Assembly: GCA_030523715.1 (NCBI GenBank)
Contig: JAUNHY010000004.1
Coordinates: forward strand, 1 to 64,000
Length of the DNA: 64,000 bases
Direction of reading: 5' to 3'
Source of the DNA: Candidatus Saccharimonadota bacterium
GTDB lineage: Bacteria > Patescibacteriota > Saccharimonadia > Saccharimonadales > Saccharimonadaceae
A program made the translations under genes and the position numbers. The notes beneath the pieces were generated by a model. That model did not search any database, had not been told where the DNA came from, and saw only the letters and a program-made list of their open reading frames with translations. Shown in pieces: positions 1 through 64,000 of the stretch. Numbering within the stretch: the stretch's first letter is position 1; every line of letters starts with the position of its first letter.

Positions 1-19
1 GCACCATAATTTTTATAAC

Positions 20-40
20 GGCCCTCGGGCTGCTTTTTTT
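20..40 (+). terminator. Rho-independent terminator
   Basis: A GCCC-TC-GGGC hairpin at 21-30 is followed by TGC and seven T. It would end a plus-strand transcript entering from the left of the window. The first bases (gcacca) could be the CCA end of a tRNA, but this cannot be proved from six bases. Confidence 0.7.
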
Positions 41-43
41 GGT

Positions 44-71
44 AAGAAAAAGCCACGCGCGGGGCGTGGCT
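44..71 (-). terminator. Terminator of the 72-aa gene
   Basis: AGCCACGC (51-58) pairs with GCGTGGCT (64-71). On the minus strand the stem is followed by TTTTTCTT. It lies 20 bases after the stop codon of the gene at 91-309. Confidence 0.85.
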
Positions 72-90
72 GAGGGGAAGTGAACTGAGA

Positions 91-309
91 TTAGTTGTCG
101 TTTTCGACGATGATGCGGTAGCCGGGTTCGGTTTTGCCGTAGGTGCGGCTGGTCGGGATGGCGGAACCCCACTGGGGGATATTGCCGTGTTCGACGCGGA
201 CGCGGTTGCCGGGACGGTAGAGATCTCCGCCAGGGCGATGACGATTAGCGGCGCGCTCGGCACCTTTAATACCATTGGCTTCGCAGGATAAATAAACATC
301 TTTTCTCAT
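91..309 (-). CDS. Small hypothetical protein (72 aa)
   Basis: I do not recognise this protein. It is a short, hydrophilic, soluble-looking product starting MRKDVYLSCEANG, with an Arg/Gly/Pro-rich centre and an acidic end (VENDN). It has no signal peptide or membrane segment. It is nevertheless a well-formed gene: AGGAGG lies 7 bases before the ATG (317-322), a perfect -35/-10 promoter lies upstream at 385-413, and a strong terminator follows at 44-71, so it is a monocistronic unit. Its leader contains a 10-bp stem (345-354 with 361-370). The start of its transcript is identical over 18 bases to that of the 83-aa gene at 29061-29312, which suggests shared regulation. Function unknown; coding status likely. 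Confidence 0.75.
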   Translation of the reverse strand: MRKDVYLSCEANGIKGAERAANRHRPGGDLYRPGNRVRVEHGNIPQWGSAIPTSRTYGKTEPGYRIIVENDN

Positions 310-344
310 GTTGTCGCCTCCTAAAATACTAGCTTTTTTGTGAT

Positions 345-370
345 GTTTTTAGCGCAATTACGCTAAAAAC
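345..370 (-). promoter_or_regulatory. 5' leader hairpin of the 72-aa gene
   Basis: GTTTTTAGCG (345-354) is the exact reverse complement of CGCTAAAAAC (361-370), giving a 10-bp stem with a 6-base loop between the promoter and the ribosome binding site. It has no U-tract, so it is more likely an mRNA-stability or translation element than a terminator. Confidence 0.55.
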
Positions 371-384
371 GAGCTTATCTTTTA

Positions 385-413
385 ATTATACCACTAATGG
401 TTAAATTTGTCAA
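385..413 (-). promoter_or_regulatory. Sigma-70-type promoter of the 72-aa gene
   Basis: Read on the minus strand: TTGACA (408-413), 17-base spacer, TATAAT (385-390). Both hexamers match the consensus exactly. Transcription is predicted to begin near 378, giving a leader of about 70 bases. Confidence 0.85.
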
Positions 414-426
414 TAGATAATTAGTC

Positions 427-456
427 TTGGCAAATGTGGTCGGTTTGATGTATAAT
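427..456 (+). promoter_or_regulatory. Promoter of tRNA-Gly
   Basis: TTGGCA (427-432), 18-base spacer ending in TGATG, and TATAAT (451-456), 14 bases before the tRNA. Confidence 0.75.
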
Positions 457-470
457 GGATACAACCTTAT

Positions 471-547
471 GCGGGTTTAGCTCAGTTGTTTAGAGCGCTT
501 CCTTGCCAAGGAAGAGGTCGAGAGTTAGAGTCTCTTAACCCGCACCA
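471..547 (+). tRNA. tRNA-Gly(GCC), variant elbow
   Basis: A full cloverleaf with encoded CCA. The acceptor is GCGGGTT/AACCCGC, the D-stem GCTC/GAGC, and the anticodon arm CTTCC-TTGCCAA-GGAAG (anticodon GCC, Gly). The T-stem is GAGAG/CTCTT with a terminal G-U pair. Two normally invariant elbow bases are changed: the D-loop reads AGTTGTTTA (T at position 19 instead of G) and the T-loop TTAGAGT (A at position 56 instead of C). The G19-C56 tertiary pair is thus replaced by a possible U19-A56 pair. All secondary-structure stems and the other landmark bases (T8, A14, G15-C48, G18, T54, T55, A58) are intact. Confidence 0.9.
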
Positions 548-557
548 TTTCAAGAAA

Positions 558-581
558 ACAGCCGGGAAGGCTGTATTTTTG
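558..581 (+). terminator. Terminator of tRNA-Gly
   Basis: ACAGCC (558-563) and GGCTGT (569-574) form a hairpin followed by ATTTTTG. Confidence 0.8.
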
Positions 582-610
582 TTGTCTTTGTCGGAAAAAT
601 ATTATATAAT
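582..610 (+). promoter_or_regulatory. Promoter of the 152-aa gene
   Basis: TTGTCT (582-587), 17-base spacer, TATAAT (605-610), directly behind the tRNA-Gly terminator. The leader is about 38 bases long. Confidence 0.7.
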
Positions 611-655
611 ATACACACTCAAGGTGGCGTTCTTTATCATATTGGAGGTGGTAGC

Positions 656-1114
656 ATGGAAAGTACGAGTTTCTATGGTGGCGATTTAATCGTTTTGCCG
701 TTGAGTAAATTTATTAAGCCCGGAAAGGGCGACGACGTCGTCGTGACAATCGATCACGAACAGCAGTCAAGGTATGGCTGTCTGGGAATTGGCAATAATC
801 GCAAGGAGTTTACGGCCGCCCGTAGGTTGGCGGCGACGCTTGACCTTGCAGAGCCTGTAATGATAGCGGTGGAAGATCCCGAAAGTGGCTCGCCGATGAT
901 GCTGACGAAGGAGGTTATCCGCGGGGGCAAGAAGCATTATCTGGCAGTTGTATTCAACGCAGCTTTTTCTCATCCGGAAGAGAACCGTAGTGGCAGTTTT
1001 TGCCTGCGCATGAGTGAACGTTTGGATCCGCGCAGGGTATTCTCGGAAAGGATTATGTATACACCCGGCGAGCATATCGTTTGGGAAAAAGATCAACTGA
1101 GCGTTTTGGATTAA
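656..1114 (+). CDS. Hypothetical soluble protein (152 aa)
   Basis: I do not recognise the family. The product is soluble and mixed alpha/beta in appearance, starting MESTSFYGGDLIVLPLSK. It has a run resembling a nucleotide- or ligand-binding strand-loop (RYGCLGIGNNRKEF, about residues 40-53) and no membrane segment. GGAGGTG at 644-650 is a strong ribosome binding site for the ATG at 656. The gene has its own promoter (582-610) and terminator (1147-1176), so it is a single-gene unit between tRNA-Gly and a surface protein. A 130-aa frame on the other strand is a shadow without signals. Confidence 0.75.
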   Translation: MESTSFYGGDLIVLPLSKFIKPGKGDDVVVTIDHEQQSRYGCLGIGNNRKEFTAARRLAATLDLAEPVMIAVEDPESGSPMMLTKEVIRGGKKHYLAVVFNAAFSHPEENRSGSFCLRMSERLDPRRVFSERIMYTPGEHIVWEKDQLSVLD

Positions 1115-1146
1115 TTCTCGTCTTTGGGCTGCCATCTTGAGATTTC

Positions 1147-1176
1147 GCCGGGGCGCCAACTTGCCCCGGCTTTTTT
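1147..1176 (+). terminator. Terminator of the 152-aa gene
   Basis: GCCGGGGC (1147-1154) pairs with GCCCCGGC (1163-1170), followed by six T. Confidence 0.9.
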
Positions 1177-1231
1177 ATGGGCGAAAATATTCAGCTTGTG
1201 TTATTATAGAAGTAATTAAATGCGAGGTAAA

Positions 1232-2335
1232 ATGAAAAGAACTTGGTTGGTGGGCTTAGCTATGTGCGCATTGGTCAATTGTGCGACTGTTGTGCCGGCG
1301 AATGCCTGCATTGGCCCGGACGGAAAACCGGTCGAGGGCAAAGATGGATTAGTAACAAATTGCGGTGGCGAAGTTGTTGAGACGATCGGCGTAAAAGATG
1401 CGATTGAGTTGAGCACTGAAGCAATCGACTATGGTTATCTCTCAGAGGTGGGGCGAACTTATACGCAAACGTTTACGATTACAAATAATGCCTCCGAGAC
1501 GATAGCCGTTAAAGTTTCGGCAGAAAAGCCGAGCGCAGAAGGCATAAAGGACGATTCGAAACTCGCAGCGGATTGGATTGCCTTTGTGGGCGGCATTAGA
1601 TATTTTGAAATACCAGCCAATTCAACCAAGACGGTAGGTATGCGCGTGGTGGTGCCAGCGGATGCTAAGTTTGGCTCTCAATACGTGACGGTTAAAGTCG
1701 AGGATGTTACAGGCGAAACAACAAAAGAAATTGATGTTCGATTGACGGTAGCGACGGAAGGCGTAGCTTTTGGCGGTGAGGTAGTAAAGAATAATGTTGC
1801 GCCAGTAAGCCTAGACGATAAGGTTCATGCTGGCATCACAGTAAAAAATAGTGGTAATGCTGGTTTTGCGGCGGTTTATTCCGTGCGCGTAACGCCAAGG
1901 TTTGGCTTGCAAGATTGGAAGGAAATTAAAACTGAGGAAACCAAAGAGGTTTATCCAGATTCTGAGACTGAATTCGCCGTAACAGATGAAGATCCTACGG
2001 TTGGCTATGGTATGTTTACAGTTGAACAAAAAATTGTATACGTGAATAGCAATGGCGAACAAATTGAGGAAGTTTCGACGCGCACGATGTTGAATTTGCC
2101 GATTTGGGCGGTGGCGGTTGCCGGTGGCGTTGTTCTGGCGATTATATTATTAGTGGTGATTTTGAGCATTGTTAAGAAAGCCAAGGCCAATAAAGAAGGC
2201 GAAAAGCCGAAGAGTGCTATTAAAGAGAAAAAATCGAAGAAAGAGAAGAAGAGCAAAAAAGATAAAAAGGCGGATGAGTCAGAAAAACCAGAGAAGGAAG
2301 AGTCTGGCAAGGAATCAATAGAGATTCAGATGTAA
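1232..2335 (+). CDS. Surface protein, signal peptide, C-terminal membrane anchor
   Basis: A predicted exported, membrane-anchored protein of 367 aa. Residues 1-25 (MKRTWLVGLAMC to PANA) form a signal peptide. The ectodomain is rich in beta strands and shows two segments resembling bacterial Ig-like/DUF916-type sandwiches, with phrases such as QTFTITNNASETIAVKV and ITVKNSGNAGFAAVYSV. A hydrophobic helix (about residues 293-317) precedes a Lys/Glu-rich cytoplasmic tail of about 50 residues (repeated KKSKKEKK blocks). An upstream in-frame ATG at 1220 exists, but GAGGT at 1224-1228 fits the ATG at 1232 as ribosome binding site and the signal peptide then starts correctly. A terminator follows directly. 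Role unknown; adhesion or envelope scaffolding is plausible. Confidence 0.75.
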   Translation: MKRTWLVGLAMCALVNCATVVPANACIGPDGKPVEGKDGLVTNCGGEVVETIGVKDAIELSTEAIDYGYLSEVGRTYTQTFTITNNASETIAVKVSAEKPSAEGIKDDSKLAADWIAFVGGIRYFEIPANSTKTVGMRVVVPADAKFGSQYVTVKVEDVTGETTKEIDVRLTVATEGVAFGGEVVKNNVAPVSLDDKVHAGITVKNSGNAGFAAVYSVRVTPRFGLQDWKEIKTEETKEVYPDSETEFAVTDEDPTVGYGMFTVEQKIVYVNSNGEQIEEVSTRTMLNLPIWAVAVAGGVVLAIILLVVILSIVKKAKANKEGEKPKSAIKEKKSKKEKKSKKDKKADESEKPEKEESGKESIEIQM

Positions 2336-2339
2336 AAAA

Positions 2340-2364
2340 AGTGAGCCTCCGGGGCTCACTTTTT
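2340..2364 (+). terminator. Terminator of the surface protein
   Basis: AGTGAGCC (2340-2347) pairs with GGCTCACT (2353-2360), followed by TTTT; A residues precede it. It also sits at the downstream side of the minus-strand tRNA-Lys. Confidence 0.85.
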
Positions 2365-2378
2365 GCTTCGCAAAAAAA

Positions 2379-2455
2379 TGGTGAGTCCGGTGAGACTTGA
2401 ACTCACGACACCCTGCTTAAAAGGCAGGTGCTCTAACCAGCTGAGCTACGGACCC
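2379..2455 (-). tRNA. tRNA-Lys(TTT)
   Basis: On the minus strand: acceptor GGGTCCG/CGGACTC, D-loop with GG, anticodon arm CCTGC-CTTTTAA-GCAGG (anticodon TTT), T-arm GTGAG-TTCAAGT-CTCAC, and encoded CCA. All conserved bases are present. Confidence 0.95.
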
Positions 2456-2505
2456 AATGCACACTATTATACTCTTTAATCTTATTTTTGCAAGCGCGAA
2501 AACGC

Positions 2506-2534
2506 TTGCGGGGTAGATGTATCTATGGTAGAAT
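2506..2534 (+). promoter_or_regulatory. Promoter of tRNA-Val
   Basis: TTGCGG (2506-2511), 17-base spacer, TAGAAT (2529-2534), 15 bases before the tRNA. Confidence 0.7.
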
Positions 2535-2549
2535 ATACCCAGACTTTAT

Positions 2550-2626
2550 GGGCGGTTAGCTCAGTTGGCTAGAGCGCGTCTTTGACGTAGACGAGGTCAT
2601 AGGTTCGAATCCTATACCGCCCACCA
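2550..2626 (+). tRNA. tRNA-Val(GAC)
   Basis: Acceptor GGGCGGT/ACCGCCC, anticodon arm CGTCT-TTGACGT-AGACG (anticodon GAC), T-arm ATAGG-TTCGAAT-CCTAT, and encoded CCA. Confidence 0.95.
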
Positions 2627-2637
2627 TTTAAAACATG

Positions 2638-2657
2638 TCGCCGATTGGCGATTTTTT
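2638..2657 (+). terminator. Terminator of tRNA-Val
   Basis: TCGCC-GATT-GGCGA hairpin followed by six T. Confidence 0.8.
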
Positions 2658-2670
2658 GTTGCGGTTATGC

Positions 2671-2699
2671 TTTACGAGATAAGCTTAATCTGTTATAAT
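2671..2699 (+). promoter_or_regulatory. Promoter of typA
   Basis: TTTACG (2671-2676), 17-base spacer, TATAAT (2694-2699). The predicted leader is about 68 bases and contains the hairpin at 2727-2747. Confidence 0.75.
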
Positions 2700-2726
2700 C
2701 TATGTAAGTTTTTATATCAATTCGCG

Positions 2727-2752
2727 GGAATGAGCGAAACTCATTCCTGTTT
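2727..2752 (+). promoter_or_regulatory. Leader hairpin of typA
   Basis: GGAATGAG (2727-2734) and CTCATTCC (2740-2747) form a perfect 8-bp stem with loop CGAAA, followed by TGTTTTATTT. It resembles a weak terminator placed between promoter and start codon, so attenuation of typA is possible. Confidence 0.55.
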
Positions 2753-2773
2753 TATTTGCAAAAGGAAAGGGCA

Positions 2774-4594
2774 ATGAACGATAAGAGTAAAATTCGCAAT
2801 GTAGCGATTATTGCGCACGTCGACCATGGCAAGACGACGCTTGTTGATGCTCTCTTGAAGCAGAGTAATACATTTCGCGAGAATCAGGCCGAGATGGGCC
2901 AAACTTTAATCATGGACTCTGGCGATCAGGAGCATGAGCGCGGCATTACGATTACCGCCAAGCAGACCGCAGTTTTCTATAACGGTTATAAGATTAACAT
3001 TATCGATACGCCAGGCCACGCCGATTTTTCCGGCGAGGTAGAGCGCACGCTTAATATGGCGGACGGTGTGCTTTTGGTTGTAGATGCACAGGAAGGCCCA
3101 ATGCCGCAGACGAAATTTGTGCTCCAGAAGGCCCTAGAATTGTCTCTGACGCCGATTGTGGTGATAAATAAGATCGATAAGCCTGCTGCGCGTTTGGGCG
3201 AAGTAGAGGACGAAATAGGCGACTTATTCTTGGAGCTTGCTACAAATGAAGAGCAGCTTAAGTATCCGACTTATTACGCGATTGCGCGTGATGGTCGCGC
3301 CGGCAAGACGCCAGAGTTGGACAATGATCTTCATGTGATTTTTGATGCCATTATCAATGAAATCCCAGAGCCGCAAGTGGATGTCGATGATTCGAAGGGC
3401 GCGCAGTTGCTCGTGGCAGCGCTTGCAGCCGATAGCTATCTTGGCAAATATGCGATTGGTAAAATTTTCCGTGGCAAACTCAAGAAAAACGAAACCGTGT
3501 CTGTGATGAAGGTAAATGGCAACATCGTGCGCAATAAAATTGATAGCCTTTATACTTATCGTGGTCTTGGTCGCGAAGAGGTGAGTGAGGCGATCGCGGG
3601 TGATATTGTGGCGATGGCTGGTCTTGATGCAGCTTCGATTGGCGATACGATTGCGACCGGTGAGAATCCTGAGGCTTTACCGACGATTGAGCTAGAAGCG
3701 CCAACTCTGAGTATCTATATTGGCCCAAATACCTCACCACTCAAGGGCCGTGAGGGCGAGTTTACGACTTCGCGCCAGATTGGTGATCGTTTGAAGCGTG
3801 AACTAGAAACGAACATTGCTTTGCGTCTAGAACCACAAGGTTTAGGTTATAAAGTTTCGGGCCGTGGCGAGTTGCATCTTTCGGTTTTAATTGAAACAAT
3901 GCGTCGCGAAGGCTATGAGATGGAAGTGGGTCGCCCAGAAGTAGTCTACAAGACTGAAAATGGTGTAGAGATGGAGCCGGTTGAAGAATTAACGATTGAG
4001 GTTGCACCAGAATATGTCGGCGCTGTGTCGCAAGAATTAGGCGTGCGCAAGGCGGAGCTAGTTGATCAAGAAATGACGACGACTGGCACGACGCGCTTTC
4101 GTTACACGATTACGACGGCCGCTTTGATTGGCTTGCGTAATAATCTATTAACTGAGACTAAGGGTACGGCAATTATGAATACCTTGCCAAAGGGCTACCA
4201 GCCGGTGACGGCTCATTATCATCAGGAGCGCAATGGCGCTTTGGTAGCATCAGAAGCGGGTCAGAGCACAGCTTATGCGCTCGATGCGGCCCAAGCGCGT
4301 GGCATCTTATATATTCCGCCACAGGTTGATGTTTATATGGGTATGATTGTTGGCCTCTCGAAGAAAGATGAGCTGGATATCAATGTGTGTCGCGAAAAAC
4401 AGCTGACAAATATGCGCACGCATGCATCTGATGGCGCAATTCAGCTTACGCCATATACGCAATTGTCGCTCGAACAGTGTTTGGATTTCTTGATGGAAGA
4501 TGAACTTCTGGAAGTGACGCCAAAGAATTTGCGTCTTCGCAAACGTGATCTTGACCCAATTGTGCGAAAGCGCAAACGCAACCATATGATGTAA
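2774..4594 (+). CDS. typA: Translational GTPase TypA/BipA
   Basis: A ribosome-associated GTPase of the EF-G-like family, involved in stress adaptation and late assembly of the large ribosomal subunit. The product is 606 aa, the usual length. The G domain is complete: G1 AHVDHGKTT at about residues 14-22, the RGITI switch, DTPGHADF (G3), and NKIDKP (G4). Domain II follows, then the EF-G-like domains III/V (ELHLSVLIETMRREG) and the family-specific C-terminal domain ending in a basic tail (LRLRKRDLDPIVRKRKRNH). I chose the ATG at 2774 because GGAAAGGGCA precedes it and the conserved N-terminus begins there; an ATG six codons earlier is also in frame. Single-gene unit with its own promoter and terminator. 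Confidence 0.97.
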   Translation: MNDKSKIRNVAIIAHVDHGKTTLVDALLKQSNTFRENQAEMGQTLIMDSGDQEHERGITITAKQTAVFYNGYKINIIDTPGHADFSGEVERTLNMADGVLLVVDAQEGPMPQTKFVLQKALELSLTPIVVINKIDKPAARLGEVEDEIGDLFLELATNEEQLKYPTYYAIARDGRAGKTPELDNDLHVIFDAIINEIPEPQVDVDDSKGAQLLVAALAADSYLGKYAIGKIFRGKLKKNETVSVMKVNGNIVRNKIDSLYTYRGLGREEVSEAIAGDIVAMAGLDAASIGDTIATGENPEALPTIELEAPTLSIYIGPNTSPLKGREGEFTTSRQIGDRLKRELETNIALRLEPQGLGYKVSGRGELHLSVLIETMRREGYEMEVGRPEVVYKTENGVEMEPVEELTIEVAPEYVGAVSQELGVRKAELVDQEMTTTGTTRFRYTITTAALIGLRNNLLTETKGTAIMNTLPKGYQPVTAHYHQERNGALVASEAGQSTAYALDAAQARGILYIPPQVDVYMGMIVGLSKKDELDINVCREKQLTNMRTHASDGAIQLTPYTQLSLEQCLDFLMEDELLEVTPKNLRLRKRDLDPIVRKRKRNHMM

Positions 4595-4598
4595 GACG

Positions 4599-4625
4599 AA
4601 ATCTCCGTGTCGTGCGGAGATTTTT
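4599..4625 (+). terminator. Terminator of typA
   Basis: AAATCTCCG (4599-4607) pairs with CGGAGATTT (4615-4623), continuing into a T-run. Confidence 0.9.
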
Positions 4626-4705
4626 GTTGCTTATGATTGCGTTTTTGGGGGTGAATGTGAAAAAATGCTAGCAGAGGCAAATACTTTTCGAAAGGGGTGG
4701 TGACA

Positions 4706-5266
4706 ATGCTTAGCACTTTTTGCTCTCTGATGGTTGTTGTAGTTGTGGCTTGGTTGGCATACCACATTCTGGACTTTATTTTTGAGATGCTTATAGTTCA
4801 GAAAATTTACAATGCGTCGATGACAATTGCTGAGGAATATTTAGCGAGTCATGGACGAGGTTTCTTTAAAGATGAAAATGAAAACGCATTAAGCATGGAA
4901 TGGTCCGTAAGGCTAGTTTTAACCTTTATCTATCAATTCGTATTTATATTGTTGGCGGAGATGTTGGTCCCGGTTGACTACAAATTTTGGCTGATTACTG
5001 GTCGCGCAATCAAAATTGGTGTTTTGCTGGGCTTTGCCATCAACCTCTTAATTAACACGGTTATCGAATTTAAGCACGGAGCGCAGATTGGGCGCTTGCT
5101 GAGGATTGACGATGATGGTCTGGGGTATTTTCAGGGTACCTATTGCGATGATTTTACGGCCGATTTGTCGATGTGGGAGCCTGAAGAGCGACCGCCGCTT
5201 GATAGACGTTATATGGTGCTACATATACTGGATAATACCGGCTTTTCGATGCTTGACCTATCATGA
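4706..5266 (+). CDS. Hypothetical membrane protein (186 aa)
   Basis: Unrecognised integral membrane protein. There is a hydrophobic N-terminal helix (about residues 3-25, LMVVVVVAWLAYHILDFIF), a soluble stretch, two more membrane helices (about 70-90 and 98-120) and a C-terminal soluble domain of about 60 residues containing an acidic loop (RIDDDGLGYFQG). The ATG at 4706 is preceded by AAAGGGGTGG at a good distance; an upstream GTG at 4697 is in frame but lacks a better site. It ends with TGA, showing that UGA acts as a stop here. A bidirectional hairpin follows. Function unknown. Confidence 0.7.
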   Translation: MLSTFCSLMVVVVVAWLAYHILDFIFEMLIVQKIYNASMTIAEEYLASHGRGFFKDENENALSMEWSVRLVLTFIYQFVFILLAEMLVPVDYKFWLITGRAIKIGVLLGFAINLLINTVIEFKHGAQIGRLLRIDDDGLGYFQGTYCDDFTADLSMWEPEERPPLDRRYMVLHILDNTGFSMLDLS

Positions 5267-5278
5267 GAGAACAGAAAA

Positions 5279-5309
5279 CCCCTGGGACTTAGTGCCCAGG
5301 GGTATTTTT
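5279..5309. terminator. Bidirectional terminator
   Basis: CCCCTGGG (5279-5286) pairs with CCCAGGGG (5295-5302). It is followed by TATTTTTTG on the plus strand and by TTTTCTG on the minus strand. It serves the convergent genes ending at 5266 and 5324. Confidence 0.9.
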
Positions 5310-5323
5310 TGAGTTTTTTAATT

Positions 5324-6499
5324 TCATTCGTCTGGTAAAATTTCGATGCGACCGCCAATGTGTACTTTGACATGGAGCTGAACTCCAACGTTGATTTCGC
5401 ACCAGTCGGCGTATTCGATCGTGTAATGATTTTCCTTATCTCTGTAAATGGCGGTGAAACCATAGGTTTCGTCGCGGCCATTTATGCGCTGGTTATCTTT
5501 TAGCTCAACCTCCGGCCAATATGGCTCGTGATCGTGAGCGGAGCTGGTTTCGGTGTGGTCGTAAACCCAGCGCTCGATATCGTAATAATATTTTGTACGA
5601 TACTCTGGTACGCTGACGTAAACCGGCTCTTCTTCGGTGTAGTATTCTGTGCCATATTCGTAGACGGTTTGGGTGATTTCTTCGAAGTATCCATTACCGA
5701 GGTCACGGTAGCCGATTACTTCTTGGTGGCTGCCAGTAATCACTTGGCGTGATTTAGTGACAGTGTCGTAATGGTCAAGAATTCGGCTATAATGATGAAT
5801 CTCCTGTTGGAAATAGGCAATGCGCCCACCCGTAGGGACCGACCAGTCAGATTCTCGGACAGTACGATATTCTTCGACGACGACATTGCGTTGCCAGTCG
5901 ACGTCGGTGACAGTGATGTCGCGCTCTTTTGGGATGAAAATATAAATCATTCCAAATATAAGCGCGACGGCAAGTAGGGCGATGCAAACCTTCCCCCAGG
6001 GAATATTGGAAACAATTTCCGTCAGGGCTGAGCCGGCATTGTCACTATTGTGTCTTGAAGAGTCTAGATATGGTGTTTGGCGATAGTCGTCTTTGTTGTT
6101 GTCATCATCATCTATAGTTCCCGAATAGTGGGGATGATAATTGGCGCCATTTTCATCGAGCGGCACAATTTGATTTTCGCGTTCCGGGTGGAGCTCAAAG
6201 TAGTGGCGGTCGCTTTCTTCTTTTGTATGACCGCAATTGCGGCAAACTGGATGATCGGCACGATTATTGCTATCACAATAGCTGCAAACCCAATCTGGGC
6301 CAGCAGTGGCGCGGTGATATTCCTCGGTATTTTCCGATACTTAATGTCGGGGTTTACCAGAGCTACCGCGCGGAGTTGGGTGGAAGACTACTCTTTGACC
6401 GCGGCTTTTGCCGCAATTTGGACAGCTGAGTTTGCTGCCGTCGATGTCGGTGGAGCCACAGTATTCGCAGTCCCAATATCCCATAAAGATTCTACCCAC
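5324..6499 (-). pseudogene. Double zinc-ribbon membrane protein with in-frame TAA
   Basis: One minus-strand frame runs from a GTG (6499; AAAGGGGG upstream) or ATG (6484) to 5324, interrupted only by a TAA at 6341-6343. Before the stop lies zinc ribbon 1 (MGYWDCEYCG and a second CPNCG pair). After it, in the same frame and before any usable start, lies zinc ribbon 2 (DWVCSYCDSNNR and VCRNCGH). Then come a linker with an acidic DDDDNN run, one membrane helix (IALLAVALIFGMIYIFI) and a Tyr/Glu-rich outer domain of about 200 residues. The phrase just after the stop (VSENTEEYHRATAGPDWVC) continues the pattern of such proteins, so the stop probably replaced a sense codon, perhaps Tyr. Options are recent inactivation, readthrough or a sequence error. 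A consensus promoter at 6609-6637 is retained. Confidence 0.8.
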
Positions 6500-6608
6500 A
6501 TGACAAACCCCCTTTGCGCGTAGATTAACAGATGAACGAATTATCAAAGAGCGCGGAATGTAGGGCAGGGAATAAAAAATCCCCCCTTAAAACACCCCTA
6601 ATATATTA

Positions 6609-6637
6609 ATTATATCAAATTTCTTGCATTTTGTCAA
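6609..6637 (-). promoter_or_regulatory. Promoter of the zinc-ribbon gene
   Basis: Minus strand TTGACA (6632-6637), 17-base spacer, TATAAT (6609-6614), both perfect. The leader is about 100 bases and contains G5 and G6 runs. Confidence 0.85.
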
Positions 6638-6931
6638 GATGGGGAGGCGTTTGTATCGTGAAATATTTTAGCAAAAAAGCAATGGTAATATTGTTCGGTT
6701 TTTATGAAATATTGTATTGGAAAAAGCAATCGTGGAAAAACTACGACCAGAATAATATTTTGTTCGGTTTTATATCTGTTATTGTCGTTATTTTTACACT
6801 ATATTGTGGAAAACTTTGCAAAATTGGGTCTTGCAAATCTGCAAAAAGTTGCTTAAACTAAGGACAAGTGGAAACAAAATAAACACCACGAAACAAAAAT
6901 AAAACCAGAAGGACGGTTGGAAAACAACGCA

Positions 6932-7000
6932 ATGAAAAAGAAGATTGAAATCAAAGACCAATCGCGCCATTATCAGATCGTTACCCTCGTAAAGCGCTAA
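6932..7000 (+). CDS. Candidate 22-aa basic mini-protein
   Basis: ATG at 6932 opens 22 codons ending in TAA at 6998-7000. The peptide starts MKKKIEIKDQSRHYQ and ends TLVKR. It resembles the 20-aa peptide at 8241-8303: both share KI near the start, SR in the middle, then Q and V, and an Arg end. The ribosome binding site is weak (GGA 12-14 bases upstream). It lies about 300 bases before rsmH on the same strand. Coding is a hypothesis resting mainly on the resemblance. Confidence 0.4.
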   Translation: MKKKIEIKDQSRHYQIVTLVKR

Positions 7001-7109
7001 CTGGTCTTATTTTTAGTAGCACATTCACATCGTTCGAATCCGGTCATCTAGGAGTTTTGGGCGCGTTTAGGATACGCGAAACCGAATCCGCCCCGTACAT
7101 TCATGAAAT

Positions 7110-7144
7110 ACACACCTCCCAAACATATAACTCCACCTCACACA
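7110..7144 (-). other. GUGUGAGGUGG...GGAGGUGUGU motif, copy 1
   Basis: On the minus strand the segment reads TGTGTGAGGTGG, 13 bases, GGAGGTGTGT. The same two blocks occur at 36500-36552 inside the predicted leader RNA, separated there by 31 bases including a hairpin. Downstream on the minus strand an ATG at 7104 opens only 18 codons. Role unknown. Confidence 0.5.
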
Positions 7145-7283
7145 AATTAAGTCTCTCAACGCTACAATAATGAGTCAGCTATACGCTGGAAGCAATTGTA
7201 GTTATCTTAAATGTGTAAAGGATAAAATAAACAACAAAAAACACAAACACCTAAAATTTCTAGATGTTCGGATTCGAACAAGA

Positions 7284-7289
7284 TATAAT
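7284..7289 (+). promoter_or_regulatory. -10 box of rsmH (leaderless start)
   Basis: TATAAT ends 6 bases before the rsmH ATG, so transcription should start at or next to the A of the start codon. No clear -35 hexamer was found. Confidence 0.6.
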
Positions 7290-7295
7290 GAAGAA

Positions 7296-8171
7296 ATGAA
7301 TGAAGTTCATATTCCAGTATTATTATCGGATGTTTTAGAGTATCTGCAGCCGAAAGAAGGTGAAACATATTTAGACCTCACGGCGGGATATGGTGGGCAT
7401 GCTGATAAGATTTTGGAAGTAACGCGGAATTATAATGGTACGGTCTTGAATGATCGTGATCAAAATGCAATTGATTTCTTGGAGGCGAAGTACCAAGAGG
7501 TGAAGCCGAAATTGATTCATGATGATTTTTATAATACGGCGCTACGGTTAGTGGAGAGTGGAAATAGCTTCGATATGATTCTGGCTGACTTTGGCGTTTC
7601 TTCACCGCAACTGGATATTACCGAGAGAGGTTTTTCGTTCGCAAAAGAAGCGCGACTAGACATGAGAATGGATGAGTCGCAGGATTTGGACGCTTGGACG
7701 ATAGTTAATAAATGGAGCGAACGTAAGCTTGCGGAGATTTTTGAAAAATATGCAGAGGAGCGCCGTGGTCGTGCTGAATTGCTAGCCCGGGAAATCTGCA
7801 TGCATCGGCCTATCAACACAACTACTGAGCTCGCCGATTTGATTAAATCGAAATCACCTTATTCACATACGCACCCAGCAACGCGGATATTTCAGGCAAT
7901 CAGGATCGTCGTGAACGACGAGCTCGGCATTATCGAGCGGACGTTGCCGTTAATTCCAAAGTTGCTTAAACCGGGTGGTAGAGTGGCGATAATATCTTTT
8001 CATAGCCTCGAGGATCGACTCGTCAAGGAATTTTTCAAGGACGAAAGTAGTATGGGAATTGAGTCGACTTTACGCATTATTACAAAGAAACCAATTGTTG
8101 CGGACAATACTGAAAATGCTAACAACCCACGCGCACGAAGCGCTAAGCTGAGGGTGGCCGAGAAGATTTAA
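7296..8171 (+). CDS. rsmH: 16S rRNA m4C1402 methyltransferase RsmH (MraW)
   Basis: S-adenosylmethionine-dependent N4-methyltransferase acting on C1402 of 16S rRNA, normally the first or second gene of dcw clusters. The 291-aa product begins MNEVHIPVLLSDVLEYL, the classic family opening. It has the SAM motif DLTAGYGGHADKIL, the catalytic-region phrase DMILADFGVSSPQLD, the RGFSF motif, SHTHPATRIFQAIRI, and the C-terminal FHSLEDRLVKEFF with NPRARSAKLRVAEK. The frame is open 42 codons further upstream, but the family start, the adjacent TATAAT and the lack of a ribosome binding site support a leaderless start at 7296. It is the first gene of the division/cell-wall cluster. Confidence 0.97.
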   Translation: MNEVHIPVLLSDVLEYLQPKEGETYLDLTAGYGGHADKILEVTRNYNGTVLNDRDQNAIDFLEAKYQEVKPKLIHDDFYNTALRLVESGNSFDMILADFGVSSPQLDITERGFSFAKEARLDMRMDESQDLDAWTIVNKWSERKLAEIFEKYAEERRGRAELLAREICMHRPINTTTELADLIKSKSPYSHTHPATRIFQAIRIVVNDELGIIERTLPLIPKLLKPGGRVAIISFHSLEDRLVKEFFKDESSMGIESTLRIITKKPIVADNTENANNPRARSAKLRVAEKI

Positions 8172-8240
8172 TCTTGATGGCGCCGCAGCGAGGCAGGGAA
8201 GGCGCTATCGATAAAACATAAAAACAAAAAGGAGCCATAA

Positions 8241-8303
8241 ATGGCAAAGATCATCGTGACCAACAGGTCTCGCGCACAACAGGTGAAAGTTAACTTTCGC
8301 TAA
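8241..8303 (+). CDS. Candidate 20-aa mini-protein after rsmH
   Basis: ATG at 8241 opens 20 codons (MAKIIVTNRSRAQQVKVNFR) ending in TAA. The Shine-Dalgarno AAGGAG (GGAG at 8231-8234) is ideal, 6 bases before the ATG and stronger than that of most genes in the window, which argues for translation. The peptide is basic and resembles the 22-aa frame at 6932-7000 on the other side of rsmH. It could be a functional peptide or a leader peptide controlling the ftsL-like and ftsI genes downstream, because a strong hairpin follows at 8444-8491. It is too short for profile-based gene finders. Confidence 0.6.
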   Translation: MAKIIVTNRSRAQQVKVNFR

Positions 8304-8443
8304 TCACTCCCTTCAATTTTGATTTTTATTTTGACCGATAAAAATAATCTTTTTGAAGCAAAACAAACCGACATGCCCCTTTTGACCGGGGGTACCATGA
8401 ACAGGTGAAGTTTTTGTGGAGTGTGTAAAAAAATTTTGACCTC

Positions 8444-8491
8444 CTTGGTAGGAGCTGGACGTTTATCTCTTGTCGTCCAGCTACCGCCAAG
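8444..8491 (+). promoter_or_regulatory. Hairpin upstream of the ftsL-like gene
   Basis: AGCTGGACG (8453-8461) pairs exactly with CGTCCAGCT (8474-8482). The flanking CTTGG (8444-8448) and CCAAG (8487-8491) extend the stem. The loop is pyrimidine-rich and no T-run follows, so it is not a classical terminator. GTGTGG direct repeats follow at 8515-8533. Confidence 0.55.
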
Positions 8492-8562
8492 CCTTGGAAT
8501 AATAGGGGGACAGTGTGTGGAACAAGAGTGTGGAATATAAAACAAAAACGGAATAATTTTTG

Positions 8563-8937
8563 ATGCCAGCATATAGAGCAAGTTATGCTACTAGGGGATC
8601 TTATTCGACGCGAGGTTCTTCCTCGGAGTCTTGGGCGCGGAATCGTAATGCGGTGCGCCATAATCCAAAGGTGACGCTGGGGCCGGTTAGTCACACAATT
8701 ACGGTTTTTCTATTTGTGTTACTTGTCGGCTTAATTTTCTTGACGCAAAGCGCCAAAGTGACGAATTATGATTTGGCGATTGCAAACACAGATACGGAAA
8801 TTGCGAATTTAGAGGCGCAACGCGATGCGCTGATGGTAGAGAACGCGAAGATTACGGCGGCGGCAGCTAATGAAGACAGTAACGAAGTGGCAGCGGTGAT
8901 GGTGCCGGCGGTCTCGGCGGATTTCGTAAAAGAATAG
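8563..8937 (+). CDS. FtsL/DivIC-like division protein
   Basis: A small single-pass protein of 124 aa in the exact place where dcw clusters encode FtsL, between rsmH and the class B penicillin-binding protein. Residues 1-42 are a basic, Ser/Arg/Gly-rich cytoplasmic part, about 43-62 a membrane helix (TITVFLFVLLVGLIFLTQSA), then a short periplasmic coiled coil with heptad spacing (LAIANTDTEIANLEAQRDALMVEN). FtsL proteins are poorly conserved, so the call rests on architecture and position. Expected role: a bitopic scaffold with FtsQ/FtsB-type partners that activates FtsW-FtsI. There is no good ribosome binding site at the ATG (8563). It ends 16 bases before ftsI. Confidence 0.75.
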   Translation: MPAYRASYATRGSYSTRGSSSESWARNRNAVRHNPKVTLGPVSHTITVFLFVLLVGLIFLTQSAKVTNYDLAIANTDTEIANLEAQRDALMVENAKITAAAANEDSNEVAAVMVPAVSADFVKE

Positions 8938-8941
8938 ATGT

Positions 8942-8947
8942 TATAAT
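8942..8947 (+). promoter_or_regulatory. -10 box before ftsI
   Basis: TATAAT ends 6 bases before the ftsI ATG, allowing a leaderless transcript in addition to readthrough from the ftsL-like gene. The -35 region is weak. Confidence 0.5.
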
Positions 8948-8953
8948 ATCCTT

Positions 8954-10711
8954 ATGGCTAAACTCGAGCTAAAACAGAGTACTCGATATATTTTGCTAAG
9001 AGTTTTTTTGGTGGTCGTGCTACTGGTTTTTGTGGCGCGTCTTTTTCAGATTCAGATTTTAGACCATCAAAAATATATCAGTGAGGCCAATTCGATGCGC
9101 GTTAAACAACGCGAGCTAATTGCGAAGCGCGGGCAAATTTATATGATGTCGGGCGAGAACGAGACGGTGCCTTTGGTAATAAATGAGCGGACCTGGACGA
9201 TTTTTGTGGATCCAAGTTATGTCGGAGATAAAAATAAGGTACAGGTAGAGCTTGGCAAGATTTTGGATGGGCAGATGATTACGACTTGGGATAAAGTTTG
9301 GTCTGATATGAAGAACATGTATGTGGAGGTAGCACGTAATGTTGATTATGATACTGTCTCGGCAGTGAAAGCGGCGAATCTGAAAGGTGTTGGCAAGAAG
9401 GAAACTTCGCGACGGGTGTATCCGTATGGTACGATGGCGGCGCAGGTTGTGGGATTCGTAAATGCTGAGGGTGTTGGAACTGGCATTGAAGGATCACTCA
9501 ATAAACGACTGACTGGCAAAAATGGCATGCTCAAGACCGTGACGGACGTCAACTCGGTGCCATTATCGATTGGCGACGACAACATCGAAATACCAGCTGA
9601 AGATGGCGAGGATATTGTTTTGACGCTAGACGAAAATATCCAGCGTAAGGCCGAAAAAGTGATTCAGGCGACTGTAGATGGCAGCAATGGTGCGGCTCGA
9701 AGCGCGAGTGTGCTGATTATGAATCCAAATAATGGTCACATCTGGGCGATGGCGAATTATCCAACTTTTAGTCCGGCGGAATATTATAAGGTTACAGATG
9801 CGTCATTATTTACGAATCGCACGACGGAATCGGCGTATGAGCCAGCGAGCGTTTGCAAGCCGTTTACTTATGCAATGGCAATTAACGAGAAGAAACTTGA
9901 TCCGACGGACTCCTATTACAACTATGGCTATACTAAAGTTGGCGATCGTATCATGAAGAATGCGACCGGTACGGAGCGCCAGGTGGGTAAGCGGACTTTT
10001 TATGAAGCGCTCGACCATTCACTAAATACTGGAAGCATTGAAGCTTTGCGTAGAATCGGTGGCGAAAATATTCCAAAGACAGCACGCACCACTATGTATA
10101 ATTATCTCTACAATAATTTTGGACTCGGGCACGAGACGGGCGTGGAATTATATGAAGCGACAGGGAAGATTATTAGCCCTGAGGAGGATGAAGGCAATGC
10201 GGTACGTTATGCAAATATGACCTTTGGGCAAGGTATGAGTCTCACGATGGTGCAGGTTGCGGCGGGTTTTTCTTCGGTAATAAATGGCGGCAAGTACTAT
10301 CGGCCGACAATTCTTGCTGGCACGATGAAAGACGGAAAATTTATTGAGGATGAACCGAAGGCAGCCTTACATGACGCAATTACGCCGCTAACTAGCGCTA
10401 CAATGCGGGGAATGTTGAATGAGGTGCGTAGCGTAAATGGCGGCTATGCGGACAAACAGGGGTATAATATAGGAGTAAAGACCGGTACGGCCGAAACTTA
10501 CGACGAGAGCGGTAAATATACTTCGAATCGTACGGTAGTTGGCGCCATCGGTTTTGGCGGCTCTGCCAAAGAAGGGGCTTTGCCGGAATATGTAATTTTA
10601 GTTAGGATCGATGGTAATACTTTGCTATGGGGCGTATCGAACGCGGTGCCAGTTTTTACCGAACTAAGTAATTATATGTTGGATTATTTAAGAATAGAGC
10701 CAGTATTATAG
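8954..10711 (+). CDS. ftsI: Penicillin-binding protein (FtsI/PBP2-type transpeptidase)
   Basis: Class B penicillin-binding protein, the septal D,D-transpeptidase that crosslinks peptidoglycan with FtsW. The 585-aa product has a short cytoplasmic N-terminus, one membrane helix (about residues 12-32), a pedestal/dimerisation domain (RGQIYMM, YPYGTMAAQVVGFV, GIEGSLNKRLTG), and the transpeptidase domain. All three active-site motifs are visible: SxxK as SVCK in YEPASVCKPFTYA, SxN as SLN in DHSLNTGSIEA, and KTG in GVKTGTAE. The start is leaderless-type (TATAAT at 8942-8947). It is followed after 10 bases by mraY. Confidence 0.93.
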   Translation: MAKLELKQSTRYILLRVFLVVVLLVFVARLFQIQILDHQKYISEANSMRVKQRELIAKRGQIYMMSGENETVPLVINERTWTIFVDPSYVGDKNKVQVELGKILDGQMITTWDKVWSDMKNMYVEVARNVDYDTVSAVKAANLKGVGKKETSRRVYPYGTMAAQVVGFVNAEGVGTGIEGSLNKRLTGKNGMLKTVTDVNSVPLSIGDDNIEIPAEDGEDIVLTLDENIQRKAEKVIQATVDGSNGAARSASVLIMNPNNGHIWAMANYPTFSPAEYYKVTDASLFTNRTTESAYEPASVCKPFTYAMAINEKKLDPTDSYYNYGYTKVGDRIMKNATGTERQVGKRTFYEALDHSLNTGSIEALRRIGGENIPKTARTTMYNYLYNNFGLGHETGVELYEATGKIISPEEDEGNAVRYANMTFGQGMSLTMVQVAAGFSSVINGGKYYRPTILAGTMKDGKFIEDEPKAALHDAITPLTSATMRGMLNEVRSVNGGYADKQGYNIGVKTGTAETYDESGKYTSNRTVVGAIGFGGSAKEGALPEYVILVRIDGNTLLWGVSNAVPVFTELSNYMLDYLRIEPVL

Positions 10712-10721
10712 AAAGGAAAAA

Positions 10722-11753
10722 ATGTTAGACGATATCAATTCAAATATGGGATACGAGCTAATCTTGGCGCTTGGCTCATTCTTGTTGGCGATGTTTTTGA
10801 CGCCAATTTATACGAATTTCGCTTATAAACACAAGCTATGGAAGCGCCAAAAGAGCGTCGCGGTGACTGGCGAAGAGCTGACCGTGATGAATAAGTTGCA
10901 TAAGGATAAAATTAAGCGTCATTTTCCAACGATGGCAGGCGTGATTATGCTTTTGACGGTGCCGATTGTACTTTTGGCGACGAATTGTTTGAATCGTGGT
11001 CAGACCTGGTTGCCAATTGCGGCTTTTGTGGGTGGCGGCGTAATTGGTTTTATAGATGATTTATTAAACTTGTTCGGTAAAAATGCGGCAGCAGGTTTGC
11101 GCGCGCCAGTAAAGTTTGCGATGATTTCGGCACTGGGTCTGTTCCTAGGCTGGTTCTTTGCGTATAAGCTAGGCTGGACAGCCGTAATGGTGCCATATCT
11201 AGGCCCGATTGAGATTGGTATGGTGGGGATGATTGTATTGTTTGCCTTCGCAGTAGTGGCGACCGGCAATGCAGTGAATATTTCTGATGGTCTAGACGGC
11301 CTTGCGGGGGGTTTATCGATGCTGGCCTATGGCTCTTATGGCGTGATTGCGTTATTGCAAGAGCAATGGTATTTGGCTGGCTTTTGTTTTATTGTTCTTG
11401 GTGCGTTGTTGGCCTACATCTGGTTTAATGTTTATCCGGCACGCTTTATGATGGGCGACACGGGCTCGTTTGCGCTTGGTGCTGGTCTTGGCGTGGTGGC
11501 AATGATGACGAATTCGTTCCTATTGCTGCCGATTATTGGTCTCTTGTTTGTAGTCGAGGCGGGTAGTTCGTTGATACAGATTGTGGCAAAGAAGTTCTTC
11601 CATAAAAAAGTTTTTATTTCAGCGCCGCTGCATCATCATTTGCAGGCAAAAGGATGGGAAGAGAGTAAAGTCGTAATGCGCTTTTGGATTATTGGCGGCA
11701 TTACAGCGATGCTTGGTATCTTCTTGGCAATGGGTGGGGGTATCATTCACTAA
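10722..11753 (+). CDS. mraY: Phospho-MurNAc-pentapeptide transferase MraY
   Basis: Integral membrane enzyme that transfers phospho-MurNAc-pentapeptide from UDP to undecaprenyl phosphate, forming lipid I. The 343-aa protein has about ten membrane helices. Diagnostic motifs are KRHFPTMAGV (in place of K-x-PTMGG), GFIDDLLN (the Asp pair), NAVNISDGLDGLAGG, the FMMGDTGSFALG loop, and the C-terminal ISAPLHHHLQAKGWEESKVVMRFWII with the His triad. GAAAGGAAAAA precedes the ATG. Its TAA stop overlaps the ATG of ftsW by one base, so translation is probably coupled. Confidence 0.97.
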   Translation: MLDDINSNMGYELILALGSFLLAMFLTPIYTNFAYKHKLWKRQKSVAVTGEELTVMNKLHKDKIKRHFPTMAGVIMLLTVPIVLLATNCLNRGQTWLPIAAFVGGGVIGFIDDLLNLFGKNAAAGLRAPVKFAMISALGLFLGWFFAYKLGWTAVMVPYLGPIEIGMVGMIVLFAFAVVATGNAVNISDGLDGLAGGLSMLAYGSYGVIALLQEQWYLAGFCFIVLGALLAYIWFNVYPARFMMGDTGSFALGAGLGVVAMMTNSFLLLPIIGLLFVVEAGSSLIQIVAKKFFHKKVFISAPLHHHLQAKGWEESKVVMRFWIIGGITAMLGIFLAMGGGIIH

Positions 11754-12970
11754 TGAGGAAACACCGACCAGATTTCGTAATTGCATTGATTGTGCTAGGC
11801 CTAATGGCGGCTAGTTTGATTATTGTGTATGCAATTGGTCCGCGCGTGGCGCAGGCATTAAATACACAATATGGCACTAGTTATAGTGATACTTATTTCT
11901 TGGTGCGTCATGCTATTACGGTAGTTCTTTCAATCGGCGCTTTAGTAGCGGGTTATTTCTTAAAATACGATTTTCTAGCTAAATATGCGAAGAAAATGTT
12001 GATTGTGAGCGTTATTCTGTGTCTCCTCGTGACGATATTAGGCAAACTTGGCGTAGACGCACTTGTGACTTGCGATAAAGGCGCCTGCCGCTCGTTACGT
12101 ATCCCAGGAATTGGGATGGGTTTTATGCCGTCGGAGTTATTTAAAGTCTCGGTATTGTTTTATGTATCGTGGTTGATTCGTGATCGTAAAGAGAAAAAAG
12201 AATTAAATACGCAGAGATTCTTTATACCTTTGGCGGCAGTAATGCTGGCAGTAGTGGTGCTGCTTGGTTGGTGGGAGAGTGACTTTGGTAGCACGGTGGT
12301 AATTATTTTCATGATTTTCGCAATGATGTTTGCAGGTGGGGTAGAACTGATAAATCTTCTGAAAATTATTGGCGTAGCGGCAGCAGTATTTCTGATTTTG
12401 ATTATCGCGACTCCATATCGCATGCAACGTATTTTGAGCTATAGCGGCGATGAAGGAAGCGACACGTATCATATTGAGAACGCCCTAATAAGTATGGGCA
12501 CTGGTGGCGTGATGGGTGTTGGGCTTGGTAATAGTATTCAGTCGACGGGCTACTTGCCAGAGGCTTTATCGGACTCGATTTTTGCGATTATTTGCGAGAC
12601 ATGGGGCTTTCTTGGTGCCACATTAATCATTCTGGCGATTACGATTTTGCTTTGGAAAATTCTGAATGTATCGCAGCGCATTAAGGATTCGGAGCAGAGG
12701 TTATTCTCGGTGGGTGTTTTTGCCTGGATAGTGAGCCATGTTATAATCAACATAGGCGGTATGACAAATCTGCTTCCGATGAAGGGAATCACTTTGCCAT
12801 TCCTAAGCTACGGCGGTACGAGCATGTTGTTCGTAGCCTTTGCCGTAGGTATCGTTTTACAAATATCTGGATGGACATCAAGGAAAGCGATAGAAGAAGA
12901 AAATGAAGATACTAGTAGTCGGCGGGGGCAGCGGAGGACACGTTACTCCAGTCGTAGCAGTCGTTCGTGA
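11753..12970 (+). CDS. ftsW: SEDS glycosyltransferase FtsW
   Basis: Peptidoglycan polymerase of the SEDS family working with the adjacent class B PBP at the septum. The 405-aa product starts MRKHRPDFVIALIVLG at the TAATG junction with mraY. It has about ten membrane helices, IPGIGMGFMPSELFKVSVLFYVSW, WWESDFGSTVVI, and the C-terminal family signature MTNLLPMKGITLPFLSYGGTSML. The cytoplasmic tail (EEENEDTSSRRGQRRTRYSS) is Arg/Ser-rich and is encoded by bases that also encode the first 22 codons of murG in another frame. The tail composition is therefore dictated by the GlyGly loop of MurG. It ends in TGA. Confidence 0.96.
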   Translation: MRKHRPDFVIALIVLGLMAASLIIVYAIGPRVAQALNTQYGTSYSDTYFLVRHAITVVLSIGALVAGYFLKYDFLAKYAKKMLIVSVILCLLVTILGKLGVDALVTCDKGACRSLRIPGIGMGFMPSELFKVSVLFYVSWLIRDRKEKKELNTQRFFIPLAAVMLAVVVLLGWWESDFGSTVVIIFMIFAMMFAGGVELINLLKIIGVAAAVFLILIIATPYRMQRILSYSGDEGSDTYHIENALISMGTGGVMGVGLGNSIQSTGYLPEALSDSIFAIICETWGFLGATLIILAITILLWKILNVSQRIKDSEQRLFSVGVFAWIVSHVIINIGGMTNLLPMKGITLPFLSYGGTSMLFVAFAVGIVLQISGWTSRKAIEEENEDTSSRRGQRRTRYSSRSSRS

Positions 12971-14081
12971 AATATGGAAAGTGCGTCCGCGCGCAAAGAT
13001 TGAATTTTGGACTGATAAAAAATACTACAAGAACGCCCGGAAGATTACGATAGAAAACGGGCTTGATTTGAAGATTCGTAAGGTCGTGGCGGGGAAGCTG
13101 CGCCGTTATACAAATTTTACTTTCATAACTTATTTACAGAATTTCGATGTCGTACTAAAAAATATCGTCGATTTCTTTAAGACGATTGGTGGTCTTTTTC
13201 AGAGCTTTTTCCGTTTGGTCGTAAATCGTCCGGATGTTATTTTCTTGAAGGGTGGTTATGTGTGTTTGCCGGTGGGGGTGGTGGCGCATATTTTACGCAT
13301 TCCATACGTAATTCATGATAGCGATGCGGCGCCGGGATTAACAAACCGTGTCCTGTCGAAGCATGCGGCGAAAATAGCAACTGGTATGCCGCTTGAATAT
13401 TATAACTATCCAGAAGACAAGGCGGAATGGACAGGAATTCCGATTAATCCAGAATTCAGCCCAGCTAGCGAGGCGAAACAAAAAAATCTTAAGAAAGAAC
13501 TTGGTTTTGATCCAGAAAAACCACTGGTGGTAGTAACGGGCGGTTCGCAGGGCGCGCAACACATTAATGTGTCCCTACGTGAAGTATTGCCGGAAGTGTT
13601 AAAAATAACGAGTTTGCTTTTGATTGCTGGTCGCGAGCGTTATCCAGAAATGTTGGATTTGAAAGATTATGAAACTTGGGAAGAAGGTGAGCTTAAAACA
13701 AACTTTCGCATGATAGAATTTTCGGCGGAGATGTATAAGTTGTTTGGCGCGGCCGATGTGGTTGTATCGCGTGCGGGTGCCTCAACAATGACTGAACTTT
13801 CGAGCATGGCAAAGGCAGTAATCATGATCCCTAACGAAAAGTTGCCTGGTTATCATCAAGTAAAAAATGCGGCGGCATACGAAAAAGCGAATGCGGCCGT
13901 GGTGGTGCCGGACGATAAAATGTTTGAAGAACCAGAGCTCTTATATAAAGCAATCAAGCGTTTAATCAACCATCCGGAAGAACGTGAAGAAATTTCGAAG
14001 AATTTGAAGAAGTTTTCAAAGGATAATGCCGCCGAGAGTTTGGCGCAAACAATTATTTCCGTCGCAAAAGAAGAGAAGTAG
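12903..14081 (+). CDS. murG: N-acetylglucosaminyltransferase MurG
   Basis: Peripheral membrane GT28 enzyme that adds GlcNAc from UDP-GlcNAc to lipid I, giving lipid II. The 392-aa product begins MKILVVGGGSGGHVTPVVAV, the glycine-rich donor/acceptor loop. It continues with FLKGGYVCLPVGVVAHILRIPYVIHDSDAAPGLTNR, the linker GGSQGAQHIN, and the C-terminal UDP-GlcNAc site (AADVVVSRAGASTMTELS and the GYHQVKNAA loop). The middle carries a family-variable insertion (residues about 45-95). The start lies 68 bases inside ftsW, an unusually long overlap. It closes the first part of the dcw cluster; a tRNA-Glu promoter starts 5 bases after its stop. Confidence 0.96.
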   Translation: MKILVVGGGSGGHVTPVVAVVREIWKVRPRAKIEFWTDKKYYKNARKITIENGLDLKIRKVVAGKLRRYTNFTFITYLQNFDVVLKNIVDFFKTIGGLFQSFFRLVVNRPDVIFLKGGYVCLPVGVVAHILRIPYVIHDSDAAPGLTNRVLSKHAAKIATGMPLEYYNYPEDKAEWTGIPINPEFSPASEAKQKNLKKELGFDPEKPLVVVTGGSQGAQHINVSLREVLPEVLKITSLLLIAGRERYPEMLDLKDYETWEEGELKTNFRMIEFSAEMYKLFGAADVVVSRAGASTMTELSSMAKAVIMIPNEKLPGYHQVKNAAAYEKANAAVVVPDDKMFEEPELLYKAIKRLINHPEEREEISKNLKKFSKDNAAESLAQTIISVAKEEK

Positions 14082-14085
14082 CGAT

Positions 14086-14114
14086 TTGACATCTTAACCT
14101 AAGCGTGATAAACT
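14086..14114 (+). promoter_or_regulatory. Promoter of tRNA-Glu(TTC)
   Basis: TTGACA (14086-14091), 17-base spacer, TAAACT (14109-14114), 9 bases before the tRNA. Confidence 0.75.
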
Positions 14115-14123
14115 AGGAGCACT

Positions 14124-14199
14124 GGTCACGTCGTCTAGTGGTTAGGACTCCAGGTTTTCATCCTGGCAATCGTGGGTTCGATTCCCACCGTGATCACCA
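14124..14199 (+). tRNA. tRNA-Glu(TTC)
   Basis: Acceptor GGTCACG/CGTGATC, anticodon arm CCAGG-TTTTCAT-CCTGG (anticodon TTC), T-arm GTGGG-TTCGATT-CCCAC, and encoded CCA. Confidence 0.95.
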
Positions 14200-14306
14200 T
14201 ATTTGCTATTAAAACCGCCTATTTCGGCGGTTTTTTGTTCTCGCTCGTCCATTAGACGCGCTTCAAACAAAGAAACCGCCAATCTAGACGCTTTTAATAG
14301 CAAATA
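14200..14306 (+). other. Structured element after tRNA-Glu, copy A
   Basis: Directly after the CCA: a 15-bp perfect outer inverted repeat (14200-14214 with 14292-14306), inside it the tRNA terminator (AACCGCC/GGCGGTT then TTTTTT, about 14213-14236), then CTCGCTCG and a hairpin GCTCGTC-CATTA-GACGCGC (14243-14261) with one internal T/C mismatch. The same architecture occurs after the other tRNA-Glu at 41058-41163, with compensating changes in the hairpin. Function unknown. Confidence 0.7.
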
Positions 14307-14356
14307 CATTATGCTTATAGTAAATAAACCATTTATGCTTTTAAGTGATGCAATGG

Positions 14357-14362
14357 TATAAT
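14357..14362 (+). promoter_or_regulatory. -10 box of pyk (leaderless start)
   Basis: TATAAT ends 7 bases before the pyk ATG; no ribosome binding site fits. Confidence 0.55.
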
Positions 14363-14369
14363 TTTAGGT

Positions 14370-15803
14370 ATGAGCAAACTATTTAAACGTACTAAAATCT
14401 TAGCGACGGTTGGCCCGTCGGTCTTTGGGGAAGAGAAACTCAAAGCATTAGTGTACGCGGGCGTAAATGGTTTCCGTCTGAATTTCAGCCACGGTACTTA
14501 TGACGAGCGCGACGAACAAATCCGTATTATCCGTAAATATGCCGCAGAGCGTGGTAAATCTGTTGCGATCGTGCAAGATTTGCAAGGTCCAAAAATTCGT
14601 CTTGGCGAAATTCAGAATAATCACATGGACTTAAAGAAGGGTGATGAGCTAATTCTAGATTATGCCGTGAAAGAGCATGATGGTAGTAAGCGTTTGCCGG
14701 TTCAATACAACTTAGCCGAGAAAGTAAAAGTCGGTGAGCCGATTTTCCTATTTGATGGTAAAATTCGCACAATTGTCAAAGAAATTGTTTCTAGCACAGC
14801 TATTAAGATCGAGGTCGAAAATGATGGCTTTATCATGAGCAAGAAAGGCATTAATTTGCCAGATACAGACATGGGTGGCGATATCATTACCGAGAAGGAT
14901 TTGGCTGACATTGAGTTTGGTGCAAGTCGCGACTTTGATTACGTGGCAATGAGCTTTATTCAGAGCGCAGAAGATATCGATAAATTACGCCAGATTTTGG
15001 TTTCGCATGGTTCGAATGCGCAAATTATAGCGAAGATTGAGACCAAGAAGGCTATCGAAAGCGACGAAAAAATGGAGGAAATCGTCAAGGCTACGGATGG
15101 TATTATGATTGCACGTGGCGATATGGCGATTGAGGCTGGCGCGGAAGTTGTACCAATTGTTCAGCGCAAATTGATTGCACTTTGTCGCCAGTATTCTAAG
15201 CTGGTGATTGTCGCAACGCAGATGATGTCAAGCATGGTGACGGAACCAGAGCCGACGCGCGCAGAAGTGTCAGATGTTGCAACGGCGGTTTTGCTCGGCG
15301 CCGATGCAGTAATGCTTTCGGATGAAACAGCTAATGGTCAATATCCAATTGAGACCGTGATGGAGATGAAAAAGGTCATTCTTTATACGCAGGAGCATTC
15401 CAAGATTTTGCCGCTTGATAAAGAGACAACTGGGAATTACAAAAACTATGATGCGATTTCGCGTGCAGTCGTGAAGCTTGCGGAGCAGATTGATGCTGAT
15501 TTGATTGTTGCGGCAACGAAGACTGGCGCTACAGCAGAAGCAATTGCGGCGCAACGTCCGAATATTCCAATGGTTTCGGTGACAAGCGATCCGCGCGTGG
15601 CTGGTCAGTTGGCATTAACTTATGCAAACTCGGCAATTGTGCGCGAATACGACGAAAATTATGCGATTGATGCCGCGCAAGATTTAAAGACTTCTGGCTA
15701 TCTTAAAGTGCCAGAAGGGAAGGATTATCTTACTGTTGTACTAGTGTCTGGCTTGCGCGATGAAAAAGCGGGCACAAATCAAATTCAAATTCGTAGAATT
15801 TAA
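14370..15803 (+). CDS. pyk: Pyruvate kinase
   Basis: Final ATP-forming step of glycolysis, converting phosphoenolpyruvate and ADP to pyruvate and ATP. The 477-aa product has the A/B barrel and C domain in normal order: TKILATVGPS start, FRLNFSHGTYDER, QDLQGPKIRLG, the catalytic Lys segment QIIAKIETKKAI, GIMIARGDMAIE, ATQMMSSM with EPTRAEVSDVATAVLLGADAVMLSDETANGQYP, and the C-terminal PLD-type subdomain. Glu in the AKIE segment and the GADAVMLSDE region suggest the usual Mg2+ site. It is leaderless-type and is followed after 22 bases by pgk, so the two are likely co-transcribed. Confidence 0.97.
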   Translation: MSKLFKRTKILATVGPSVFGEEKLKALVYAGVNGFRLNFSHGTYDERDEQIRIIRKYAAERGKSVAIVQDLQGPKIRLGEIQNNHMDLKKGDELILDYAVKEHDGSKRLPVQYNLAEKVKVGEPIFLFDGKIRTIVKEIVSSTAIKIEVENDGFIMSKKGINLPDTDMGGDIITEKDLADIEFGASRDFDYVAMSFIQSAEDIDKLRQILVSHGSNAQIIAKIETKKAIESDEKMEEIVKATDGIMIARGDMAIEAGAEVVPIVQRKLIALCRQYSKLVIVATQMMSSMVTEPEPTRAEVSDVATAVLLGADAVMLSDETANGQYPIETVMEMKKVILYTQEHSKILPLDKETTGNYKNYDAISRAVVKLAEQIDADLIVAATKTGATAEAIAAQRPNIPMVSVTSDPRVAGQLALTYANSAIVREYDENYAIDAAQDLKTSGYLKVPEGKDYLTVVLVSGLRDEKAGTNQIQIRRI

Positions 15804-15825
15804 TTAAAAATAAATTAGGAGGCAA

Positions 15826-16899
15826 ATGGAATTTAGAAAGAGGACCATTCGCGATGTCGATGTAACAGGGAAGATTGTTCTAGTGCGCGTCGACTATAAT
15901 GTGCCGATGAAAGACGGCAAAGTCGTGGAAGATATGCGCATTCGCGCAAGTTTACCAACGATTAATTATTTACTAGATAATGGCGCACGCAAGATTGTCC
16001 TAATTTCGCATCTTGGTCGTCCGGATGGGGAAGTGAAGCCGGAGTTCTCGCTCGAGGCAGCCGCTGGTCAACTTTCTGCCCTGCTGCCAGAGAAGTTCGT
16101 GACATTTATCAATGAGACGACTGGGACAAAGGTGAAAAACGCCGTAAATATCTTGCCGGATGGCGGCATTATTATGCTTGAGAACTTACGTTTCTCGCCG
16201 GCCGAAGAGGAAAACTCCGAAGACTTTGCGCGTGAGATTGTCGAAGCGACTGGCGCAGAATTATTCGTCCAGGATGGTTTTGCAGTAATTCATCGTGCGC
16301 ACGCGTCTACGGATGCGATTGCACGCATTTTGCCAGCCGTGGCGGGCTTCTTGGTCGAGAAAGAAGTTTCGAGCCTTGAAGGTGCAATTACGGACCCGGA
16401 ACACCCACTGTTGGTGATTATTGGTGGCGCCAAAGTTGAGGATAAAGCTCCGATGATCGAGAAATTCTTGCCGATTGCGGATAAGATTGCCGTTGGCGGT
16501 AAGATTGCGGCCGATGGCTATAATGCGACCGACGATAGAATTTATGTCGCAGAAGATTTTGCCGAAGATGAAAATGGCGCAAAGCTTGATATTGGCGATA
16601 AAAGTACCGATAAGATTATTGAGATGATTAATGAAGCTAAGACAATTGTCTGGAATGGTACACTTGGCATGGTTGAGGACGAACGTTTCGCAAAGAGCTC
16701 GCTTTTGATTGCTGAAGCAATTGGCAGGTCTGATGCAATGACAATTGTAGGCGGCGGTGATACGACTGGTTTTGTTGAGAGTGTCTTAAAAGATGAGCCG
16801 GGTTTGACCTTCAGCCTCGTTTCTACCGGCGGTGGCGCCAGCCTGGAGTTACTATCCGGCAAAGAATTGCCTGGATTTGAGGTGCTTAGGAATCGCTAA
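15826..16899 (+). CDS. pgk: Phosphoglycerate kinase (short form)
   Basis: Transfers phosphate from 1,3-bisphosphoglycerate to ADP. It keeps GKIVLVRVDYNVPM, ISHLGRPDG, MLENLRFSPAEE, FVQDGFAVIHRAHAST, IIGGAKVEDKAPMIEKFL, VWNGTLGMVEDERFAKSS and IVGGGDTTGFVES. At 357 aa it is about 35-40 residues shorter than usual. The deletion falls mostly after the GGAKV segment, where the canonical stretch of the nucleotide-binding domain is compressed, and the usual WNGPMG reads WNGTLG. AGGAGG lies only 3 bases before the ATG. Probably functional, because the catalytic Arg/Lys and glycine-rich segments remain. It follows pyk and precedes the FtsQ-like gene by 1 base. Confidence 0.93.
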   Translation: MEFRKRTIRDVDVTGKIVLVRVDYNVPMKDGKVVEDMRIRASLPTINYLLDNGARKIVLISHLGRPDGEVKPEFSLEAAAGQLSALLPEKFVTFINETTGTKVKNAVNILPDGGIIMLENLRFSPAEEENSEDFAREIVEATGAELFVQDGFAVIHRAHASTDAIARILPAVAGFLVEKEVSSLEGAITDPEHPLLVIIGGAKVEDKAPMIEKFLPIADKIAVGGKIAADGYNATDDRIYVAEDFAEDENGAKLDIGDKSTDKIIEMINEAKTIVWNGTLGMVEDERFAKSSLLIAEAIGRSDAMTIVGGGDTTGFVESVLKDEPGLTFSLVSTGGGASLELLSGKELPGFEVLRNR

Positions 16900-16900
16900 A

Positions 16901-17506
16901 ATGGCGTTATTTAGCAAACGTAAGGCCGCAGAAGAGCCGCAAGGGCCAGAAAGGCGTCGTAAATCGTCTGACGAGAGTTTTCGCGTTGGGCGGACGTTGG
17001 CTGGCGATGCTCAGAAAACGCGCGAGGACAAAATGGAGCGCGCTGCGGATCGACGCCGTCGTAAGGCGAAAGATATTGCGACGGTAGTCGGCGTTTTGCT
17101 AATAATACTTGTATTAATAATTGTAGTTGCGAATTATGTCTCTGAAGTAATTCGTGAACGTGAAGAATCGATGCAGCCTGCGGTTGAGCTTGAACCGACA
17201 GTCTCGATAATCGACGAAAATGCCGGCGAGAACATAAGTAAACGCACGAAGACTTTTGTGGCGCGCCTTGAGGATGATGTGAAGGAGCAAGGTCTTGAGC
17301 TAGACCATGTAGTGCTGCCGTATCAGAAGGTGCGCGAGATCGATGTCTATATAAAGGACCATACGGAATATTATAAGATGTCGCTAGATCGTAGTAGTGC
17401 CGTACAGGCAGAAGATATGTCCCGGATGGTATTGTATCTTGGACAGAAAGAGATTGTGCCGACATATGTCGATTTGCGCGTAGAGGGGAAGGCGTACTAC
17501 AAATAA
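16901..17506 (+). CDS. FtsQ/DivIB-like single-pass protein
   Basis: A bitopic protein of 201 aa: a basic cytoplasmic N-terminus rich in Arg/Lys (residues 1-62), one membrane helix (IATVVGVLLIILVLIIVVANYV, about 63-84), and an outer domain whose end (LYLGQKEIVPTYVDLRVEGKAYYK) matches the typical last beta strands of FtsQ/DivIB (YIDLR...VYY). The POTRA region is not obvious. The start is the ATG at 16901, one base after the pgk stop. Together with the FtsL-like, FtsW, FtsI and MurG genes upstream this supports a division role. The call rests on end motif, topology and context and is moderate. Confidence 0.6.
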   Translation: MALFSKRKAAEEPQGPERRRKSSDESFRVGRTLAGDAQKTREDKMERAADRRRRKAKDIATVVGVLLIILVLIIVVANYVSEVIREREESMQPAVELEPTVSIIDENAGENISKRTKTFVARLEDDVKEQGLELDHVVLPYQKVREIDVYIKDHTEYYKMSLDRSSAVQAEDMSRMVLYLGQKEIVPTYVDLRVEGKAYYK

Positions 17507-17507
17507 A

Positions 17508-17566
17508 GCCGAACATGGCGGGATGAGGGTGCGTGCCCTATTAGTTCCCTAAGTGTTCGGTTTTTG
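17508..17566 (+). terminator. Large branched terminator
   Basis: CCGAACA and TGTTCGG form the outer stem, enclosing GGGA/TCCC and AGGG-TGCGTG-CCCT; five T follow. It ends the pyk-pgk-ftsQ-like unit. Confidence 0.8.
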
Positions 17567-18479
17567 TTCGGTTCGTTGGAGGGTGGTGTTGGGAAGGGTG
17601 GGGGAGTATTTTGCGGTGCTGTTTTTGCGAAATCGTTTTTAAAGGGGTAGGGGAGTGACGAGAAAATGAAACCGTGAAAAAGTCAAATAACAGAGATTTC
17701 ACGGGCGGAAAATTTCGCGGAAATGTTGTGAAATATGTTATAATATGTAAATTTACAGATAAGAAGCTGGTTTTGTGGCTGGTATAAAGTCAAATTTTGG
17801 GCCAGAATTTGCGCTTCCGGCTACCACTTCTGAGTGCTTTTGGCGAAAGTGCTCGTTGTGAATAGATCTTTAGACGTATCCGTAAAATATGATTGGTTAG
17901 TAAGTTAGTATCTTTTAGAAGGGCTGATTTCTAGTAGTGCTGTACTGGAAATGGTATGCGCGACGATTGTTTATATAGCCGGCTTTAAAATATATATAAG
18001 TCGTAAAATATGCATTGTGCGACATTGAAAATATAGCGAAAAGTCGATTATACACTCGTCTCATTTTGGCGTGTTTTTCCGGCTTGGCCGCCGAGTTCTT
18101 CTAATTGTGCCCTATTTTGCGTTGCTAGCGCTATTTGCGCTTCTAGACATGTTCTTATGCGTCTTTTGTGCTTTTGATTATTCTGCGCGATCCTATGGCG
18201 TTGCTTACGATTTTTATCAAATAACAGAGGTAGATTTGGCCCGTAACAGGGGTAGGATAGGGGATGTGATCTATAGAACAGGGGTAGGGGAGATAGGCGG
18301 ATTTGCGCTTCCCCTGCTCCGCCGTCGGTTTGCGTGAAATTTTTTAAGTAAAAATATTTCACGAAATTATTATGTGTACGTTTTTTGTCGGGAAGGGCGC
18401 AAATAATCAAAAATTTTTAGTTAATGTCGTAAAACCCACCGAATACGACGTCAATTTCTTCCCTGTTCTGCCCCAGGAA
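17567..18479. other. Gene-poor region with G-tracts and inverted motifs
   Basis: Over 900 bases without a credible gene. It contains a canonical G-quadruplex motif at 17581-17604 and further GGGGTAGGGG runs at 17644 and 18249-18290. There are two inverted repeats built from the same half-site: CCGTGAAA/TTTCACGG at 17672-17704 and CGTGAAAT/ATTTCACG at 18333-18363. TCAAATAACAGAG occurs twice (17683, 18217), CGTAAAATATG twice (17881, 18003), a TATAAT stands near 17740, and there is a hairpin GAGTGCTTT/AAAGTGCTC near 17831-17853. Frames of 88 and 120 codons (18071-18337 plus, 18048-18410 minus) lack start signals. A non-coding RNA or a chromosomal maintenance site is possible. Confidence 0.6.
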
Positions 18480-18506
18480 AAATCTCCCCGCGGACGAGGA
18501 GATTTT
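18480..18506 (-). terminator. Terminator of the DegV-family gene
   Basis: Minus strand AAATCTCC, loop, GGGGAGATTTTT just after the stop codon. Confidence 0.85.
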
Positions 18507-18510
18507 GGAG

Positions 18511-19515
18511 TTATTTGCGATAGTTACGAATGATGTCGATGAATTCGCGGGTGGCTGATTCTTTATAGCCGATGCGATCGGTCATGAAGTTCACATGTAA
18601 GGATGTGGGGCCACCATGGCACTGGATGCCGGCGCCGCAGCGCCAGTCGGATCCAGTGAGATAGTTTGCTTGCGGTAGGTAATCCATCAGCTTACAGGTG
18701 ACGATATCGGCGTCGCGTGGAACATTGCCGTGAGCGACGATGATGGTGCCATGCGGGTCGGCAATATGTCGCTGGGCGTAAATGCCGATAATATCCGCCC
18801 AACGGCTGATACCGCGTACGAAAGTATGCGGGTTGACATGCTCGAGCTTGCGCGTTTCGTCGTCGATATACTCGGCGGCGCCAATCAGGCGAATACCAAG
18901 CAGGTTGGCCGCCATGGCGCGCACGGCATCGACGCGGCCGCTTTTACGAATGTAGCTGAGTTCGCCCCAAGTGAAGAAATGGCCGACATACCCGCGATTT
19001 TTCATCACGAAATCTGCCATTTCGCCAACATTGAGCACTTCGCCGCGTTCGTAGGCTGCCCAGAGCTCCATGATGAGCAGGGCAAGTCCGGTTCCCATGC
19101 AGTGGCTATCGACATAGATGGCGCGATGACCACTTCCCTGATACTCTTCGTTGATGTCGCGATAGAGCATGCTTACCATGCCGCAGGTGCCGCTGAGTGA
19201 GCCGTTCATAACGACATACAGGACGTCTTTGCCGCTTTCGAGTAGCCGGCGGGTGATGGTTTCGACACTGGTGAGGCTGTCACCGTTCGGGTCGAAAATC
19301 TGGGGCTGACTAGTCATAGCGCGGATGCCGCCGTTTTTAACGCGCGCATCGATAGCCATGAAATCATCAGCGGTCTGGTGGTAGTAGGTTTCATTTTGAT
19401 GCCCGCCCGAAATGTTGATGGGCGTGTCGATGATGCGTACTTGCGGATGATCGTTGAGCCAACTTCTGGGTAGGTCGGAGACGCTATCCGTGAGAATCTG
19501 AAATTCGTATTCCAT
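18511..19515 (-). CDS. DegV family fatty-acid-binding protein
   Basis: DegV/FakB-type proteins bind a fatty acid so that a kinase (FakA) can phosphorylate it for phospholipid synthesis. The 334-aa product opens EFQILTDSVSDLP (family motif TDS.SDLP). It has the lipid-contacting AMTSQPQIFDP (T-S-Q-P), MNGSLSGTCGMVSM (the GLSGTY equivalent), YVDSHCMGTGLALLIMELW, and a FFTWGELSYIRKSGRV segment typical of the second domain. Its length is slightly above the usual 280-300. GGAGGAAG lies before the ATG. It has its own promoter (19571-19599) and terminator. No FakA kinase lies in the window, so the acyl-phosphate route is an inference. Confidence 0.9.
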   Translation of the reverse strand: MEYEFQILTDSVSDLPRSWLNDHPQVRIIDTPINISGGHQNETYYHQTADDFMAIDARVKNGGIRAMTSQPQIFDPNGDSLTSVETITRRLLESGKDVLYVVMNGSLSGTCGMVSMLYRDINEEYQGSGHRAIYVDSHCMGTGLALLIMELWAAYERGEVLNVGEMADFVMKNRGYVGHFFTWGELSYIRKSGRVDAVRAMAANLLGIRLIGAAEYIDDETRKLEHVNPHTFVRGISRWADIIGIYAQRHIADPHGTIIVAHGNVPRDADIVTCKLMDYLPQANYLTGSDWRCGAGIQCHGGPTSLHVNFMTDRIGYKESATREFIDIIRNYRK

Positions 19516-19570
19516 CTTATCTTCCTCCTAAAGAACGAAATAATAGGGATGTTGATCACTATTTGATATT

Positions 19571-19599
19571 ATTATGCCATATTTAATGTAAATAGTCAA
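19571..19599 (-). promoter_or_regulatory. Promoter of the DegV-family gene
   Basis: Minus strand TTGACT (19594-19599), 17-base spacer, CATAAT (19571-19576). Confidence 0.75.
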
Positions 19600-19607
19600 A
19601 GAAAGTA

Positions 19608-19636
19608 TTGACTTTTGTTGATGCTTGTGCTTAGAT
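19608..19636 (+). promoter_or_regulatory. Promoter of surface protein paralog 1
   Basis: TTGACT (19608-19613), 17-base spacer, TTAGAT (19631-19636), followed by the ACAAAAGGTCAAAAATAAAT leader shared with paralog 2. Confidence 0.7.
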
Positions 19637-19676
19637 TGAATTACAAAAGGTCAAAAATAAATAAGGTCAAACAAAA

Positions 19677-21194
19677 ATGAAAAAGAGAGCAATTTTGGGC
19701 GTTTCTGCCCTTCTCGCTGCGGCCGTATTGCCAGTGGCGAACGTTTTTGCGGCCGATAGTTCGTTGGATTATGCGAATAGCATCGGCTCGCTTGAAGGTA
19801 GCGATACGATAAATTATGTTGTCGAGGCGACTTCCGACGGTGGCTACATCGTGGGCGGTCAGGCGGCGAAATGTATTCGTTTCGATTGGAGTAAAGTACC
19901 AAAGGCGACAGATTTAGGCAAGATGATGAATGGGGGCGATGTGCCAATTTGGGAAGAATACCCAGAAGCGGCTGAAATAGTCGGAATGTCTGAGTGTCAG
20001 GATTCGGTAGTAAAAGGTTCTGGATCTAAATCATTAGACGCGGAAGCGCTAATTGGACGTCGGTCTTGCGATAACTATTATGGTGGTCAACGAGAGGGTA
20101 CATCGTCTGGCGCGAAACTTGAAGACGAAGAGACTGAAATAGAAGAGCCGGATTATGAATATTATGTTTCTTGCATTGACTATGCCGCGAAGTTCAAGAA
20201 AGATGGCGAGAAGGAATGGCAAACGACGATTAAAGATACTACTCGTCCAGTGGCGGTTGGCGAAACGACAAGAGATTATCGTATGATTACTGAAGCTGGT
20301 TATCTTTATACTTTCGACAAGGATGGTGAAGAAGGATTATCGACGAACTTTGATCCTTGGAATGAGTCTTATTCGGCTGAGTTCCTTGACGATGGCTCGT
20401 TTGTGACGCGTAGTTATTATTACAATGGAATAGCGTTATTTAATAAGAATGCACAATATGTAAGGACTGCAGAAGTTGATGGCGACGAGGATGTTAACCT
20501 ATATGAAATAGAGGCGATTAGTAGTGATGCTTTATATGTCGTTGGCGAATACAGGGATGAGCAAAATGTATATCATACCGCTACATTTAGGCTATCTAGC
20601 GATTTAACGGAAAGCGAACGTATAACTGATTATACGAATAGCGATAATGAGATGACCCCATGGGTTATTGCGGCTAATGATGATGGTAACTATATATTAG
20701 AGGAGCATTGTGTTTGGAATAGTGAGTCACATATGATGACTGGCTGTGAAATAAGTATTCGCGACAAAAATGACGAAGTAGTGAAAGAAATCTCCAGTGA
20801 AGAATTAGCCGAAAAATATGATGGCGCTCAGTTTATAGATTTTAATCTCATGTTTAATAGGGGCACGAATACGGTCTATCTATTAGACGACAACTATGAT
20901 GTAATTGCGGAGCATAAGCTCAGTGAGGGCGAAGAGCCACATGATTTTGCGACGCTAAACGATGGTTCAATCGTATTGGTTGGTGCGTCTGATACTTCAA
21001 ACGATAACTATGAAGTTGAAGGCTCACAAAATGGCATCCAGTTGCGCATCGTGAAGGCGAAGACAGAAGGTGATCCAACTGATCAACCAAGTAACCCAGG
21101 TACGTTGGATAATGTTCATATCTTCGCGATTGGTGGTGTAGTAGTGCTTGCTGGCTCTGCTTTACTTACCAAGAAGATGCTTGGTCGCAGATAA
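19677..21194 (+). CDS. Exported surface protein, paralog 1
   Basis: A secreted, membrane- or wall-attached protein of 505 aa. Residues 1-26 are a clear signal peptide (MKKRAILGVSALLAAAVLP to VFA-A). The ectodomain has DGGYIVGGQ-type phrases and repeated short beta motifs (FLDDGSFVTRSYY, ANDDGNYILEE, TLNDGSIVLVGAS), suggestive of a beta-propeller-like fold, and an acidic Glu-rich linker near residues 140-165. The end is an anchor-like tail: NPGTLDN, a hydrophobic helix (VHIFAIGGVVVLAGSALL), then KKMLGRR, which resembles cell-wall sorting signals without a classical LPxTG. Its upstream 40 bases and first 120 coding bases are nearly identical to paralog 2. No sortase lies in the window. Confidence 0.8.
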   Translation: MKKRAILGVSALLAAAVLPVANVFAADSSLDYANSIGSLEGSDTINYVVEATSDGGYIVGGQAAKCIRFDWSKVPKATDLGKMMNGGDVPIWEEYPEAAEIVGMSECQDSVVKGSGSKSLDAEALIGRRSCDNYYGGQREGTSSGAKLEDEETEIEEPDYEYYVSCIDYAAKFKKDGEKEWQTTIKDTTRPVAVGETTRDYRMITEAGYLYTFDKDGEEGLSTNFDPWNESYSAEFLDDGSFVTRSYYYNGIALFNKNAQYVRTAEVDGDEDVNLYEIEAISSDALYVVGEYRDEQNVYHTATFRLSSDLTESERITDYTNSDNEMTPWVIAANDDGNYILEEHCVWNSESHMMTGCEISIRDKNDEVVKEISSEELAEKYDGAQFIDFNLMFNRGTNTVYLLDDNYDVIAEHKLSEGEEPHDFATLNDGSIVLVGASDTSNDNYEVEGSQNGIQLRIVKAKTEGDPTDQPSNPGTLDNVHIFAIGGVVVLAGSALLTKKMLGRR

Positions 21195-21218
21195 ATAGAA
21201 TCCACGACAACTTCTGAT

Positions 21219-21248
21219 AAAAATCCCCCTGCTCTCTGGGGGATTTTT
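21219..21248 (+). terminator. Terminator of paralog 1
   Basis: AAAATCCCCC, loop TGCTCTCT, GGGGGATTTTT. The same sequence ends paralog 2. Confidence 0.9.
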
Positions 21249-21255
21249 GGTGGGC

Positions 21256-21284
21256 TTGACGAACGATATCGCTTATGCTACGAT
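21256..21284 (+). promoter_or_regulatory. Promoter of surface protein paralog 2
   Basis: TTGACG (21256-21261), 17-base spacer, TACGAT (21279-21284). Confidence 0.65.
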
Positions 21285-21324
21285 GGGTTTACAAAAGGTC
21301 AAAAATAAATAAGGTCAAACAAAA

Positions 21325-22878
21325 ATGAAAAAGAGAGCAATTTTGGGCGTTTCTGCCCTTCTCGCTGTGGCCGTATTGCCAGTAGCGAACGTTTTTGCGG
21401 CCGATAGTGCGTTGGATTACGCGAATAGTATCGGTCAGATAGAAAATGGTGACACAATTAACCGTGTCGTTGAGGCAACTTCCGATGGTGGCTATATCGT
21501 TGGTGGTCAGACGGTTGGTTGTATAAAATACGAACTAGAGATTATTAAAGAAGATTTATATCAAGAATAAGATGCTGAAGCTAAATTGGCTGAAAAACAG
21601 CTAATGCCGATAGATTATGTATTTGCGACATTGCAAGAATGTGAAGATTATTTCGCTGAGCAAGAAACGGGCGGGACGATTGCACGAACGAAGTCGGGCG
21701 TTTCGCTTGTAGAAGAAATATGCGGCGGAATGATGGCTCCAAAAGACTATTTGTCAGATGCTGACGTTAGAGAGGCTGAAGACGAAGAGACTGAAGAAGT
21801 TGAACCAGTCTATGCCTACGATTATATCTGCATGGATTATGTTGCTAAATTCAAACAAGATGGCACCAATGAATGGCTAGAAACGATAAATGATAACGAC
21901 GAGCCTTTTGCGGTCGGCGAAACGAATAGCGATTATCGTATGTTAACCAAGTCTGGTTCTCTTTATACTTTTGATAAGGCATCTGGCGAGGAAGGTATCG
22001 CCACGCGCATCGATGGGCCATGGTTTAAAGCGGCAAAATTCGATTCTGACGGCTCGTTATATATTATTGGCGATAGGGCTTTAGTAAAGTACGGCAAGAA
22101 TGGACAAGAGGTTGCCGCTCTTCCGAATTCGTCCGACGGAGATACGCGCTTCTTTGCAAATAAGATTGTCATGAATGGTGAAATTTACGTAAATCGTGAA
22201 ACTTATAATTCTGAAACGGATTCATATGTAGAAGAAATTGTGAAAGTTTCTAAAGATCTTGGCACGGTCACGCCAATCATTACTGTTCCAGAAGGTAAAA
22301 ACGTTTATGTGGTATCGAGCGACGATGAGGGTAATTTCCTTACGCTTGAATGCGATGCGTTAGTTGAATTAGTAGCGGATGTTAACGCTTCAACAAAAGC
22401 TGGTGATGGTGAAGAAAAAGTTGATTGTTGTACGATTAGAAGTCACGACGAAGATGGCGAGGTATTAGCCGAAGAAGCTGATATTGAACGAGATAGTATT
22501 TCTCCAGAAGCTTTCTTGGATGGCTACGTAATCTACGATTATGAGGCAAATACGATTGCTAAAATGAATAAGAATCTTGAGCCAGAATTCATCTATACTC
22601 TCGATGATGGCGAGATTGTCTATAACGTAACTACGCTTAATGATGGCTCAACGGTTGCAGTTGGCTATAGCACTAATAGTACCGCAAACTACGAAGTCGC
22701 GGGTGCTCAAAATGGTATTCAGTTACGCCTTGGTTCGGTTAAGGATACGACTGATCCTACCGGAGATAATCCAAGTAACCCAAGTACGTTAGATAATGCA
22801 CATATCTTTGTGATTTCCGGCGCAGCTATATTAGCCGGTGCGGCATTCTTCGCAAAGAAGATGTTTGGTCGTAGATAA
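21325..22878 (+). pseudogene. Exported surface protein, paralog 2, with in-frame TAA
   Basis: Tandem paralog of the gene at 19677-21194. The signal peptide (MKKRAILGVSALLAVAVLP) and the following ~50 residues are intact. A TAA at 21568-21570 interrupts the frame after DLYQE, and the same frame continues without further stops to 22878, carrying the homologous ectodomain (DYICMDYVAKFKQDG, SLYTFDKAS, TLNDGSTVAVGYS) and the same anchor (NPSTLDN, hydrophobic helix, KKMFGRR). A single C-to-T change of a CAA Gln codon, or an AAA/GAA change, would explain the stop. Promoter, leader and terminator are preserved, so this is a very young null allele, a readthrough case or a sequence error. Without readthrough it yields only an 81-aa exported fragment. 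Confidence 0.8.
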
Positions 22879-22901
22879 TTTATCTCGATAAATACTTCCG
22901 A

Positions 22902-22932
22902 TAAAAATCCCCCTGCTCTCTGGGGGATTTTT
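22902..22932 (+). terminator. Terminator of paralog 2
   Basis: Same hairpin as the paralog 1 terminator: AAAATCCCCC, loop, GGGGGATTTTT. Confidence 0.9.
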
Positions 22933-22989
22933 GATATATTCGAATGTAGCAGTGATGCTAAGGAAATAGCGCAAAAAATACACGCAAAT

Positions 22990-23027
22990 AAAAATATATC
23001 CACGCGGTCGTCGGAGGATATATTTTT
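22990..23027. terminator. Bidirectional terminator
   Basis: AAAAATATATCC (22990-23001) and GGATATATTTTT (23016-23027) are exact reverse complements around ACGCGGTCGTCGGA, with T-runs on both strands. It ends the minus-strand ATPase gene. The GGAGG inside looks like a ribosome binding site but belongs to the stem. Confidence 0.8.
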
Positions 23028-23054
23028 ATGCCCGTATTTACTGCTTATTTTGCG

Positions 23055-25916
23055 CTAGGAGCGATTTTTGTTGTGGTGCTTATTACGATTGCGGTTTTTG
23101 TTCTTTTGGCCGTTCTGTGCGTTCTGGTTGGCTTGCTGTGGATTCTTGCCGCCATGAATGGTCACATCGCCTTTTCCGGACGAGACGATGGCTGGACGGT
23201 CGCTGAGGAGCTCCTCAACACTATTGTCGGCTGGAGCTTCTGGCGCTTTCATATCTTCGTCTTCGTAGAGCGTAATATTTGGGCTGGCTTGTTGGAGTTC
23301 GTCCATCTTGGCGTTAACAAGCTTACTAAGGTCTTTGAGCCCATTGCCGGTTTGCTCTTCCCCTTGAGCTTGATTTGGCGAAATCTTTTGTTTGCGAAAA
23401 TCTTGCTGTGGGGTTGGTACGAACTTATAGCTTGGTTTTTCTTCTTTAGGTTCACTACCGCGAGCACCAGCTTCGCGACCAGAATCAGATAGTTCCTTCT
23501 TCCACTTTTCTGCTGCTTCGATATTGGCACGAATTTCGTTCTCGACATCCTCGCGGGTGCGAGCGTAAGTCATACGAGAATATTTAACGATGCGCGGCAT
23601 AAGGTCGTTCGGCGGTTTTGGAATACTGAGTGTTGTGGCCGAGAAGGCTGGAGTTTTTTCGCCATTAATAATCATCGAAACGACAAAGTGACGGTTGTTG
23701 AGATTAAGTAGGTCTTGTGCTTCAAAGACTGGCTCGAACTGCTTGGAAAGAATTGGTGCATCATCGGCAGAAACGCGGAAGCTAATGGTAGTACCAACGT
23801 TGCCAAAGACGGCATCGCGGACGGCGTCGGTCATCTGACTAGTGTACTGGTTGGCGACCGTGAGATTGAGGCCGTACTTGCGTGCTTCGGATAGAATAAC
23901 GGCAAAAGAATCGGTGGCGAAGTTTTGGAACTCATCTACGTAGAGATAGAATGGGCGACGATCGTCGACGTTATCGATATCGGAGCGGCTCATAGCGGCG
24001 AGCTGAACTTTGGTAACTAGGAAGGCGCCTAGAATGGCAGCGTTATCTTCGCCGATAAGACCCTTAGAGAGGTTGACGACGAGAATTTTGCCCTCGTCCA
24101 TGATCTGGCGAATATTAAAGCTAGACTTTGGTTGACCGATGATATTGCGGATAATTGGGTTGGCCGTGAAGGCGCCGACCTTGTTAAGAATAGGCGCGAC
24201 GGATTCGGTGACCTGTTTTTCGCCCCAGGAGCCGAACTCTTGTTTCCAGAACTGAAGCACAGTGACGTCTTGACAGTATTCGAGAGTTTCTTTGCGGAAT
24301 TCTTTATCGGTAAGCATACGTGAGACGTCAAGCAAGGTGGTTTGTGGGCGGTCGAGCAAGGCGAGCAAAGTATAGCGCAAGATATGCTCAAGGCGTGGGC
24401 CCCAAGAATCACCAAACATGCGCTTGAGCACGCCGATGACTTCTGAAGAAATATTTGGCTTGCGAGCTGGATCGTAAACTTCAAGCGGGTTAAAGGCCAT
24501 CGGGAATTGCGTATCGGCCGGATTGAAGTAGACGACGTCTTTAATGCGGCTCTCTGGAATAAATTTAAGGTTATCTACGGCCAGATCGCCATGTGGGTCG
24601 ATAATACAATAACCCTGATTATGATAAATGTCGCTAAGCGCGAAGAGTGTTAAGAGGCCGGATTTACCGGAGCCAGTTTGGCCGATAATATAAACGTGGC
24701 GTGAGCGATCGCGACGATACATGCCGAATTGGTGTTTGATACCGCGGAAATCAGTAAGGCCAAAGGCAGAAATATTCTCGTCGAATGTTGGGTCGCCGGT
24801 AAGCATTGGCAGCTTGGCCGGAGGTTCGGCGGTTTTACTGGAAGCCCAGACGATGTTTGGTGTTTCAACGTTTGTGTGTGGTAAATGGTAAACCGAAGCG
24901 AGTTCGGAAATATTAAGAATAAAGCCATCATCGGTAAATTGGCGTGCCTTATATGCATCGAGTGCATTTTTATCGAAGGTGGCGCCAGTCATCTTAAAAC
25001 CATTGAGGTTGGTAGAGTTGAACTGCTTGAAGGTGCCGACGAGTGCTTGCATATTAAGCTTAGCGTTCATTTCGTTACTGCCGATGTAAGCGAGGCGAAT
25101 CTTGACTTGGTAACCGAGCTTGGTGGCCTTCTCTTCGGCCTTGGACACGCGAGTTTTGTCGCGCTCGGAAAGCTCTACCTTAACTGGTTGCTCAGAACCG
25201 CCCTCCGGTGGACGCCATAGCGCCGCGAGGACCTCGAGGAACCAACGCCAGTCGATATGGAAGAAATCGAAACCGCCCTTGCCGTCTTTGACGGATTTTA
25301 TCCATTGATCGGACTTAGTGTGCCAATCGTCGGCGATTGGGCGAGTGAGTATTTGTACCCAAAGCTCCTCGCCGCCATCTGGATTAAGCTTGGCGAGCGT
25401 ACCGGTAATACCGGCTAGCGGATCTACTTCAAATGATTCAAAGGTTTTAATTGGCAAAGCGTCGTTTTCGGTGAGGGTTATTTCGGAAGAATAAGCAATT
25501 GGATATTTATCACGATGGTCGACATAATCTTCTTTCATGCGATAAATTTGGACGCTTGGATACTGGGAATAAATCTGCCCTTCTACGAACGATTGAAGAA
25601 TCTTTGGTACCCAAACAAAGAAACGAATTTGGTTGCCCGTGGATGCGATTTCAAACGAAAGATGCTCCTGGACGCCGCCGGAATTTTTGAGTTCGTTTTT
25701 GTCGCGCAGAATGCCGTGTAACGAGGCAAAAAGCTGCTCAGCGGCAAGCTCTTTCTTGTCGTTGTCTTTTGGAATTTCGAGCATCAAAAGGACGCTCTCG
25801 ACATTGAGAACTTGGAGACGATTTGCTTTTTTATGGTTACGAATCGTTAAAATCACCAAGATGACAACGATTGGAATCCAAACAATTGGCATCATGAAAA
25901 AGCGAATAATTGGCAT
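23055..25916 (-). CDS. TraG/VirD4-like type IV secretion-type ATPase
   Basis: A membrane-anchored hexameric-type ATPase of the conjugation/secretion coupling class, 953 aa. One N-terminal helix (VWIPIVVILVILTI, about residues 11-24) precedes a domain of about 370 residues common in CPR homologs. The motor follows: Walker A YIIGQTGSGKSGLL (about residue 410), YCIIDPHGDLAVD, Walker B FYLYVDEFQNFAT, and the TraG/TraD-type LTVANQYTSQM and FGNVGTTISFRVSADDA. The C-terminus is a hydrophilic Gln/Asn/Lys-rich tail. The start is leaderless-type (TAAAAT ends 6 bases before the ATG). No relaxase, VirB4-like partner or pilin lies nearby. A role in DNA or protein transfer across the envelope is inferred. 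Confidence 0.85.
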   Translation of the reverse strand: MPIIRFFMMPIVWIPIVVILVILTIRNHKKANRLQVLNVESVLLMLEIPKDNDKKELAAEQLFASLHGILRDKNELKNSGGVQEHLSFEIASTGNQIRFFVWVPKILQSFVEGQIYSQYPSVQIYRMKEDYVDHRDKYPIAYSSEITLTENDALPIKTFESFEVDPLAGITGTLAKLNPDGGEELWVQILTRPIADDWHTKSDQWIKSVKDGKGGFDFFHIDWRWFLEVLAALWRPPEGGSEQPVKVELSERDKTRVSKAEEKATKLGYQVKIRLAYIGSNEMNAKLNMQALVGTFKQFNSTNLNGFKMTGATFDKNALDAYKARQFTDDGFILNISELASVYHLPHTNVETPNIVWASSKTAEPPAKLPMLTGDPTFDENISAFGLTDFRGIKHQFGMYRRDRSRHVYIIGQTGSGKSGLLTLFALSDIYHNQGYCIIDPHGDLAVDNLKFIPESRIKDVVYFNPADTQFPMAFNPLEVYDPARKPNISSEVIGVLKRMFGDSWGPRLEHILRYTLLALLDRPQTTLLDVSRMLTDKEFRKETLEYCQDVTVLQFWKQEFGSWGEKQVTESVAPILNKVGAFTANPIIRNIIGQPKSSFNIRQIMDEGKILVVNLSKGLIGEDNAAILGAFLVTKVQLAAMSRSDIDNVDDRRPFYLYVDEFQNFATDSFAVILSEARKYGLNLTVANQYTSQMTDAVRDAVFGNVGTTISFRVSADDAPILSKQFEPVFEAQDLLNLNNRHFVVSMIINGEKTPAFSATTLSIPKPPNDLMPRIVKYSRMTYARTREDVENEIRANIEAAEKWKKELSDSGREAGARGSEPKEEKPSYKFVPTPQQDFRKQKISPNQAQGEEQTGNGLKDLSKLVNAKMDELQQASPNITLYEDEDMKAPEAPADNSVEELLSDRPAIVSSGKGDVTIHGGKNPQQANQNAQNGQKNKNRNRNKHHNKNRS

Positions 25917-25952
25917 GCTAATATTTTAGCATAAATGTTAAACTTAAACTAT

Positions 25953-27773
25953 ATGACAGATAAGCGCGACCTCAGGGCGGTAGTGATTGGCGGTGGGACT
26001 GGCAGCTTTGCTGTGTTGTCCGGTTTGAAGAATTATGTAAAACATATTACGGCGCTCGTAAGTATGGCAGATGATGGTGGTTCGACGGGCGTGCTGCGCG
26101 ACGAACTGGGTGTTTTACCGCCAGGTGATGTGCGTCAGTGTCTAGCAGCTCTATCTGATTCGCCAAAATTGCGTGAATTATTTAATTATCGTTTCGAAGA
26201 TGGTGGTCTAAGTGGCCATTCGTTTGGGAATTTGTTTTTGACGGCGCTTGAAAAAATGTCGGGCAGCTTTCCAGAGGCAGTAGATGTTGCGAGCGAAGTC
26301 TTAAATATAAATGGTCACGATGTGGTGCCAGCTATTTTAGATAAAGTAACGTTGGTTGCCGAGACGGATGGTAAAGTAATTCGGCACGAGCGAGAGATTC
26401 GCGAGACCGCCTTCATTAAGCAGCGTCCGTTATTGAGGTTGGAGCCAACACCGGAACCGAATCCAGATGCTCTAAAAGCGATTGCGGAAGCAGATTTAAT
26501 TATAATTGCGCCGGGCGGCCTATATGAGAGTTTGGGTGCGACTTTAATTGTGCCCGGTATTGGCGCGGCCTTGAAAAATTCGCCGGCGCGCAAAATCTAT
26601 GTCTGTAATTTGATGAATCGAGCTAGACATACGGCTGGTTTCTCAGTGCTTGATTATGCTGATGAATTAGAGCGTTTGGCAGGTTGCGAGTTTATTGACG
26701 AGGTGCTCTACAACACGCATGAGCCGAGCCAGAAATTAATTGATAAATACGCTCTGGAAGATGAGTCGCCAGTACTACGTCCAGCTGAAAATGCGGCGCG
26801 TCACTATCGTTTATTGGGAGCGGATTTGTTGTCGCGCACGATTTGGGAAAATGCGTCCGAGAGCGATATTTTGGCAAATCAGCGTGCGTTAATTCGCCAC
26901 GATAGCGACCGGCTGGCACGAAGTATTTTAGGCGGTTACGACCAGCAAGAAGAAGAGGTAAAAGAAATCGAAACCCTGTATGTGGTTGATATGGATCGCA
27001 CCCTGATTCGTACTAGTTCCCTCTTTGATTGTCTTTGTGAGGCGGCAAACAAATTCCAGGATCATTTAGGTGATGAGTTACGAGTAGACTATCAGAATTA
27101 TCTGACAGCGCGCGATACGGAGTTTGCCGAGTTGGATTTGAATAGCGAAAATGATTACGTCAAAATGCGCCTGGCTGGAAAACATGCGACATTTGATCCG
27201 ACCACGGCGCTGGACCGAATTTTATCAAAACGCCAAAGCGCGGCGACGGCGCAAAATGTTTATGACTCGATGGCAGAACAATTGTCCGAAAATGATAAAT
27301 ATGAGGAATATTTATTGCCGGGCGCCGAAGACATTTTGCGCTATATTTACGAGCGTGATAATGCCGAAATGGTGATTCTGACTTATGGCGAGCATGCTTT
27401 TCAGGATGCGAAATTTGCCGCTGTAGTTTTGCCGCTAATTCGCAAACTTGGTATTCGTCCGCGCTTCTTGGCGACACCGGATCGCAAGAAGGCTAGTTTC
27501 TTCTATGATCATCTGAATCGCGATGGGAGTTTCGAGATAAGTGGCGTGTATGGTATGGATAATATACGTGCGCGCAAGGCGGTGCAAATCGGCGACGAGC
27601 GCGACGATATTATAGGTTTTGAAAATTTGGATAATTATCGGGCTTATTGCGTAAAATCGCCGCTTGATCATTCGAATCGCGCTTGGCCGACGGACGAAGA
27701 ACTAGAGAAAAATCACTGTCAGCTATTTGAAGACTTGCGCGAAGTGATAAAAGTTGAGAAAACAATTCAATAA
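25953..27773 (+). CDS. YvcK/GlmR-type protein fused to a HAD hydrolase
   Basis: A 606-aa fusion. Residues 1 to about 330 are a YvcK/CofD-like protein: VVIGGGTGSFAVLSGL, ALVSMADDGGSTGVLRDELGVLPPGDVRQCLAAL, GHSFGNLFLTALE, and IIAPGGLYESLGATLIVPGI. Family members bind UDP-GlcNAc or NAD-type ligands and steer carbon toward the cell wall. After an acidic linker (QQEEEVKEIE) residues about 345-606 form a HAD-superfamily domain: motif I VVDMDRTLIRTS (DxDxT), motif II VILTYGE, a conserved Lys (RKKASFF) and the motif IV-like QIGDERDDIIGFENL. The start at 25953 (MTDKRDLRAV) fits the conserved N-terminus. A shared terminator with the next convergent gene follows. Confidence 0.9.
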   Translation: MTDKRDLRAVVIGGGTGSFAVLSGLKNYVKHITALVSMADDGGSTGVLRDELGVLPPGDVRQCLAALSDSPKLRELFNYRFEDGGLSGHSFGNLFLTALEKMSGSFPEAVDVASEVLNINGHDVVPAILDKVTLVAETDGKVIRHEREIRETAFIKQRPLLRLEPTPEPNPDALKAIAEADLIIIAPGGLYESLGATLIVPGIGAALKNSPARKIYVCNLMNRARHTAGFSVLDYADELERLAGCEFIDEVLYNTHEPSQKLIDKYALEDESPVLRPAENAARHYRLLGADLLSRTIWENASESDILANQRALIRHDSDRLARSILGGYDQQEEEVKEIETLYVVDMDRTLIRTSSLFDCLCEAANKFQDHLGDELRVDYQNYLTARDTEFAELDLNSENDYVKMRLAGKHATFDPTTALDRILSKRQSAATAQNVYDSMAEQLSENDKYEEYLLPGAEDILRYIYERDNAEMVILTYGEHAFQDAKFAAVVLPLIRKLGIRPRFLATPDRKKASFFYDHLNRDGSFEISGVYGMDNIRARKAVQIGDERDDIIGFENLDNYRAYCVKSPLDHSNRAWPTDEELEKNHCQLFEDLREVIKVEKTIQ

Positions 27774-27803
27774 AAAAATACCTCCCTTTCGGGAGGTATT
27801 TTT
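27774..27803. terminator. Bidirectional terminator
   Basis: AAAAAATACCTCCC, loop TTTC, GGGAGGTATTTTT between the convergent genes ending at 27773 and 27806. Confidence 0.92.
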
Positions 27804-27805
27804 GT

Positions 27806-28837
27806 TTAGGCTGCTAGTTTATAGCTATCTTTGCCAACCTTGGTGAATAAGCTTTTATTCTGGAGGTTAAGTAAGACAGTAGTTTCTTTAACTTTGCGTT
27901 CCTTGAGGACTTGCTTGACGATTTCTTTGCGAGAAAGACCTTCGTCGCCAGCGCTCTTAAGGATTTTGGTAATAATGTCGGAAACGGTGCCCTTTTGATA
28001 GCCCCAGCTATCAAGTGCGTAAATACCGCGACCGATGAGAACAAAGCGAGAATCTTTAATGAGCTCGTTATGGATGGCTTGAACGGTAACATCTTTGCGT
28101 TTAAAATCGGAGGAGCTAATAGCCTTTGCAATATCGTTAAAGTGCATTGGCTCCTTATGCTCTTCGAGAACAACATAAATCTTGTCGCGGATATTCTTTG
28201 GGTTGACAGTTGGCCATTTAGTTAGGCCCCATTGACCATTAAGCGTAGAAAGAAGCTTGCTAATGCGAGCGACGGCCTCAATGTGGCTTGGGTGCTCATA
28301 GTTGAGCTTTTCGTCGAGCTCGTCAATGCTGACTGGCTTTTTGTTGGCTTTAATTAAGGAGACAATCTCGTCGACTTTGTTGCGGAGGGCTTTTTCGTCG
28401 CCATACTCAGCAATACCAATTGCATTATGGTATTTGTCGTTTTCGGTAACAATAGTTAAAACTGGAGAGATTTCGCCGAGGAAGCTAAAGTTAGCTTTGT
28501 CAGTTGCGGTAGCTTCGTGGCCAAGGATTTTCTTGGCAAGATCGGCGGCGCGAGCAACACGGCCCATCTCTGTAAGATTACGGATGATTAATTTTTCAGC
28601 AGGTGCGAGGTCGGTAATTTTTCCTTCTTCGGCTGCAATGCGGAGACGAATAAGAATCGCCTTTTCGAGTTGGCGCACGCGTTCGCGTGTAATAGATAAC
28701 ATTTCACCGATTTGTTCAAGCGTTTCCTTATGTCCGTTGAGACCAAACCTACGCGAGATTATCTCACGCTCGCGTTCTTGTTCAATGATACTAAGACTAT
28801 TTTTAATGGCCTTAGCAATTGTTTCCGCATTATTCAT
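27806..28837 (-). CDS. Sigma-region-4 / HARE-HTH regulator
   Basis: A predicted transcription regulator of 343 aa. Residues about 20-70 match sigma-70 region 4, which reads the -35 box: EREREIISRRFGLNGHKETLEQIGEMLSITRERVRQLEKAIL, with its helix-turn-helix. No region 2 is visible, so it cannot be a complete sigma factor. The centre (about 150-200, KKPVSIDELDEKL) and the segment about 225-285 (PMHFNDIAKAISSSDFKRKDVTVQAIHNELIKDSRFVLIGRGIYAL) resemble HARE-HTH/RpoE-delta winged helices. A last winged-helix-like part (LSRKEIVKQVLKERKVKETTVLLNLQ) follows. AAGGAAG precedes the ATG. It may modulate RNA polymerase; family knowledge is thin. Confidence 0.8.
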   Translation of the reverse strand: MNNAETIAKAIKNSLSIIEQEREREIISRRFGLNGHKETLEQIGEMLSITRERVRQLEKAILIRLRIAAEEGKITDLAPAEKLIIRNLTEMGRVARAADLAKKILGHEATATDKANFSFLGEISPVLTIVTENDKYHNAIGIAEYGDEKALRNKVDEIVSLIKANKKPVSIDELDEKLNYEHPSHIEAVARISKLLSTLNGQWGLTKWPTVNPKNIRDKIYVVLEEHKEPMHFNDIAKAISSSDFKRKDVTVQAIHNELIKDSRFVLIGRGIYALDSWGYQKGTVSDIITKILKSAGDEGLSRKEIVKQVLKERKVKETTVLLNLQNKSLFTKVGKDSYKLAA

Positions 28838-28888
28838 GCTACTGCTTCCTTATTCTCCGTCGTTAAGGTTTATATCTTATTTTTAAAT

Positions 28889-28917
28889 ATCTTAACATCT
28901 TAATGCGATGTTGTCAA
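28889..28917 (-). promoter_or_regulatory. Promoter of the sigma-region-4 gene
   Basis: Minus strand TTGACA (28912-28917), 17-base spacer, TAAGAT (28889-28894). The spacer and -10 contain the palindrome CATCTTAA-type repeats (TTAAGATGTTAAGAT). Confidence 0.7.
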
Positions 28918-29046
28918 TAAGTAAATTATTATCTACTTACAACTATATTACCACATTTTTGGCAGACTACATAAAAAATTACATAAAAGTTTAAGCATAA
29001 GCGGAATTGTGGCAGAAAACTTGCATTATTTCCCTGTTTTTGGCAT

Positions 29047-29072
29047 AAAAAATGCCCGGATTACTCCGGGCT
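29047..29072 (-). terminator. Terminator of the 83-aa gene
   Basis: Minus strand GCCCGGA-GTAA-TCCGGGC followed by ATTTTTT, overlapping the last codons. Confidence 0.85.
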
Positions 29073-29312
29073 GGATTGCCGCTCGCGCAGACGTTGAAAG
29101 AGGTCATTCACGAAACGGTCCTGGATTTCGGTGAGTTTTCTGATGTAGACGTCGTAATCTGCATCAGTATAGGTTCCGTCTTGTATTTTCTGTAAGTACT
29201 CCTGTTGGAGTGTGTCTGCCTCGGCTTGCGCTTCGGCTTTGCGCCGCTCTGTCCAGCGGTCTTCGTCGGTGTAGTAAGATGCTTGAGCTGATCTGTTGTG
29301 ATCGCGCGCCAT
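29061..29312 (-). CDS. Small charged helical protein (83 aa)
   Basis: Unrecognised, soluble and strongly charged. It is almost entirely alpha-helical in appearance, with many Arg/Glu/Gln and no membrane segment (core WTERRKAEAQAEADTLQQEY). It starts MARDHNRSAQASYYTDEDR. The ribosome binding region contains eight consecutive G (C8 at 29318-29325 on the plus strand) 5 bases before the ATG. A perfect promoter lies upstream, and its first transcribed bases match those of the 72-aa gene at 91-309. Single-gene unit with terminator. Possibly coiled-coil or nucleic-acid associated; function unknown. Confidence 0.75.
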   Translation of the reverse strand: MARDHNRSAQASYYTDEDRWTERRKAEAQAEADTLQQEYLQKIQDGTYTDADYDVYIRKLTEIQDRFVNDLFQRLRERQSSPE

Positions 29313-29349
29313 AATAACCCCCCCCTTACTAGCATAGGCTTATCTTTTA

Positions 29350-29378
29350 ATTATATCACACTATATCTAAAATGTCAA
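29350..29378 (-). promoter_or_regulatory. Promoter of the 83-aa gene
   Basis: Minus strand TTGACA (29373-29378), 17-base spacer, TATAAT (29350-29355). It sits immediately behind the stop of the gene at 29382-31139. Confidence 0.85.
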
Positions 29379-29381
29379 TGC

Positions 29382-31139
29382 TTATCGGCGCATGCCACCG
29401 TTTCCACCCCTGTTCATACCGCCATTGGTGCCATAGCTAGTAACCGTGCTATTGATAGTGACGGTGGCCACTTCGGCGCCGCCAGTGTAGGCCGTGTAGC
29501 TTTCGCCGGTCTTGATATTTGGCGAGGATATGACAATACTGGCGTATTGTTTGCTTGGCGTATATGTCAAAATTGTGTTCCCGCTAGTGTCTTTTAGGAC
29601 AAATTCTGTTCCAGCACTTGGCGTGCTACTAAAGATGATACAGATGCTATTTTGCGTCGATGTCGTAGATGGAAGCTCGAGCATGCCACTAGAGCCGGCC
29701 GCGATTAGAGTGCCGCCACTTATCTCAAAGGTGCCGTCATGATCAAGTGCGCCATTGCCGTTATTAGTTGGGCCGTCGACGGCGATGTAACCGCCCGTGA
29801 TATACATGGCGCCATTGGAGTCGAGGCCATCGCCGCCTGCGTTAACATTTATGGTTCCACCATTAATGGTTAGCGTGCCGGTGCTACTACTAAAGAAGCC
29901 CTGCCCTTGGCGACCATTAGTGCTAGAAGAATCGTTACCACCGGCTGCATTGAATCCATCGTCGCTAGCAACGATATTGATTGTGCCCGCGTTAATTGTG
30001 ATTTCAGCCGATTCGATGCCTTCGTAGCTTTGGGCAATATCTATGGTGCCACCGTTTATAGTAAGGCTTGTATTGGCATGAATGCCATCGTCGCCGGATT
30101 TAATACTAAAAGTGCCGCCATCGATGACGATGTTGGTGTTGGAGTGTAGCGCATCGTCGCTGGTACTAAGAGTGAAAGTGCCGCCGCTGATAAGAACATA
30201 TTTCTCGGCTTTGACGCCTTTGGCCGAAGTGTTGCTTTCGGAATTTGCGTTAGTGCCGCGCCAATTGCCCCACTGCGAATAATTTGTGCTAGTGTTTTTA
30301 GCGCCGCCACCAGTAGTGATGTTGAAATTTCCGCCTGTAATAGAGACGCGCGTTTCGGCTTGAATAGCGTCGCCGACAGAATTGATTGTAATATTTCCGC
30401 CATCAATAGCGATATAGCCGAGCTTAGTGTCGCTGTCGTTATTGGATTTAATCCCGTCGTTGTCGCAAGTGATATTAAGCGTGCCGTCTTTAATAGCAAC
30501 GTAATCTTTGCCCATTAAACCATTCCTGCTAGCAGTAATATTGAATGTGCCACCAAGAACCTGAAGATAATCTTTGGAATGGATGCCGTGATAATGATTG
30601 CCGTTGATAGTTATTTCACCATTGCCAATGAGTGCGATATTTCCCTTGCTATAAACGGCCGCATCGACATCTTCGGTACCGTAATTTTCGGAATAATTAG
30701 TGCCGTCCGAAATGGTATTAGTAGTGTTTTCGGTAGCGGCCAAATAGAGCGTAGCGACTTTGGTAGCATAAATAGCTGCGCCGTTATCATTGGAGATATT
30801 TGCGCCATCTAACACGAGGTAGACATCGGATTTTTCGGCATTGACAGTTATTAGCTCAGTAAAATCTCCTTTAAGCACATAGACGCCCTTGTTGCTGATA
30901 GTAACTGAACCGTTTTTGGCGACTGCCCCAGAGCCATTTATGGAAATTTCGCCATTTTCGGAAGTTATATAAGTTGCGTTCGATAGATCGAGCGTATCGG
31001 ACAGATATTCAATGTTTATTTCGGATACGTCGTCTGAGCTAGTATTTGAATTATTTTGAAAAATTATACATGCAATGAGAATGCCGATAGCAAGGAGAAT
31101 AACTGCGCCAATGATGGCGAATAATTTTTTTCTAGGCAT
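29382..31139 (-). CDS. Cthe_2159-like beta-helix surface protein
   Basis: An exported carbohydrate-binding-type protein of 585 aa. An N-terminal signal anchor (KLFAIIGAVILLAIGILIACII) is followed by a long right-handed beta-helix built of short repeats around GG(T/N)(I/F)NI and DGIHA / DALHS turns (for example VLISGGTFTLSTSDDALHSN, about residue 330). This is typical of the Cthe_2159 family, which binds acidic polysaccharide and calcium. The C-terminus is Gly/Arg/Asn-rich (GGMNRGGNGGMRR). It is the last gene of a three-gene set with the DUF4956 membrane protein (8 bases upstream) and the VTC polymerase. A role in a surface polymer or in adhesion is inferred. Confidence 0.85.
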   Translation of the reverse strand: MPRKKLFAIIGAVILLAIGILIACIIFQNNSNTSSDDVSEINIEYLSDTLDLSNATYITSENGEISINGSGAVAKNGSVTISNKGVYVLKGDFTELITVNAEKSDVYLVLDGANISNDNGAAIYATKVATLYLAATENTTNTISDGTNYSENYGTEDVDAAVYSKGNIALIGNGEITINGNHYHGIHSKDYLQVLGGTFNITASRNGLMGKDYVAIKDGTLNITCDNDGIKSNNDSDTKLGYIAIDGGNITINSVGDAIQAETRVSITGGNFNITTGGGAKNTSTNYSQWGNWRGTNANSESNTSAKGVKAEKYVLISGGTFTLSTSDDALHSNTNIVIDGGTFSIKSGDDGIHANTSLTINGGTIDIAQSYEGIESAEITINAGTINIVASDDGFNAAGGNDSSSTNGRQGQGFFSSSTGTLTINGGTINVNAGGDGLDSNGAMYITGGYIAVDGPTNNGNGALDHDGTFEISGGTLIAAGSSGMLELPSTTSTQNSICIIFSSTPSAGTEFVLKDTSGNTILTYTPSKQYASIVISSPNIKTGESYTAYTGGAEVATVTINSTVTSYGTNGGMNRGGNGGMRR

Positions 31140-31147
31140 TTGCCCTC

Positions 31148-31819
31148 CTATAAGGTGTTATCTTCAACAATTGGTGTGCTGAGAACGACTTTGAGGTTGC
31201 CATTCTTAGTGCGGAGTTCGTCAATAAAGTCGCGACCAGAGACATCGTTTTTCATTTCTACTTCGTAGACTAATTCATAGAGACTGCCCATATTGATGGT
31301 CTTACATTTAATAAGGGTAGCTTCGTTGGTGTATTTTTCGATAATTTTGTCGAACATTTTTTCGTAATCGAGGTCTTCTGGGACGACAACTTTAAGGCGT
31401 TTGATATTTTTACCTTCCGCGAAGTGGAGACGGCTGGCAATGAGTAAAATAACACAGGTCGCAACTGTAAAGACGACAGCGAAGAGGATTTGACCCATAC
31501 CGAGCGCAAGACCGATGGCCATTGCAAAGAATACGCTAATAAGTTCGCGGGCGTTACTCTTGATACTGCGGAAACGAATGAGACTAAAGGTGCCAAGAAT
31601 GGCGATGCTGGTACCAAGGTTGCCGTTTACCATTACGATAACTACTTGTACGAGGACTGGGAAAATCGCAAGTGCGGTTAAGAATTTCTTATTTGATCGG
31701 CCTTCGGCGGCGTGCGTGAGTGCGACCAAGATGCCTAATACGAGTGCGACGCCAAGACAAATCAGCTCGCTTTTAATATCGAATACTCCTGAATCTGAAC
31801 TTAATATACTTTCAAACAT
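31148..31819 (-). CDS. DUF4956 membrane protein
   Basis: Integral membrane protein of 223 aa with four to five helices in the first 130 residues (ELICLGVALVLGILVALT, FLTALAIFPVLVQVVIVMV, ISVFFAMAIGLALGMGQI, LFAVVFTVATCVILLIAS). The family-typical loop GTFSLIRFRSIKSNARELISVFFAM is present, followed by a cytoplasmic ferredoxin-like domain of about 90 residues (KVVVPEDLDYEKMFDKIIEKY). This family regularly neighbours VTC-domain proteins and Cthe_2159 or CotH-type surface proteins, as here. It lies 1 base downstream of the VTC gene. The molecular role is not known; transport or assembly of the polymer is an inference. Confidence 0.88.
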   Translation of the reverse strand: MFESILSSDSGVFDIKSELICLGVALVLGILVALTHAAEGRSNKKFLTALAIFPVLVQVVIVMVNGNLGTSIAILGTFSLIRFRSIKSNARELISVFFAMAIGLALGMGQILFAVVFTVATCVILLIASRLHFAEGKNIKRLKVVVPEDLDYEKMFDKIIEKYTNEATLIKCKTINMGSLYELVYEVEMKNDVSGRDFIDELRTKNGNLKVVLSTPIVEDNTL

Positions 31820-31820
31820 G

Positions 31821-32528
31821 TTACTTCCTTTCTTTAGCTGTTTGTCGTTTAAGGTGTTTTAGATATGCCTGTTTTGGCTTTGAAAATTTTCGCGGATATA
31901 TTTTGAGTTTTGCGAGTAGGCGCGATAGGTCAAGTGGCAGACTATCGAGCGATTTTATTTCCATGATGTACATGTTTTTGTCGATAATATGATGCATGTC
32001 GTCGCCGTTGGTGAGGTCCGGCTTAGTGGTGCGATATTTAAGATTATGGTCGAAAGTGATGCGAAGGTCTTTATTGCCTTTAATGTAGTATGAATAGCGC
32101 TCGTAATTTATGAGGATGCTTGGTTGTAGGTGGTATTTTTGAAAATCATAATCTAGCTCAGCAAGCGTAATGGGGTTGGCATTTTTGGGGCGATTCCCTT
32201 TTTCCATGTACTTATAAAACTCGCCCAGTGTCATTGAAATACGGCGCTTATGACTGGTGCCGTCAAACTTCTTTTTGATTTCGAGATAAACTTTAGAGTC
32301 CTCATTTTCGGCAAGACCATAGCTGCGCACGCGGAACTTTTCTTTGTAGAGCGGTTTCTCCATGGACTGAATAATCAGGTCATAGTTGGGCGTGTCGAGA
32401 TAGAGATTATAGATATCGTTGTAGTAGTATTCGTCTTTAACGAGCTTATTGCCGAGCGCTTTTAATAATGCATCGTGTTGCTCGGCGGAAATGAGATATT
32501 TTTGTTCGACCCTACGAAATATATTCAT
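31821..32528 (-). CDS. VTC-domain polyphosphate polymerase-like protein
   Basis: A 235-aa protein of the CYTH/VTC fold, whose eukaryotic members (Vtc4) make polyphosphate from ATP in a tunnel lined by basic residues and Glu. Visible conserved parts are FRRVEQKYLIS (Arg/Glu/Lys entry strand), NLYLDTPNYDLI, KEKFRVRSYG (R-x-R), VYLEIKKKFDGTSHKRR (E-x-K), ILINYERYSYYI, LRITFDHNLKYR, and MEIKSLDSLP (E-x-K). It is the first gene of the set VTC, DUF4956, Cthe_2159-like. Start MNIF at 32528, with weak initiation signals. Polyphosphate synthesis is inferred from the family; bacterial members are poorly tested. Confidence 0.85.
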   Translation of the reverse strand: MNIFRRVEQKYLISAEQHDALLKALGNKLVKDEYYYNDIYNLYLDTPNYDLIIQSMEKPLYKEKFRVRSYGLAENEDSKVYLEIKKKFDGTSHKRRISMTLGEFYKYMEKGNRPKNANPITLAELDYDFQKYHLQPSILINYERYSYYIKGNKDLRITFDHNLKYRTTKPDLTNGDDMHHIIDKNMYIMEIKSLDSLPLDLSRLLAKLKIYPRKFSKPKQAYLKHLKRQTAKERK

Positions 32529-32595
32529 AAATGCTTCTCTTTATGATTATATTTTATTTCGTAAATATGAACAAAAGCTTAAAATTCTAAAAAGA

Positions 32596-33204
32596 TTATT
32601 CTTCTGGATCAGCAATGCCGTAGCCTATAATGCCGTAACGTGTATCTGAATAACTGATGCGGTGCATCATTATTTTGCCGTTTTCATTGCCGCCAACGGT
32701 CAGAATTTCGTCGTAGTCGGTCGCGACGACAATATTGGTATGTTCGCCAAAAATGCCATGACGATAAATAACAACATCGCCAGGTTGCGGTAATTCAGAA
32801 TCATATACATGCCAACGGTCGTTCTTTTTGAAGTATTCTTGTAGAGTATGTGTGCCAGGAATGCGCCAGCTGCCACTGTTTGGATTTTCGAACGGATGGT
32901 CGGCTTCAAGATAAATCCATGAAACAAAATCGGCACACCAAGGCTCTTTGACGCCGTCGGAATAGCGCAGCATGTCGCCTGGTTTATTAAATTCTTGCTC
33001 GACAACGGCGAGAATGTCGCGGCGTGTTTTGCTAAGTGCACTATAATCCGGAATATTGCCGCTTCGTTCGGCACGATAATCAAAGGAATAACTGGATTTA
33101 AAGAAAGTGATGACCGCAATCACAAGAACAATAGCCGCAATTACAGAGCCGATACATACGGCAATTAAGCGGTTTAATTCTTGGCGGGTTTCGCGGTCGT
33201 CCAT
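32596..33204 (-). CDS. Membrane-anchored CHAP-domain peptidoglycan hydrolase
   Basis: A 202-aa protein with a short cytoplasmic N-terminus, one membrane helix (AVCIGSVIAAIVLVIAVITFF, about residues 14-35) and a CHAP (Cys/His amidohydrolase) domain. The catalytic Cys lies in EPWCADFVSWIY (about residue 89). The PQPGDVVIYRHG strand and the catalytic His in GEHTNIVVATDYD follow, then an Asn/Gly-rich GGNENG turn. CHAP enzymes cut peptide bonds in peptidoglycan. It lies just downstream of topA on the same strand (9-base gap), so co-transcription is possible. An autolysin or a remodelling enzyme at the membrane-wall interface is likely. Confidence 0.85.
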   Translation of the reverse strand: MDDRETRQELNRLIAVCIGSVIAAIVLVIAVITFFKSSYSFDYRAERSGNIPDYSALSKTRRDILAVVEQEFNKPGDMLRYSDGVKEPWCADFVSWIYLEADHPFENPNSGSWRIPGTHTLQEYFKKNDRWHVYDSELPQPGDVVIYRHGIFGEHTNIVVATDYDEILTVGGNENGKIMMHRISYSDTRYGIIGYGIADPEE

Positions 33205-33213
33205 AAGCTCATT

Positions 33214-35484
33214 TTACTTCTTTGTAGATTTTTTGGAAGAGGCGCGACGTTTTGCGGGGCGACGAGTTTTCTTTGGCTTATTGGCTAAATACTCTTCGGC
33301 CTGTTCTTTAGTAACGGTTTTTGGGTCAATGTCTTTTGGTATGCGCACAAAATTGCGGCGGCCTGGACCTTTGACATATGGACCATAAGCGCCATTAATA
33401 ATCTGAATTTCGCCCCAGTCGGCAATGTAAGAATCGCGCTTAGTGACGTAGAGTGGCTCGGCTTCTTCTAGTGTGACTGTATATGGGTCTAGATCTTTAA
33501 TTGGAATATTATATTTTCCAGCTTTGAGGTATGGGCCGAATGGGCCGGCGGCGGCAATTATTTCGACACCATCTTTAGCCTTACCAAGAATGCGTGGAAG
33601 TTGTGGTAATGCTAGCTGTTTTAGGGCCTGTTCAAGTGTGACGGTTTTAACGCTTTTACGTTTTGGCAGTGGCGCAAAGCGAGGCTTTTCGCCGGCGTCT
33701 TTTTCGTTTTCTCCGAGTTGGATAAAGCCGCCATTCTTGCCGACTTTGGCATAAATAGCTTTGCCGGTTTCTGGGTCGTGGCCAAGAAGGCGGGCATTGT
33801 TGTAGCGCTCAATACCTTCGCTAGCGAGTACATCGTTATTGAATGGGCCATAGAAATCGCGAAGCATTTTGACGCGGTCGAGTTTAGCGTCAGCGATGAG
33901 GTCGAGATCTTTTTCGATGTTGGCAGTAAATTTATAATCAACAATATTTTTGAAATTGTCAGTAAGGAAAGCAGAAATCAGTTCGCCAATTGGTGTAGGA
34001 ATTAACTTGCCTTTATTGGCGCCAAATTTTTCGGTCGATTTTTCGGTGGTGACTTGGTTATTGCTTAGTGTTAGAACATTAACCTCGCGCTCTTCCCCGT
34101 CAGATTCACCCTTAACTACATAGCCGCGAGCCTGGATGGCAGTCATGATAGTGGCATAAGTACTTGGACGTCCAATGCCGAGCTCCTCGAGTTTCTTGAC
34201 GAGTGAACCTTCGGTGTAACGGGCCTGTGGCTTTGCGAAAGTCTGGCGCGCAATTATGGAATTGGCAATGACTTTTTCGCCAACGCTGAGCTTTGGTAAC
34301 TCATTTTCTTTGATGCGGCCGTAAACTTTTAGAAAACCATCAAAGGTGACCACTTCTCCTTTGCCAATGAAGTTATGCGGGGTTGGCGTGGAAATAGTAA
34401 TAGTAGTTGTTTCGACTTTTGCGTCAGCCATTTGGGTGGCCAAAGCGCGGGAGCGAATTAAAGCATAAAGACGCTTTTCGTAATCGTTCTTGCCGGCAGT
34501 TTCGCGGTTGATGTCGGTCGGACGAATAGCCTCGTGAGCTTCCTGAGCACTTGCGTCTTTGGTTCTAAAATTGCGAACTTTTACATAATCTTTGCCGTAT
34601 TTTGATTCGACATAACTAGCCATGCTAGTAATAGCTTGTTTGCTGAGGTTAAGGCTGTCGGTGCGATGGTAAGTAATCATACCGGCTTGGTAGAGTGCCT
34701 GGGCGGCGTTCATAGTGACGCGGGTAGAAAAGCCAAGTTTGGAGTTGGCCTCGATTTGCATTGATGCGGTAGTAAATGGAGGGGCTGGCTTGCGGATGCC
34801 TGGGGTATTTTCGACAGCATTGACTTTATACTCGGCGCCTATCAAGTCGTTCAGGAATTTCTTGGCATCTTCTTCTGAATCGAATTCATGGTCGAGTTTA
34901 GTATCAAAACCAAAATCGCCAGAAACCTTGTAGGTATATTTACTAGCGAATTTCTCGATGGCTTGCTCGCGTTCGACAATAAGACGAAGCGCTGGGCTTT
35001 GAACGCGGCCGGCAGAAATGGCGCCTGGGACTTTTTTGCGCACCACGCCAGACAGATCGAAACCGACTAGCATGTCGAGCGTTTGGCGGGCTTGCTGTGA
35101 TGAGACCATGTCCATATCAACAGTGCGCGGGTTCTTGATGGCATCTTCGAGTGCGGACTTGGTAATTTCATGGAAAGTAATACGCGCGGTGTCTTTTGGT
35201 AGTTTGAGGACTTCGCAAAGGTGCCAAGAGATGGCTTCTCCTTCGCGGTCTTCATCCGTTGCAAGCCAGACTTTATCGGCGTCTTTAGCGGCTTTTTTAA
35301 GATCGGTAATAATACTTTTATGCCCAGGGTCAATTTCATAAGTGACGTCAAAAGTATTTTTATCGACCTTAGTATCTTTGCGAATATGCCCTACGGAAGC
35401 AAGCACGGTAAAATCTTTGCCGAGATATTTCTCGATGGTGTGCGCTTTGGCAGGAGACTCTACGATAACTAAATTTTTGCTCAT
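33214..35484 (-). CDS. topA: DNA topoisomerase I (type IA)
   Basis: Relaxes negative supercoils through a transient 5'-phosphotyrosine. The 756-aa product has the TOPRIM start NLVIVESPAKAHTIEKYLG, ATDEDREGEAISWHL (Asp-x-Asp metal site), SQQARQTLDMLVGFDLSGVV, GRVQSPALRLIVERE, the active-site Tyr in MITYHRTDS (usual Y-M-R-T-D), EAHEAIRPTD, and GIGRPSTYATIM. There are no zinc fingers. The C-terminus has two topo C-terminal repeat motifs (GPFGPYLKAGKYN and GAYGPYVKGPGR) and a Lys/Arg-rich tail (KKTRRPAKRRASSKKS), an arrangement common in CPR and actinobacterial enzymes. Few bases lie between promoter and ATG, so it is probably leaderless. Confidence 0.96.
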   Translation of the reverse strand: MSKNLVIVESPAKAHTIEKYLGKDFTVLASVGHIRKDTKVDKNTFDVTYEIDPGHKSIITDLKKAAKDADKVWLATDEDREGEAISWHLCEVLKLPKDTARITFHEITKSALEDAIKNPRTVDMDMVSSQQARQTLDMLVGFDLSGVVRKKVPGAISAGRVQSPALRLIVEREQAIEKFASKYTYKVSGDFGFDTKLDHEFDSEEDAKKFLNDLIGAEYKVNAVENTPGIRKPAPPFTTASMQIEANSKLGFSTRVTMNAAQALYQAGMITYHRTDSLNLSKQAITSMASYVESKYGKDYVKVRNFRTKDASAQEAHEAIRPTDINRETAGKNDYEKRLYALIRSRALATQMADAKVETTTITISTPTPHNFIGKGEVVTFDGFLKVYGRIKENELPKLSVGEKVIANSIIARQTFAKPQARYTEGSLVKKLEELGIGRPSTYATIMTAIQARGYVVKGESDGEEREVNVLTLSNNQVTTEKSTEKFGANKGKLIPTPIGELISAFLTDNFKNIVDYKFTANIEKDLDLIADAKLDRVKMLRDFYGPFNNDVLASEGIERYNNARLLGHDPETGKAIYAKVGKNGGFIQLGENEKDAGEKPRFAPLPKRKSVKTVTLEQALKQLALPQLPRILGKAKDGVEIIAAAGPFGPYLKAGKYNIPIKDLDPYTVTLEEAEPLYVTKRDSYIADWGEIQIINGAYGPYVKGPGRRNFVRIPKDIDPKTVTKEQAEEYLANKPKKTRRPAKRRASSKKSTKK

Positions 35485-35543
35485 GTGCTATATAATATCA
35501 TACTAAATTTGACAACAAAGCATAAGCCTGAAAAAATTGAAGT

Positions 35544-35906
35544 ATGTTTGGATTCTTTAGAAAAAAAGATAATATCATGGTTGATTACTCGAAGCCTGCT
35601 TCGAGTAATAATAATACAAAACTGTCCGTCAGTGGCCCCGGTAAACTTGAGGTTGAAGATGTTTTTTCGATTAAAGGTCGCGGTACGATTGTTACGGGTA
35701 GGGTTGATGAGGGCTCTTTTCGCATAAACGACAAAGTCGTGATTCGAAAGCCTGATGGCTCTGAAATTATATCTTTTATTACTGGAATTGAAGCTTTTCG
35801 CCGGTCTCTGGATCTCGCCCAACAGGGCGATAATTGCGGTTTATTATTATCCGATATCACGCGCAACGATGTCGGGCGCGGTGATATGGTAGAAAAAGTT
35901 ATTTAA
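35544..35906 (+). CDS. Free-standing EF-Tu domain-II protein (120 aa)
   Basis: Residues about 35-120 match domain II of elongation factor Tu: VEDVFSIKGRGTIVTGRVDEG, then INDKVVIRKPDGSEIISFITGIEAFRRSLDLAQQGDNCGLLLSDI and RNDVGRGDMVEKV. There is no GTP-binding domain and no domain III. The first 34 residues (MFGFFRKKDN, then Ser/Asn-rich) are unrelated to EF-Tu. In EF-Tu this beta barrel touches the aminoacyl end of tRNA and the ribosome, so a tRNA- or ribosome-linked role is conceivable. It is the only plus-strand gene within about 28 kb of minus-strand genes, has no Shine-Dalgarno, and overlaps the convergent YcxB-like gene by 8 bases at the 3' end. Confidence 0.85.
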   Translation: MFGFFRKKDNIMVDYSKPASSNNNTKLSVSGPGKLEVEDVFSIKGRGTIVTGRVDEGSFRINDKVVIRKPDGSEIISFITGIEAFRRSLDLAQQGDNCGLLLSDITRNDVGRGDMVEKVI

Positions 35907-36432
35907 GCTTCGACCCTGTTTTTATAAACTTATGGAAATCTTTCGGACAATTTGCAATTGGAAACATTAATAATTGCGCAGAATCTTCCTTTATTGGTGT
36001 GAGCTGAATATAGTTGCCGGATTCGAAATAATAATATTCAGCATAGTTAGTTTCATTAATGAATTTTTGATCATTTATATGCATGTCGATAGTATTGTTG
36101 TCGATATAAAAGCTCACTTTTATAGTGTCCTTTGATTTAAAAAAATCAAAGTAGTATTTTCGAGTTCTTTGGATATCAAGGTGAAAGAATAAAATTACTA
36201 GAAGTGCGTATACCAAAAAACTCAGCAATATGCCCCTTATGTCGTTTTTCATGTTTATTGATGCTAGATTAAGGCCGCCGAAAAATAATGTCGTATATAG
36301 AAAAAAGCAAAATGTGCCGAAATTTTTCCAGCTGGTTTTAAAATAGCGCCTACGCGTAAGTTGAAGAAAATCTTGGTGAGTTAGATTATAGTTTATCTCG
36401 ACTGGATATTGTTGATAATCACATAGTCTCAT
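35899..36432 (-). CDS. YcxB-like membrane protein
   Basis: A 177-aa protein with the usual YcxB-domain layout: an N-terminal strand segment (YPVEINYNLTHQDFLQLTRRRYF), two membrane helices (FGTFCFFLYTTLFFGGLNLA about residues 37-56 and GILLSFLVYALLVILFFHL about 68-86), then a soluble C-terminal beta-rich domain (IKVSFYIDNNTIDMHINDQ, YYYFESGNYIQLTPIKED) that ends with FHKFIKTGSKLK. The family has no assigned function. An about 260-base leader RNA with a terminator lies directly upstream (36451-36746), so expression may depend on transcription passing that terminator. Poor ribosome binding site. Confidence 0.75.
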   Translation of the reverse strand: MRLCDYQQYPVEINYNLTHQDFLQLTRRRYFKTSWKNFGTFCFFLYTTLFFGGLNLASINMKNDIRGILLSFLVYALLVILFFHLDIQRTRKYYFDFFKSKDTIKVSFYIDNNTIDMHINDQKFINETNYAEYYYFESGNYIQLTPIKEDSAQLLMFPIANCPKDFHKFIKTGSKLK

Positions 36433-36450
36433 AAAAATATTTTACCACCA

Positions 36451-36486
36451 AAAAGCCCCAGGTAAGGGTGGGCATCACCTGGGGCT
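36451..36486 (-). terminator. Terminator/attenuator before the YcxB-like gene
   Basis: Minus strand AGCCCCAGGT (36477-36486), 13-base loop, ACCTGGGGCT (36454-36463), then TTTTTGG. It lies between the structured leader and the start codon at 36432. Confidence 0.88.
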
Positions 36487-36746
36487 ATTTGGCCCTACAA
36501 CACACCTCCTAAGGCATCCGGAGAACTCCGGAAGCGTGACCCACCTCACACATTGGGGTCCGCCGGTTATAGGGATTGCTAGCTTTAGAAAGTGACTTTC
36601 TAAGTGGAGGTAATACTTTTCACTTCAAGTTATGGAAAGAAAACTTGAAGGCCGAAAGTGATTCTAAAGCACGCAACAAATGCTAGTTAAACTAGCAAAG
36701 TTATAGATTATTTAGGTGCGGCTTTCAATCCAATTGGATTGAAACT
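36487..36746 (-). ncRNA. Predicted structured leader or small RNA
   Basis: About 260 bases between a perfect promoter and a strong terminator on the minus strand. In order the RNA can form TTTCAATCC-AATT-GGATTGAAA, GCTAG-TTTAA-CTAGC, a long-range GCTTTAGAA/TTCTAAAGC stem enclosing CTTCAAGTT/AACTTGAAG, GACCC/GGGTC, and TCCGGAG-TT-CTCCGGA. It carries GTGTGAGGTGG (36541-36552) and GGAGGTGTGT (36500-36509), and an ACCTCC segment near 36607 that can pair with GGAGGT. No open frame of useful length exists. It is not tmRNA, RNase P or 4.5S RNA by their signatures. It could be a free small RNA or a riboswitch-like leader for the YcxB-like gene. Confidence 0.65.
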
Positions 36747-36752
36747 AGACTT

Positions 36753-36781
36753 ATAATAGCACATCTTTGATTTTAAGTCAA
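36753..36781 (-). promoter_or_regulatory. Promoter of the leader RNA
   Basis: Minus strand TTGACT (36776-36781), 17-base spacer, TATTAT (36753-36758). Confidence 0.8.
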
Positions 36782-36820
36782 TAGTTTTTTCACGATTTTT
36801 TATAATTTCAATAGAAAAAT

Positions 36821-36860
36821 CGCCCCTGTTTTGGCTAAAAATGGAGATTTTACAGGGGTG
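36821..36860 (-). terminator. Probable terminator of pth
   Basis: Minus strand CCCCTGT, 22-base loop, ACAGGGG, then CGATTTTTC. The loop is long, so confidence is moderate. The rest of 36861-36910 is AT-rich with no gene. Confidence 0.5.
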
Positions 36861-36910
36861 AAAATGCTTATTGTTATTTTATAAAAAAGTGTTATAAAAT
36901 TAGCAAAAAA

Positions 36911-37426
36911 TTAGTATTTTATAATAAAATCGTCTATTTCGCGAAGAACTTCTGGCAGCTTTTCGTGTTCCTCGGGCGTAAATTTAGAAAGCACAAAATC
37001 AACATCGCCGATGCGGCTGCGGAGCGTATCGTTACCAGTACCAAGACGCAAGCGTGGAAAATCCTCCGTGCCGAGATGCGCAATCGTGGATTTTAACCCG
37101 TTGTTACCGCCTGCACTGCCCCGCTCGCGAAACCGAATTTGGCCAAACGGCAGATTAAAATCGTCGCAAATGGCCAGAATATCTTGCGGGTGAAGCTTAT
37201 AAAAATCACAGATACTGCGAACACAGAGCCCAATATCGTTATAAAAAGTTTGCGGTTTGACGAATAATATATCGTCGAATTTGGCAATTTCGGCTTTGAA
37301 CTTTGGCTGCGGTTTAAATTCGAGTCCGTGGATTTTGGCATAAAAATCTAGCGCCAAAAAACCAAAATTATGACGCGTAAAATTATATTGATGTCCGGGA
37401 TTGCCGAAGCCAAAAATGACCTTCAT
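36911..37426 (-). CDS. pth: Peptidyl-tRNA hydrolase
   Basis: Releases tRNA from peptidyl-tRNA that drops off the ribosome. The 171-aa product has MKVIFGFGNPGHQYNFTRHNFGFLALD with the catalytic His and the Asn of GNPG, the KPQTFYNDIG segment (usual TFMNxSG), and DDFNLPFGQIRFRERGSAGGNNGLKSTIAHLGTEDFPRLRLG with the catalytic Asp and tRNA-contacting Asn. The start at 37426 fits the family; a second ATG two codons upstream is possible. TAAAAT ends 7 bases before this ATG, so it is leaderless-type. Confidence 0.95.
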   Translation of the reverse strand: MKVIFGFGNPGHQYNFTRHNFGFLALDFYAKIHGLEFKPQPKFKAEIAKFDDILFVKPQTFYNDIGLCVRSICDFYKLHPQDILAICDDFNLPFGQIRFRERGSAGGNNGLKSTIAHLGTEDFPRLRLGTGNDTLRSRIGDVDFVLSKFTPEEHEKLPEVLREIDDFIIKY

Positions 37427-37443
37427 GAACATAATTTTACCAC

Positions 37444-37471
37444 ATAAAAATGCGCCCCCCGTAGGGAGCGC
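37444..37471 (-). terminator. Terminator of the PhoH-like gene
   Basis: Minus strand GCGCTCCC-TAC-GGGGGGCGC followed by ATTTTTATG, just behind the stop at 37492. Confidence 0.8.
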
Positions 37472-37491
37472 GGTGTGCTTGCACGTGCGGC

Positions 37492-38949
37492 TTAGTGATC
37501 GAGACGGCGCGCGATTTCGCGGGCGGCATCCGAACGCGTAATCTCGCCCTCAGTCATTGTGACGACGGCGGCGTATGGGCTGCCGGCCATTTTGGTGGCG
37601 GCATACATCAGACCGTTGCTGTGGTAATCCATATGCTTATTGAACACTTGGTGTGGATCGCCGGTGATAACCATCTTGGAACCTTCACCGATACGCTTCA
37701 TCAACTGGTTGATCTGGAAACGCTCCATGTCTTGCGCTTCGTCGTAGATGATCCAGCAATCCGAAATCGAACGTCCGCCCATATTGATAATGGATACGAA
37801 CTCGAAATGATCTTGGAGTGCGAACTCAACCTTCTTCTTGATGTCGGCTGCGGTTTGTTCGCCGTTACCCTTCTTTCGATCGCCTTTATTCTTGAAGTAA
37901 TTATAAAGGCTATCCAAAATGGGCATGGCTTTGGCGATGGTCTTTTGAGTCTCGTCGCCAGGCAAGAAACCGATTTCCTTACCAAGCTCGGCGTCACGCG
38001 GAACCACAAAGATGCGGTCGTAGAGTGCCTTTTCTTTGTCGGTGACGAGGAAATGTCCGATTGAAGTAGCGAGATAGGTTTTACCGGTACCAAAAACGGC
38101 TGGACAGATTACGATTGGGATCTCGTCTGCGGGAGCCATTAATACCTCTGCCAACATAGCCTGTCCGGGCGTGCGCGGCTGGATGCAACGCGGAAGCTCT
38201 TCGACGTAGTGAAGACGGCGCAAGATGCCGTTGCCTTCTTTGTCGATGGGTTCATAACGCCCAACAAACATGATGAAGTTGCTGAGGTTATGTACTCCGT
38301 AAGACGAGGCGATGATGGGATCGACGCTGAACTCGACGAACTCATTCAAGAGTAGCGGATTCTCGTCGCCGAAGAATTGTGTAAACTGCTCCGTAGTGAT
38401 CTGACGATCTTTGAACCAGCTGCCATAAAGTTCTTCGGGCAAAACCAGTGTACGGCGCCCAGTGTAAACATCTGGGTTAATGCGAGCAATATCGATGTCT
38501 TGGGCAAGTGCTTTGCTGGACATGTAATTGTCGCCGGTCAGAATTGCTACCATGCCAGGATCTTTCAGCTTTTCCTGGGCCCATTTGGCGGTTGCCAAAG
38601 CGTGAGTGTTCGCCCCGGTGCGTCCGTTAGTGGAGACGCCGGAGATATCCTGTGGTGGCACGAACTGAATCTGCATGCCGTTCTTACAGGTGAAGGTCTT
38701 GTCTGCGCTATCCGTGTAGTGAGTTGTTTCGAGAATTCGCGAAAAGAGGCCAAGCAATTTATTAGCGGCTTCGCCGCGACTGCTCTGCTCATGGCGAAAC
38801 TCGCGAATACGATCAATGTACTGCATCGGAATATAGAGCGTCTCTGCTTTGAGCTTCGTGCTGGGTTCCGGTGCAAGTATGTCCGGATCACCTATTAACG
38901 CGTCGAGGGCAGGCACGAGCGCAGGATGAAAATCTCTTCGTTTAGCCAT
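37492..38949 (-). CDS. PIN-like / PhoH family ATPase
   Basis: A 485-aa protein of the PIN-PhoH type: an N-terminal PIN-like RNase domain (about residues 1-190) and a C-terminal PhoH ATPase (about 240-485). The ATPase shows Walker A VFGTGKTYLATS, FVVPRDAELGKEIGFLPGDETQKTI, Walker B CWIIYDEAQDMERFQINQLMKRIGEGSKMVITGDPHQV and the closing TEGEITRSDAAREIARRL, all typical. The PIN part begins FHPALVPALDALIGDPDILAP, where the usual first Asp motif is not obvious, so RNase activity is uncertain. AAAGGAGGGG lies before the ATG at 38949. The longer frame (30 codons upstream) has no initiation signal. A role in RNA handling under stress is inferred. Confidence 0.9.
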   Translation of the reverse strand: MAKRRDFHPALVPALDALIGDPDILAPEPSTKLKAETLYIPMQYIDRIREFRHEQSSRGEAANKLLGLFSRILETTHYTDSADKTFTCKNGMQIQFVPPQDISGVSTNGRTGANTHALATAKWAQEKLKDPGMVAILTGDNYMSSKALAQDIDIARINPDVYTGRRTLVLPEELYGSWFKDRQITTEQFTQFFGDENPLLLNEFVEFSVDPIIASSYGVHNLSNFIMFVGRYEPIDKEGNGILRRLHYVEELPRCIQPRTPGQAMLAEVLMAPADEIPIVICPAVFGTGKTYLATSIGHFLVTDKEKALYDRIFVVPRDAELGKEIGFLPGDETQKTIAKAMPILDSLYNYFKNKGDRKKGNGEQTAADIKKKVEFALQDHFEFVSIINMGGRSISDCWIIYDEAQDMERFQINQLMKRIGEGSKMVITGDPHQVFNKHMDYHSNGLMYAATKMAGSPYAAVVTMTEGEITRSDAAREIARRLDH

Positions 38950-39055
38950 ATAATCCCCTCCTTTGATTTTTTTGGCGTGCAATGCTGCTAAGGAACATAA
39001 CAAAATAAGCTTAAGCCGTAACTTAAGCCCACCTTGCAAGTGTAATTATACCAAA

Positions 39056-40360
39056 TTAGTCGCGATTGCGGAACGAAAAGAAGATTGGCGTACCGGTGAA
39101 ATCGTAAGCTTCGCGCAGGCGGCGTTCAAGATAGCGTTTGTAGCTCCAGTGAAGGAGGCTGAGATTACTGCCATACACTACGAACCATGGTGGGCAAGAA
39201 TCAGTCTGAACCATATAACGGAGTTTTGGATGGGTATTTTTGAGGCCAGCTGGTGGATGTGAGGTAACGGCATCCATGAGAAGTTTGTTGAGATCGGAGG
39301 TCTTAAGCTCGGCGTGGCGCGCCTTGTCGATTTGCTGGGCCAGCTCGAAAATCTTAGTAACATTTTTACCAGTAAGGCTAGAAGTCATAACGACCGGCGC
39401 AAAAGGTACGAAGTTGAAATCGTACTCGAGATTATCGAGGATTTCGTCTGAATCTTTGTGCTCAAGATCGGTTTTAGTGACAACAAGAATAATGCCTTTG
39501 CCGGCTTTAATAATTTCGCCAGCAAGAGATTGGTCGAGTTTGGAATGCGGCTCGGTGCTATCGATTAGGAGGCAGCAAACATCGGCTTCCTCGATGGCGG
39601 CGAGACTGCGAAGCGCGGAAAATTTTTCGATGCCAACTTCGCGTTTGCCTGGTTTACGAAGACCAGCAGTATCGAGTAATTCAATAGTTTGTCCTTTGTA
39701 TTTAAGCTCAGTGCGATTAATGTCGCGAGTGGTGCCACTTAGGTTGGCGACAATGGCCTGTTGTTTTTTAGCGAGCGAATTAAAGAGCGAACTTTTCCCT
39801 ACATTCGGGCGACCAATTAGCGCAAGTTTGAGTGATTTGTCTTTGGCGTCTGCTTTAGCATTAGTATTAAAACCAAGGCGCTTTAACTCGGCAAGAATTT
39901 TGGCGCGGAGTTCGTTGAGATTGAGTCCAGTAGTAGCGGAGACACAAAGCATATCTTGGATGCCGAGGCTATAAAACTCCTCTAGCGGCAAGGCTTCACC
40001 GAGGTCGGACTTATTGAGTAATAGCATGACTGGTTTGCCGGATTTGAGAGCTTTTTTGGCAATGAGTTTATCGTCGTGATTTGGGTATTTGGTTGCGTCC
40101 ATAGCAATCAAAATCATGTCGGCGGAAGTAACGGCATCGTCGATTTGATCCTGAATGTGGGCTTCGAACTCGTCTTCGGCCTCTTTAAGACCGGCAGTAT
40201 CGATAAGGATATACTGATTCTCGACTTTGCCTACGACATTATCACGCGTAGTACCCGCTTCATGCGCAACAATTGCCTGCGATTTGCGAACGAGGCGATT
40301 AAAAAGACTAGATTTGCCAGCGTTGGTCTGGCCAATAATTGCAACTACGGGTAATTCCAT
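39056..40360 (-). CDS. der: Ribosome-assembly GTPase Der (EngA)
   Basis: Essential GTPase with two G domains in tandem, needed for 50S subunit maturation. The 434-aa product has G domain 1 (VVAIIGQTNAGKSSLFNRLVRK, DTAGLKE, NKSDLG), G domain 2 (LALIGRPNVGKSSLFNSLAKK, LLDTAGLRKPGK, TKTDLE) and the C-terminal KH-like domain (KLRYMVQTDSCPPWFVVYGSNLSLLHWSYKRYLERRLREAYDFTGTPIFFSFRNRD). In G1 of the first domain the usual GRPNVGKS reads GQTNAGKS. The promoter is TTGCGC/TAAAAT (40367-40395), 6 bases before the ATG, so it is leaderless. Confidence 0.97.
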   Translation of the reverse strand: MELPVVAIIGQTNAGKSSLFNRLVRKSQAIVAHEAGTTRDNVVGKVENQYILIDTAGLKEAEDEFEAHIQDQIDDAVTSADMILIAMDATKYPNHDDKLIAKKALKSGKPVMLLLNKSDLGEALPLEEFYSLGIQDMLCVSATTGLNLNELRAKILAELKRLGFNTNAKADAKDKSLKLALIGRPNVGKSSLFNSLAKKQQAIVANLSGTTRDINRTELKYKGQTIELLDTAGLRKPGKREVGIEKFSALRSLAAIEEADVCCLLIDSTEPHSKLDQSLAGEIIKAGKGIILVVTKTDLEHKDSDEILDNLEYDFNFVPFAPVVMTSSLTGKNVTKIFELAQQIDKARHAELKTSDLNKLLMDAVTSHPPAGLKNTHPKLRYMVQTDSCPPWFVVYGSNLSLLHWSYKRYLERRLREAYDFTGTPIFFSFRNRD

Positions 40361-40366
40361 AGCCCA

Positions 40367-40395
40367 ATTTTAACAGACTTGACAAAAATGCGCAA
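40367..40395 (-). promoter_or_regulatory. Promoter of der
   Basis: Minus strand TTGCGC (40390-40395), 17-base spacer, TAAAAT (40367-40372). It overlaps the plus-strand promoter at 40379-40407. Confidence 0.7.
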
Positions 40396-40440
40396 GTGTG
40401 ATATAATGGAGATATAGTTCCCCGAGAGGGGTATTTTTTA
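40379..40440 (+). ncRNA. Promoter plus immediate terminator: possible ultra-short RNA
   Basis: TTGACA (40379-40384), 17-base spacer, TATAAT (40402-40407) is a near-perfect plus-strand promoter. Only about 6 bases after the expected start comes CCCC-GAGA-GGGG (40420-40431) with TATTTTTTA. The product would be a ~25-30 base RNA. It may be a transcription roadblock between the convergent units or a regulator of the overlapping der promoter. Confidence 0.55.
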
Positions 40441-40890
40441 TTCCGCAGAATACTTAAGTGCCTGGAGGCGAAGACGGAAGAGGCGCCAGAAACAGAAAAT
40501 GGCAATATAGAGCAAGATGCCACAGAGACCGGCGAGCGTATCGATTAGAACGTCGCTAACTTGGGCGCTGCGACCAATGACGGTAATTTGGTGCACTTCG
40601 TCGATAGCGCCATAGACGGTCGTGATAATGATTGGATAAACGACTAGATTATGGGTTGGGAAAGTGCTTGGGTTGAGCCCTTTTACGAAACTGCAGAGCG
40701 CATAACCGAAAGCGCCGAAAAGAATAATATGCGCGAAGGTACGGGCGACCTCATTACTAAGGCCGAACATCTGCGCAATGCGGAGTGATTTTGCGTCGGA
40801 TACATCGCCGGTTTGCGAGGAAAAAATCCAAATAATAATTGCTATAACAATTGGGAAAATAATGCGCCAATAGCGACGAACGTAATACAT
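40438..40890 (-). CDS. VanZ-like membrane protein
   Basis: A 150-aa protein with four membrane helices and the VanZ-family pattern: IIIWIFSSQTGDVSD after helix 1, ARTFAHIILFGAFGYALC (helix 2 with the conserved His), and ITTVYGAIDEVHQITVIGRSAQVSDVLIDTLAGLCGILLY (the D-E-x-H-Q and R...D-x-x-x-D segment). Some VanZ proteins confer lipoglycopeptide resistance, others are of unknown role. The ATG at 40890 has GAGGAG upstream. The frame is open through the tRNA on the other strand, but that extension is not real. Its promoter shares a -35 box with tRNA-Glu(CTC). Confidence 0.85.
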   Translation of the reverse strand: MYYVRRYWRIIFPIVIAIIIWIFSSQTGDVSDAKSLRIAQMFGLSNEVARTFAHIILFGAFGYALCSFVKGLNPSTFPTHNLVVYPIIITTVYGAIDEVHQITVIGRSAQVSDVLIDTLAGLCGILLYIAIFCFWRLFRLRLQALKYSAE

Positions 40891-40918
40891 ATTTTTAATA
40901 ACTCCTCTATCTGGCGTC

Positions 40919-40970
40919 ATTATACACCATGCCCTATCTGTTTGCAAAAGAGTGGTTTTTCTGTTAGAAT
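40919..40970. promoter_or_regulatory. Divergent promoters sharing one -35 box
   Basis: The palindrome TTGCAA (40942-40947) lies 17 bases from TAGAAT (40965-40970) on the plus strand (tRNA-Glu) and 17 bases from TATAAT on the minus strand (40919-40924, VanZ-like gene). Only one polymerase can occupy it at a time. Confidence 0.75.
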
Positions 40971-40980
40971 GAGTCCAGTT

Positions 40981-41057
40981 GGTCTCGTCGTCTAGTGGTC
41001 CAGGACGTCTGGTTCTCATCCAGAAAATCGAGGGTTCGACTCCCTCCGAGATCACCA
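40981..41057 (+). tRNA. tRNA-Glu(CTC)
   Basis: Acceptor GGTCTCG/CGAGATC, anticodon arm TCTGG-TTCTCAT-CCAGA (anticodon CTC), T-arm GAGGG-TTCGACT-CCCTC, and encoded CCA. Confidence 0.95.
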
Positions 41058-41163
41058 CATTTTAGCCAAAATTGCCTATTTAGGCATTTTTTGTTGCTCG
41101 CTCGGTAACAGACCGCGCTTCGCATCAAGAAAATACCCAACTAGGCAATTTTCTTCTAAAATG
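41058..41163 (+). other. Structured element after tRNA-Glu, copy B
   Basis: Outer repeat CATTTTAG/CTAAAATG (41058-41065 with 41156-41163), inner AAAATTGCCTA/TAGGCAATTTT (41068-41078 with 41142-41152), terminator TGCCTA-TT-TAGGCA plus TTTTTT (41073-41092), and the hairpin GCTCGGT-AACAG-ACCGCGC (41100-41118). Compared with copy A (14200-14306) the hairpin keeps its pairing although the paired bases differ. Confidence 0.7.
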
Positions 41164-41283
41164 GAATTTTCTCCGAGACCACGGATAAATATTTTCAGAT
41201 ATGACGAATCCCCGGTGTTACCCGGGGATTACACAAACATGAGTTTTGGTCCAGAACGGACCCTAGAGAAGATAGAAGTGCGA

Positions 41284-43383
41284 TTAGAAAAGGTGCAGCG
41301 ATGCGAAGATTGGTGAAAGTGTGTTTGCCACTGTAGACATCAGCTTGATTGCTATGTCGAGTGCCACTCCCACAACGTCCTTACGCGTATCGCCCACGGT
41401 GTCGCCCGCGACTGCGGCTTTATGCGCGGCAGAACCTTTGCCGAAGCCTTCCAGCTGACCGGATTCGATATACTTCTTTGCATTATCGAAAGCGCCACCG
41501 GAATTGCCCATGAAGATTGCGCGCGGAATAGCCACGATGGTAGCACCAGCCAGAATACCGCCGACGAATTTGACGCCAAACAGTAAACCGCCGATGGCCG
41601 GAACGAATAAAGCAAGTAATGACGGCACAAGCATTTTCTTCAAAGCTTGGCGTGCGGCCATGTCAATGCACTTATTGTAGTCCGGTTTCACAGTACCTTC
41701 GAGGACGCCCGGAATCGAAAGTTGACGATCACCTTCTTCTGCCATCAGATAGGCAGAATCGATTGTGTGGTGCGTCAGAAGTGAAATAAAGTACTCGATG
41801 AAAGCACCGCCCAGAATTGCTCCTCCGATTACCATGAAGTCAGCCACGTTCAAATCCGGCGCTCCGGATGAGTAGCTGCCGACATAGGCAAAGATGAGCG
41901 AAACTGTAGCAAAAGCGGCACTGCCAATGGCGAATCCCTTACCGATAGCAGCCGTAGTGTTACCAACGGCGTCTAATTTATCGGTAATGACACGAATATC
42001 GGCATCGAGATGACAGCTTTCGGCGATACCGCCCGCATTGTCTGCGATCGGTCCGAAAGCGTCGATGGATACGGTTGTACCAACGAAGCTCAGCATACCA
42101 AGTGCTGCAATGGCAATACCGTAGATGCCGCACAGAATACCTGAAATAATCAATGCGAGAACAATCGTGCCCATTGGTAACAGACACGAGCGAGAGCCGA
42201 TGGCATCACCTTCCGTGATGACAAATGCTTCGCCTTCGGTAGCCATCTTGGCAAGTCGTTTGACTGGGTTAAAATCGGTACTGGTGTAGTATTCAGTGAT
42301 TTTTCCGATTGCCACACCACTAGCGATGCCGAGTACGCTCGCAATCCACGGAGACATCCATCCAACTAAGAAGCTATCGTAGACTTCAACGTTGCCGAAG
42401 ACAATTTTCGACGCGAAGAAGCCAACGAAAATGACGACAGCCGCAGAAATATATGTGGCCATGTCGAGTTCTTTAGAAGGGTTTTTGCCTGCCTTGTGGG
42501 CCAAAGCGAACATAATACCGGCGACGCTGCCGATTAGGCCTGCACCCGCGATGATGACTGGGAAAATGCTGGTTGCTTTAAACAATGCTTCATTTGTACT
42601 ACCGGTAGCCAGAGAAGCTGCGATAAGCATGCATGCGACGATGGTTGCGACGAAACTTTCCAACAAGTCGGAACAGTTTCCGGCAATATCGTTAACCATA
42701 TCACCGATGAAATCGGCGATAGTGTTCGGCATACGGCTATCGTCTTCTGGTAGGTCGTGACGGATTTTTGCGACGATGTCTGCAGAAATGTCCGCCGCCT
42801 TCGTGTAGTTACCGCCCGCAATACGATTGAACATCGCGACAAGCGAGCATCCCAACGAATATGTCGTCAGGCGCATGATGCTTGGATTGCAACTGAACGA
42901 AACAATGAGTCCACCGCCCGTTGCGCCAAGCTTGACTCCACCAAAGATGAGCAGTGTCAGCATCAGTCCCAGCAATCCGAAAGCCGGTACGCTGAGCCCG
43001 CTGATACTGCCTCCTCTGAGAGCCGTTTGAGTGGTCGGTCCAATATCCTTGGTTTCGCGCGCGGTGTTGGTAGTACGCACATTGGCGTAAGTTGCGCTAC
43101 GCATACCAATAATACAGGCCAGACTGCTCATGATTGCCCCTAGGACGAAAGTAATGCCACTAGTTTTCTCGATGAAACATGAGAAAATGGCGGCAACAAT
43201 GATGATAACCGGAATGATGATCTTGTATTCGGCACGCATGAACGTACGCGCTCCGCGACGAATGATGCCGGATATGTCAACCATTTCTTCCGTGCCTTCA
43301 TTCATGCGACGTAATCGAACGTGATTAATTGCCACATAAACAAGGGCGAGCACTGCAATGATGACGACTGAGAAATACACCAT
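41284..43383 (-). CDS. hppA: Membrane-bound ion-translocating pyrophosphatase
   Basis: Couples pyrophosphate hydrolysis to H+ (or Na+) pumping, an economical energy source for a fermenter. The 699-aa product has about 16 helices. The substrate site is recognisable: YTKAADISADIVAKIRHDLPEDDSRMPNTIADFIGDMVNDIAGN, which keeps the three Asp of the usual DNVGDNVGD block but differs at several neighbours. FGPIADNAGGIAE and AVGNTTAAIGKGFAIGSA follow; Ala after NTT points to the K+-dependent type. The C-terminal AAVAGDTVGDTRKDVVGVALDIAIK has the second Asp cluster. GGAGGTTGATTCT precedes the ATG. Cation specificity cannot be decided from sequence alone. Confidence 0.95.
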   Translation of the reverse strand: MVYFSVVIIAVLALVYVAINHVRLRRMNEGTEEMVDISGIIRRGARTFMRAEYKIIIPVIIIVAAIFSCFIEKTSGITFVLGAIMSSLACIIGMRSATYANVRTTNTARETKDIGPTTQTALRGGSISGLSVPAFGLLGLMLTLLIFGGVKLGATGGGLIVSFSCNPSIMRLTTYSLGCSLVAMFNRIAGGNYTKAADISADIVAKIRHDLPEDDSRMPNTIADFIGDMVNDIAGNCSDLLESFVATIVACMLIAASLATGSTNEALFKATSIFPVIIAGAGLIGSVAGIMFALAHKAGKNPSKELDMATYISAAVVIFVGFFASKIVFGNVEVYDSFLVGWMSPWIASVLGIASGVAIGKITEYYTSTDFNPVKRLAKMATEGEAFVITEGDAIGSRSCLLPMGTIVLALIISGILCGIYGIAIAALGMLSFVGTTVSIDAFGPIADNAGGIAESCHLDADIRVITDKLDAVGNTTAAIGKGFAIGSAAFATVSLIFAYVGSYSSGAPDLNVADFMVIGGAILGGAFIEYFISLLTHHTIDSAYLMAEEGDRQLSIPGVLEGTVKPDYNKCIDMAARQALKKMLVPSLLALFVPAIGGLLFGVKFVGGILAGATIVAIPRAIFMGNSGGAFDNAKKYIESGQLEGFGKGSAAHKAAVAGDTVGDTRKDVVGVALDIAIKLMSTVANTLSPIFASLHLF

Positions 43384-43448
43384 AGAATCAACCTCCTCTG
43401 ATAAGGTGCAAGGGATATATTATCCCCGAGGGCAGAAAGATTTACCCT

Positions 43449-43487
43449 CAAAAAAATCACATGCTCCTCCCTTCAGCAGCATGCGAT
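43449..43487 (-). terminator. Terminator/attenuator upstream of hppA
   Basis: Minus strand ATCGCATGCT (43478-43487), loop with AAGGGAGG, AGCATGTGAT (43456-43465), then T7. It lies behind the HerA-like gene and behind its own promoter (43492-43519), about 65 bases before hppA. The stem contains GGAGGAGC followed by ATGTGA, a start-stop pair. Confidence 0.75.
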
Positions 43488-43491
43488 TTAG

Positions 43492-43519
43492 ATTATATGA
43501 CTTTCTATAGATTTTTCAA
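43492..43519 (-). promoter_or_regulatory. Promoter upstream of the hppA leader terminator
   Basis: Minus strand TTGAAA (43514-43519), 16-base spacer, TATAAT (43492-43497). Transcripts from here meet the terminator at 43449-43487 almost at once. Confidence 0.6.
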
Positions 43520-43540
43520 GAGGCATTCAAGGGGTGGCAT

Positions 43541-45175
43541 CTATTTAAAGATGTTCTTAAGGGTACTTTTAATGCCTTTAGAAATGCCGCTCGAAATTGC
43601 GTTCGTGACGCCGCGTTGTACGCCGGTCGTGACGGTTTTTTCGATTTTGCCACCTAGGCTATTGGCCTTTTTCTTGGCCGCAAGCGCCTCCTGCTGCTTT
43701 TGGATGGCCAACTTTTGGCGTTCTTCGGCGGTTTTGGCACGCGCTTCGGCAGCGGCTTGGCGCTCGGCTTCGCGAGCGGCCTTAGCCTCTTCTTTGCGCT
43801 GCTTTTCTTCTTCTTTTGCCTTGGCGGCTGCGGCTTTTTCTTCCTGAACCTTCTTTTCCTCTTCGGCTTTTGCGGCAGCTTTTTCTTCGTTATGTTTAGA
43901 GATTTTCTCGTGGGCGGATTCGTTATCGATTGCTTCATCGTATTTACCGCAGAGGTCGCTGTTGTTAATAATCTTCATACGAACCATATCGTTAATGGCA
44001 CCCATATAACTTTGTGGTGGCAAAATTGTGGCACGCTCGACAATCTCTGGCGCGCCTTTTTCGTTCTGGAAGGAGATAAGGGCTTCGCCGGTGCCGAGTT
44101 CGGAAATAGCATCTTGCGTGTTGAATTTTGGATTAGTGCGGAAGGCATCAGCGGCGGCCTTGATAATCTTCTGCTCGCTTGGCGTATAGGCACGAAGAGC
44201 GTGCTGGACGCGGTTGCCGAGCTGGGCGAGAATCTCGTCTGGCACATCAGTTGGGTTCTGTGACACGAAATAAAGACCAATACCGCGCGAGCGAATCAGC
44301 TTTACTACTTGAACGATGCATTTGAGACGATAGCTTGGCATGCCATTGAATAACAGATGTGCCTCATCGAAGAAGAAGACCATCTTTGGTTTGTCGAGAT
44401 CGCCGACTTCCGGAGAGCTCGCAAAGAGCGTGTTGAGCAGCCAAAGCAGGAACGATGCGTAAAGGTCCGGACTTTGGAAGAGTTCAACGGCGTGAAGGAT
44501 ATTAATGATGCCGTGGCCGTCGCTATCTGCGCTGAAGAAATCGTGAATATCAAGCGCTGGTTCGCCAAAGAACTTATCGGCGCCTTGTTTTTCGAGTGCG
44601 AGTAAGCTGCGCTGGATAACACCAATACTTTGCGTGGTAATATTTCCATATTTGGTAATGTATTTGTCTTTGTTTTCGGCGACGTATTGAAGAGTCGAGC
44701 GTAAATCAGCGAGATTAATTAGCTCAAGACCTTCGTCTTTGGCGACCTCGAACACGATGGCTAAGTTGCCTTCCTGGGCTTCTGAGAGGCCCAGCATCAT
44801 CGATAGAATGTCGGAACCGACACTGGATATGGTCGTGCGAATTGGGTGGCCATTTTCGCCATATAAATCCCAAAAGCGAACTGGGAATTTCTTGCACTCG
44901 TAGCCGTATTGTTCAAGGCCGAGTTTGGTAACGCGTTTCTGGATGTTTTCGTTAAAGTCGCCCTCAATGGCGGTGCCGGCCAAATCGCCCTTCACGTCGG
45001 CGAGGAAGACTGGTACACCGGCATCCGAAAAGCTTTCCGCCATTACTTTAAGAGTAATAGTTTTACCGGTACCGCTAGCGCCCGTAATAAGGCCGTGGCG
45101 GTTAGCCATATTTAAGAGAATGGAGAGCTCTTTATCTTCATTCTTGCCCACTAAAATTTTGTCGTTGGTATACAT
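43541..45175 (-). CDS. HerA/DUF853-like ATPase
   Basis: A 544-aa P-loop ATPase of the HerA-FtsK superfamily, DUF853 (YjgR-like) branch. Visible are NRHGLITGASGTGKTITLKVMAE (Walker A, about residue 35), LADVKGDLAG, PVRFWDLYGENGHPIRTTISSVG, the Walker B segment KPKMVFFFDEAHLLFNG, LIRSRGIGLYFVSQNPTDVP, and LGNRVQHALRAYTPSEQKIIKAAADAFR. From about residue 425 the protein becomes a long Ala/Lys/Glu coiled coil (EEKAAAAKAKEEEKQRKEEA), ending in a short Gly/Ser/Lys segment. The substrate is unknown; homologs are thought to pump DNA. It forms a unit upstream of the hppA leader terminator. Confidence 0.88.
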   Translation of the reverse strand: MYTNDKILVGKNEDKELSILLNMANRHGLITGASGTGKTITLKVMAESFSDAGVPVFLADVKGDLAGTAIEGDFNENIQKRVTKLGLEQYGYECKKFPVRFWDLYGENGHPIRTTISSVGSDILSMMLGLSEAQEGNLAIVFEVAKDEGLELINLADLRSTLQYVAENKDKYITKYGNITTQSIGVIQRSLLALEKQGADKFFGEPALDIHDFFSADSDGHGIINILHAVELFQSPDLYASFLLWLLNTLFASSPEVGDLDKPKMVFFFDEAHLLFNGMPSYRLKCIVQVVKLIRSRGIGLYFVSQNPTDVPDEILAQLGNRVQHALRAYTPSEQKIIKAAADAFRTNPKFNTQDAISELGTGEALISFQNEKGAPEIVERATILPPQSYMGAINDMVRMKIINNSDLCGKYDEAIDNESAHEKISKHNEEKAAAKAEEEKKVQEEKAAAAKAKEEEKQRKEEAKAAREAERQAAAEARAKTAEERQKLAIQKQQEALAAKKKANSLGGKIEKTVTTGVQRGVTNAISSGISKGIKSTLKNIFK

Positions 45176-45212
45176 AGAAAATCTCGCTGTTAATTAATTC
45201 TATTGTAGCATC

Positions 45213-45241
45213 AAAAAGCACCCCTTATAGAGTGCTTTTAG
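45213..45241 (-). terminator. Terminator of the acidic protein gene
   Basis: Minus strand AAAAGCACTC-TATAAG-GGGTGCTTTTTG, directly behind the stop at 45244. Confidence 0.88.
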
Positions 45242-45243
45242 TT

Positions 45244-46656
45244 TTAGGCGAAAATGGATTGACGATCGCCCTTCTCTAAGTCTTTGAGCTCTGGATAATT
45301 ATCCGAGTTAAATTCGTCGTCGCCGCCCTCATGTGGTTTACCGTCGTCTTTTTTCTCTTCCTCGGCTGCCTCTTCTGATTCGGCGGCATCAGCTTCGCTC
45401 TGGGCTTCCGAAACGGCGGTTTTGGCCTCTTCGGATAGCTTACGGGCTTGAGCAACTTTTTCGGAAACTTCCGTGCCGGATTCGGTGGCACTATTTTCGG
45501 CCGTATCAATTAATGTGTCGAGTTCGGCGGCTGCTTGGGTGAATTCGGCGCTTTGCGTATCGGCCGTAGCGGAACCATTTTCAATAGCCGAAGCTGTATC
45601 GGCAGCCTTTTCTTTAACTGCTAAGGCGGTTGCGGCGGCGTCAACGGCGAGCTTTTCGGCTGTGGCCGCTTCTTCCTCGGCGGATTCTGGCGACCCGTCG
45701 GTGCCAGATTCAGCGACATCGTTGGCGATATCGGCTTTCATGTCTGCGACTTCGTCGGCAATATCTACGCCATCGCCTTCGAGTTTGCTACCAATGCTAT
45801 TTAAATCGATTGAGCCTTTGCCGGAGTTTTCAGCAACGGCTTGTGCGACGAGGTTGTCGCTATCGTAACGAGTTTCGGCTTCTGGTAAATCAGACATGGC
45901 GCCGTCTGGTGCGGTAACCTCTGTAACAGCTTGAGCTTGAGCACGTTGTTCTTCTGGTGATAAAGGCTGAAAGCTGGATGTATCATTATCGCCAGCATTA
46001 AAATGCTGAATTTCGGTCGATGGAGCTGGTTGCTGCTCGGCAGTGGTTTCTTCTTCGCCGGCTTCCTCTGGCGCTCTACTATCGTCGCCGCCCTCGCCAT
46101 CTTTGGCCATCTGTGCAGCGGTATGAACATTCTCAACAAAGTCGGCAACCTGATTAATGCCAACACCTTCATTGAGGCCTTGTTCGGTGATGGTGATAGC
46201 GTCGGTAACGGCGTCTGCTACGACTGCGCCGGCCGGCGTTAGGGTTTTCATATTTTCGATAGTGGCATCGGTACTAGTCTGATTGACGTCTTGGCCAGGC
46301 TTGGCGTCGGTGTGCTTAAACTTCCTTCTTGGGCCACCTTTGCCGTCTTCGTCTTGCTCGGATTCTGGCTGCTCTTCCAGGTCTGCCTCTTCACTTTCGA
46401 CGGCCTCTTCTGGGGTTTCTTGCGCAGCTTCAGTGGCAGCAGCTTCAGCAACAATTTCGGTGGCGACATTTGGATCACCGGCGGCAATTGCAGATTCGGC
46501 AGCAGCCTGAGCAACATCTGGAGCTACTTCGTGGTCATCCATCGCGGCGGCCCATTTATCTGCCATCTCTTGCTGTTGAGGCGAGAGCTCTTTATTCTCG
46601 GCTTTTGCTTTTTCTAATGATTCTGGATTGTATGCTGGGTCGTAGCCACCAAACAT
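45244..46656 (-). CDS. Acidic Ala/Glu-rich low-complexity protein (470 aa)
   Basis: No family recognised. The product is very acidic and dominated by Ala, Glu, Asp, Thr and Ser with long stretches such as EAAATEAAQETPEEAVESEE and SEAQSEADAAESEEAAEEE. It has no signal peptide and no membrane helix. It starts MFGGYDPAYNPESLEKAKAENKELS at 46656, where GGAAAGGAACAAGACA supplies a ribosome binding site; the longer frame to 46722 overlaps the DUF3048 gene and is unlikely. It lies 17 bases behind the DUF3048 gene, so they may share a transcript. It is probably largely disordered, with some heptad-like helical parts. Function unknown. Confidence 0.7.
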   Translation of the reverse strand: MFGGYDPAYNPESLEKAKAENKELSPQQQEMADKWAAAMDDHEVAPDVAQAAAESAIAAGDPNVATEIVAEAAATEAAQETPEEAVESEEADLEEQPESEQDEDGKGGPRRKFKHTDAKPGQDVNQTSTDATIENMKTLTPAGAVVADAVTDAITITEQGLNEGVGINQVADFVENVHTAAQMAKDGEGGDDSRAPEEAGEEETTAEQQPAPSTEIQHFNAGDNDTSSFQPLSPEEQRAQAQAVTEVTAPDGAMSDLPEAETRYDSDNLVAQAVAENSGKGSIDLNSIGSKLEGDGVDIADEVADMKADIANDVAESGTDGSPESAEEEAATAEKLAVDAAATALAVKEKAADTASAIENGSATADTQSAEFTQAAAELDTLIDTAENSATESGTEVSEKVAQARKLSEEAKTAVSEAQSEADAAESEEAAEEEKKDDGKPHEGGDDEFNSDNYPELKDLEKGDRQSIFA

Positions 46657-46673
46657 TGTCTTGTTCCTTTCCT

Positions 46674-48023
46674 TTAATTCCAGTTTACGGTGCCAATTGT
46701 ATCTGGATAAGCCACTACCCATGTTTGGCCGCGATTTAATAATATTTCTGCGTTATCAGCGTTATAAAACTTAAGTGGATCGTCTGCAGTATTGCGACGC
46801 CATTTACCAGCCGTAACAGTGCCATCCTGGAAGACGAAGCAGTCGCCCTCGCCATAGGTAACATGATCTTTGTAGCCATTAACGTCACCAGCACGATTAA
46901 TGACGTGCACCTTCATAGCTACGACGACGGTTGGCGCAATCTGTGTCAGAGAGCCATTTTCAGCCTTGTCCATGTGGGCGCCGCCGCGCTGATGATAGCG
47001 CAAATAAGTGTTCGAGGCGGCATCATAAGTGAATCCTGGATTATAAGAATTATCGCCAGAAAGTTTAATCGTAATGTTCGTGGCATCACGCGTTTCAACT
47101 TCGTTTCTAGTATCTGGTTGAATGCGCGAGAATGGCGTGTAGCTCGAGCTAGTGAAACCTTTAGAATAATTGAACTGGTCTATCCATGAAAAACGTGAAT
47201 ATACATTATGTGGCGCATAACGACCGCGACTGATTTTACGGGAGACATATTTTTCTTCGTAAAAACCGGCGTTAAAATCACGATAACCGTTTCTTAATTC
47301 ATTAATAGCATTAGTGGCGCCGCCCATGTGGACGTAGCTACATTGGTATGGTTTGGCAAGCTGAACAAAAGTAAGACGCGCGGAGCGAATTGGGCCAAGA
47401 TATTCTGGTTTGTTATCTTGATAGACGGCCATAAAGCGCGAAATACCGCCTTCTGCGATGGCTTCATAGACGACACCAGCAGCGCGAAGGCCGGATTGTG
47501 GACGAGCGTCGGTGCTGTTTTCAATCATGACGCAGGTAACTGCGGCGTTAGCTGGGACGTTTTCACTAATTTCCAGGCCGGTTAAGGCTGAGTAGTAGAT
47601 ATTGTCGGCCGGCGTATCTTCGCCGCGGCCTTGACCAATGATGTTTTTAGCGATGCTTGGCGTGAATAGCCAAAGTGCCCCCATAACAATGCCAGCTGTA
47701 AGAATGGCAATTAAAAGTAGGATAATAATCGTTTTTTTGATAGATGATTTACGCTTCTCTTTTTTGGCGGCTTTTTTGCGAGCCTTTTTTGCGGCTGCTT
47801 TTTCAGGAATATCGGTCTGGACGGTATCTTCGGCGTCGTTAATGAAAGCGCTAATATCGTCGTCTAAATCATCGTTTTTAGACTTGGTTTTAGTATCCTT
47901 TGAAACGGAGTTTTCTTTGGTATATTCGCTCTGTTTATAGAGATTCACGAGCGTTTGATCTTCGTGCTTTTTATCGCGCACGTAAACTCGGGTGCCTCTA
48001 TAAGGCTTCTTAAAACCATCCAT
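46674..48023 (-). CDS. DUF3048 (YerB-like) membrane-anchored protein
   Basis: A 449-aa protein with a charged cytoplasmic N-terminus (about 100 residues, Lys-rich block KKARKKAAKKEKRKSSIKK), one membrane helix (TIIILLLIAILTAGIVMGALWLF) and an outer DUF3048 region: VTCVMIENSTDARPQSGLRAAGVVYEAIAEGGISRFMAVYQDN, then LGPIRSARLTFVQLAKPYQCSYVHMGG, and the second domain with VNGYKDHVTYGEGDCFVFQDGTVTAGKWRR and GQTWVVAYPD. Homologs such as YerB are envelope proteins of unknown activity. TATAAT ends 6 bases before the ATG (48030-48035), a leaderless start. Confidence 0.9.
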   Translation of the reverse strand: MDGFKKPYRGTRVYVRDKKHEDQTLVNLYKQSEYTKENSVSKDTKTKSKNDDLDDDISAFINDAEDTVQTDIPEKAAAKKARKKAAKKEKRKSSIKKTIIILLLIAILTAGIVMGALWLFTPSIAKNIIGQGRGEDTPADNIYYSALTGLEISENVPANAAVTCVMIENSTDARPQSGLRAAGVVYEAIAEGGISRFMAVYQDNKPEYLGPIRSARLTFVQLAKPYQCSYVHMGGATNAINELRNGYRDFNAGFYEEKYVSRKISRGRYAPHNVYSRFSWIDQFNYSKGFTSSSYTPFSRIQPDTRNEVETRDATNITIKLSGDNSYNPGFTYDAASNTYLRYHQRGGAHMDKAENGSLTQIAPTVVVAMKVHVINRAGDVNGYKDHVTYGEGDCFVFQDGTVTAGKWRRNTADDPLKFYNADNAEILLNRGQTWVVAYPDTIGTVNWN

Positions 48024-48050
48024 AAAATCATTATAGCATAAGCGTGTAAA

Positions 48051-49502
48051 CTAATCACGCGCGAAGGCTGTAATGACCGCATTCATGCGGGCGAGACTGG
48101 CGTTCTTGCCGATGACGGCGAGCGTATCGTGCAGCGCTGGGCTAAATGGCGCAAAGCTAATAGATAAGCGAATCAGGCCAAAGAGCATCATTGGCTTTTG
48201 GGCGGTTTCTTCAAGAAGTTCATTGAGTGCAGCTTGGAGATTTTCGGCTGTCCAATCTTCTATCGTGCTGAGTTTAGTGACAGATTTACGGAGTAAATCG
48301 CAAACTTCATGCTCGGAAAGTTTTTTGAGGGCCTTATTGGCTGTAATCATATCCATGTCGACTTTTGGATCTTCAAAGAAATAAGTCGTCATAGTCTTGA
48401 GATCGCCGAGAGTTTTGAGGCGGTCATAAATAATGCTGAAAATCTTGAATTTATAATCATCATCAAAGCTGGCCGCGGTCTCTGGCCAGAAATCTTTGCT
48501 GCGTTCGTAAAGCGCGTGTGCGTCTTCTTCGAAGAGGCGGCGAATCCATTGGCCGTTGAGCCAAAGAAGCTTTTGCTCGTCATAGCGAGCACCGGCGCGC
48601 TGAATGCGAGCGAGGTCGAACTTTTCGACGAGTTCTTCCTTACTGTAGATTTCTTGCTCGGTGCCGTCGTTCCAGCCAAGACAGGCGAGGAAGTTGAGCA
48701 TCGCTTCTGGTAAGATGCCATCTTTGCGGTAATCGTTAGCAGACTTAGCGCCATCGCGCTTCCCCAGCTTCTTGTTACCGCTTGGGGCGAGAATATGCGG
48801 GAGATGGACGAACTTTGGACGTTCGAGACCGAAAGCTTCGTAAAGCTCTAGATAGTTGCCCATGCTTGGCAAATATTCTTGGCCGCGCATGACGTGCGTA
48901 ACGCCCATCGTGGCGTCGTCAACGATATGTGCAAAGTTATAAGTTGGCAAACCGTCGGCCTTAATGAGAATAATATCGTCTTGGGTTTCTGGACCCATAT
49001 GGAGGTCGCCGTAAACTTCGTCATGGTAATCGTAAGCTTTCGGCTGGCTCTTGAGGCGAAGCGGCATACCAACTTTCCATTCTGGGGTATTGTCTGGGCG
49101 GTAGTTGCGGTAAAGAAAGGCTTGCTTATTCTTATTGGCTTCTTCACGGTATTTGGCAACAGTTTCGGATGGAGTTGGGTCGGCATAAGCGCGGCCTTTA
49201 GCGATGAGCTTCTTAGCCCATTCGTAATAGATTTCTTTTCTCTGGGTTTGATAATATGGACCATGATCGCCGCCCTTGTCTGGACCTTCGTCCCAGTCGA
49301 GGCCGAGCCAGATAAGCGTGTCCTTAATAAGATCAGTGGCGCCCTCGACGTAGCGAGCCTGATCAGTATCCTCGATGCGCAAAATAAAAGTACCTTCTTT
49401 GCCTTGCTGTTTGGCGACAAGGTATGGATAAATTGCCGAACGAACGTTACCAATGTGAATATAGCCGGTCGGCGACGGCGCAAAACGAGTAACTGCTTTC
49501 AT
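48051..49502 (-). CDS. gltX: Glutamyl-tRNA synthetase
   Basis: Charges tRNA-Glu (and, in bacteria that use the amidotransferase route, tRNA-Gln). The 483-aa product starts MKAVTRFAPSPTGYIHIGNVRSAIYPYLVAKQQGKEGTFILRIEDTD with the HIGH-like HIGN. It has the KMSKS counterpart GNKKLGKRDGAKS (KLGKR), the LRLKSQPKAYDYHDEVYGD insertion, and the usual anticodon-binding C-terminus. The start at 49502 fits the family; TATAAT (49509-49514) ends 6 bases upstream, so it is leaderless. The start region is part of a large inverted repeat (49495-49668). Both tRNA-Glu isoacceptors are in the window. Confidence 0.96.
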   Translation of the reverse strand: MKAVTRFAPSPTGYIHIGNVRSAIYPYLVAKQQGKEGTFILRIEDTDQARYVEGATDLIKDTLIWLGLDWDEGPDKGGDHGPYYQTQRKEIYYEWAKKLIAKGRAYADPTPSETVAKYREEANKNKQAFLYRNYRPDNTPEWKVGMPLRLKSQPKAYDYHDEVYGDLHMGPETQDDIILIKADGLPTYNFAHIVDDATMGVTHVMRGQEYLPSMGNYLELYEAFGLERPKFVHLPHILAPSGNKKLGKRDGAKSANDYRKDGILPEAMLNFLACLGWNDGTEQEIYSKEELVEKFDLARIQRAGARYDEQKLLWLNGQWIRRLFEEDAHALYERSKDFWPETAASFDDDYKFKIFSIIYDRLKTLGDLKTMTTYFFEDPKVDMDMITANKALKKLSEHEVCDLLRKSVTKLSTIEDWTAENLQAALNELLEETAQKPMMLFGLIRLSISFAPFSPALHDTLAVIGKNASLARMNAVITAFARD

Positions 49503-49668
49503 GGAACATATTATAACATAATTATCTCTTAACATCTCGCTTACATTATCGGGGCGCATCGGCTTGGCCCGTCGTTACGGGCGAGCCGTGCTCAGGCTCG
49601 GTCGTGACCTGCGCATCCCCGCTATATAGGCGAGATGTTAAAGATAAAAAACTATGTTCCATGAAAGC
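49495..49668. repeat. 174-bp nested inverted repeat at the gltX start
   Basis: The outer arms are a perfect 16-bp match (49495-49510 with 49653-49668) that includes the gltX start codon and -10 box edge. The next arms are TATCTCTTAACATCTCGC (49523-49540) and 49630-49646, identical but for one extra base. The centre is GC-rich with GGGGCGCA/TGCGCATCCCC enclosing three further hairpins (GGCTTGGCCCGT/ACGGGCGAGCC, GAGCC/GGCTC, GGTC/GACC). The whole can form a cruciform or one long RNA hairpin. Confidence 0.85.
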
Positions 49669-49696
49669 GGATTATTGATTCAGAGAGTGCTTACGC

Positions 49697-49725
49697 TTGA
49701 CTTTTTGCGAGGAGTATGCTATAAT
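49697..49725 (+). promoter_or_regulatory. Plus-strand promoter facing the GNAT gene
   Basis: TTGACT (49697-49702), 17-base spacer, TATAAT (49720-49725). It points into the 3' end of the minus-strand GNAT gene, so it would make an antisense RNA. The bases AGATATAGTT after it also follow the promoter at 40379-40407. Confidence 0.65.
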
Positions 49726-49737
49726 ATATAGATATAG

Positions 49738-50283
49738 TTAGTTTTCTTCAAATTTTACATAAACAATAGTGTCGTAGTAGCGGTTGTCTAGGAACTGCTC
49801 ATCTTTTAGGAGTGCTTCACGCTCAAAGCCGATGCGCTCAGCAACAGCGACGGAAGCGTTATTTTCTGGTGCAGCTTTTATGACGACGCGATGCATGCCG
49901 AGATGTTCAAAAGCATAGTCGGTGAGTTTGGCGGCGACGCGAGTCATGATGCCTTTGCCCGTAAAATCTTGGTCGAGCCAGTAACCAAGGTCGCAGTGAT
50001 GGTAATCTTCGGCGATGTCGTGGATATCAATCGAACCAGCCAACTCACCGTGGTAGAAAATATCGTAGCCGAATAATGTGCCAGCCTCGAAGGCTTTAAT
50101 TTGGTCCTCGGTAAAATTAAGCATATCTTCAAACTGGTGGTATTTGTCTGCCCATGGTAGCCATGGCAAAAGGTGGTCATGGTTCTTGAGAATCATCTCG
50201 TATTTGAGTTTATCGATATTATGCGCGAAACGCTTCAGGGTTATTTCGTCGTCGACGATGATTTCTGGGTCTGCGGTTAACAT
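49738..50283 (-). CDS. GNAT N-acetyltransferase (RimJ/RimL type)
   Basis: A 181-aa acetyl-CoA-dependent transferase of the ribosomal-protein/spermidine class. Recognisable are EITLKRFAHNIDKLKYEMILKNHDHLLPWLPWADKYHQFEDM at the start, the strand GELAGSIDIHDIAEDYHHCDLGYWLDQDFTGKGIMTRVAAKLTDYAFEHLGMHRVVIKAAPENNASVAVAERIGFEREALL (motif A acetyl-CoA loop Q/R-x-x-G-x-G/A as DFTGKGIMT), and the closing LDNRYYDTIVYVKF. The substrate may be a protein N-terminus or a small amine. The gene is 8 bases behind mscS in the minus-strand unit uvrB, mscS, GNAT. Confidence 0.9.
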   Translation of the reverse strand: MLTADPEIIVDDEITLKRFAHNIDKLKYEMILKNHDHLLPWLPWADKYHQFEDMLNFTEDQIKAFEAGTLFGYDIFYHGELAGSIDIHDIAEDYHHCDLGYWLDQDFTGKGIMTRVAAKLTDYAFEHLGMHRVVIKAAPENNASVAVAERIGFEREALLKDEQFLDNRYYDTIVYVKFEEN

Positions 50284-50291
50284 AAAACCTC

Positions 50292-51074
50292 CTATTTGTT
50301 ATGAACATCAATTTGTGGATAAGGTACGCTAATCTTGTGCTTTTCGAGAACTTCAAGAGCCGTATGAAGCGTGACGCGTTTGGCGTGGATACGACGCTTT
50401 GGTAAAGCGGTGCCGAATAGTTTATAAAGGATAGCCGAATCGCCAAGTTCGCTGACGCCAACATATTTGAGCTCGTCAATATCTTCGTCTTTTTGGGCTT
50501 CTTCGGCGATTTCGCGCATGATTTCTTCGGCTTTTTCAAGTTTAAGCTCGTATGGAAGCGGAATATCGATACCGAACTTAGAGCCAACTACTTCGGCGCG
50601 CTCAATGTTGCGGTTAGCAATTGTAACCACATTACCAGTACCCTGGTCTTGGAGTTTGGTGGAACGGATGCCAACGGAGAGAATTTTGCCGGTGGTGTCG
50701 CCAATAGTAACGGTTTCGCCAACTTTGTAATAATCGTCGGAAACAATACTGATGCCGCGGATGATGTCTTTGAGTGTGTCTTGGACAGCAAGACCTACAA
50801 CCACGGATGCGATTCCAGCTGCGGCGATAAGGCTTGATACGTCGATTCCGTTTATTTGGAGAAGTATTAAAACGACAATGACGATATACGCTAGGCGAAT
50901 AAAGCTAGACATCATGGAAAGGACGGTATTGCCCTTTTTGCTCTTATTGATGCCGAGTACGCGCTTAATTGGCCAACGGAAAATCTGATAAATCAGAATG
51001 GCGACTAAAATGACGATGAGCGACGAAATGATGGTTTCGAGCTCGATTGGTAAACTGTTGATAAATTTTTCCAT
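50292..51074 (-). CDS. Small-conductance mechanosensitive channel (MscS family)
   Basis: A 260-aa membrane protein: three helices (about residues 13-30, 50-70, 75-100) and the MscS beta domain. The pore helix is ISSLIAAAGIASVVVGLAVQDTLKDIIRGISIVSDDYYKVGETVTIGDTTGKILSVGIRSTKLQDQGTGNVVTIANRNIERAEVVG, the classic A/G-rich TM3 followed by the beta barrel with its conserved ...R-T-T... region. The C-terminus is the usual alpha/beta vestibule (DELKYVGVSELGDSAILYKL). It opens on membrane tension to relieve osmotic shock. It lies between uvrB (8-base gap) and the GNAT gene on one strand. Confidence 0.93.
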   Translation of the reverse strand: MEKFINSLPIELETIISSLIVILVAILIYQIFRWPIKRVLGINKSKKGNTVLSMMSSFIRLAYIVIVVLILLQINGIDVSSLIAAAGIASVVVGLAVQDTLKDIIRGISIVSDDYYKVGETVTIGDTTGKILSVGIRSTKLQDQGTGNVVTIANRNIERAEVVGSKFGIDIPLPYELKLEKAEEIMREIAEEAQKDEDIDELKYVGVSELGDSAILYKLFGTALPKRRIHAKRVTLHTALEVLEKHKISVPYPQIDVHNK

Positions 51075-51082
51075 AAATCTCC

Positions 51083-53056
51083 TTATTTTTTATGGTCTAA
51101 TGCCGATTTTATGTCTTCGATTTGATCACGTAACTCAGCGGCGCGCTCAAATTCGAGATTGGCGGCAGCGAGTTGCATTTGCGATGTAAGTTCTTTAATA
51201 ATTTGCGGATATTCTTCACGCGGGATTTTGCGGAGGTCGAGTTTATTACTCTTCTCTTTTTCTGGGATGATAGCGCGAAGTCCGGCGCTGATTTCCTTAG
51301 CAACAGACTTTGGCGTAATGTTGTGCTCTTCGTTGTATTTCTGCTGAATTTCGCGACGGCGGTAAGTTTCTTCGATGGCGTGTTGCATACTGTCGGTCAT
51401 GTTGTCGGCGTACATGATGACTTTGCCTTCAACGTGACGAGCGGCGCGGCCAATAGTTTGGATTAGGGCAGATTCAGAGCGCAAGAAACCTTCTTTGTCG
51501 GCGTCAAGGATAGCTACGAGTGAGACTTCCGGTAAGTCGAGACCTTCGCGAAGAAGGTTGATGCCAACAAGGACATCATAAGTACCATTGCGAAGGTCAC
51601 GCAGGATGTCGCCGCGCTCAAGCGTATCGATGTCGCTGTGGATATAGGCGGTTTTGACACCGAGTTCAATTAGATGTTCGGAGAGGTCTTCGGCCATGCG
51701 TTTGGTAAGCGTAGTGACAAGCACGCGTTGGCCTTTGGCGATGCGCTCATTGATTTCGTCGACAAGATTATTTATCTGATTATCGCTTGGGCGAACTTCG
51801 ATTTCTGGATCAAGTAAGCCAGTTGGGCGAATAACTTGTTCGGCTGGTTTTGGTGAATGTTGTAATTCATATTCGCCTGGCGTGGCGGAAACATAAATGA
51901 CTTGGTTGATGTGGCGATCAAATTCGGCGAAGGTGAGCGGACGGTTATCGAGAGCACTTGGTAGGCGGAAGCCGTATTCAACAAGCGTCTCCTTGCGAGC
52001 GTGGTCGCCATTATACATACCGCGGACTTGCGGCAAGGTCATGTGCGACTCGTCGATTAACATTAGGAAATCGTCTGGGAAAAAGTCTAACAAAGTGGCT
52101 GGTGGCTGACCTTGAACACGGCCGTCAAGATGGCGTGAATAGTTTTCGATACCTTTTACGAAGCCGGTCTGTTCAAGCATCTCAAGGTCGTACTTAATGC
52201 GTTGGCTTAGGCGTTGTGCCTCAAGATATTTGTGCTCGCGATTGAAGAAATCTAGACGTTCCTTATATTCGGCGCGAATTTTATCAATGGCGAGATCGAG
52301 CGAATCCTTTGGCGTAGCGTAATGGGTGTTTGGAAAAATACCGATTTCTTCTGGTTCGGCAAGCACTTCGGCGGTAAGCGGGTCTATGATTTTGATGCAT
52401 TCAAGCTGGTCAAAGCCAAATTCGAGTCTGTATGCGCGGTCGCCGGAGGCTGGGAAGACGTCAATTGTATCACCGCGGACACGGAAATTGCCACGCTCAA
52501 AAGCGAGGTCGTTGCGGTGGTATTGAATTTCGGTGAGTAGATGAATAAATTGCGACATGTCGCGTTGTTCGCCGCGGGCTAGTCGGATTGCCATAGCTTT
52601 GTAATGTTCTGGCGAACCGATGCCGTAAATACAAGAGACGGAAGCGACAATTAAAGTATCGCGGCGCGTGAGGAGAGCCTCAGTGGCGCCGTGACGGAGG
52701 CGGTCAATCTCTTCGTTGATGGCGCTGTCCTTCTCGATGTATGTATCCGTGCTGGCAATGTATGCTTCTGGCTGGTAATAGTCGAAATAAGATACAAAAT
52801 AGTGAACTTCATTTTCTGGGAAGAATTCACGAAATTCGGAGTAAAGCTGTGCGGCCAGGGTTTTGTTGTGAGCGAGCACTAGGGTTGGGCGATTATATTG
52901 TTCAACGATGTTGGCCATCGTAAAGGTTTTACCGGAACCGGTTACGCCAAGCAAAGTTTGCTCGCGGCAACCTTGACGAAGCCCATTCATGAGGGTTTCG
53001 ATGGCTTGAGGCTGGTCGCCCGTTGGCTGATATTTGCTATGCAGCTTGAAGTTCAT
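51083..53056 (-). CDS. uvrB: Excinuclease ABC subunit B
   Basis: Damage-verifying helicase of nucleotide excision repair. The 657-aa product has [23 protein letters not shown], Walker [18 protein letters not shown], the beta-hairpin region [55 protein letters not shown], the motif V/VI region [41 protein letters not shown], and a C-terminal UVR motif ([25 protein letters not shown]-type) that binds UvrC. Length is normal. TAAAAT lies 9 bases before the ATG, leaving almost no leader. uvrA is on the other strand at 56932-59808; uvrC is not in the window. Confidence 0.98.
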
Positions 53057-53075
53057 TTCTCTTCTATTTTACCAT

Positions 53076-53102
53076 CAAAAAGCTCACCCTTGCGGGTGAG
53101 CT
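53076..53102 (-). terminator. Terminator of the DUF5684 gene
   Basis: Minus strand AGCTCACCC-GCAA-GGGTGAGCT followed by TTTTG, between the DUF5684 gene and uvrB. Confidence 0.88.
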
Positions 53103-53112
53103 GATTGTATTT

Positions 53113-53712
53113 TTAAGCTTGTGGCTGATCGTTACCGGATACCCATGGATCTTCAGGGGTTGTAGTAGCGTTAGCGGCAGCGGTTGGCTGTTCTGGGGCG
53201 CCATTGGCGGCAGCTGGTGCTGGAGCCTTATCCTTATTGAGGAATGACAGGCTGTTCATATCGATGCGGGAAGCATCCCAGGTGCTGCTGTCGAAAGCAA
53301 GGATAAATTGGAAAATAAGCGTAAGAAGGACGTAGCCTACGATGAAACCGGTATCCTTACCGAAGCCTTTACAGAGGCGAATTGCTGCGAAGATATTGAT
53401 AGCAGTCATACAAAGGCTGCCTACGCCTGGTACGAGGACTAATAGAATCCAAATTGGATTAATGTTGACGATTTGAAGTTCGACAACGAGGTTGTAGATT
53501 GGCACAAAGGCTTCCCAGCCCTTTTTGCCGGCCTTCTTAAAAATTTTGTACATTGGGATAGCCGTAAGAAGGTAGACACCCAAGACGGTGAAGAGCCAAA
53601 TTAATAGTATTACGCCAATGGCCAAGCCGGCGCCAGCGCTTGAATAGCTGCTACTGTAATCATCGTAGCCGTAGTCATAGTAGTAACTATAACTCATTAA
53701 GTGATTTAGCAT
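53113..53712 (-). CDS. DUF5684 membrane protein
   Basis: A 199-aa membrane protein with the DUF5684 layout. It begins with a Tyr/Ser/Asp-rich start (SYYYDYGYDDYSSSYSS), a first helix (LAIGVILLIWLFTVLGVYLLTAI), and the typical phrase MYKIFKKAGKKGWEAFVPIYN after it. The second and third helices follow (PIWILLVLVPGVGSLCMTAINIF and TGFIVGYVLLTLIFQFILAF), with RLCKGFGKDTGF between them, and a Pro/Ala-rich tail. AAAAGGAG lies before the ATG (53712). The family is found with signal peptidases or as small membrane proteins of unknown role. Single-gene unit with terminator. Confidence 0.85.
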   Translation of the reverse strand: MLNHLMSYSYYYDYGYDDYSSSYSSAGAGLAIGVILLIWLFTVLGVYLLTAIPMYKIFKKAGKKGWEAFVPIYNLVVELQIVNINPIWILLVLVPGVGSLCMTAINIFAAIRLCKGFGKDTGFIVGYVLLTLIFQFILAFDSSTWDASRIDMNSLSFLNKDKAPAPAAANGAPEQPTAAANATTTPEDPWVSGNDQPQA

Positions 53713-53741
53713 TATTGCTCCTTTTATAGTTGTTCTTAAGC

Positions 53742-55028
53742 TTATTGTACAATATTTTTAACTAAATTACAGAAATCTTTTCCGCGTTCTTCAAAATTCT
53801 TGTAAAAACCATAGCTAGCGGCGGCTGGCGACAGTAAGCAAGTATGCCCTTCCGCAGTCAGCTCGTAGGACTTTTTCACAGCTTGGGCCATGTTTTCCAC
53901 AGGGACAAGGAGTTGGGAGTGCGGAGCTTCGTTAAAAATGCGTTCGAATGACTCAATGGTGTTCGGAAGCAAGATAATGTTTCGGACGGAGCTGGTGCGT
54001 AAAAATTCGACTAAAATATGATAATCGAGGCCGCGGTCCATGCCGCCAAGAATTAGCGTGTCGACATCACCAATAGCCTTAACGGCACTAATGACGGCTT
54101 CCTGGGCGGTAGCGATGGAATCGTTATAAAACTTAATGCCTTTAAATTCGCCAACATATTCTAGACGATGTGGCAAACCATGAAAAGTGGCGACGGCATT
54201 AAGGATGTTATCTTCGGCGACACCGCAGGCTTCGCAAGCAGCCGTAGCGGCGAGTATATCATAGTAGTTATGTTCGCCGATAAGGTTAGTCTTAATGAAT
54301 TCGCGCGGAATATTTATGTCGTGATATATATCTATCTTCTGCATTGGATATGCGTCGAGTTCTTCATGACTGGCGTGCTGGAAAATATCGCCATAAATAA
54401 GGATGTCTTCGGCGCTTTGATGGCGGAAGATATTTTTCTTAGCATTGTAATATCCCTCGGCGTCAACGTAGTGATCGAGATGCTCTTGATAGATGTTGAG
54501 CAAGATAGCAATATGTGGGCTGGCCTGAATGAATTCTAGCTGATGGCTGGACATTTCAAAGACGATAATAGTTTCTGACTTGATGTCGTCGATGACGTCA
54601 AAACATGCTTTGCCGATGTTGCCAACCAAGATGGCATCTTTGCCACAATTATGCAGGATATGATATATCAGAGACGAAGTTGTGCTCTTCCCCTTGGTTC
54701 CAGTTATACCAATGATGGTATTTTTCGTGAAGCGCAAAAAGAGGTCAGTTAGCGAAGTAATTTTAGCCTTTTGCTCGTCGTCGAGGTAATCTTTAATGAC
54801 GACGCCTGGCGATTTAATAACAATGTCGTACTCTTGGACAGCTTCAAGATAATTTTCGCCGCAAATCGTTTTTATGCCATCTAGTTCCAATTCTTGCTGA
54901 TCGGCGATAGCGTAGTCGGCATCCGGCAAGTTTTTCTGGATGAATTCCAGTGCGCTTTTGCCTTCACGGCCGTAGCCAAGAATTAGGATGCGTTTGTCTT
55001 TAAGAAAATCGATGATGTCTTGCTTCAT
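53742..55028 (-). CDS. murD: UDP-MurNAc-L-alanine:glutamate ligase (MurD type)
   Basis: Mur ligase that adds glutamate to UDP-MurNAc-L-Ala. The 428-aa product has the N-terminal Rossmann domain (KRILILGYGREGKSALEFIQ), IKSPGV, the ATP loop ITGTKGKSTTSSLIYHIL, LNIYQEHLDHYVDAEGYYNAKKNIFRHQS (carbamoylated-Lys segment), LPHRLEYVGEFKGIKFYNDSIATAQEAVISAV, and LILGGMDRGLDYHILVEFL. It starts 2 bases behind the MurL-like gene, so it probably takes L-Glu (MurD2 activity) and works with MurL. MurD versus MurD2 specificity cannot be told from sequence; the pairing is the argument. Confidence 0.93.
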   Translation of the reverse strand: MKQDIIDFLKDKRILILGYGREGKSALEFIQKNLPDADYAIADQQELELDGIKTICGENYLEAVQEYDIVIKSPGVVIKDYLDDEQKAKITSLTDLFLRFTKNTIIGITGTKGKSTTSSLIYHILHNCGKDAILVGNIGKACFDVIDDIKSETIIVFEMSSHQLEFIQASPHIAILLNIYQEHLDHYVDAEGYYNAKKNIFRHQSAEDILIYGDIFQHASHEELDAYPMQKIDIYHDINIPREFIKTNLIGEHNYYDILAATAACEACGVAEDNILNAVATFHGLPHRLEYVGEFKGIKFYNDSIATAQEAVISAVKAIGDVDTLILGGMDRGLDYHILVEFLRTSSVRNIILLPNTIESFERIFNEAPHSQLLVPVENMAQAVKKSYELTAEGHTCLLSPAAASYGFYKNFEERGKDFCNLVKNIVQ

Positions 55029-55030
55029 TT

Positions 55031-56401
55031 TTATGCGTTTAGGATTAATTGTAGATAGTTTTCTGGGATGTAATGTTGTGGGTTATAGTAGTTTGCGACA
55101 TTAAACACGATATTCGGATTATAGAAATTATCCTTGTACCACTTTAGCAGGACCGGCGGTTCGCCCTCGGTTTTTTCGACGGCCAGCTTGAGACAATAAT
55201 TAATTTCTTCCCTAGTGCCTACGCATTCGAATGGCTTAGTGGTGTCTGGATTAAGTAATCCCACAAAGACATTGAATAAGCTTTGGTCGGCAAAGAGATC
55301 GGCGCCGAATATTTTGATTAGTTTTTCGATTGGCACGAATGGATAAAGCATAATAAATACGTATAGGCATTTTGCGCAGTGGCCGCACCATTTATTCTCG
55401 TGTGTGCCAACATTACAGCTGCGGAAAAGATTGAGATACATTGGGTAATGCAGGAAGCGCTGCACAATCTGGAACTCATTTAGGCAACGTAGAAGGCTAA
55501 AGTATTGGATTTGGTCGGTGAAATAACGGCTAACGTAATTGCGGAAATCATACTCGAACTCAAAGCTCTTGGAATATTGATGATTGATGGATGTGCCGGC
55601 AATATTGCCCTCGTTGGCGGAAGCTTCGTTTGAGAGGACGATATAGGCCTTTTTATTGAGATAAGCCATGATATATGATGCAAAAGCTAGACAAGAAGAA
55701 AAAGGAATATGCCCGTTGTAATAGCCTTCTTTGTTTAACTCGAGCATGTGTGGGTCGAGCGTAAGGTTGAAATCTGCAATCAAATCAGTTCCGTAGCCAG
55801 CTTCTTTAATGCAGTCCAAGGCGGCGCGGTTGGCTGGATAAATATCGCGGTTATATTGGAGGCAAATGTTTTCGTCGCGCATGGAGCGGAGCGCTTCGAG
55901 TGTAACGACCGAATCTTTGCCGCCACCAACGCAAATAAGGTTGCCAGAGTAACCTTCGCCAACCTCAAACTCTGGTGCCTTGTCGGCATCGAGCTCGGCG
56001 GTTTCGATTTCCATAAGGTTGCTGTAGTCAAATGGGAGGTTATTTATGTATAGGAATTCGCCAAGGCCGTAGAAGAATAATTTTTTGAAAAAGGTTTTTT
56101 GGTAATCGTCGAGGTAGCCCGCTTTGACGACAAATTTTGGTGCAATAGTTAGTTTATAGTAGTTAATCGCATTGATAATACCGAAGTTAAAGAAAAGATA
56201 ATCAAGGAATTCTTCGTCTATTTCATCGTTGCGCGTATCGGCAGTTGGGATGTGAACGGTTGGCGTAAAAGTGTGTTCGCCTAAAGTGTAAGTATAGGTA
56301 ACGATGATTGCTTCTGGCTCATATTTAATTTCATAGGAGTCGAAAACAAATTCTGGATATTTGTTGCGATAGAATAGATTATCTTGCGTGCTACTAATCA
56401 T
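55031..56401 (-). CDS. murL: MurL-like UDP-MurNAc-L-Ala-L-Glu epimerase
   Basis: A 456-aa protein matching the MurL architecture. The N-terminal beta-rich domain of about 150 residues (FVFDSYEIKYEPEAIIVTYTYTLGEHTFTPTVHIP) precedes a PP-loop-like ATP site (NLICVGGGKDSVVTLEALRSM, about residue 155) with NRDIYPANRAALDC and VLSNEASANEGNI, a conserved Cys cluster WCGHCAKCLYVFIMLYPF near residue 355, and a C-terminal helical part. MurL uses ATP to epimerise the terminal L-Glu of UDP-MurNAc-L-Ala-L-Glu to D-Glu, replacing glutamate racemase. It lies 2 bases upstream of murD, the known partner arrangement. The identification is from family memory and context; it was not searched. Confidence 0.85.
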   Translation of the reverse strand: MISSTQDNLFYRNKYPEFVFDSYEIKYEPEAIIVTYTYTLGEHTFTPTVHIPTADTRNDEIDEEFLDYLFFNFGIINAINYYKLTIAPKFVVKAGYLDDYQKTFFKKLFFYGLGEFLYINNLPFDYSNLMEIETAELDADKAPEFEVGEGYSGNLICVGGGKDSVVTLEALRSMRDENICLQYNRDIYPANRAALDCIKEAGYGTDLIADFNLTLDPHMLELNKEGYYNGHIPFSSCLAFASYIMAYLNKKAYIVLSNEASANEGNIAGTSINHQYSKSFEFEYDFRNYVSRYFTDQIQYFSLLRCLNEFQIVQRFLHYPMYLNLFRSCNVGTHENKWCGHCAKCLYVFIMLYPFVPIEKLIKIFGADLFADQSLFNVFVGLLNPDTTKPFECVGTREEINYCLKLAVEKTEGEPPVLLKWYKDNFYNPNIVFNVANYYNPQHYIPENYLQLILNA

Positions 56402-56414
56402 AAGTTCATTATAG

Positions 56415-56873
56415 CTATAAACCGTATTTTTTGCTAAATTCGCGATAAACGGCTTCTCTGTCGATGCCGTCGAAGTATTTGGCTATGATGCGCAGGCGCG
56501 TGAGTTCTTCTGGAGTGTAGTCGAATAGTTCCTCGAGTTCTTCGTCGCTGTCGTGGTCGCCCAGCATTTCTTCGGCTTCGATAAGTGCGTCGACGGCCTC
56601 GAAATTTTCTTCGGACAGCTCATAGTCGTAAAGATTTTCGATTATTAATTTTCGGACAAGGTGCTGCGTATAGTAATCAAGTCGAGCGTTGCGCCAAATG
56701 TCGATATCTGGTTGGTCTTGATATTTTTCGATGAATTCTTGCGCCTGACGCATAGTGGATTCAATTAAGATGTCCGGCGCGAAGCCGGTTTTGCCAACTT
56801 TTTTAGCGAGACTAATCACGATGCGCAAAGTTTTGCTGAGTATTTCCCGTTTTTGTTCCTCGCTATATCCCAT
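56415..56873 (-). CDS. Hypothetical helical protein upstream of murL (152 aa)
   Basis: Unrecognised. It is an acidic, all-helical soluble protein (MGYSEEQKREILSKTLRIVISLAKKVGKTGFAPDILIESTM at the start, and an acidic centre around EEMLGDHDSDEELEELFDY). It has no membrane segment. It is the first gene of the minus-strand unit 152-aa protein, murL, murD (gaps of 13 and 2 bases), so a link to peptidoglycan precursor synthesis is possible but unproved. TTGAAA and TATATA lie upstream (18-base spacer), and TATATA ends 6 bases before the ATG, a leaderless start. The promoter overlaps that of the divergent uvrA. Confidence 0.7.
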   Translation of the reverse strand: MGYSEEQKREILSKTLRIVISLAKKVGKTGFAPDILIESTMRQAQEFIEKYQDQPDIDIWRNARLDYYTQHLVRKLIIENLYDYELSEENFEAVDALIEAEEMLGDHDSDEELEELFDYTPEELTRLRIIAKYFDGIDREAVYREFSKKYGL

Positions 56874-56896
56874 ACCTTATATATAACATGAGCATA

Positions 56897-56925
56897 TTGA
56901 CTTTTTCAAGAAAATTTGGTATAAT
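56897..56925 (+). promoter_or_regulatory. Promoter of uvrA
   Basis: TTGACT (56897-56902), 17-base spacer, TATAAT (56920-56925). The ATG is 6 bases further, so the mRNA is leaderless. No LexA-type box was noticed. Confidence 0.8.
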
Positions 56926-56931
56926 TAGAAG

Positions 56932-59808
56932 ATGGCAACTTCTCCTTCTTTTGATGACCAAAATATGATTAAAATTCGTGGCGCACGGGCTAATAATCTC
57001 AAAAATATTGATATTGATATTCCGCGCGACAAGTTAGTCGTGATTACTGGTCTTTCTGGTTCAGGTAAATCTTCCCTGGCTTTTGATACGATTTATGCCG
57101 AAGGTCAGCGTCGCTATGTAGAGTCGCTTTCGTCTTATGCGCGCATGTTCCTGGGCGTGATGGATAAGCCGGACGTAGATATGATTACTGGTCTTTCGCC
57201 GGCGATTTCGATAGATCAAAAGTCTACTTCACGTAATCCGCGCTCAACCGTGGCGACTGTGACGGAGATTTATGATTATCTGCGTCTATTATTCGCGCGC
57301 ATTGGTGTCCCGCATTGTCCAATTTGCCATTCTGAGGTGGCTCGTCGGACCGTACAGGATATTATTGACCAGGTAATGACCTGGCCAACGGCCTCAAAAT
57401 TGATGGTATTGGCGCCGATTGTGGTGCAGAAAAAAGGTTCTTTCTCGCATATTGGCGAGCAGTACCTCGCTAAGGGTTTTGCGCGCGCTCGCGTAGACGG
57501 TATTATTTACGCGCTTGATGAATGGCCAGAGTTAGATAAGAATCTGCGCCACGATATCGAGATTATCGTGGATCGTTTTGTGATGGCGCCAGATTTGGAA
57601 AGCCGCGTATCGCAGGCGGTGGAGCAGGCGCTTGAGCTTGGTGATGGTATTATGAAGATTCTGTGTATCAAGGATAATTCGACGGCGATTGGTCAAAATA
57701 ATATCAATACGGCTGGCGCCGAAGTTGTAACTTACTCGCAGCGCTATGCTTGTCCGAATCACCCAGATGAACTTATTCCGGAATTGGAGCCGCGTCTCTT
57801 CTCTTTCAATGCGCCTCAGGGTGCCTGTCCAACTTGTACTGGTTTGGGTACACGAATGGAGATTGATCCGAACTTAGTTTTAAATCCAAATCTCACTATC
57901 GCTGAGGGTGGTATTCGCCCATATAACCGTATTAATCAGGATTCATGGTGGCTGAAGCGACTGACGGCTGTAGGCGAGCGTCATGGTTTTTCGGTGCGCA
58001 CGCCAATTCGCGAATTATCCGATGATGCAATCCAAATTATTCTTTATGGTACGGGCGATGAAAAATATCATGTACGTCTCTCGAATGGCTATGAATACGA
58101 TGCGGTTTATGAAGGCGTAATTTCGAATCTCGAAAAGCGTTATAAAGAGACCGAATCGGATTTTGTGCGCAAAGATATTGAGCGTTTCATGCGCGAGCGT
58201 GTCTGCCAGACTTGTCATGGCGCGCGCTTAAAACCAGTTGTGCTAGCGATAACAATTCATGATTTGAATATTATGGATATGTGCGCAATGGACGTCGAAC
58301 AAACCTTGAACGTGCTTAATTCTGATTTAGGTTTGACCGAAAATGAGCAGATGATTGCTGGCCCAATTTTGAAGGAAATAAAGGCGCGCGTGGGCTTTAT
58401 GAAAGATGTTGGTCTTAATTATCTAGAGCTTGGCCGTTCGGCAGCAACACTGTCTGGTGGCGAGGCGCAGCGTATCCGTTTGGCAACGCAGATTGGTTCT
58501 GGCTTGCAGGGTGTCTTATATGTGCTCGACGAGCCATCAATTGGATTGCATCAACGCGATAACGATCGTCTAATTGCGACCCTGAAGCATCTGCGCGATT
58601 TAAAAAATACTGTGATTGTAGTTGAGCACGATATCGATACAATTAAGCAGGCGGATTATTTGGTAGATATTGGCCCAGGTGCGGGCGTAAATGGCGGTAA
58701 AGTGGTTTCGGTTGGCACGCCAGACGAGGTGGCAAAAGATCCAAATTCAATTACTGGGCGTTACCTAAGTGGCGCGGCTAAGATTGATACGCCACGTAAA
58801 CGCCGTAAAGTGACGAATAGATGCCTAGAAGTAATTGGCGCTCACGAGAATAATCTTAAAAATATCGATGTAAAGTTTCCGCTTGGCGTAATGACGGTAG
58901 TTTCGGGCGTGTCTGGCTCTGGCAAATCTACGCTAGTAAATGAAATTCTTGCTAATGAACTTTTGGCGCGCCTTAACCGTGCGCAAACTGTACCGGGCGC
59001 GCATGAGCGTATAGATGGTATAGAGAATTTGAATAAAGTTATCGTGATTGATCAGTCGCCGATTGGGCGTACGCCGCGCTCGAACCCGGCTACCTATACT
59101 GGTATTTTTAATAATATTCGCGAGTTATTTGCGAATCAGCCAGAGGCGCAAGTACGCGGCTATAAGGCTGGTCGCTTCTCTTTCAATGTGAAAGGCGGTC
59201 GATGCGAGAATTGTCAGGGTGATGGCGTAATAAAGATTGAAATGCATTTCTTGCCAGATGTTTTTGTAACTTGTGATGTCTGTCATGGCAAACGATATAA
59301 CCGTGAGGCGCTGGAAGTTAAGTATAAAAACAAGACGATTTCCGATGTGCTCGATATGACAGTCGATGAGGCGGTGGAATTCTTTGAGAATTTGCCTTTG
59401 ATTGCTGGTAAACTCAAGACTTTGCAGGAAGTTGGTTTGGGCTATATCCGTCTTGGTCAGCCAGCTACAACTTTCTCTGGCGGCGAAGCGCAACGTATTA
59501 AGCTTGCGACAGAATTAGCACGTCGTTCAACTGGTAAAACTCTTTATATTCTCGATGAGCCGACGACCGGTCTTCACTCGGATGATGTAAAGCGTTTACT
59601 TTCGATCTTGCAACGCCTAGTTGAGGGCGGTAACTCGATGATTATTATCGAGCATAATCTTGATGTGATAAAAAGTGCGGACTGGATTATTGATATGGGC
59701 CCAGAAGGTGGTCAAGGTGGCGGTAAAGTTATCGCAACTGGTACGCCGGAAGATGTTGCAAAAAATCCAAACTCCGACACGGGTAAGTATTTGAAGCAGA
59801 TTCTTTAG
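56932..59808 (+). CDS. uvrA: Excinuclease ABC subunit A
   Basis: DNA-damage sensor of nucleotide excision repair, an ABC ATPase with two nucleotide-binding sites. The 958-aa product has Walker A1 ITGLSGSGKSSLAFDTIYAEGQRRYVESLSSYARMFL, the first zinc module (CPICHSE and CPTCTGLG), signature 1 LSGGEAQRIRLATQIG, Walker B1 VLYVLDEPSIGLHQRDN, Walker A2 SGVSGSGKSTLVNEIL, the second zinc module (CENCQGDG and CDVCHGKRYN), signature 2 FSGGEAQRIKLATEL and LYILDEPTTGLH. Length is normal. It overlaps the convergent 530-aa gene by 4 bases at the stop codons, with no terminator between them. Confidence 0.98.
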   Translation: MATSPSFDDQNMIKIRGARANNLKNIDIDIPRDKLVVITGLSGSGKSSLAFDTIYAEGQRRYVESLSSYARMFLGVMDKPDVDMITGLSPAISIDQKSTSRNPRSTVATVTEIYDYLRLLFARIGVPHCPICHSEVARRTVQDIIDQVMTWPTASKLMVLAPIVVQKKGSFSHIGEQYLAKGFARARVDGIIYALDEWPELDKNLRHDIEIIVDRFVMAPDLESRVSQAVEQALELGDGIMKILCIKDNSTAIGQNNINTAGAEVVTYSQRYACPNHPDELIPELEPRLFSFNAPQGACPTCTGLGTRMEIDPNLVLNPNLTIAEGGIRPYNRINQDSWWLKRLTAVGERHGFSVRTPIRELSDDAIQIILYGTGDEKYHVRLSNGYEYDAVYEGVISNLEKRYKETESDFVRKDIERFMRERVCQTCHGARLKPVVLAITIHDLNIMDMCAMDVEQTLNVLNSDLGLTENEQMIAGPILKEIKARVGFMKDVGLNYLELGRSAATLSGGEAQRIRLATQIGSGLQGVLYVLDEPSIGLHQRDNDRLIATLKHLRDLKNTVIVVEHDIDTIKQADYLVDIGPGAGVNGGKVVSVGTPDEVAKDPNSITGRYLSGAAKIDTPRKRRKVTNRCLEVIGAHENNLKNIDVKFPLGVMTVVSGVSGSGKSTLVNEILANELLARLNRAQTVPGAHERIDGIENLNKVIVIDQSPIGRTPRSNPATYTGIFNNIRELFANQPEAQVRGYKAGRFSFNVKGGRCENCQGDGVIKIEMHFLPDVFVTCDVCHGKRYNREALEVKYKNKTISDVLDMTVDEAVEFFENLPLIAGKLKTLQEVGLGYIRLGQPATTFSGGEAQRIKLATELARRSTGKTLYILDEPTTGLHSDDVKRLLSILQRLVEGGNSMIIIEHNLDVIKSADWIIDMGPEGGQGGGKVIATGTPEDVAKNPNSDTGKYLKQIL

Positions 59809-61397
59809 TTGTCTAGGAGATAATCGAGGCGCATTTGCAGTATTTGCAACTGACTAAACCAGAGTGCGTTATGGTTGGCGTACTCGCCTTCTTCGGAATA
59901 TGGTAATTTCTCGCGGTCGGAAATAATAAACTCAATTTGTTCCAGGTATGATTTGAGCACAGACTTTCGATAAAAGTCTGCGATGTCGAGATTGGCAAAA
60001 TCATCTTTGAGGTTGCGCAAAATGTTGGCCGTAAGGATTAAACTTTCGCTAAGCGTCAAGCTTTCTGGTTTTTCGCGCTTAAATTTGCGTACGACTGAGA
60101 CAATATCGCCTACTGAACTACCGTAAATCTCGCAAATTTCTTCATATTTATGCTGCGGAAGTTGCGACAGTAAACTGGCGGCAAGAATAGTGTCGCGACG
60201 GCGATAGGTTTTGCGAATCTCTGGAATCGCAGGAATGTCGTCAATATAAGTGTTAACTGAGTTTACGAAGTCGACGATTTTGCGCAGATTGATTTTTTGA
60301 TTCATAGTCGATTCAAGCTGCGTCATATTATAGGCGTGTTGAGTGAGTGGTAACTGGTCGAGATGTTCCTGGAATGACTTTACGTATGGTTCACTGTTCG
60401 GAGCGAGGCGGAGAGCGCAAATGCGCCAATAGTAATCAAACAGGTGGCGTAGGTTATCGTCGCGCATGCCTTTGCCGTCGACGATGGCTTCATAAAGATC
60501 TTGGCGACGATAATAGCTGCAAAGACGCATGGCTTGGTCGAAATATTCGCGTCGAATTAGTATAAAACGCCCCTCGCCGAGCGAGATATGAATCCAGTCG
60601 ATGTCGATGAAGTGGAAGTATTCGGAATGAAAGAAATAATCCAACTCAATACCGGCGGCACCAACAAGGCTGCTCTGATTGCCAGCGGCACCAGCGCTTA
60701 GAAGCTGTTGGGCGCTTGGCGCAAGTAGGTCTGTAGTTATTTCATAGGCGCGATAGCTGCGGTTGGACTCATTAATGACTTTAACCTCGGTGGTGTCACA
60801 ATAAAGGAATTGGATGCGTTTGGCGGTAAGATGGCGTTGTTCGGCGTGATTTGGTTTAGAATACTTGTTCGCCTCAATTTCGAAAATGTCAGCGATGGCT
60901 TGTGGCCAGTATTTATCGATATGCCCAAGTTGGGTTTTGATGGTTGGGACAATATTGACTTGGGCGATATTTTCAGAAATAGCGGCGGCAAGTTCTTCGA
61001 TATAGATATCCTGTTTGCGATTAATAAAGAGATGGCGGTGGTCGCCAATAAGGTAATGCATCCAGTTATGACTAAAAGCACCAAGACTGAAGTTGATGCC
61101 GTCAAAAGAGGTAATGCGTTCGTCGCCGTAATCTTTCTGGAGTTTTTTGAAGTGGTTTTCCAGACGCACAGATCGCATGAGCGGAAGAAGCACTTTGGCG
61201 TAATCATCGATTTTTAGTTGACTGTCGAGGTAATTATCAAAATAAAAAGTGAAATTTTGTCCGTCGAAGACGGCAATATCAATCATGCCACTAAAACGTC
61301 TAGCATCTTTTTCGGCGTAAGTAAAAGCGATTACTTGGTCGGTGTCGAGATTTTCGAGGATGTTGCGGTCGATGGCTTTGACGCTGAAATCATTCAT
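59805..61397 (-). CDS. Large hypothetical protein (530 aa)
   Basis: I do not recognise this protein. It starts MNDFSVKAIDRNILENLDTDQVIAFTYAEKDARRFSGMIDIAVFDGQ and is soluble. The N-terminal half looks alpha/beta (with WMHYLIGDHRHLFINRKQDIYIEELAAAI), the middle has a hydrophobic Gly/Ala-rich turn (QQLLSAGAAGNQSSLVGAAGIELDYFF), and the C-terminal third is helical (LTLSESLILTANILRNLKDDF). It has no signal peptide or membrane helix. Many Tyr, Asp and His residues are scattered, without a motif I can name. It converges on uvrA with overlapping stops. Single-gene unit with a weak start region. Function unknown. Confidence 0.75.
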   Translation of the reverse strand: MNDFSVKAIDRNILENLDTDQVIAFTYAEKDARRFSGMIDIAVFDGQNFTFYFDNYLDSQLKIDDYAKVLLPLMRSVRLENHFKKLQKDYGDERITSFDGINFSLGAFSHNWMHYLIGDHRHLFINRKQDIYIEELAAAISENIAQVNIVPTIKTQLGHIDKYWPQAIADIFEIEANKYSKPNHAEQRHLTAKRIQFLYCDTTEVKVINESNRSYRAYEITTDLLAPSAQQLLSAGAAGNQSSLVGAAGIELDYFFHSEYFHFIDIDWIHISLGEGRFILIRREYFDQAMRLCSYYRRQDLYEAIVDGKGMRDDNLRHLFDYYWRICALRLAPNSEPYVKSFQEHLDQLPLTQHAYNMTQLESTMNQKINLRKIVDFVNSVNTYIDDIPAIPEIRKTYRRRDTILAASLLSQLPQHKYEEICEIYGSSVGDIVSVVRKFKREKPESLTLSESLILTANILRNLKDDFANLDIADFYRKSVLKSYLEQIEFIISDREKLPYSEEGEYANHNALWFSQLQILQMRLDYLLDN

Positions 61398-61456
61398 ATC
61401 TTAACCTTATCTTAATATAACTTTTTTAAAAAATAAAATGTATTATAATAAGTTTA

Positions 61457-62134
61457 ATGAGTAAGAATAAGCACGAAGGCTCGGGCGAATCGACATATAG
61501 TGTTGATGAGGGTGATGTCTGGGCAGCTACGATGAGCGATGCGCCGAAGTTTGAAGCGCAATTTATGGCTTTTTCCGTGAATGGTAGTGGCGAAGATGCA
61601 AGTGTTCAGCCACGCGAGCGTGCTGTAGTAACGCCATTGTCTTCCCTCTCTCCAGAAGAACGTCGCAGACGTATTATTCAGACAAAGAATCCGAATATGC
61701 CGGGAAAACTGGTAGCTAGAGTTTATCAAGATAAAGAAACTGGCGAATATGATACCGTTGAAGATTATGACGATCGCCCAACGCGAACACTTCGCGCTGC
61801 GGATACGAAAGGTGATGTCTCGAAGATAAGCACAAACGTAGGAGAGGCGGCATCCCATGATACTGAAGGTGATGCGGCATCGCAAGAAGGAATGAATGGC
61901 ACGCAGCGCGAGTTGATGCAGGCTAAGGTTGAGGCTATGAAAAAAGAGATGGAGGCTATTGAAAAAGCCTTAGGCGACGAAGGTAAATCTCCAGAACAAC
62001 TCAAAGAAGAACGCAAACAGAAATTTGGCAAAGCGGCCCTGAAAGTATTTGTAAAAACAGCCGAAATTGTTGGCGGCGCCGCTGCTGGTGCAGCGATTCC
62101 GATGCTAATGAACGCGATTGCGAGCGCATTCTAG
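61457..62134 (+). CDS. Hypothetical protein with C-terminal hydrophobic tail (225 aa)
   Basis: Unrecognised. It is a hydrophilic, probably disordered N-terminal half (MSKNKHEGSGESTYSVDEGD, with Ser/Glu/Asp-rich parts and RVYQDKETGEYDTVEDYDDRPTRT). A charged helix follows (QRELMQAKVEAMKKEMEAIEKALGDE), and the C-terminus ends with a short hydrophobic helix (VGGAAAGAAIPMLMNAIASAF) that could be a tail anchor. TATAAT (61444-61449) ends 7 bases before the ATG, a leaderless start. It is followed by the L25 gene after a promoter, so they are separate units. Function unknown. Confidence 0.65.
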   Translation: MSKNKHEGSGESTYSVDEGDVWAATMSDAPKFEAQFMAFSVNGSGEDASVQPRERAVVTPLSSLSPEERRRRIIQTKNPNMPGKLVARVYQDKETGEYDTVEDYDDRPTRTLRAADTKGDVSKISTNVGEAASHDTEGDAASQEGMNGTQRELMQAKVEAMKKEMEAIEKALGDEGKSPEQLKEERKQKFGKAALKVFVKTAEIVGGAAAGAAIPMLMNAIASAF

Positions 62135-62154
62135 CTTATTATTTACGCTTACGC

Positions 62155-62183
62155 TTGATTTTATCTTGTGCTTATCTTAAAAT
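62155..62183 (+). promoter_or_regulatory. Promoter of the L25 gene
   Basis: TTGATT (62155-62160), 17-base spacer, TAAAAT (62178-62183), giving a leader of about 28 bases. Confidence 0.6.
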
Positions 62184-62218
62184 ATAGGTTAAGTCTAAAA
62201 ATAGGAAAATTATAATTT

Positions 62219-62908
62219 ATGAGCGAAGATAAATTGTCTCTCGCAAAGCGCGAGTTGACTGGTAAAAAAGTTAAGAGTTTGCGCGAGCAAGGCTTAATTC
62301 CATCTGTTATCTTTGGCGGTAAGGGTGATCCAATTTTGGCTCAGTCCGAATATGTTGCTACTGAGAAAGTTCTTCTTAGTGCCGGCTACCACTCCCCTAT
62401 CGATCTTGATATTGATGGCAAAAAGCAAATGGCTCTAGTCAAGACCGTTCATCTTGATCCAGTAAAGCGCACGATTATGAACGTTGAGTTCCAGGCTATT
62501 TCGGCTGATCAGGTCGTTGAAGCTACGGCTCCAATTGAGATTATCAACTTTGAACAGTCCGATGCTAATAAGGCGCATCTCACTATTCTCCAAGTCATGG
62601 AAGAGATCGATGTTAAGGCTAAGCCAGCCGATCTTCCAGAAGCTATCATTGTCGATGCATCTGGCTTGAAGACTGTCGAAGATAGCATCAAGATTGCCGA
62701 TCTTAAGCTTCCAAAGGGCGTCGAACTTGCCGATAAGGAGCTCGATCCAGAGCTCGCTATCGCCAATGTTTACGATCCAGCTCAAGAAGCTGCTGAGCGC
62801 GAAGCTGAAGCCGAAGCTGACAAGGCTGCCGAAGAGGCTCGTGCTGCCGAAGCCGAAGCTGCCGCTGAAGCCCCTGCCGAAGCTTCTGAAGAAGAAAAAG
62901 CTGAGTAA
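62219..62908 (+). CDS. rplY: 50S ribosomal protein L25 (TL5/CTC type)
   Basis: Binds 5S rRNA in the large subunit. The 229-aa product has the L25 N-domain (LSLAKRELTGKKVKSLREQGLIPSVIFGGKGDPILAQSE, residues about 5-45, then MALVKTVHLDPVKRTIMNVEFQAI) and the longer CTC/TL5 C-domain (VEATAPIEIIN, VMEEIDVKAKPADLPEAIIVDASGLKTVEDSIKIADLKLPKGVEL). A terminal run of Ala/Glu (EAAEREAEAEADKAAEEARA) is a common extension in this family. Highly expressed codon style. Bidirectional terminator after the stop. Confidence 0.96.
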   Translation: MSEDKLSLAKRELTGKKVKSLREQGLIPSVIFGGKGDPILAQSEYVATEKVLLSAGYHSPIDLDIDGKKQMALVKTVHLDPVKRTIMNVEFQAISADQVVEATAPIEIINFEQSDANKAHLTILQVMEEIDVKAKPADLPEAIIVDASGLKTVEDSIKIADLKLPKGVELADKELDPELAIANVYDPAQEAAEREAEAEADKAAEEARAAEAEAAAEAPAEASEEEKAE

Positions 62909-62918
62909 TTCTGCTTAT

Positions 62919-62950
62919 CAAAAATCTCCCCTTTCGGGGGAGATTTTTTT
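62919..62950. terminator. Bidirectional terminator
   Basis: AAAAATCTCCC, loop CTTTC, GGGGGAGATTTTTTT between the convergent L25 and aldolase genes. Confidence 0.92.
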
Positions 62951-62958
62951 GTTGAATC

Positions 62959-63942
62959 CTATTTTTTCTTAAGTGCATCGGCGTTAGCGACGAGGCGGAG
63001 GCGGAATGCTTCGCGGGCGGCATCAGCATTATCGTTGTTGCCTTGCCAAGCCTTAAGGGCTGGATCCTGAAGCGCACGGGCGTAAGAGAATGTAACTGGC
63101 CACGGGAATGGACCTTCATTAGTGATGGCCTGGAGATTCTCGGTTGCCTGCTCGACGCTTTGACCACCCGAGAGGAAGACTACGCCAGCTAATTCACTTG
63201 GCACATGCATGCGAAGTACTTGTGCCGTGGCATTACCAACTTCTTCTGGCGTGGATTGTTTTTCTTGCTTCTTGCCGGCGAGCACCATATTAACTTTGAG
63301 TACACAGCCTGGCAAGCTGACATCTTTTTTCTTGAGCTCGGCAAAGAGCTTATCGAGAATACGACCAGTGTATTCAATGTTTTGCTCGATGGTATAATCT
63401 CCGTCATATACTAACTCTGGCTCAACAATTGGCACGATGCCAGCATGTTGACAGTCGGAGGCGTATTGAGCGAGAATTTCAGCATTGCGTTGCATGGCCA
63501 TTTCGCTTGGGCTATGATCAGTTACTTCAAAGGCGGCACGCCATTTGGCAAAACGGGCACCCATATGATAGTACTCAGCGAGTCTCTCTGGGAGTCCTTC
63601 GAGCCCCTGTGTGTATTTTTCGTCGGAGCCTTCAAACTCAACTAGGCCTTGGTCTACTTTAATGCCGCTCATGACGCCGCGGCTGGCAAGAAAACTAATG
63701 AAATCTTGCCCGTCGTCAGCGAGCTGACGGGCGGTTTCGTCGAATAAAATGACGCCATTGACATATTTTTCGAGATCTGGAGTAGTAAAGAAGATATTGC
63801 GATAATCGCGACGATGCTGTTCGTCGTCTGGAATATTCATGCTTTCAAATTTCTTGTGGATGGAACCGCCAGATTCGTCGGCGGCAAGAATACCTTTACC
63901 TGGTGCCATTAATAGTTTTGCATTGTTCTCTACTTCGAGCAT
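62959..63942 (-). CDS. Class I fructose-bisphosphate aldolase
   Basis: Schiff-base aldolase cleaving fructose 1,6-bisphosphate to two triose phosphates. The 327-aa product follows the eukaryote-like class I family: MAPGKGILAADESGGSIHKKF, YRNIFFTTPDLEKYVNGVILFDETA, GIKVDQGL, FAKWRAAFEV, GIVPIVEPELVYDGDYTIEQ, the Schiff-base Lys in GCVLKVNMVLAGKKQ (KxN in place of the usual KPNM), VVFLSGGQSVEQATENLQAI and PFPWPVTFSYARALQDPALKAWQG. AGAGGACC lies before the ATG. With pyk and pgk in the same window it supports a working lower glycolysis. The last 58 bases of the window hold only its upstream region. Confidence 0.94.
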   Translation of the reverse strand: MLEVENNAKLLMAPGKGILAADESGGSIHKKFESMNIPDDEQHRRDYRNIFFTTPDLEKYVNGVILFDETARQLADDGQDFISFLASRGVMSGIKVDQGLVEFEGSDEKYTQGLEGLPERLAEYYHMGARFAKWRAAFEVTDHSPSEMAMQRNAEILAQYASDCQHAGIVPIVEPELVYDGDYTIEQNIEYTGRILDKLFAELKKKDVSLPGCVLKVNMVLAGKKQEKQSTPEEVGNATAQVLRMHVPSELAGVVFLSGGQSVEQATENLQAITNEGPFPWPVTFSYARALQDPALKAWQGNNDNADAAREAFRLRLVANADALKKK

Positions 63943-64000
63943 TTTTGGTCCTCTGTCATTAAATTTTTGTACGAGATAATAATCGTCCGCGATACTGCGT

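Follow-up and report, generated by a model that had tools for sequence, protein, structure and literature searches.

A family of palindromic DNA units behind tRNA and tmRNA genes of Saccharimonadaceae that may disperse among RNA-gene 3′ ends

Several tRNA genes and a tmRNA gene in one genus of Saccharimonadaceae are followed by members of a family of palindromes of ~105 bp, which are best explained as non-coding DNA units that disperse among the 3′ ends of such genes and carry a terminator of their own; the probability of this explanation is put at about one half. Two copies, A and B, are present in the analysed stretch of 64,000 nucleotides of a Candidatus Saccharimonadota bacterium (contig JAUNHY010000004.1; hereafter, the window), where they lie behind two tRNA-Glu genes (Table 1). 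The apex core of the element and four non-paired positions in its stem are conserved; elsewhere the stem varies in sequence, but its complementarity is maintained.

An initial annotation of the window had described the same architecture 3′ of the CCA of tRNA-Glu(TTC) and tRNA-Glu(CTC), and both copies were found where it had placed them, with the apical hairpins as written, the joint change of TC/GA to GT/AC between them, one T/C mismatch and a loop of five bases retained, and outer arms that pair in each copy. The arms, terminator and hairpin that it listed are all present; they are not, however, separate items, since the folds and the covariance model (CM) show one full-length palindrome. 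Each copy is imperfectly palindromic over ~105 bp, its first base standing directly 3′ of CCA, and the general apex of the element is CTCGCTCG-nn-5 nt-nn-CGCGCTTC. The left half of copies A and B is an ordinary tRNA trailer with a terminator (~15 nt, AAAA, GCC-loop-GGC, TTTTTTGTT), a layout also seen 3′ of element-free tRNAs of the source genome, and the right half repeats the left one imperfectly, in inverted orientation. As single strands, the entire copies each fold into one hairpin, with -43.4 kcal/mol (plus) and -58.6 kcal/mol (minus) for copy A and -36.9 and -46.3 kcal/mol, respectively, for copy B. Because the element is nearly self-complementary, it matches the model (R1) on both strands, copy A with 110.7 bits (+) and 57.8 bits (-) and copy B with 103.7 bits (+) and 39.7 bits (-). 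The short motif CTCGCTCG by itself is not over-represented in the window.

Table 1. Positions in the window of the two palindromes, their parts and the neighbouring RNA genes
Feature	Coordinates	Strand	Basis or remark
tRNA-Val(GAC), element-free, plain terminator (empty site)	2550..2626	+	occupied in ten relatives examined
tRNA-Glu(TTC), host of copy A	14124..14199	+	ARAGORN; Rfam RF00005
Copy A, entire palindromic element, 107 bp	14200..14306	+	CM R1; full-length fold
Copy A, outer left arm TATTTGCTATTAAAA	14200..14214	+	perfect pairing with 14292-14306
Copy A, intrinsic tRNA terminator within left arm	14211..14238	+	stem 14211-14234, T-run after
Copy A, apex with conserved core CTCGCTCG-TC-CATTA-GA-CGCGCTTC	14240..14264	+	sequence, apex pattern
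Copy A, right half: conserved AAGAAA, CC, A, CT; outer arm 14292-14306	14265..14306	+	
tRNA-Glu(CTC), host of copy B	40981..41057	+	ARAGORN
Copy B, entire palindromic element, 106 bp	41058..41163	+	CM R1
Copy B, intrinsic terminator within left arm	41073..41092	+	stem 41073-41086, T-run after
Copy B, conserved core CTCGCTCG-GT-AACAG-AC-CGCGCTTC	41097..41121	+	sequence, apex pattern
Copy B, right half; outer arm CTAAAATG pairing with CATTTTAG at 41058-41065	41122..41163	+	

The apex pattern occurs far above chance: it gave 14 matches in 101 related genomes, against one for the reversed pattern in the same set. These matches fall in 11 genomes, all of the source genus, and one of them (L015), situated within a coding sequence, was set aside as a chance match. 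The covariance model, built from 11 copies whose consensus fold has 36 pairs (19 with changes on both sides), detects the element in 41 of 45 genomes of the genus, with up to ~8 copies in each. Outside the genus, strong matches were obtained in one sister genus of the family (G196, G212, G219), and the rest of the family sample gave only two weak ones, in two more genera. The E-values of the model come from a short calibration and are rough. The initial annotation had proposed such a search of the source genome and its relatives, and had named a lack of homologues behind tRNAs, or unpaired changes in the hairpin, as grounds against the element; the search returned many homologues behind tRNA genes, with compensating changes and with the pairing kept. 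The description as a tRNA-Glu feature proved too narrow, as three further copies of the source genome stand behind tRNA-Ser(gga), tRNA-Arg(tct) and tRNA-Phe.

The position of the element is constrained to a high degree. By a count from the table of copies, ~77 of 87 examined start at most a few bases from a tRNA or tmRNA 3′ end on the same strand, and three more adjoin a tRNA-Leu 3′ end that is present a second time, the tRNA-Leu itself being 60-187 nt distant (G041, G020, G036); here and below, element locations and fossil positions come from pattern matching and reading of the sequence. Fourteen kinds of tRNA serve as hosts, nearly always in the orientation of the RNA gene; those of the source genus are Arg(gcg, cct, tct), Leu(gag, taa), Val(gac), Glu(ttc, ctc), Thr(cgt), Ser(cga, gga), Phe, Ile and Gln, with tmRNA used in G021. 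In genus g2, Leu(taa), Gly(tcc) and Ser(gct) are also occupied, and Arg(gcg) probably carries the element likewise. All five copies of the source genome are behind tRNAs, yet only ~5 of its 40 tRNAs are occupied. The next long open reading frame, considered by ORF length only, is on the same strand as the element in 51 cases and on the opposite strand in 23, so there is no convergent enrichment, and a role as a bidirectional terminator between convergent genes was rejected.

Three copies follow a 6S-like structured region in the neighbourhood of RNase P. At L330, L300 and L296, a CCGAGCG...CGCTCGG-TTTTTT region lies ~130 nt upstream of the element, between protease-like and nudix-like genes; it resembles 6S RNA, is without an Rfam match, and is followed by the palindrome after its T-run.

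The two arms have changed together to a large extent. Among 77 distinct copies, 95.2% of 2755 pair cells are paired, compared with 40-49% when the partner is slid by 1-3 columns, and 28 of the 36 pairs have changed on both sides. Cells changed on both sides number 630, against 187 in shuffles, a comparison in which some lean is expected from an alignment fitted to the model, though not of the size observed. Pairing in a plus-strand RNA should tolerate G.U but not A.C. The stem of the element contains 60 G.T and 59 A.C mismatches (G.T share 0.37-0.62, bootstrap over genomes), whereas the tRNAs of two carrier genomes, read at fixed acceptor and T-stem positions, have 60 G.U and 2 A.C; the Fisher test of the two ratios gives p about 1e-11, ignoring relatedness. 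Thus, the pairing appears to be kept in DNA, not as RNA, and the ratio of 60:59 speaks equally against an RNA from the minus strand. Of the three readings offered in the initial annotation, a DNA structure and a small mobile palindrome are supported, and the readthrough RNA is disfavoured by these counts. The element thereby provides a quantitative case of textbook covariation without RNA structure, which bears on the calling of structured-RNA candidates, and the G.T to A.C ratio distinguishes pairing at the DNA level from pairing at the RNA level.

The non-paired positions are nearly invariant: T.C at the lower of the internal loops (78 of 84 copies), T.C in the core (83 of 84) and T.G opposite the T-run (76 of 81), with a fourth site near the last, where C.A is the commonest state. 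As a consequence of these non-pairs, the minus strand folds better than the plus strand, which holds for 82 of 84 copies with DNA parameters. Continuous re-copying from arm to arm would erase these non-pairs, so that some form of selection must maintain them.

Much of the distribution reflects vertical descent at the locus, as for 44 of 84 copies the nearest one among those of other genomes is at the same tRNA (9.4 when shuffled). Similarity between different loci is also seen: in G035 and G036, the copies behind Arg(cct) and Val(gac) share 95-96% identity, outer arms included, and the Leu(taa) and Gly(tcc) copies of G219 are nearly alike. Sites in different states were found as well. Behind tRNA-Arg(gcg), there may be a plain terminator (G002, G013, G025 and the outgroups), the left half only (the source genome and G008), a full hairpin, or a hairpin followed by core-plus-right-half units spaced 57-71 nt. 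Such fossil right halves match hairpins now present in other genomes, as the second unit in G024 does with the hairpin of G006, and in G037 and G014 the fossil unit begins inside a T-run that belonged to another, older left half. Behind Val(gac), a right half of one hairpin type persists after a hairpin of another type in G005 and G021, and in G035 and G036 the hairpin precedes the remainder of a different tRNA-end unit. The pattern that recurs is a new hairpin beside CCA, with the old left half lost and the old right half remaining. Fresh fold-back copying of the left half to make each right half was rejected, being contradicted by the conserved mismatches and by the foreign T-run and core in the fossils. 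No clean case of an otherwise identical genome pair with and without the element was found, and no target-site duplication is obvious in the sequences read, where there was no clean empty-site pair to compare.

In G042 (L306 2600-4280, minus orientation), ~1.9 kb with two orphan ORFs separates a newer from an older hairpin behind tRNA-Arg(gcg). A Pfam search of the ORFs between these hairpins gave nothing above the cut-off, and only the downstream ABC ATPase was matched.

If the palindromes do disperse, a unit would be copied whole onto a tRNA end, where it would supply its own terminator, so that the insertion should do little harm, and it would replace the left half of any older copy. The pairing of the arms may be kept in DNA because the folded strand, of which the minus one is the more stable, is recognised in copying; alternatively, template switching during replication may keep correcting the palindrome. 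Through the conserved mismatches, each strand would acquire an identity of its own. Against dispersal, the exchange between loci might be no more than ordinary recombination of the sequences flanking tRNAs, and the copy number is low, modest for a mobile repeat.

In a possible, though doubtful, explanation, nothing is mobile: a tRNA terminator would once have undergone inverted duplication, and quasi-palindrome correction through template switching in replication would since have kept it complementary; gene conversion would exchange terminators from one tRNA locus to another, and unequal recombination at the core would produce the tandem units. Template switching in replication can change both arms at once, as published for RNA hairpins (PMC8794818), and several properties of the element agree with it. 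The left half is an ordinary terminator, sites with the left half only exist, tandem units stand 57-71 nt apart, the equal G.T and A.C mismatches and the rarity of intermediates fit templated correction, and in the closest copy pairs double-sided changes (7) nearly equal one-sided ones (9). Against this, copying would erase the four conserved mismatches, which are nearly invariant, the apex core shared at unrelated tRNAs is left unaccounted for, and the fossils in G037 and G014 carry the core and the T-run of a different, older hairpin and no duplicate of the present left half. Template switching probably contributes. A more specific mechanism, rated unlikely, is a folded-strand insertion system for tRNA 3′ ends, in which the hairpin would be recognised single-stranded by a recombinase (perhaps the one tyrosine recombinase that these genomes have) and new hairpins would always be added at CCA, pushing older ones outward as core-plus-right-half units; were this true, the region behind a tRNA would be an ordered record of past insertions.

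Two other explanations are weaker still. That the palindromes are scars of larger integrative elements (phage, ICE) using tRNA 3′ ends as attachment sites, with the palindrome beside the attachment site, is improbable: tRNA 3′ ends are classic integration sites, a second tRNA-Leu 3′ end precedes the element in three genomes, and two hairpins flank the 1.9 kb of displaced sequence in G042, but ordinary copies are without a duplicated tRNA end downstream, there is a single tyrosine recombinase per genome, mostly distant from the copies, IMG/VR, phage and plasmid sequences gave no match, and no larger intact element was seen. A structured RNA, whether produced by terminator readthrough or acting in tRNA 3′ processing or terminator-antiterminator control, is more improbable again, even though it would suit the fixed orientation, the constant co-transcription with a tRNA or tmRNA, the strong covariation and the ability of the left arm to form pairs inside the terminator or, alternatively, with the right arm. 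The lack of preference for G.U over A.C, the better fold of the strand that is not transcribed, the small share of tRNAs carrying the element, the orthologous tRNAs without it and the lack of an Rfam match all count against such an RNA.

No mobility gene linked to the element was found when reverse transcriptases, Cas1, Y1 transposases and serine recombinases were surveyed in 45 genomes. Reverse transcription was rejected, as RVT_1 is present in only 7 of them and is missing from the copy-rich G035 and G036; insertion at tRNA ends by a casposon or Cas1 was rejected with Cas1 in only one genome, and a RAYT with the Y1 transposase (PF01797) in 4, the source genome not among them. Large serine recombinases occur in 17 of the 45. 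A tyrosine recombinase, one per genome, is present in 39 and mostly lies far from the copies; it is a candidate enzyme only. It is ~1-2 kb from the tRNA-Arg(cct) copy in G009 (C8), G035 (C2), G036 (C4) and G022 (C8), which may be synteny.

The element could not be matched to any known family of small dispersing elements. It resembles REP/REPIN sequences (RAYT, Y1) as a short non-coding palindrome forming DNA hairpins, intergenic, with several copies per genome and with vertical inheritance plus dispersal. It differs in that 41 of 45 genomes have no Y1 transposase and in that its few copies are tied to tRNA 3′ ends; nor does it show two inverted REP singlets with conserved ends and a variable spacer, its apex core being conserved and its outer arms free. 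MITEs, RUP, Correia and enterobacterial RU elements are likewise tiny non-autonomous inverted-repeat units with discrete ends; in MITEs, however, terminal inverted repeats do not differ between copies, whereas here they are complementary within a copy only, and a single target class is used. The element is therefore set among small palindromic repeats, and not as a REPIN or MITE, because both fail on the defining features tested. In integron attC sites, structure is kept while the stem sequence varies, unpaired positions set strand polarity, and one strand folds better. The more stable minus strand and the conserved T.C, T.C and T.G non-pairs recall these sites, which is a resemblance only: there is no integrase-cassette organisation, no cassette genes lie between units, the units are at tRNA ends, and the tyrosine recombinase is as a rule not beside the copies.

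Intrinsic tRNA terminators are represented by the left half of the element, but termination does not need its right half, core and mismatches, all of which are situated past the point where it occurs. The rtT repeats of E. coli tyrT (RF00391) likewise follow a tRNA gene, but each of their units has a copied tRNA 3′ end at its start; the present element has none there. An uptake-sequence-like repeat was rejected, since the short motif is not over-represented and there are about five copies per genome. Rfam matched only tRNAs in the window, a local scan giving generic hairpin matches below gathering; stricter apex patterns had no match in viral sequences (IMG/VR), phages and plasmids gave none of note, and a contig scan and a first viral scan with the apex pattern yielded, among the matches listed, only GC-rich chance ones. 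No paper on such elements was found in the open-access literature. The family would constitute dispersing DNA palindromes directed to only one kind of address, the tRNA/tmRNA 3′ end, and equipped with a terminator that spares the gene; its fossil arrays allow the turnover at the tRNA ends of ultra-small bacteria to be followed in the sequence.

Other structured units were observed behind tRNAs. One family comprises L442 and L479 (G035), ~1-360 nt behind tRNA-Ser(cga) and tRNA-Ser(gga), and L410 of the source genome, behind tRNA-Lys(ctt). Its layout consists of an own terminator, a T-stem-like 5′ strand, the conserved domain GGTTCG.CCAA..CCCGG...CGACGGCG..TTGTTTATATCC and a tRNA 3′-end copy, and in G035 two or three such units, each of roughly 120-135 bp, stand in tandem. 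Another family, without an Rfam match, includes L440, L446, L454, L433 and L480 (G035) and L295 (G036) and is found behind Gly, Val(tac), Ala(cgc) and Leu(gag) tRNAs. Its conserved part is GTAGGAGCCGAGAGAAAA...CCGAGGCGACGCCC, and several of its units end in a copy of the host tRNA 3′ end.
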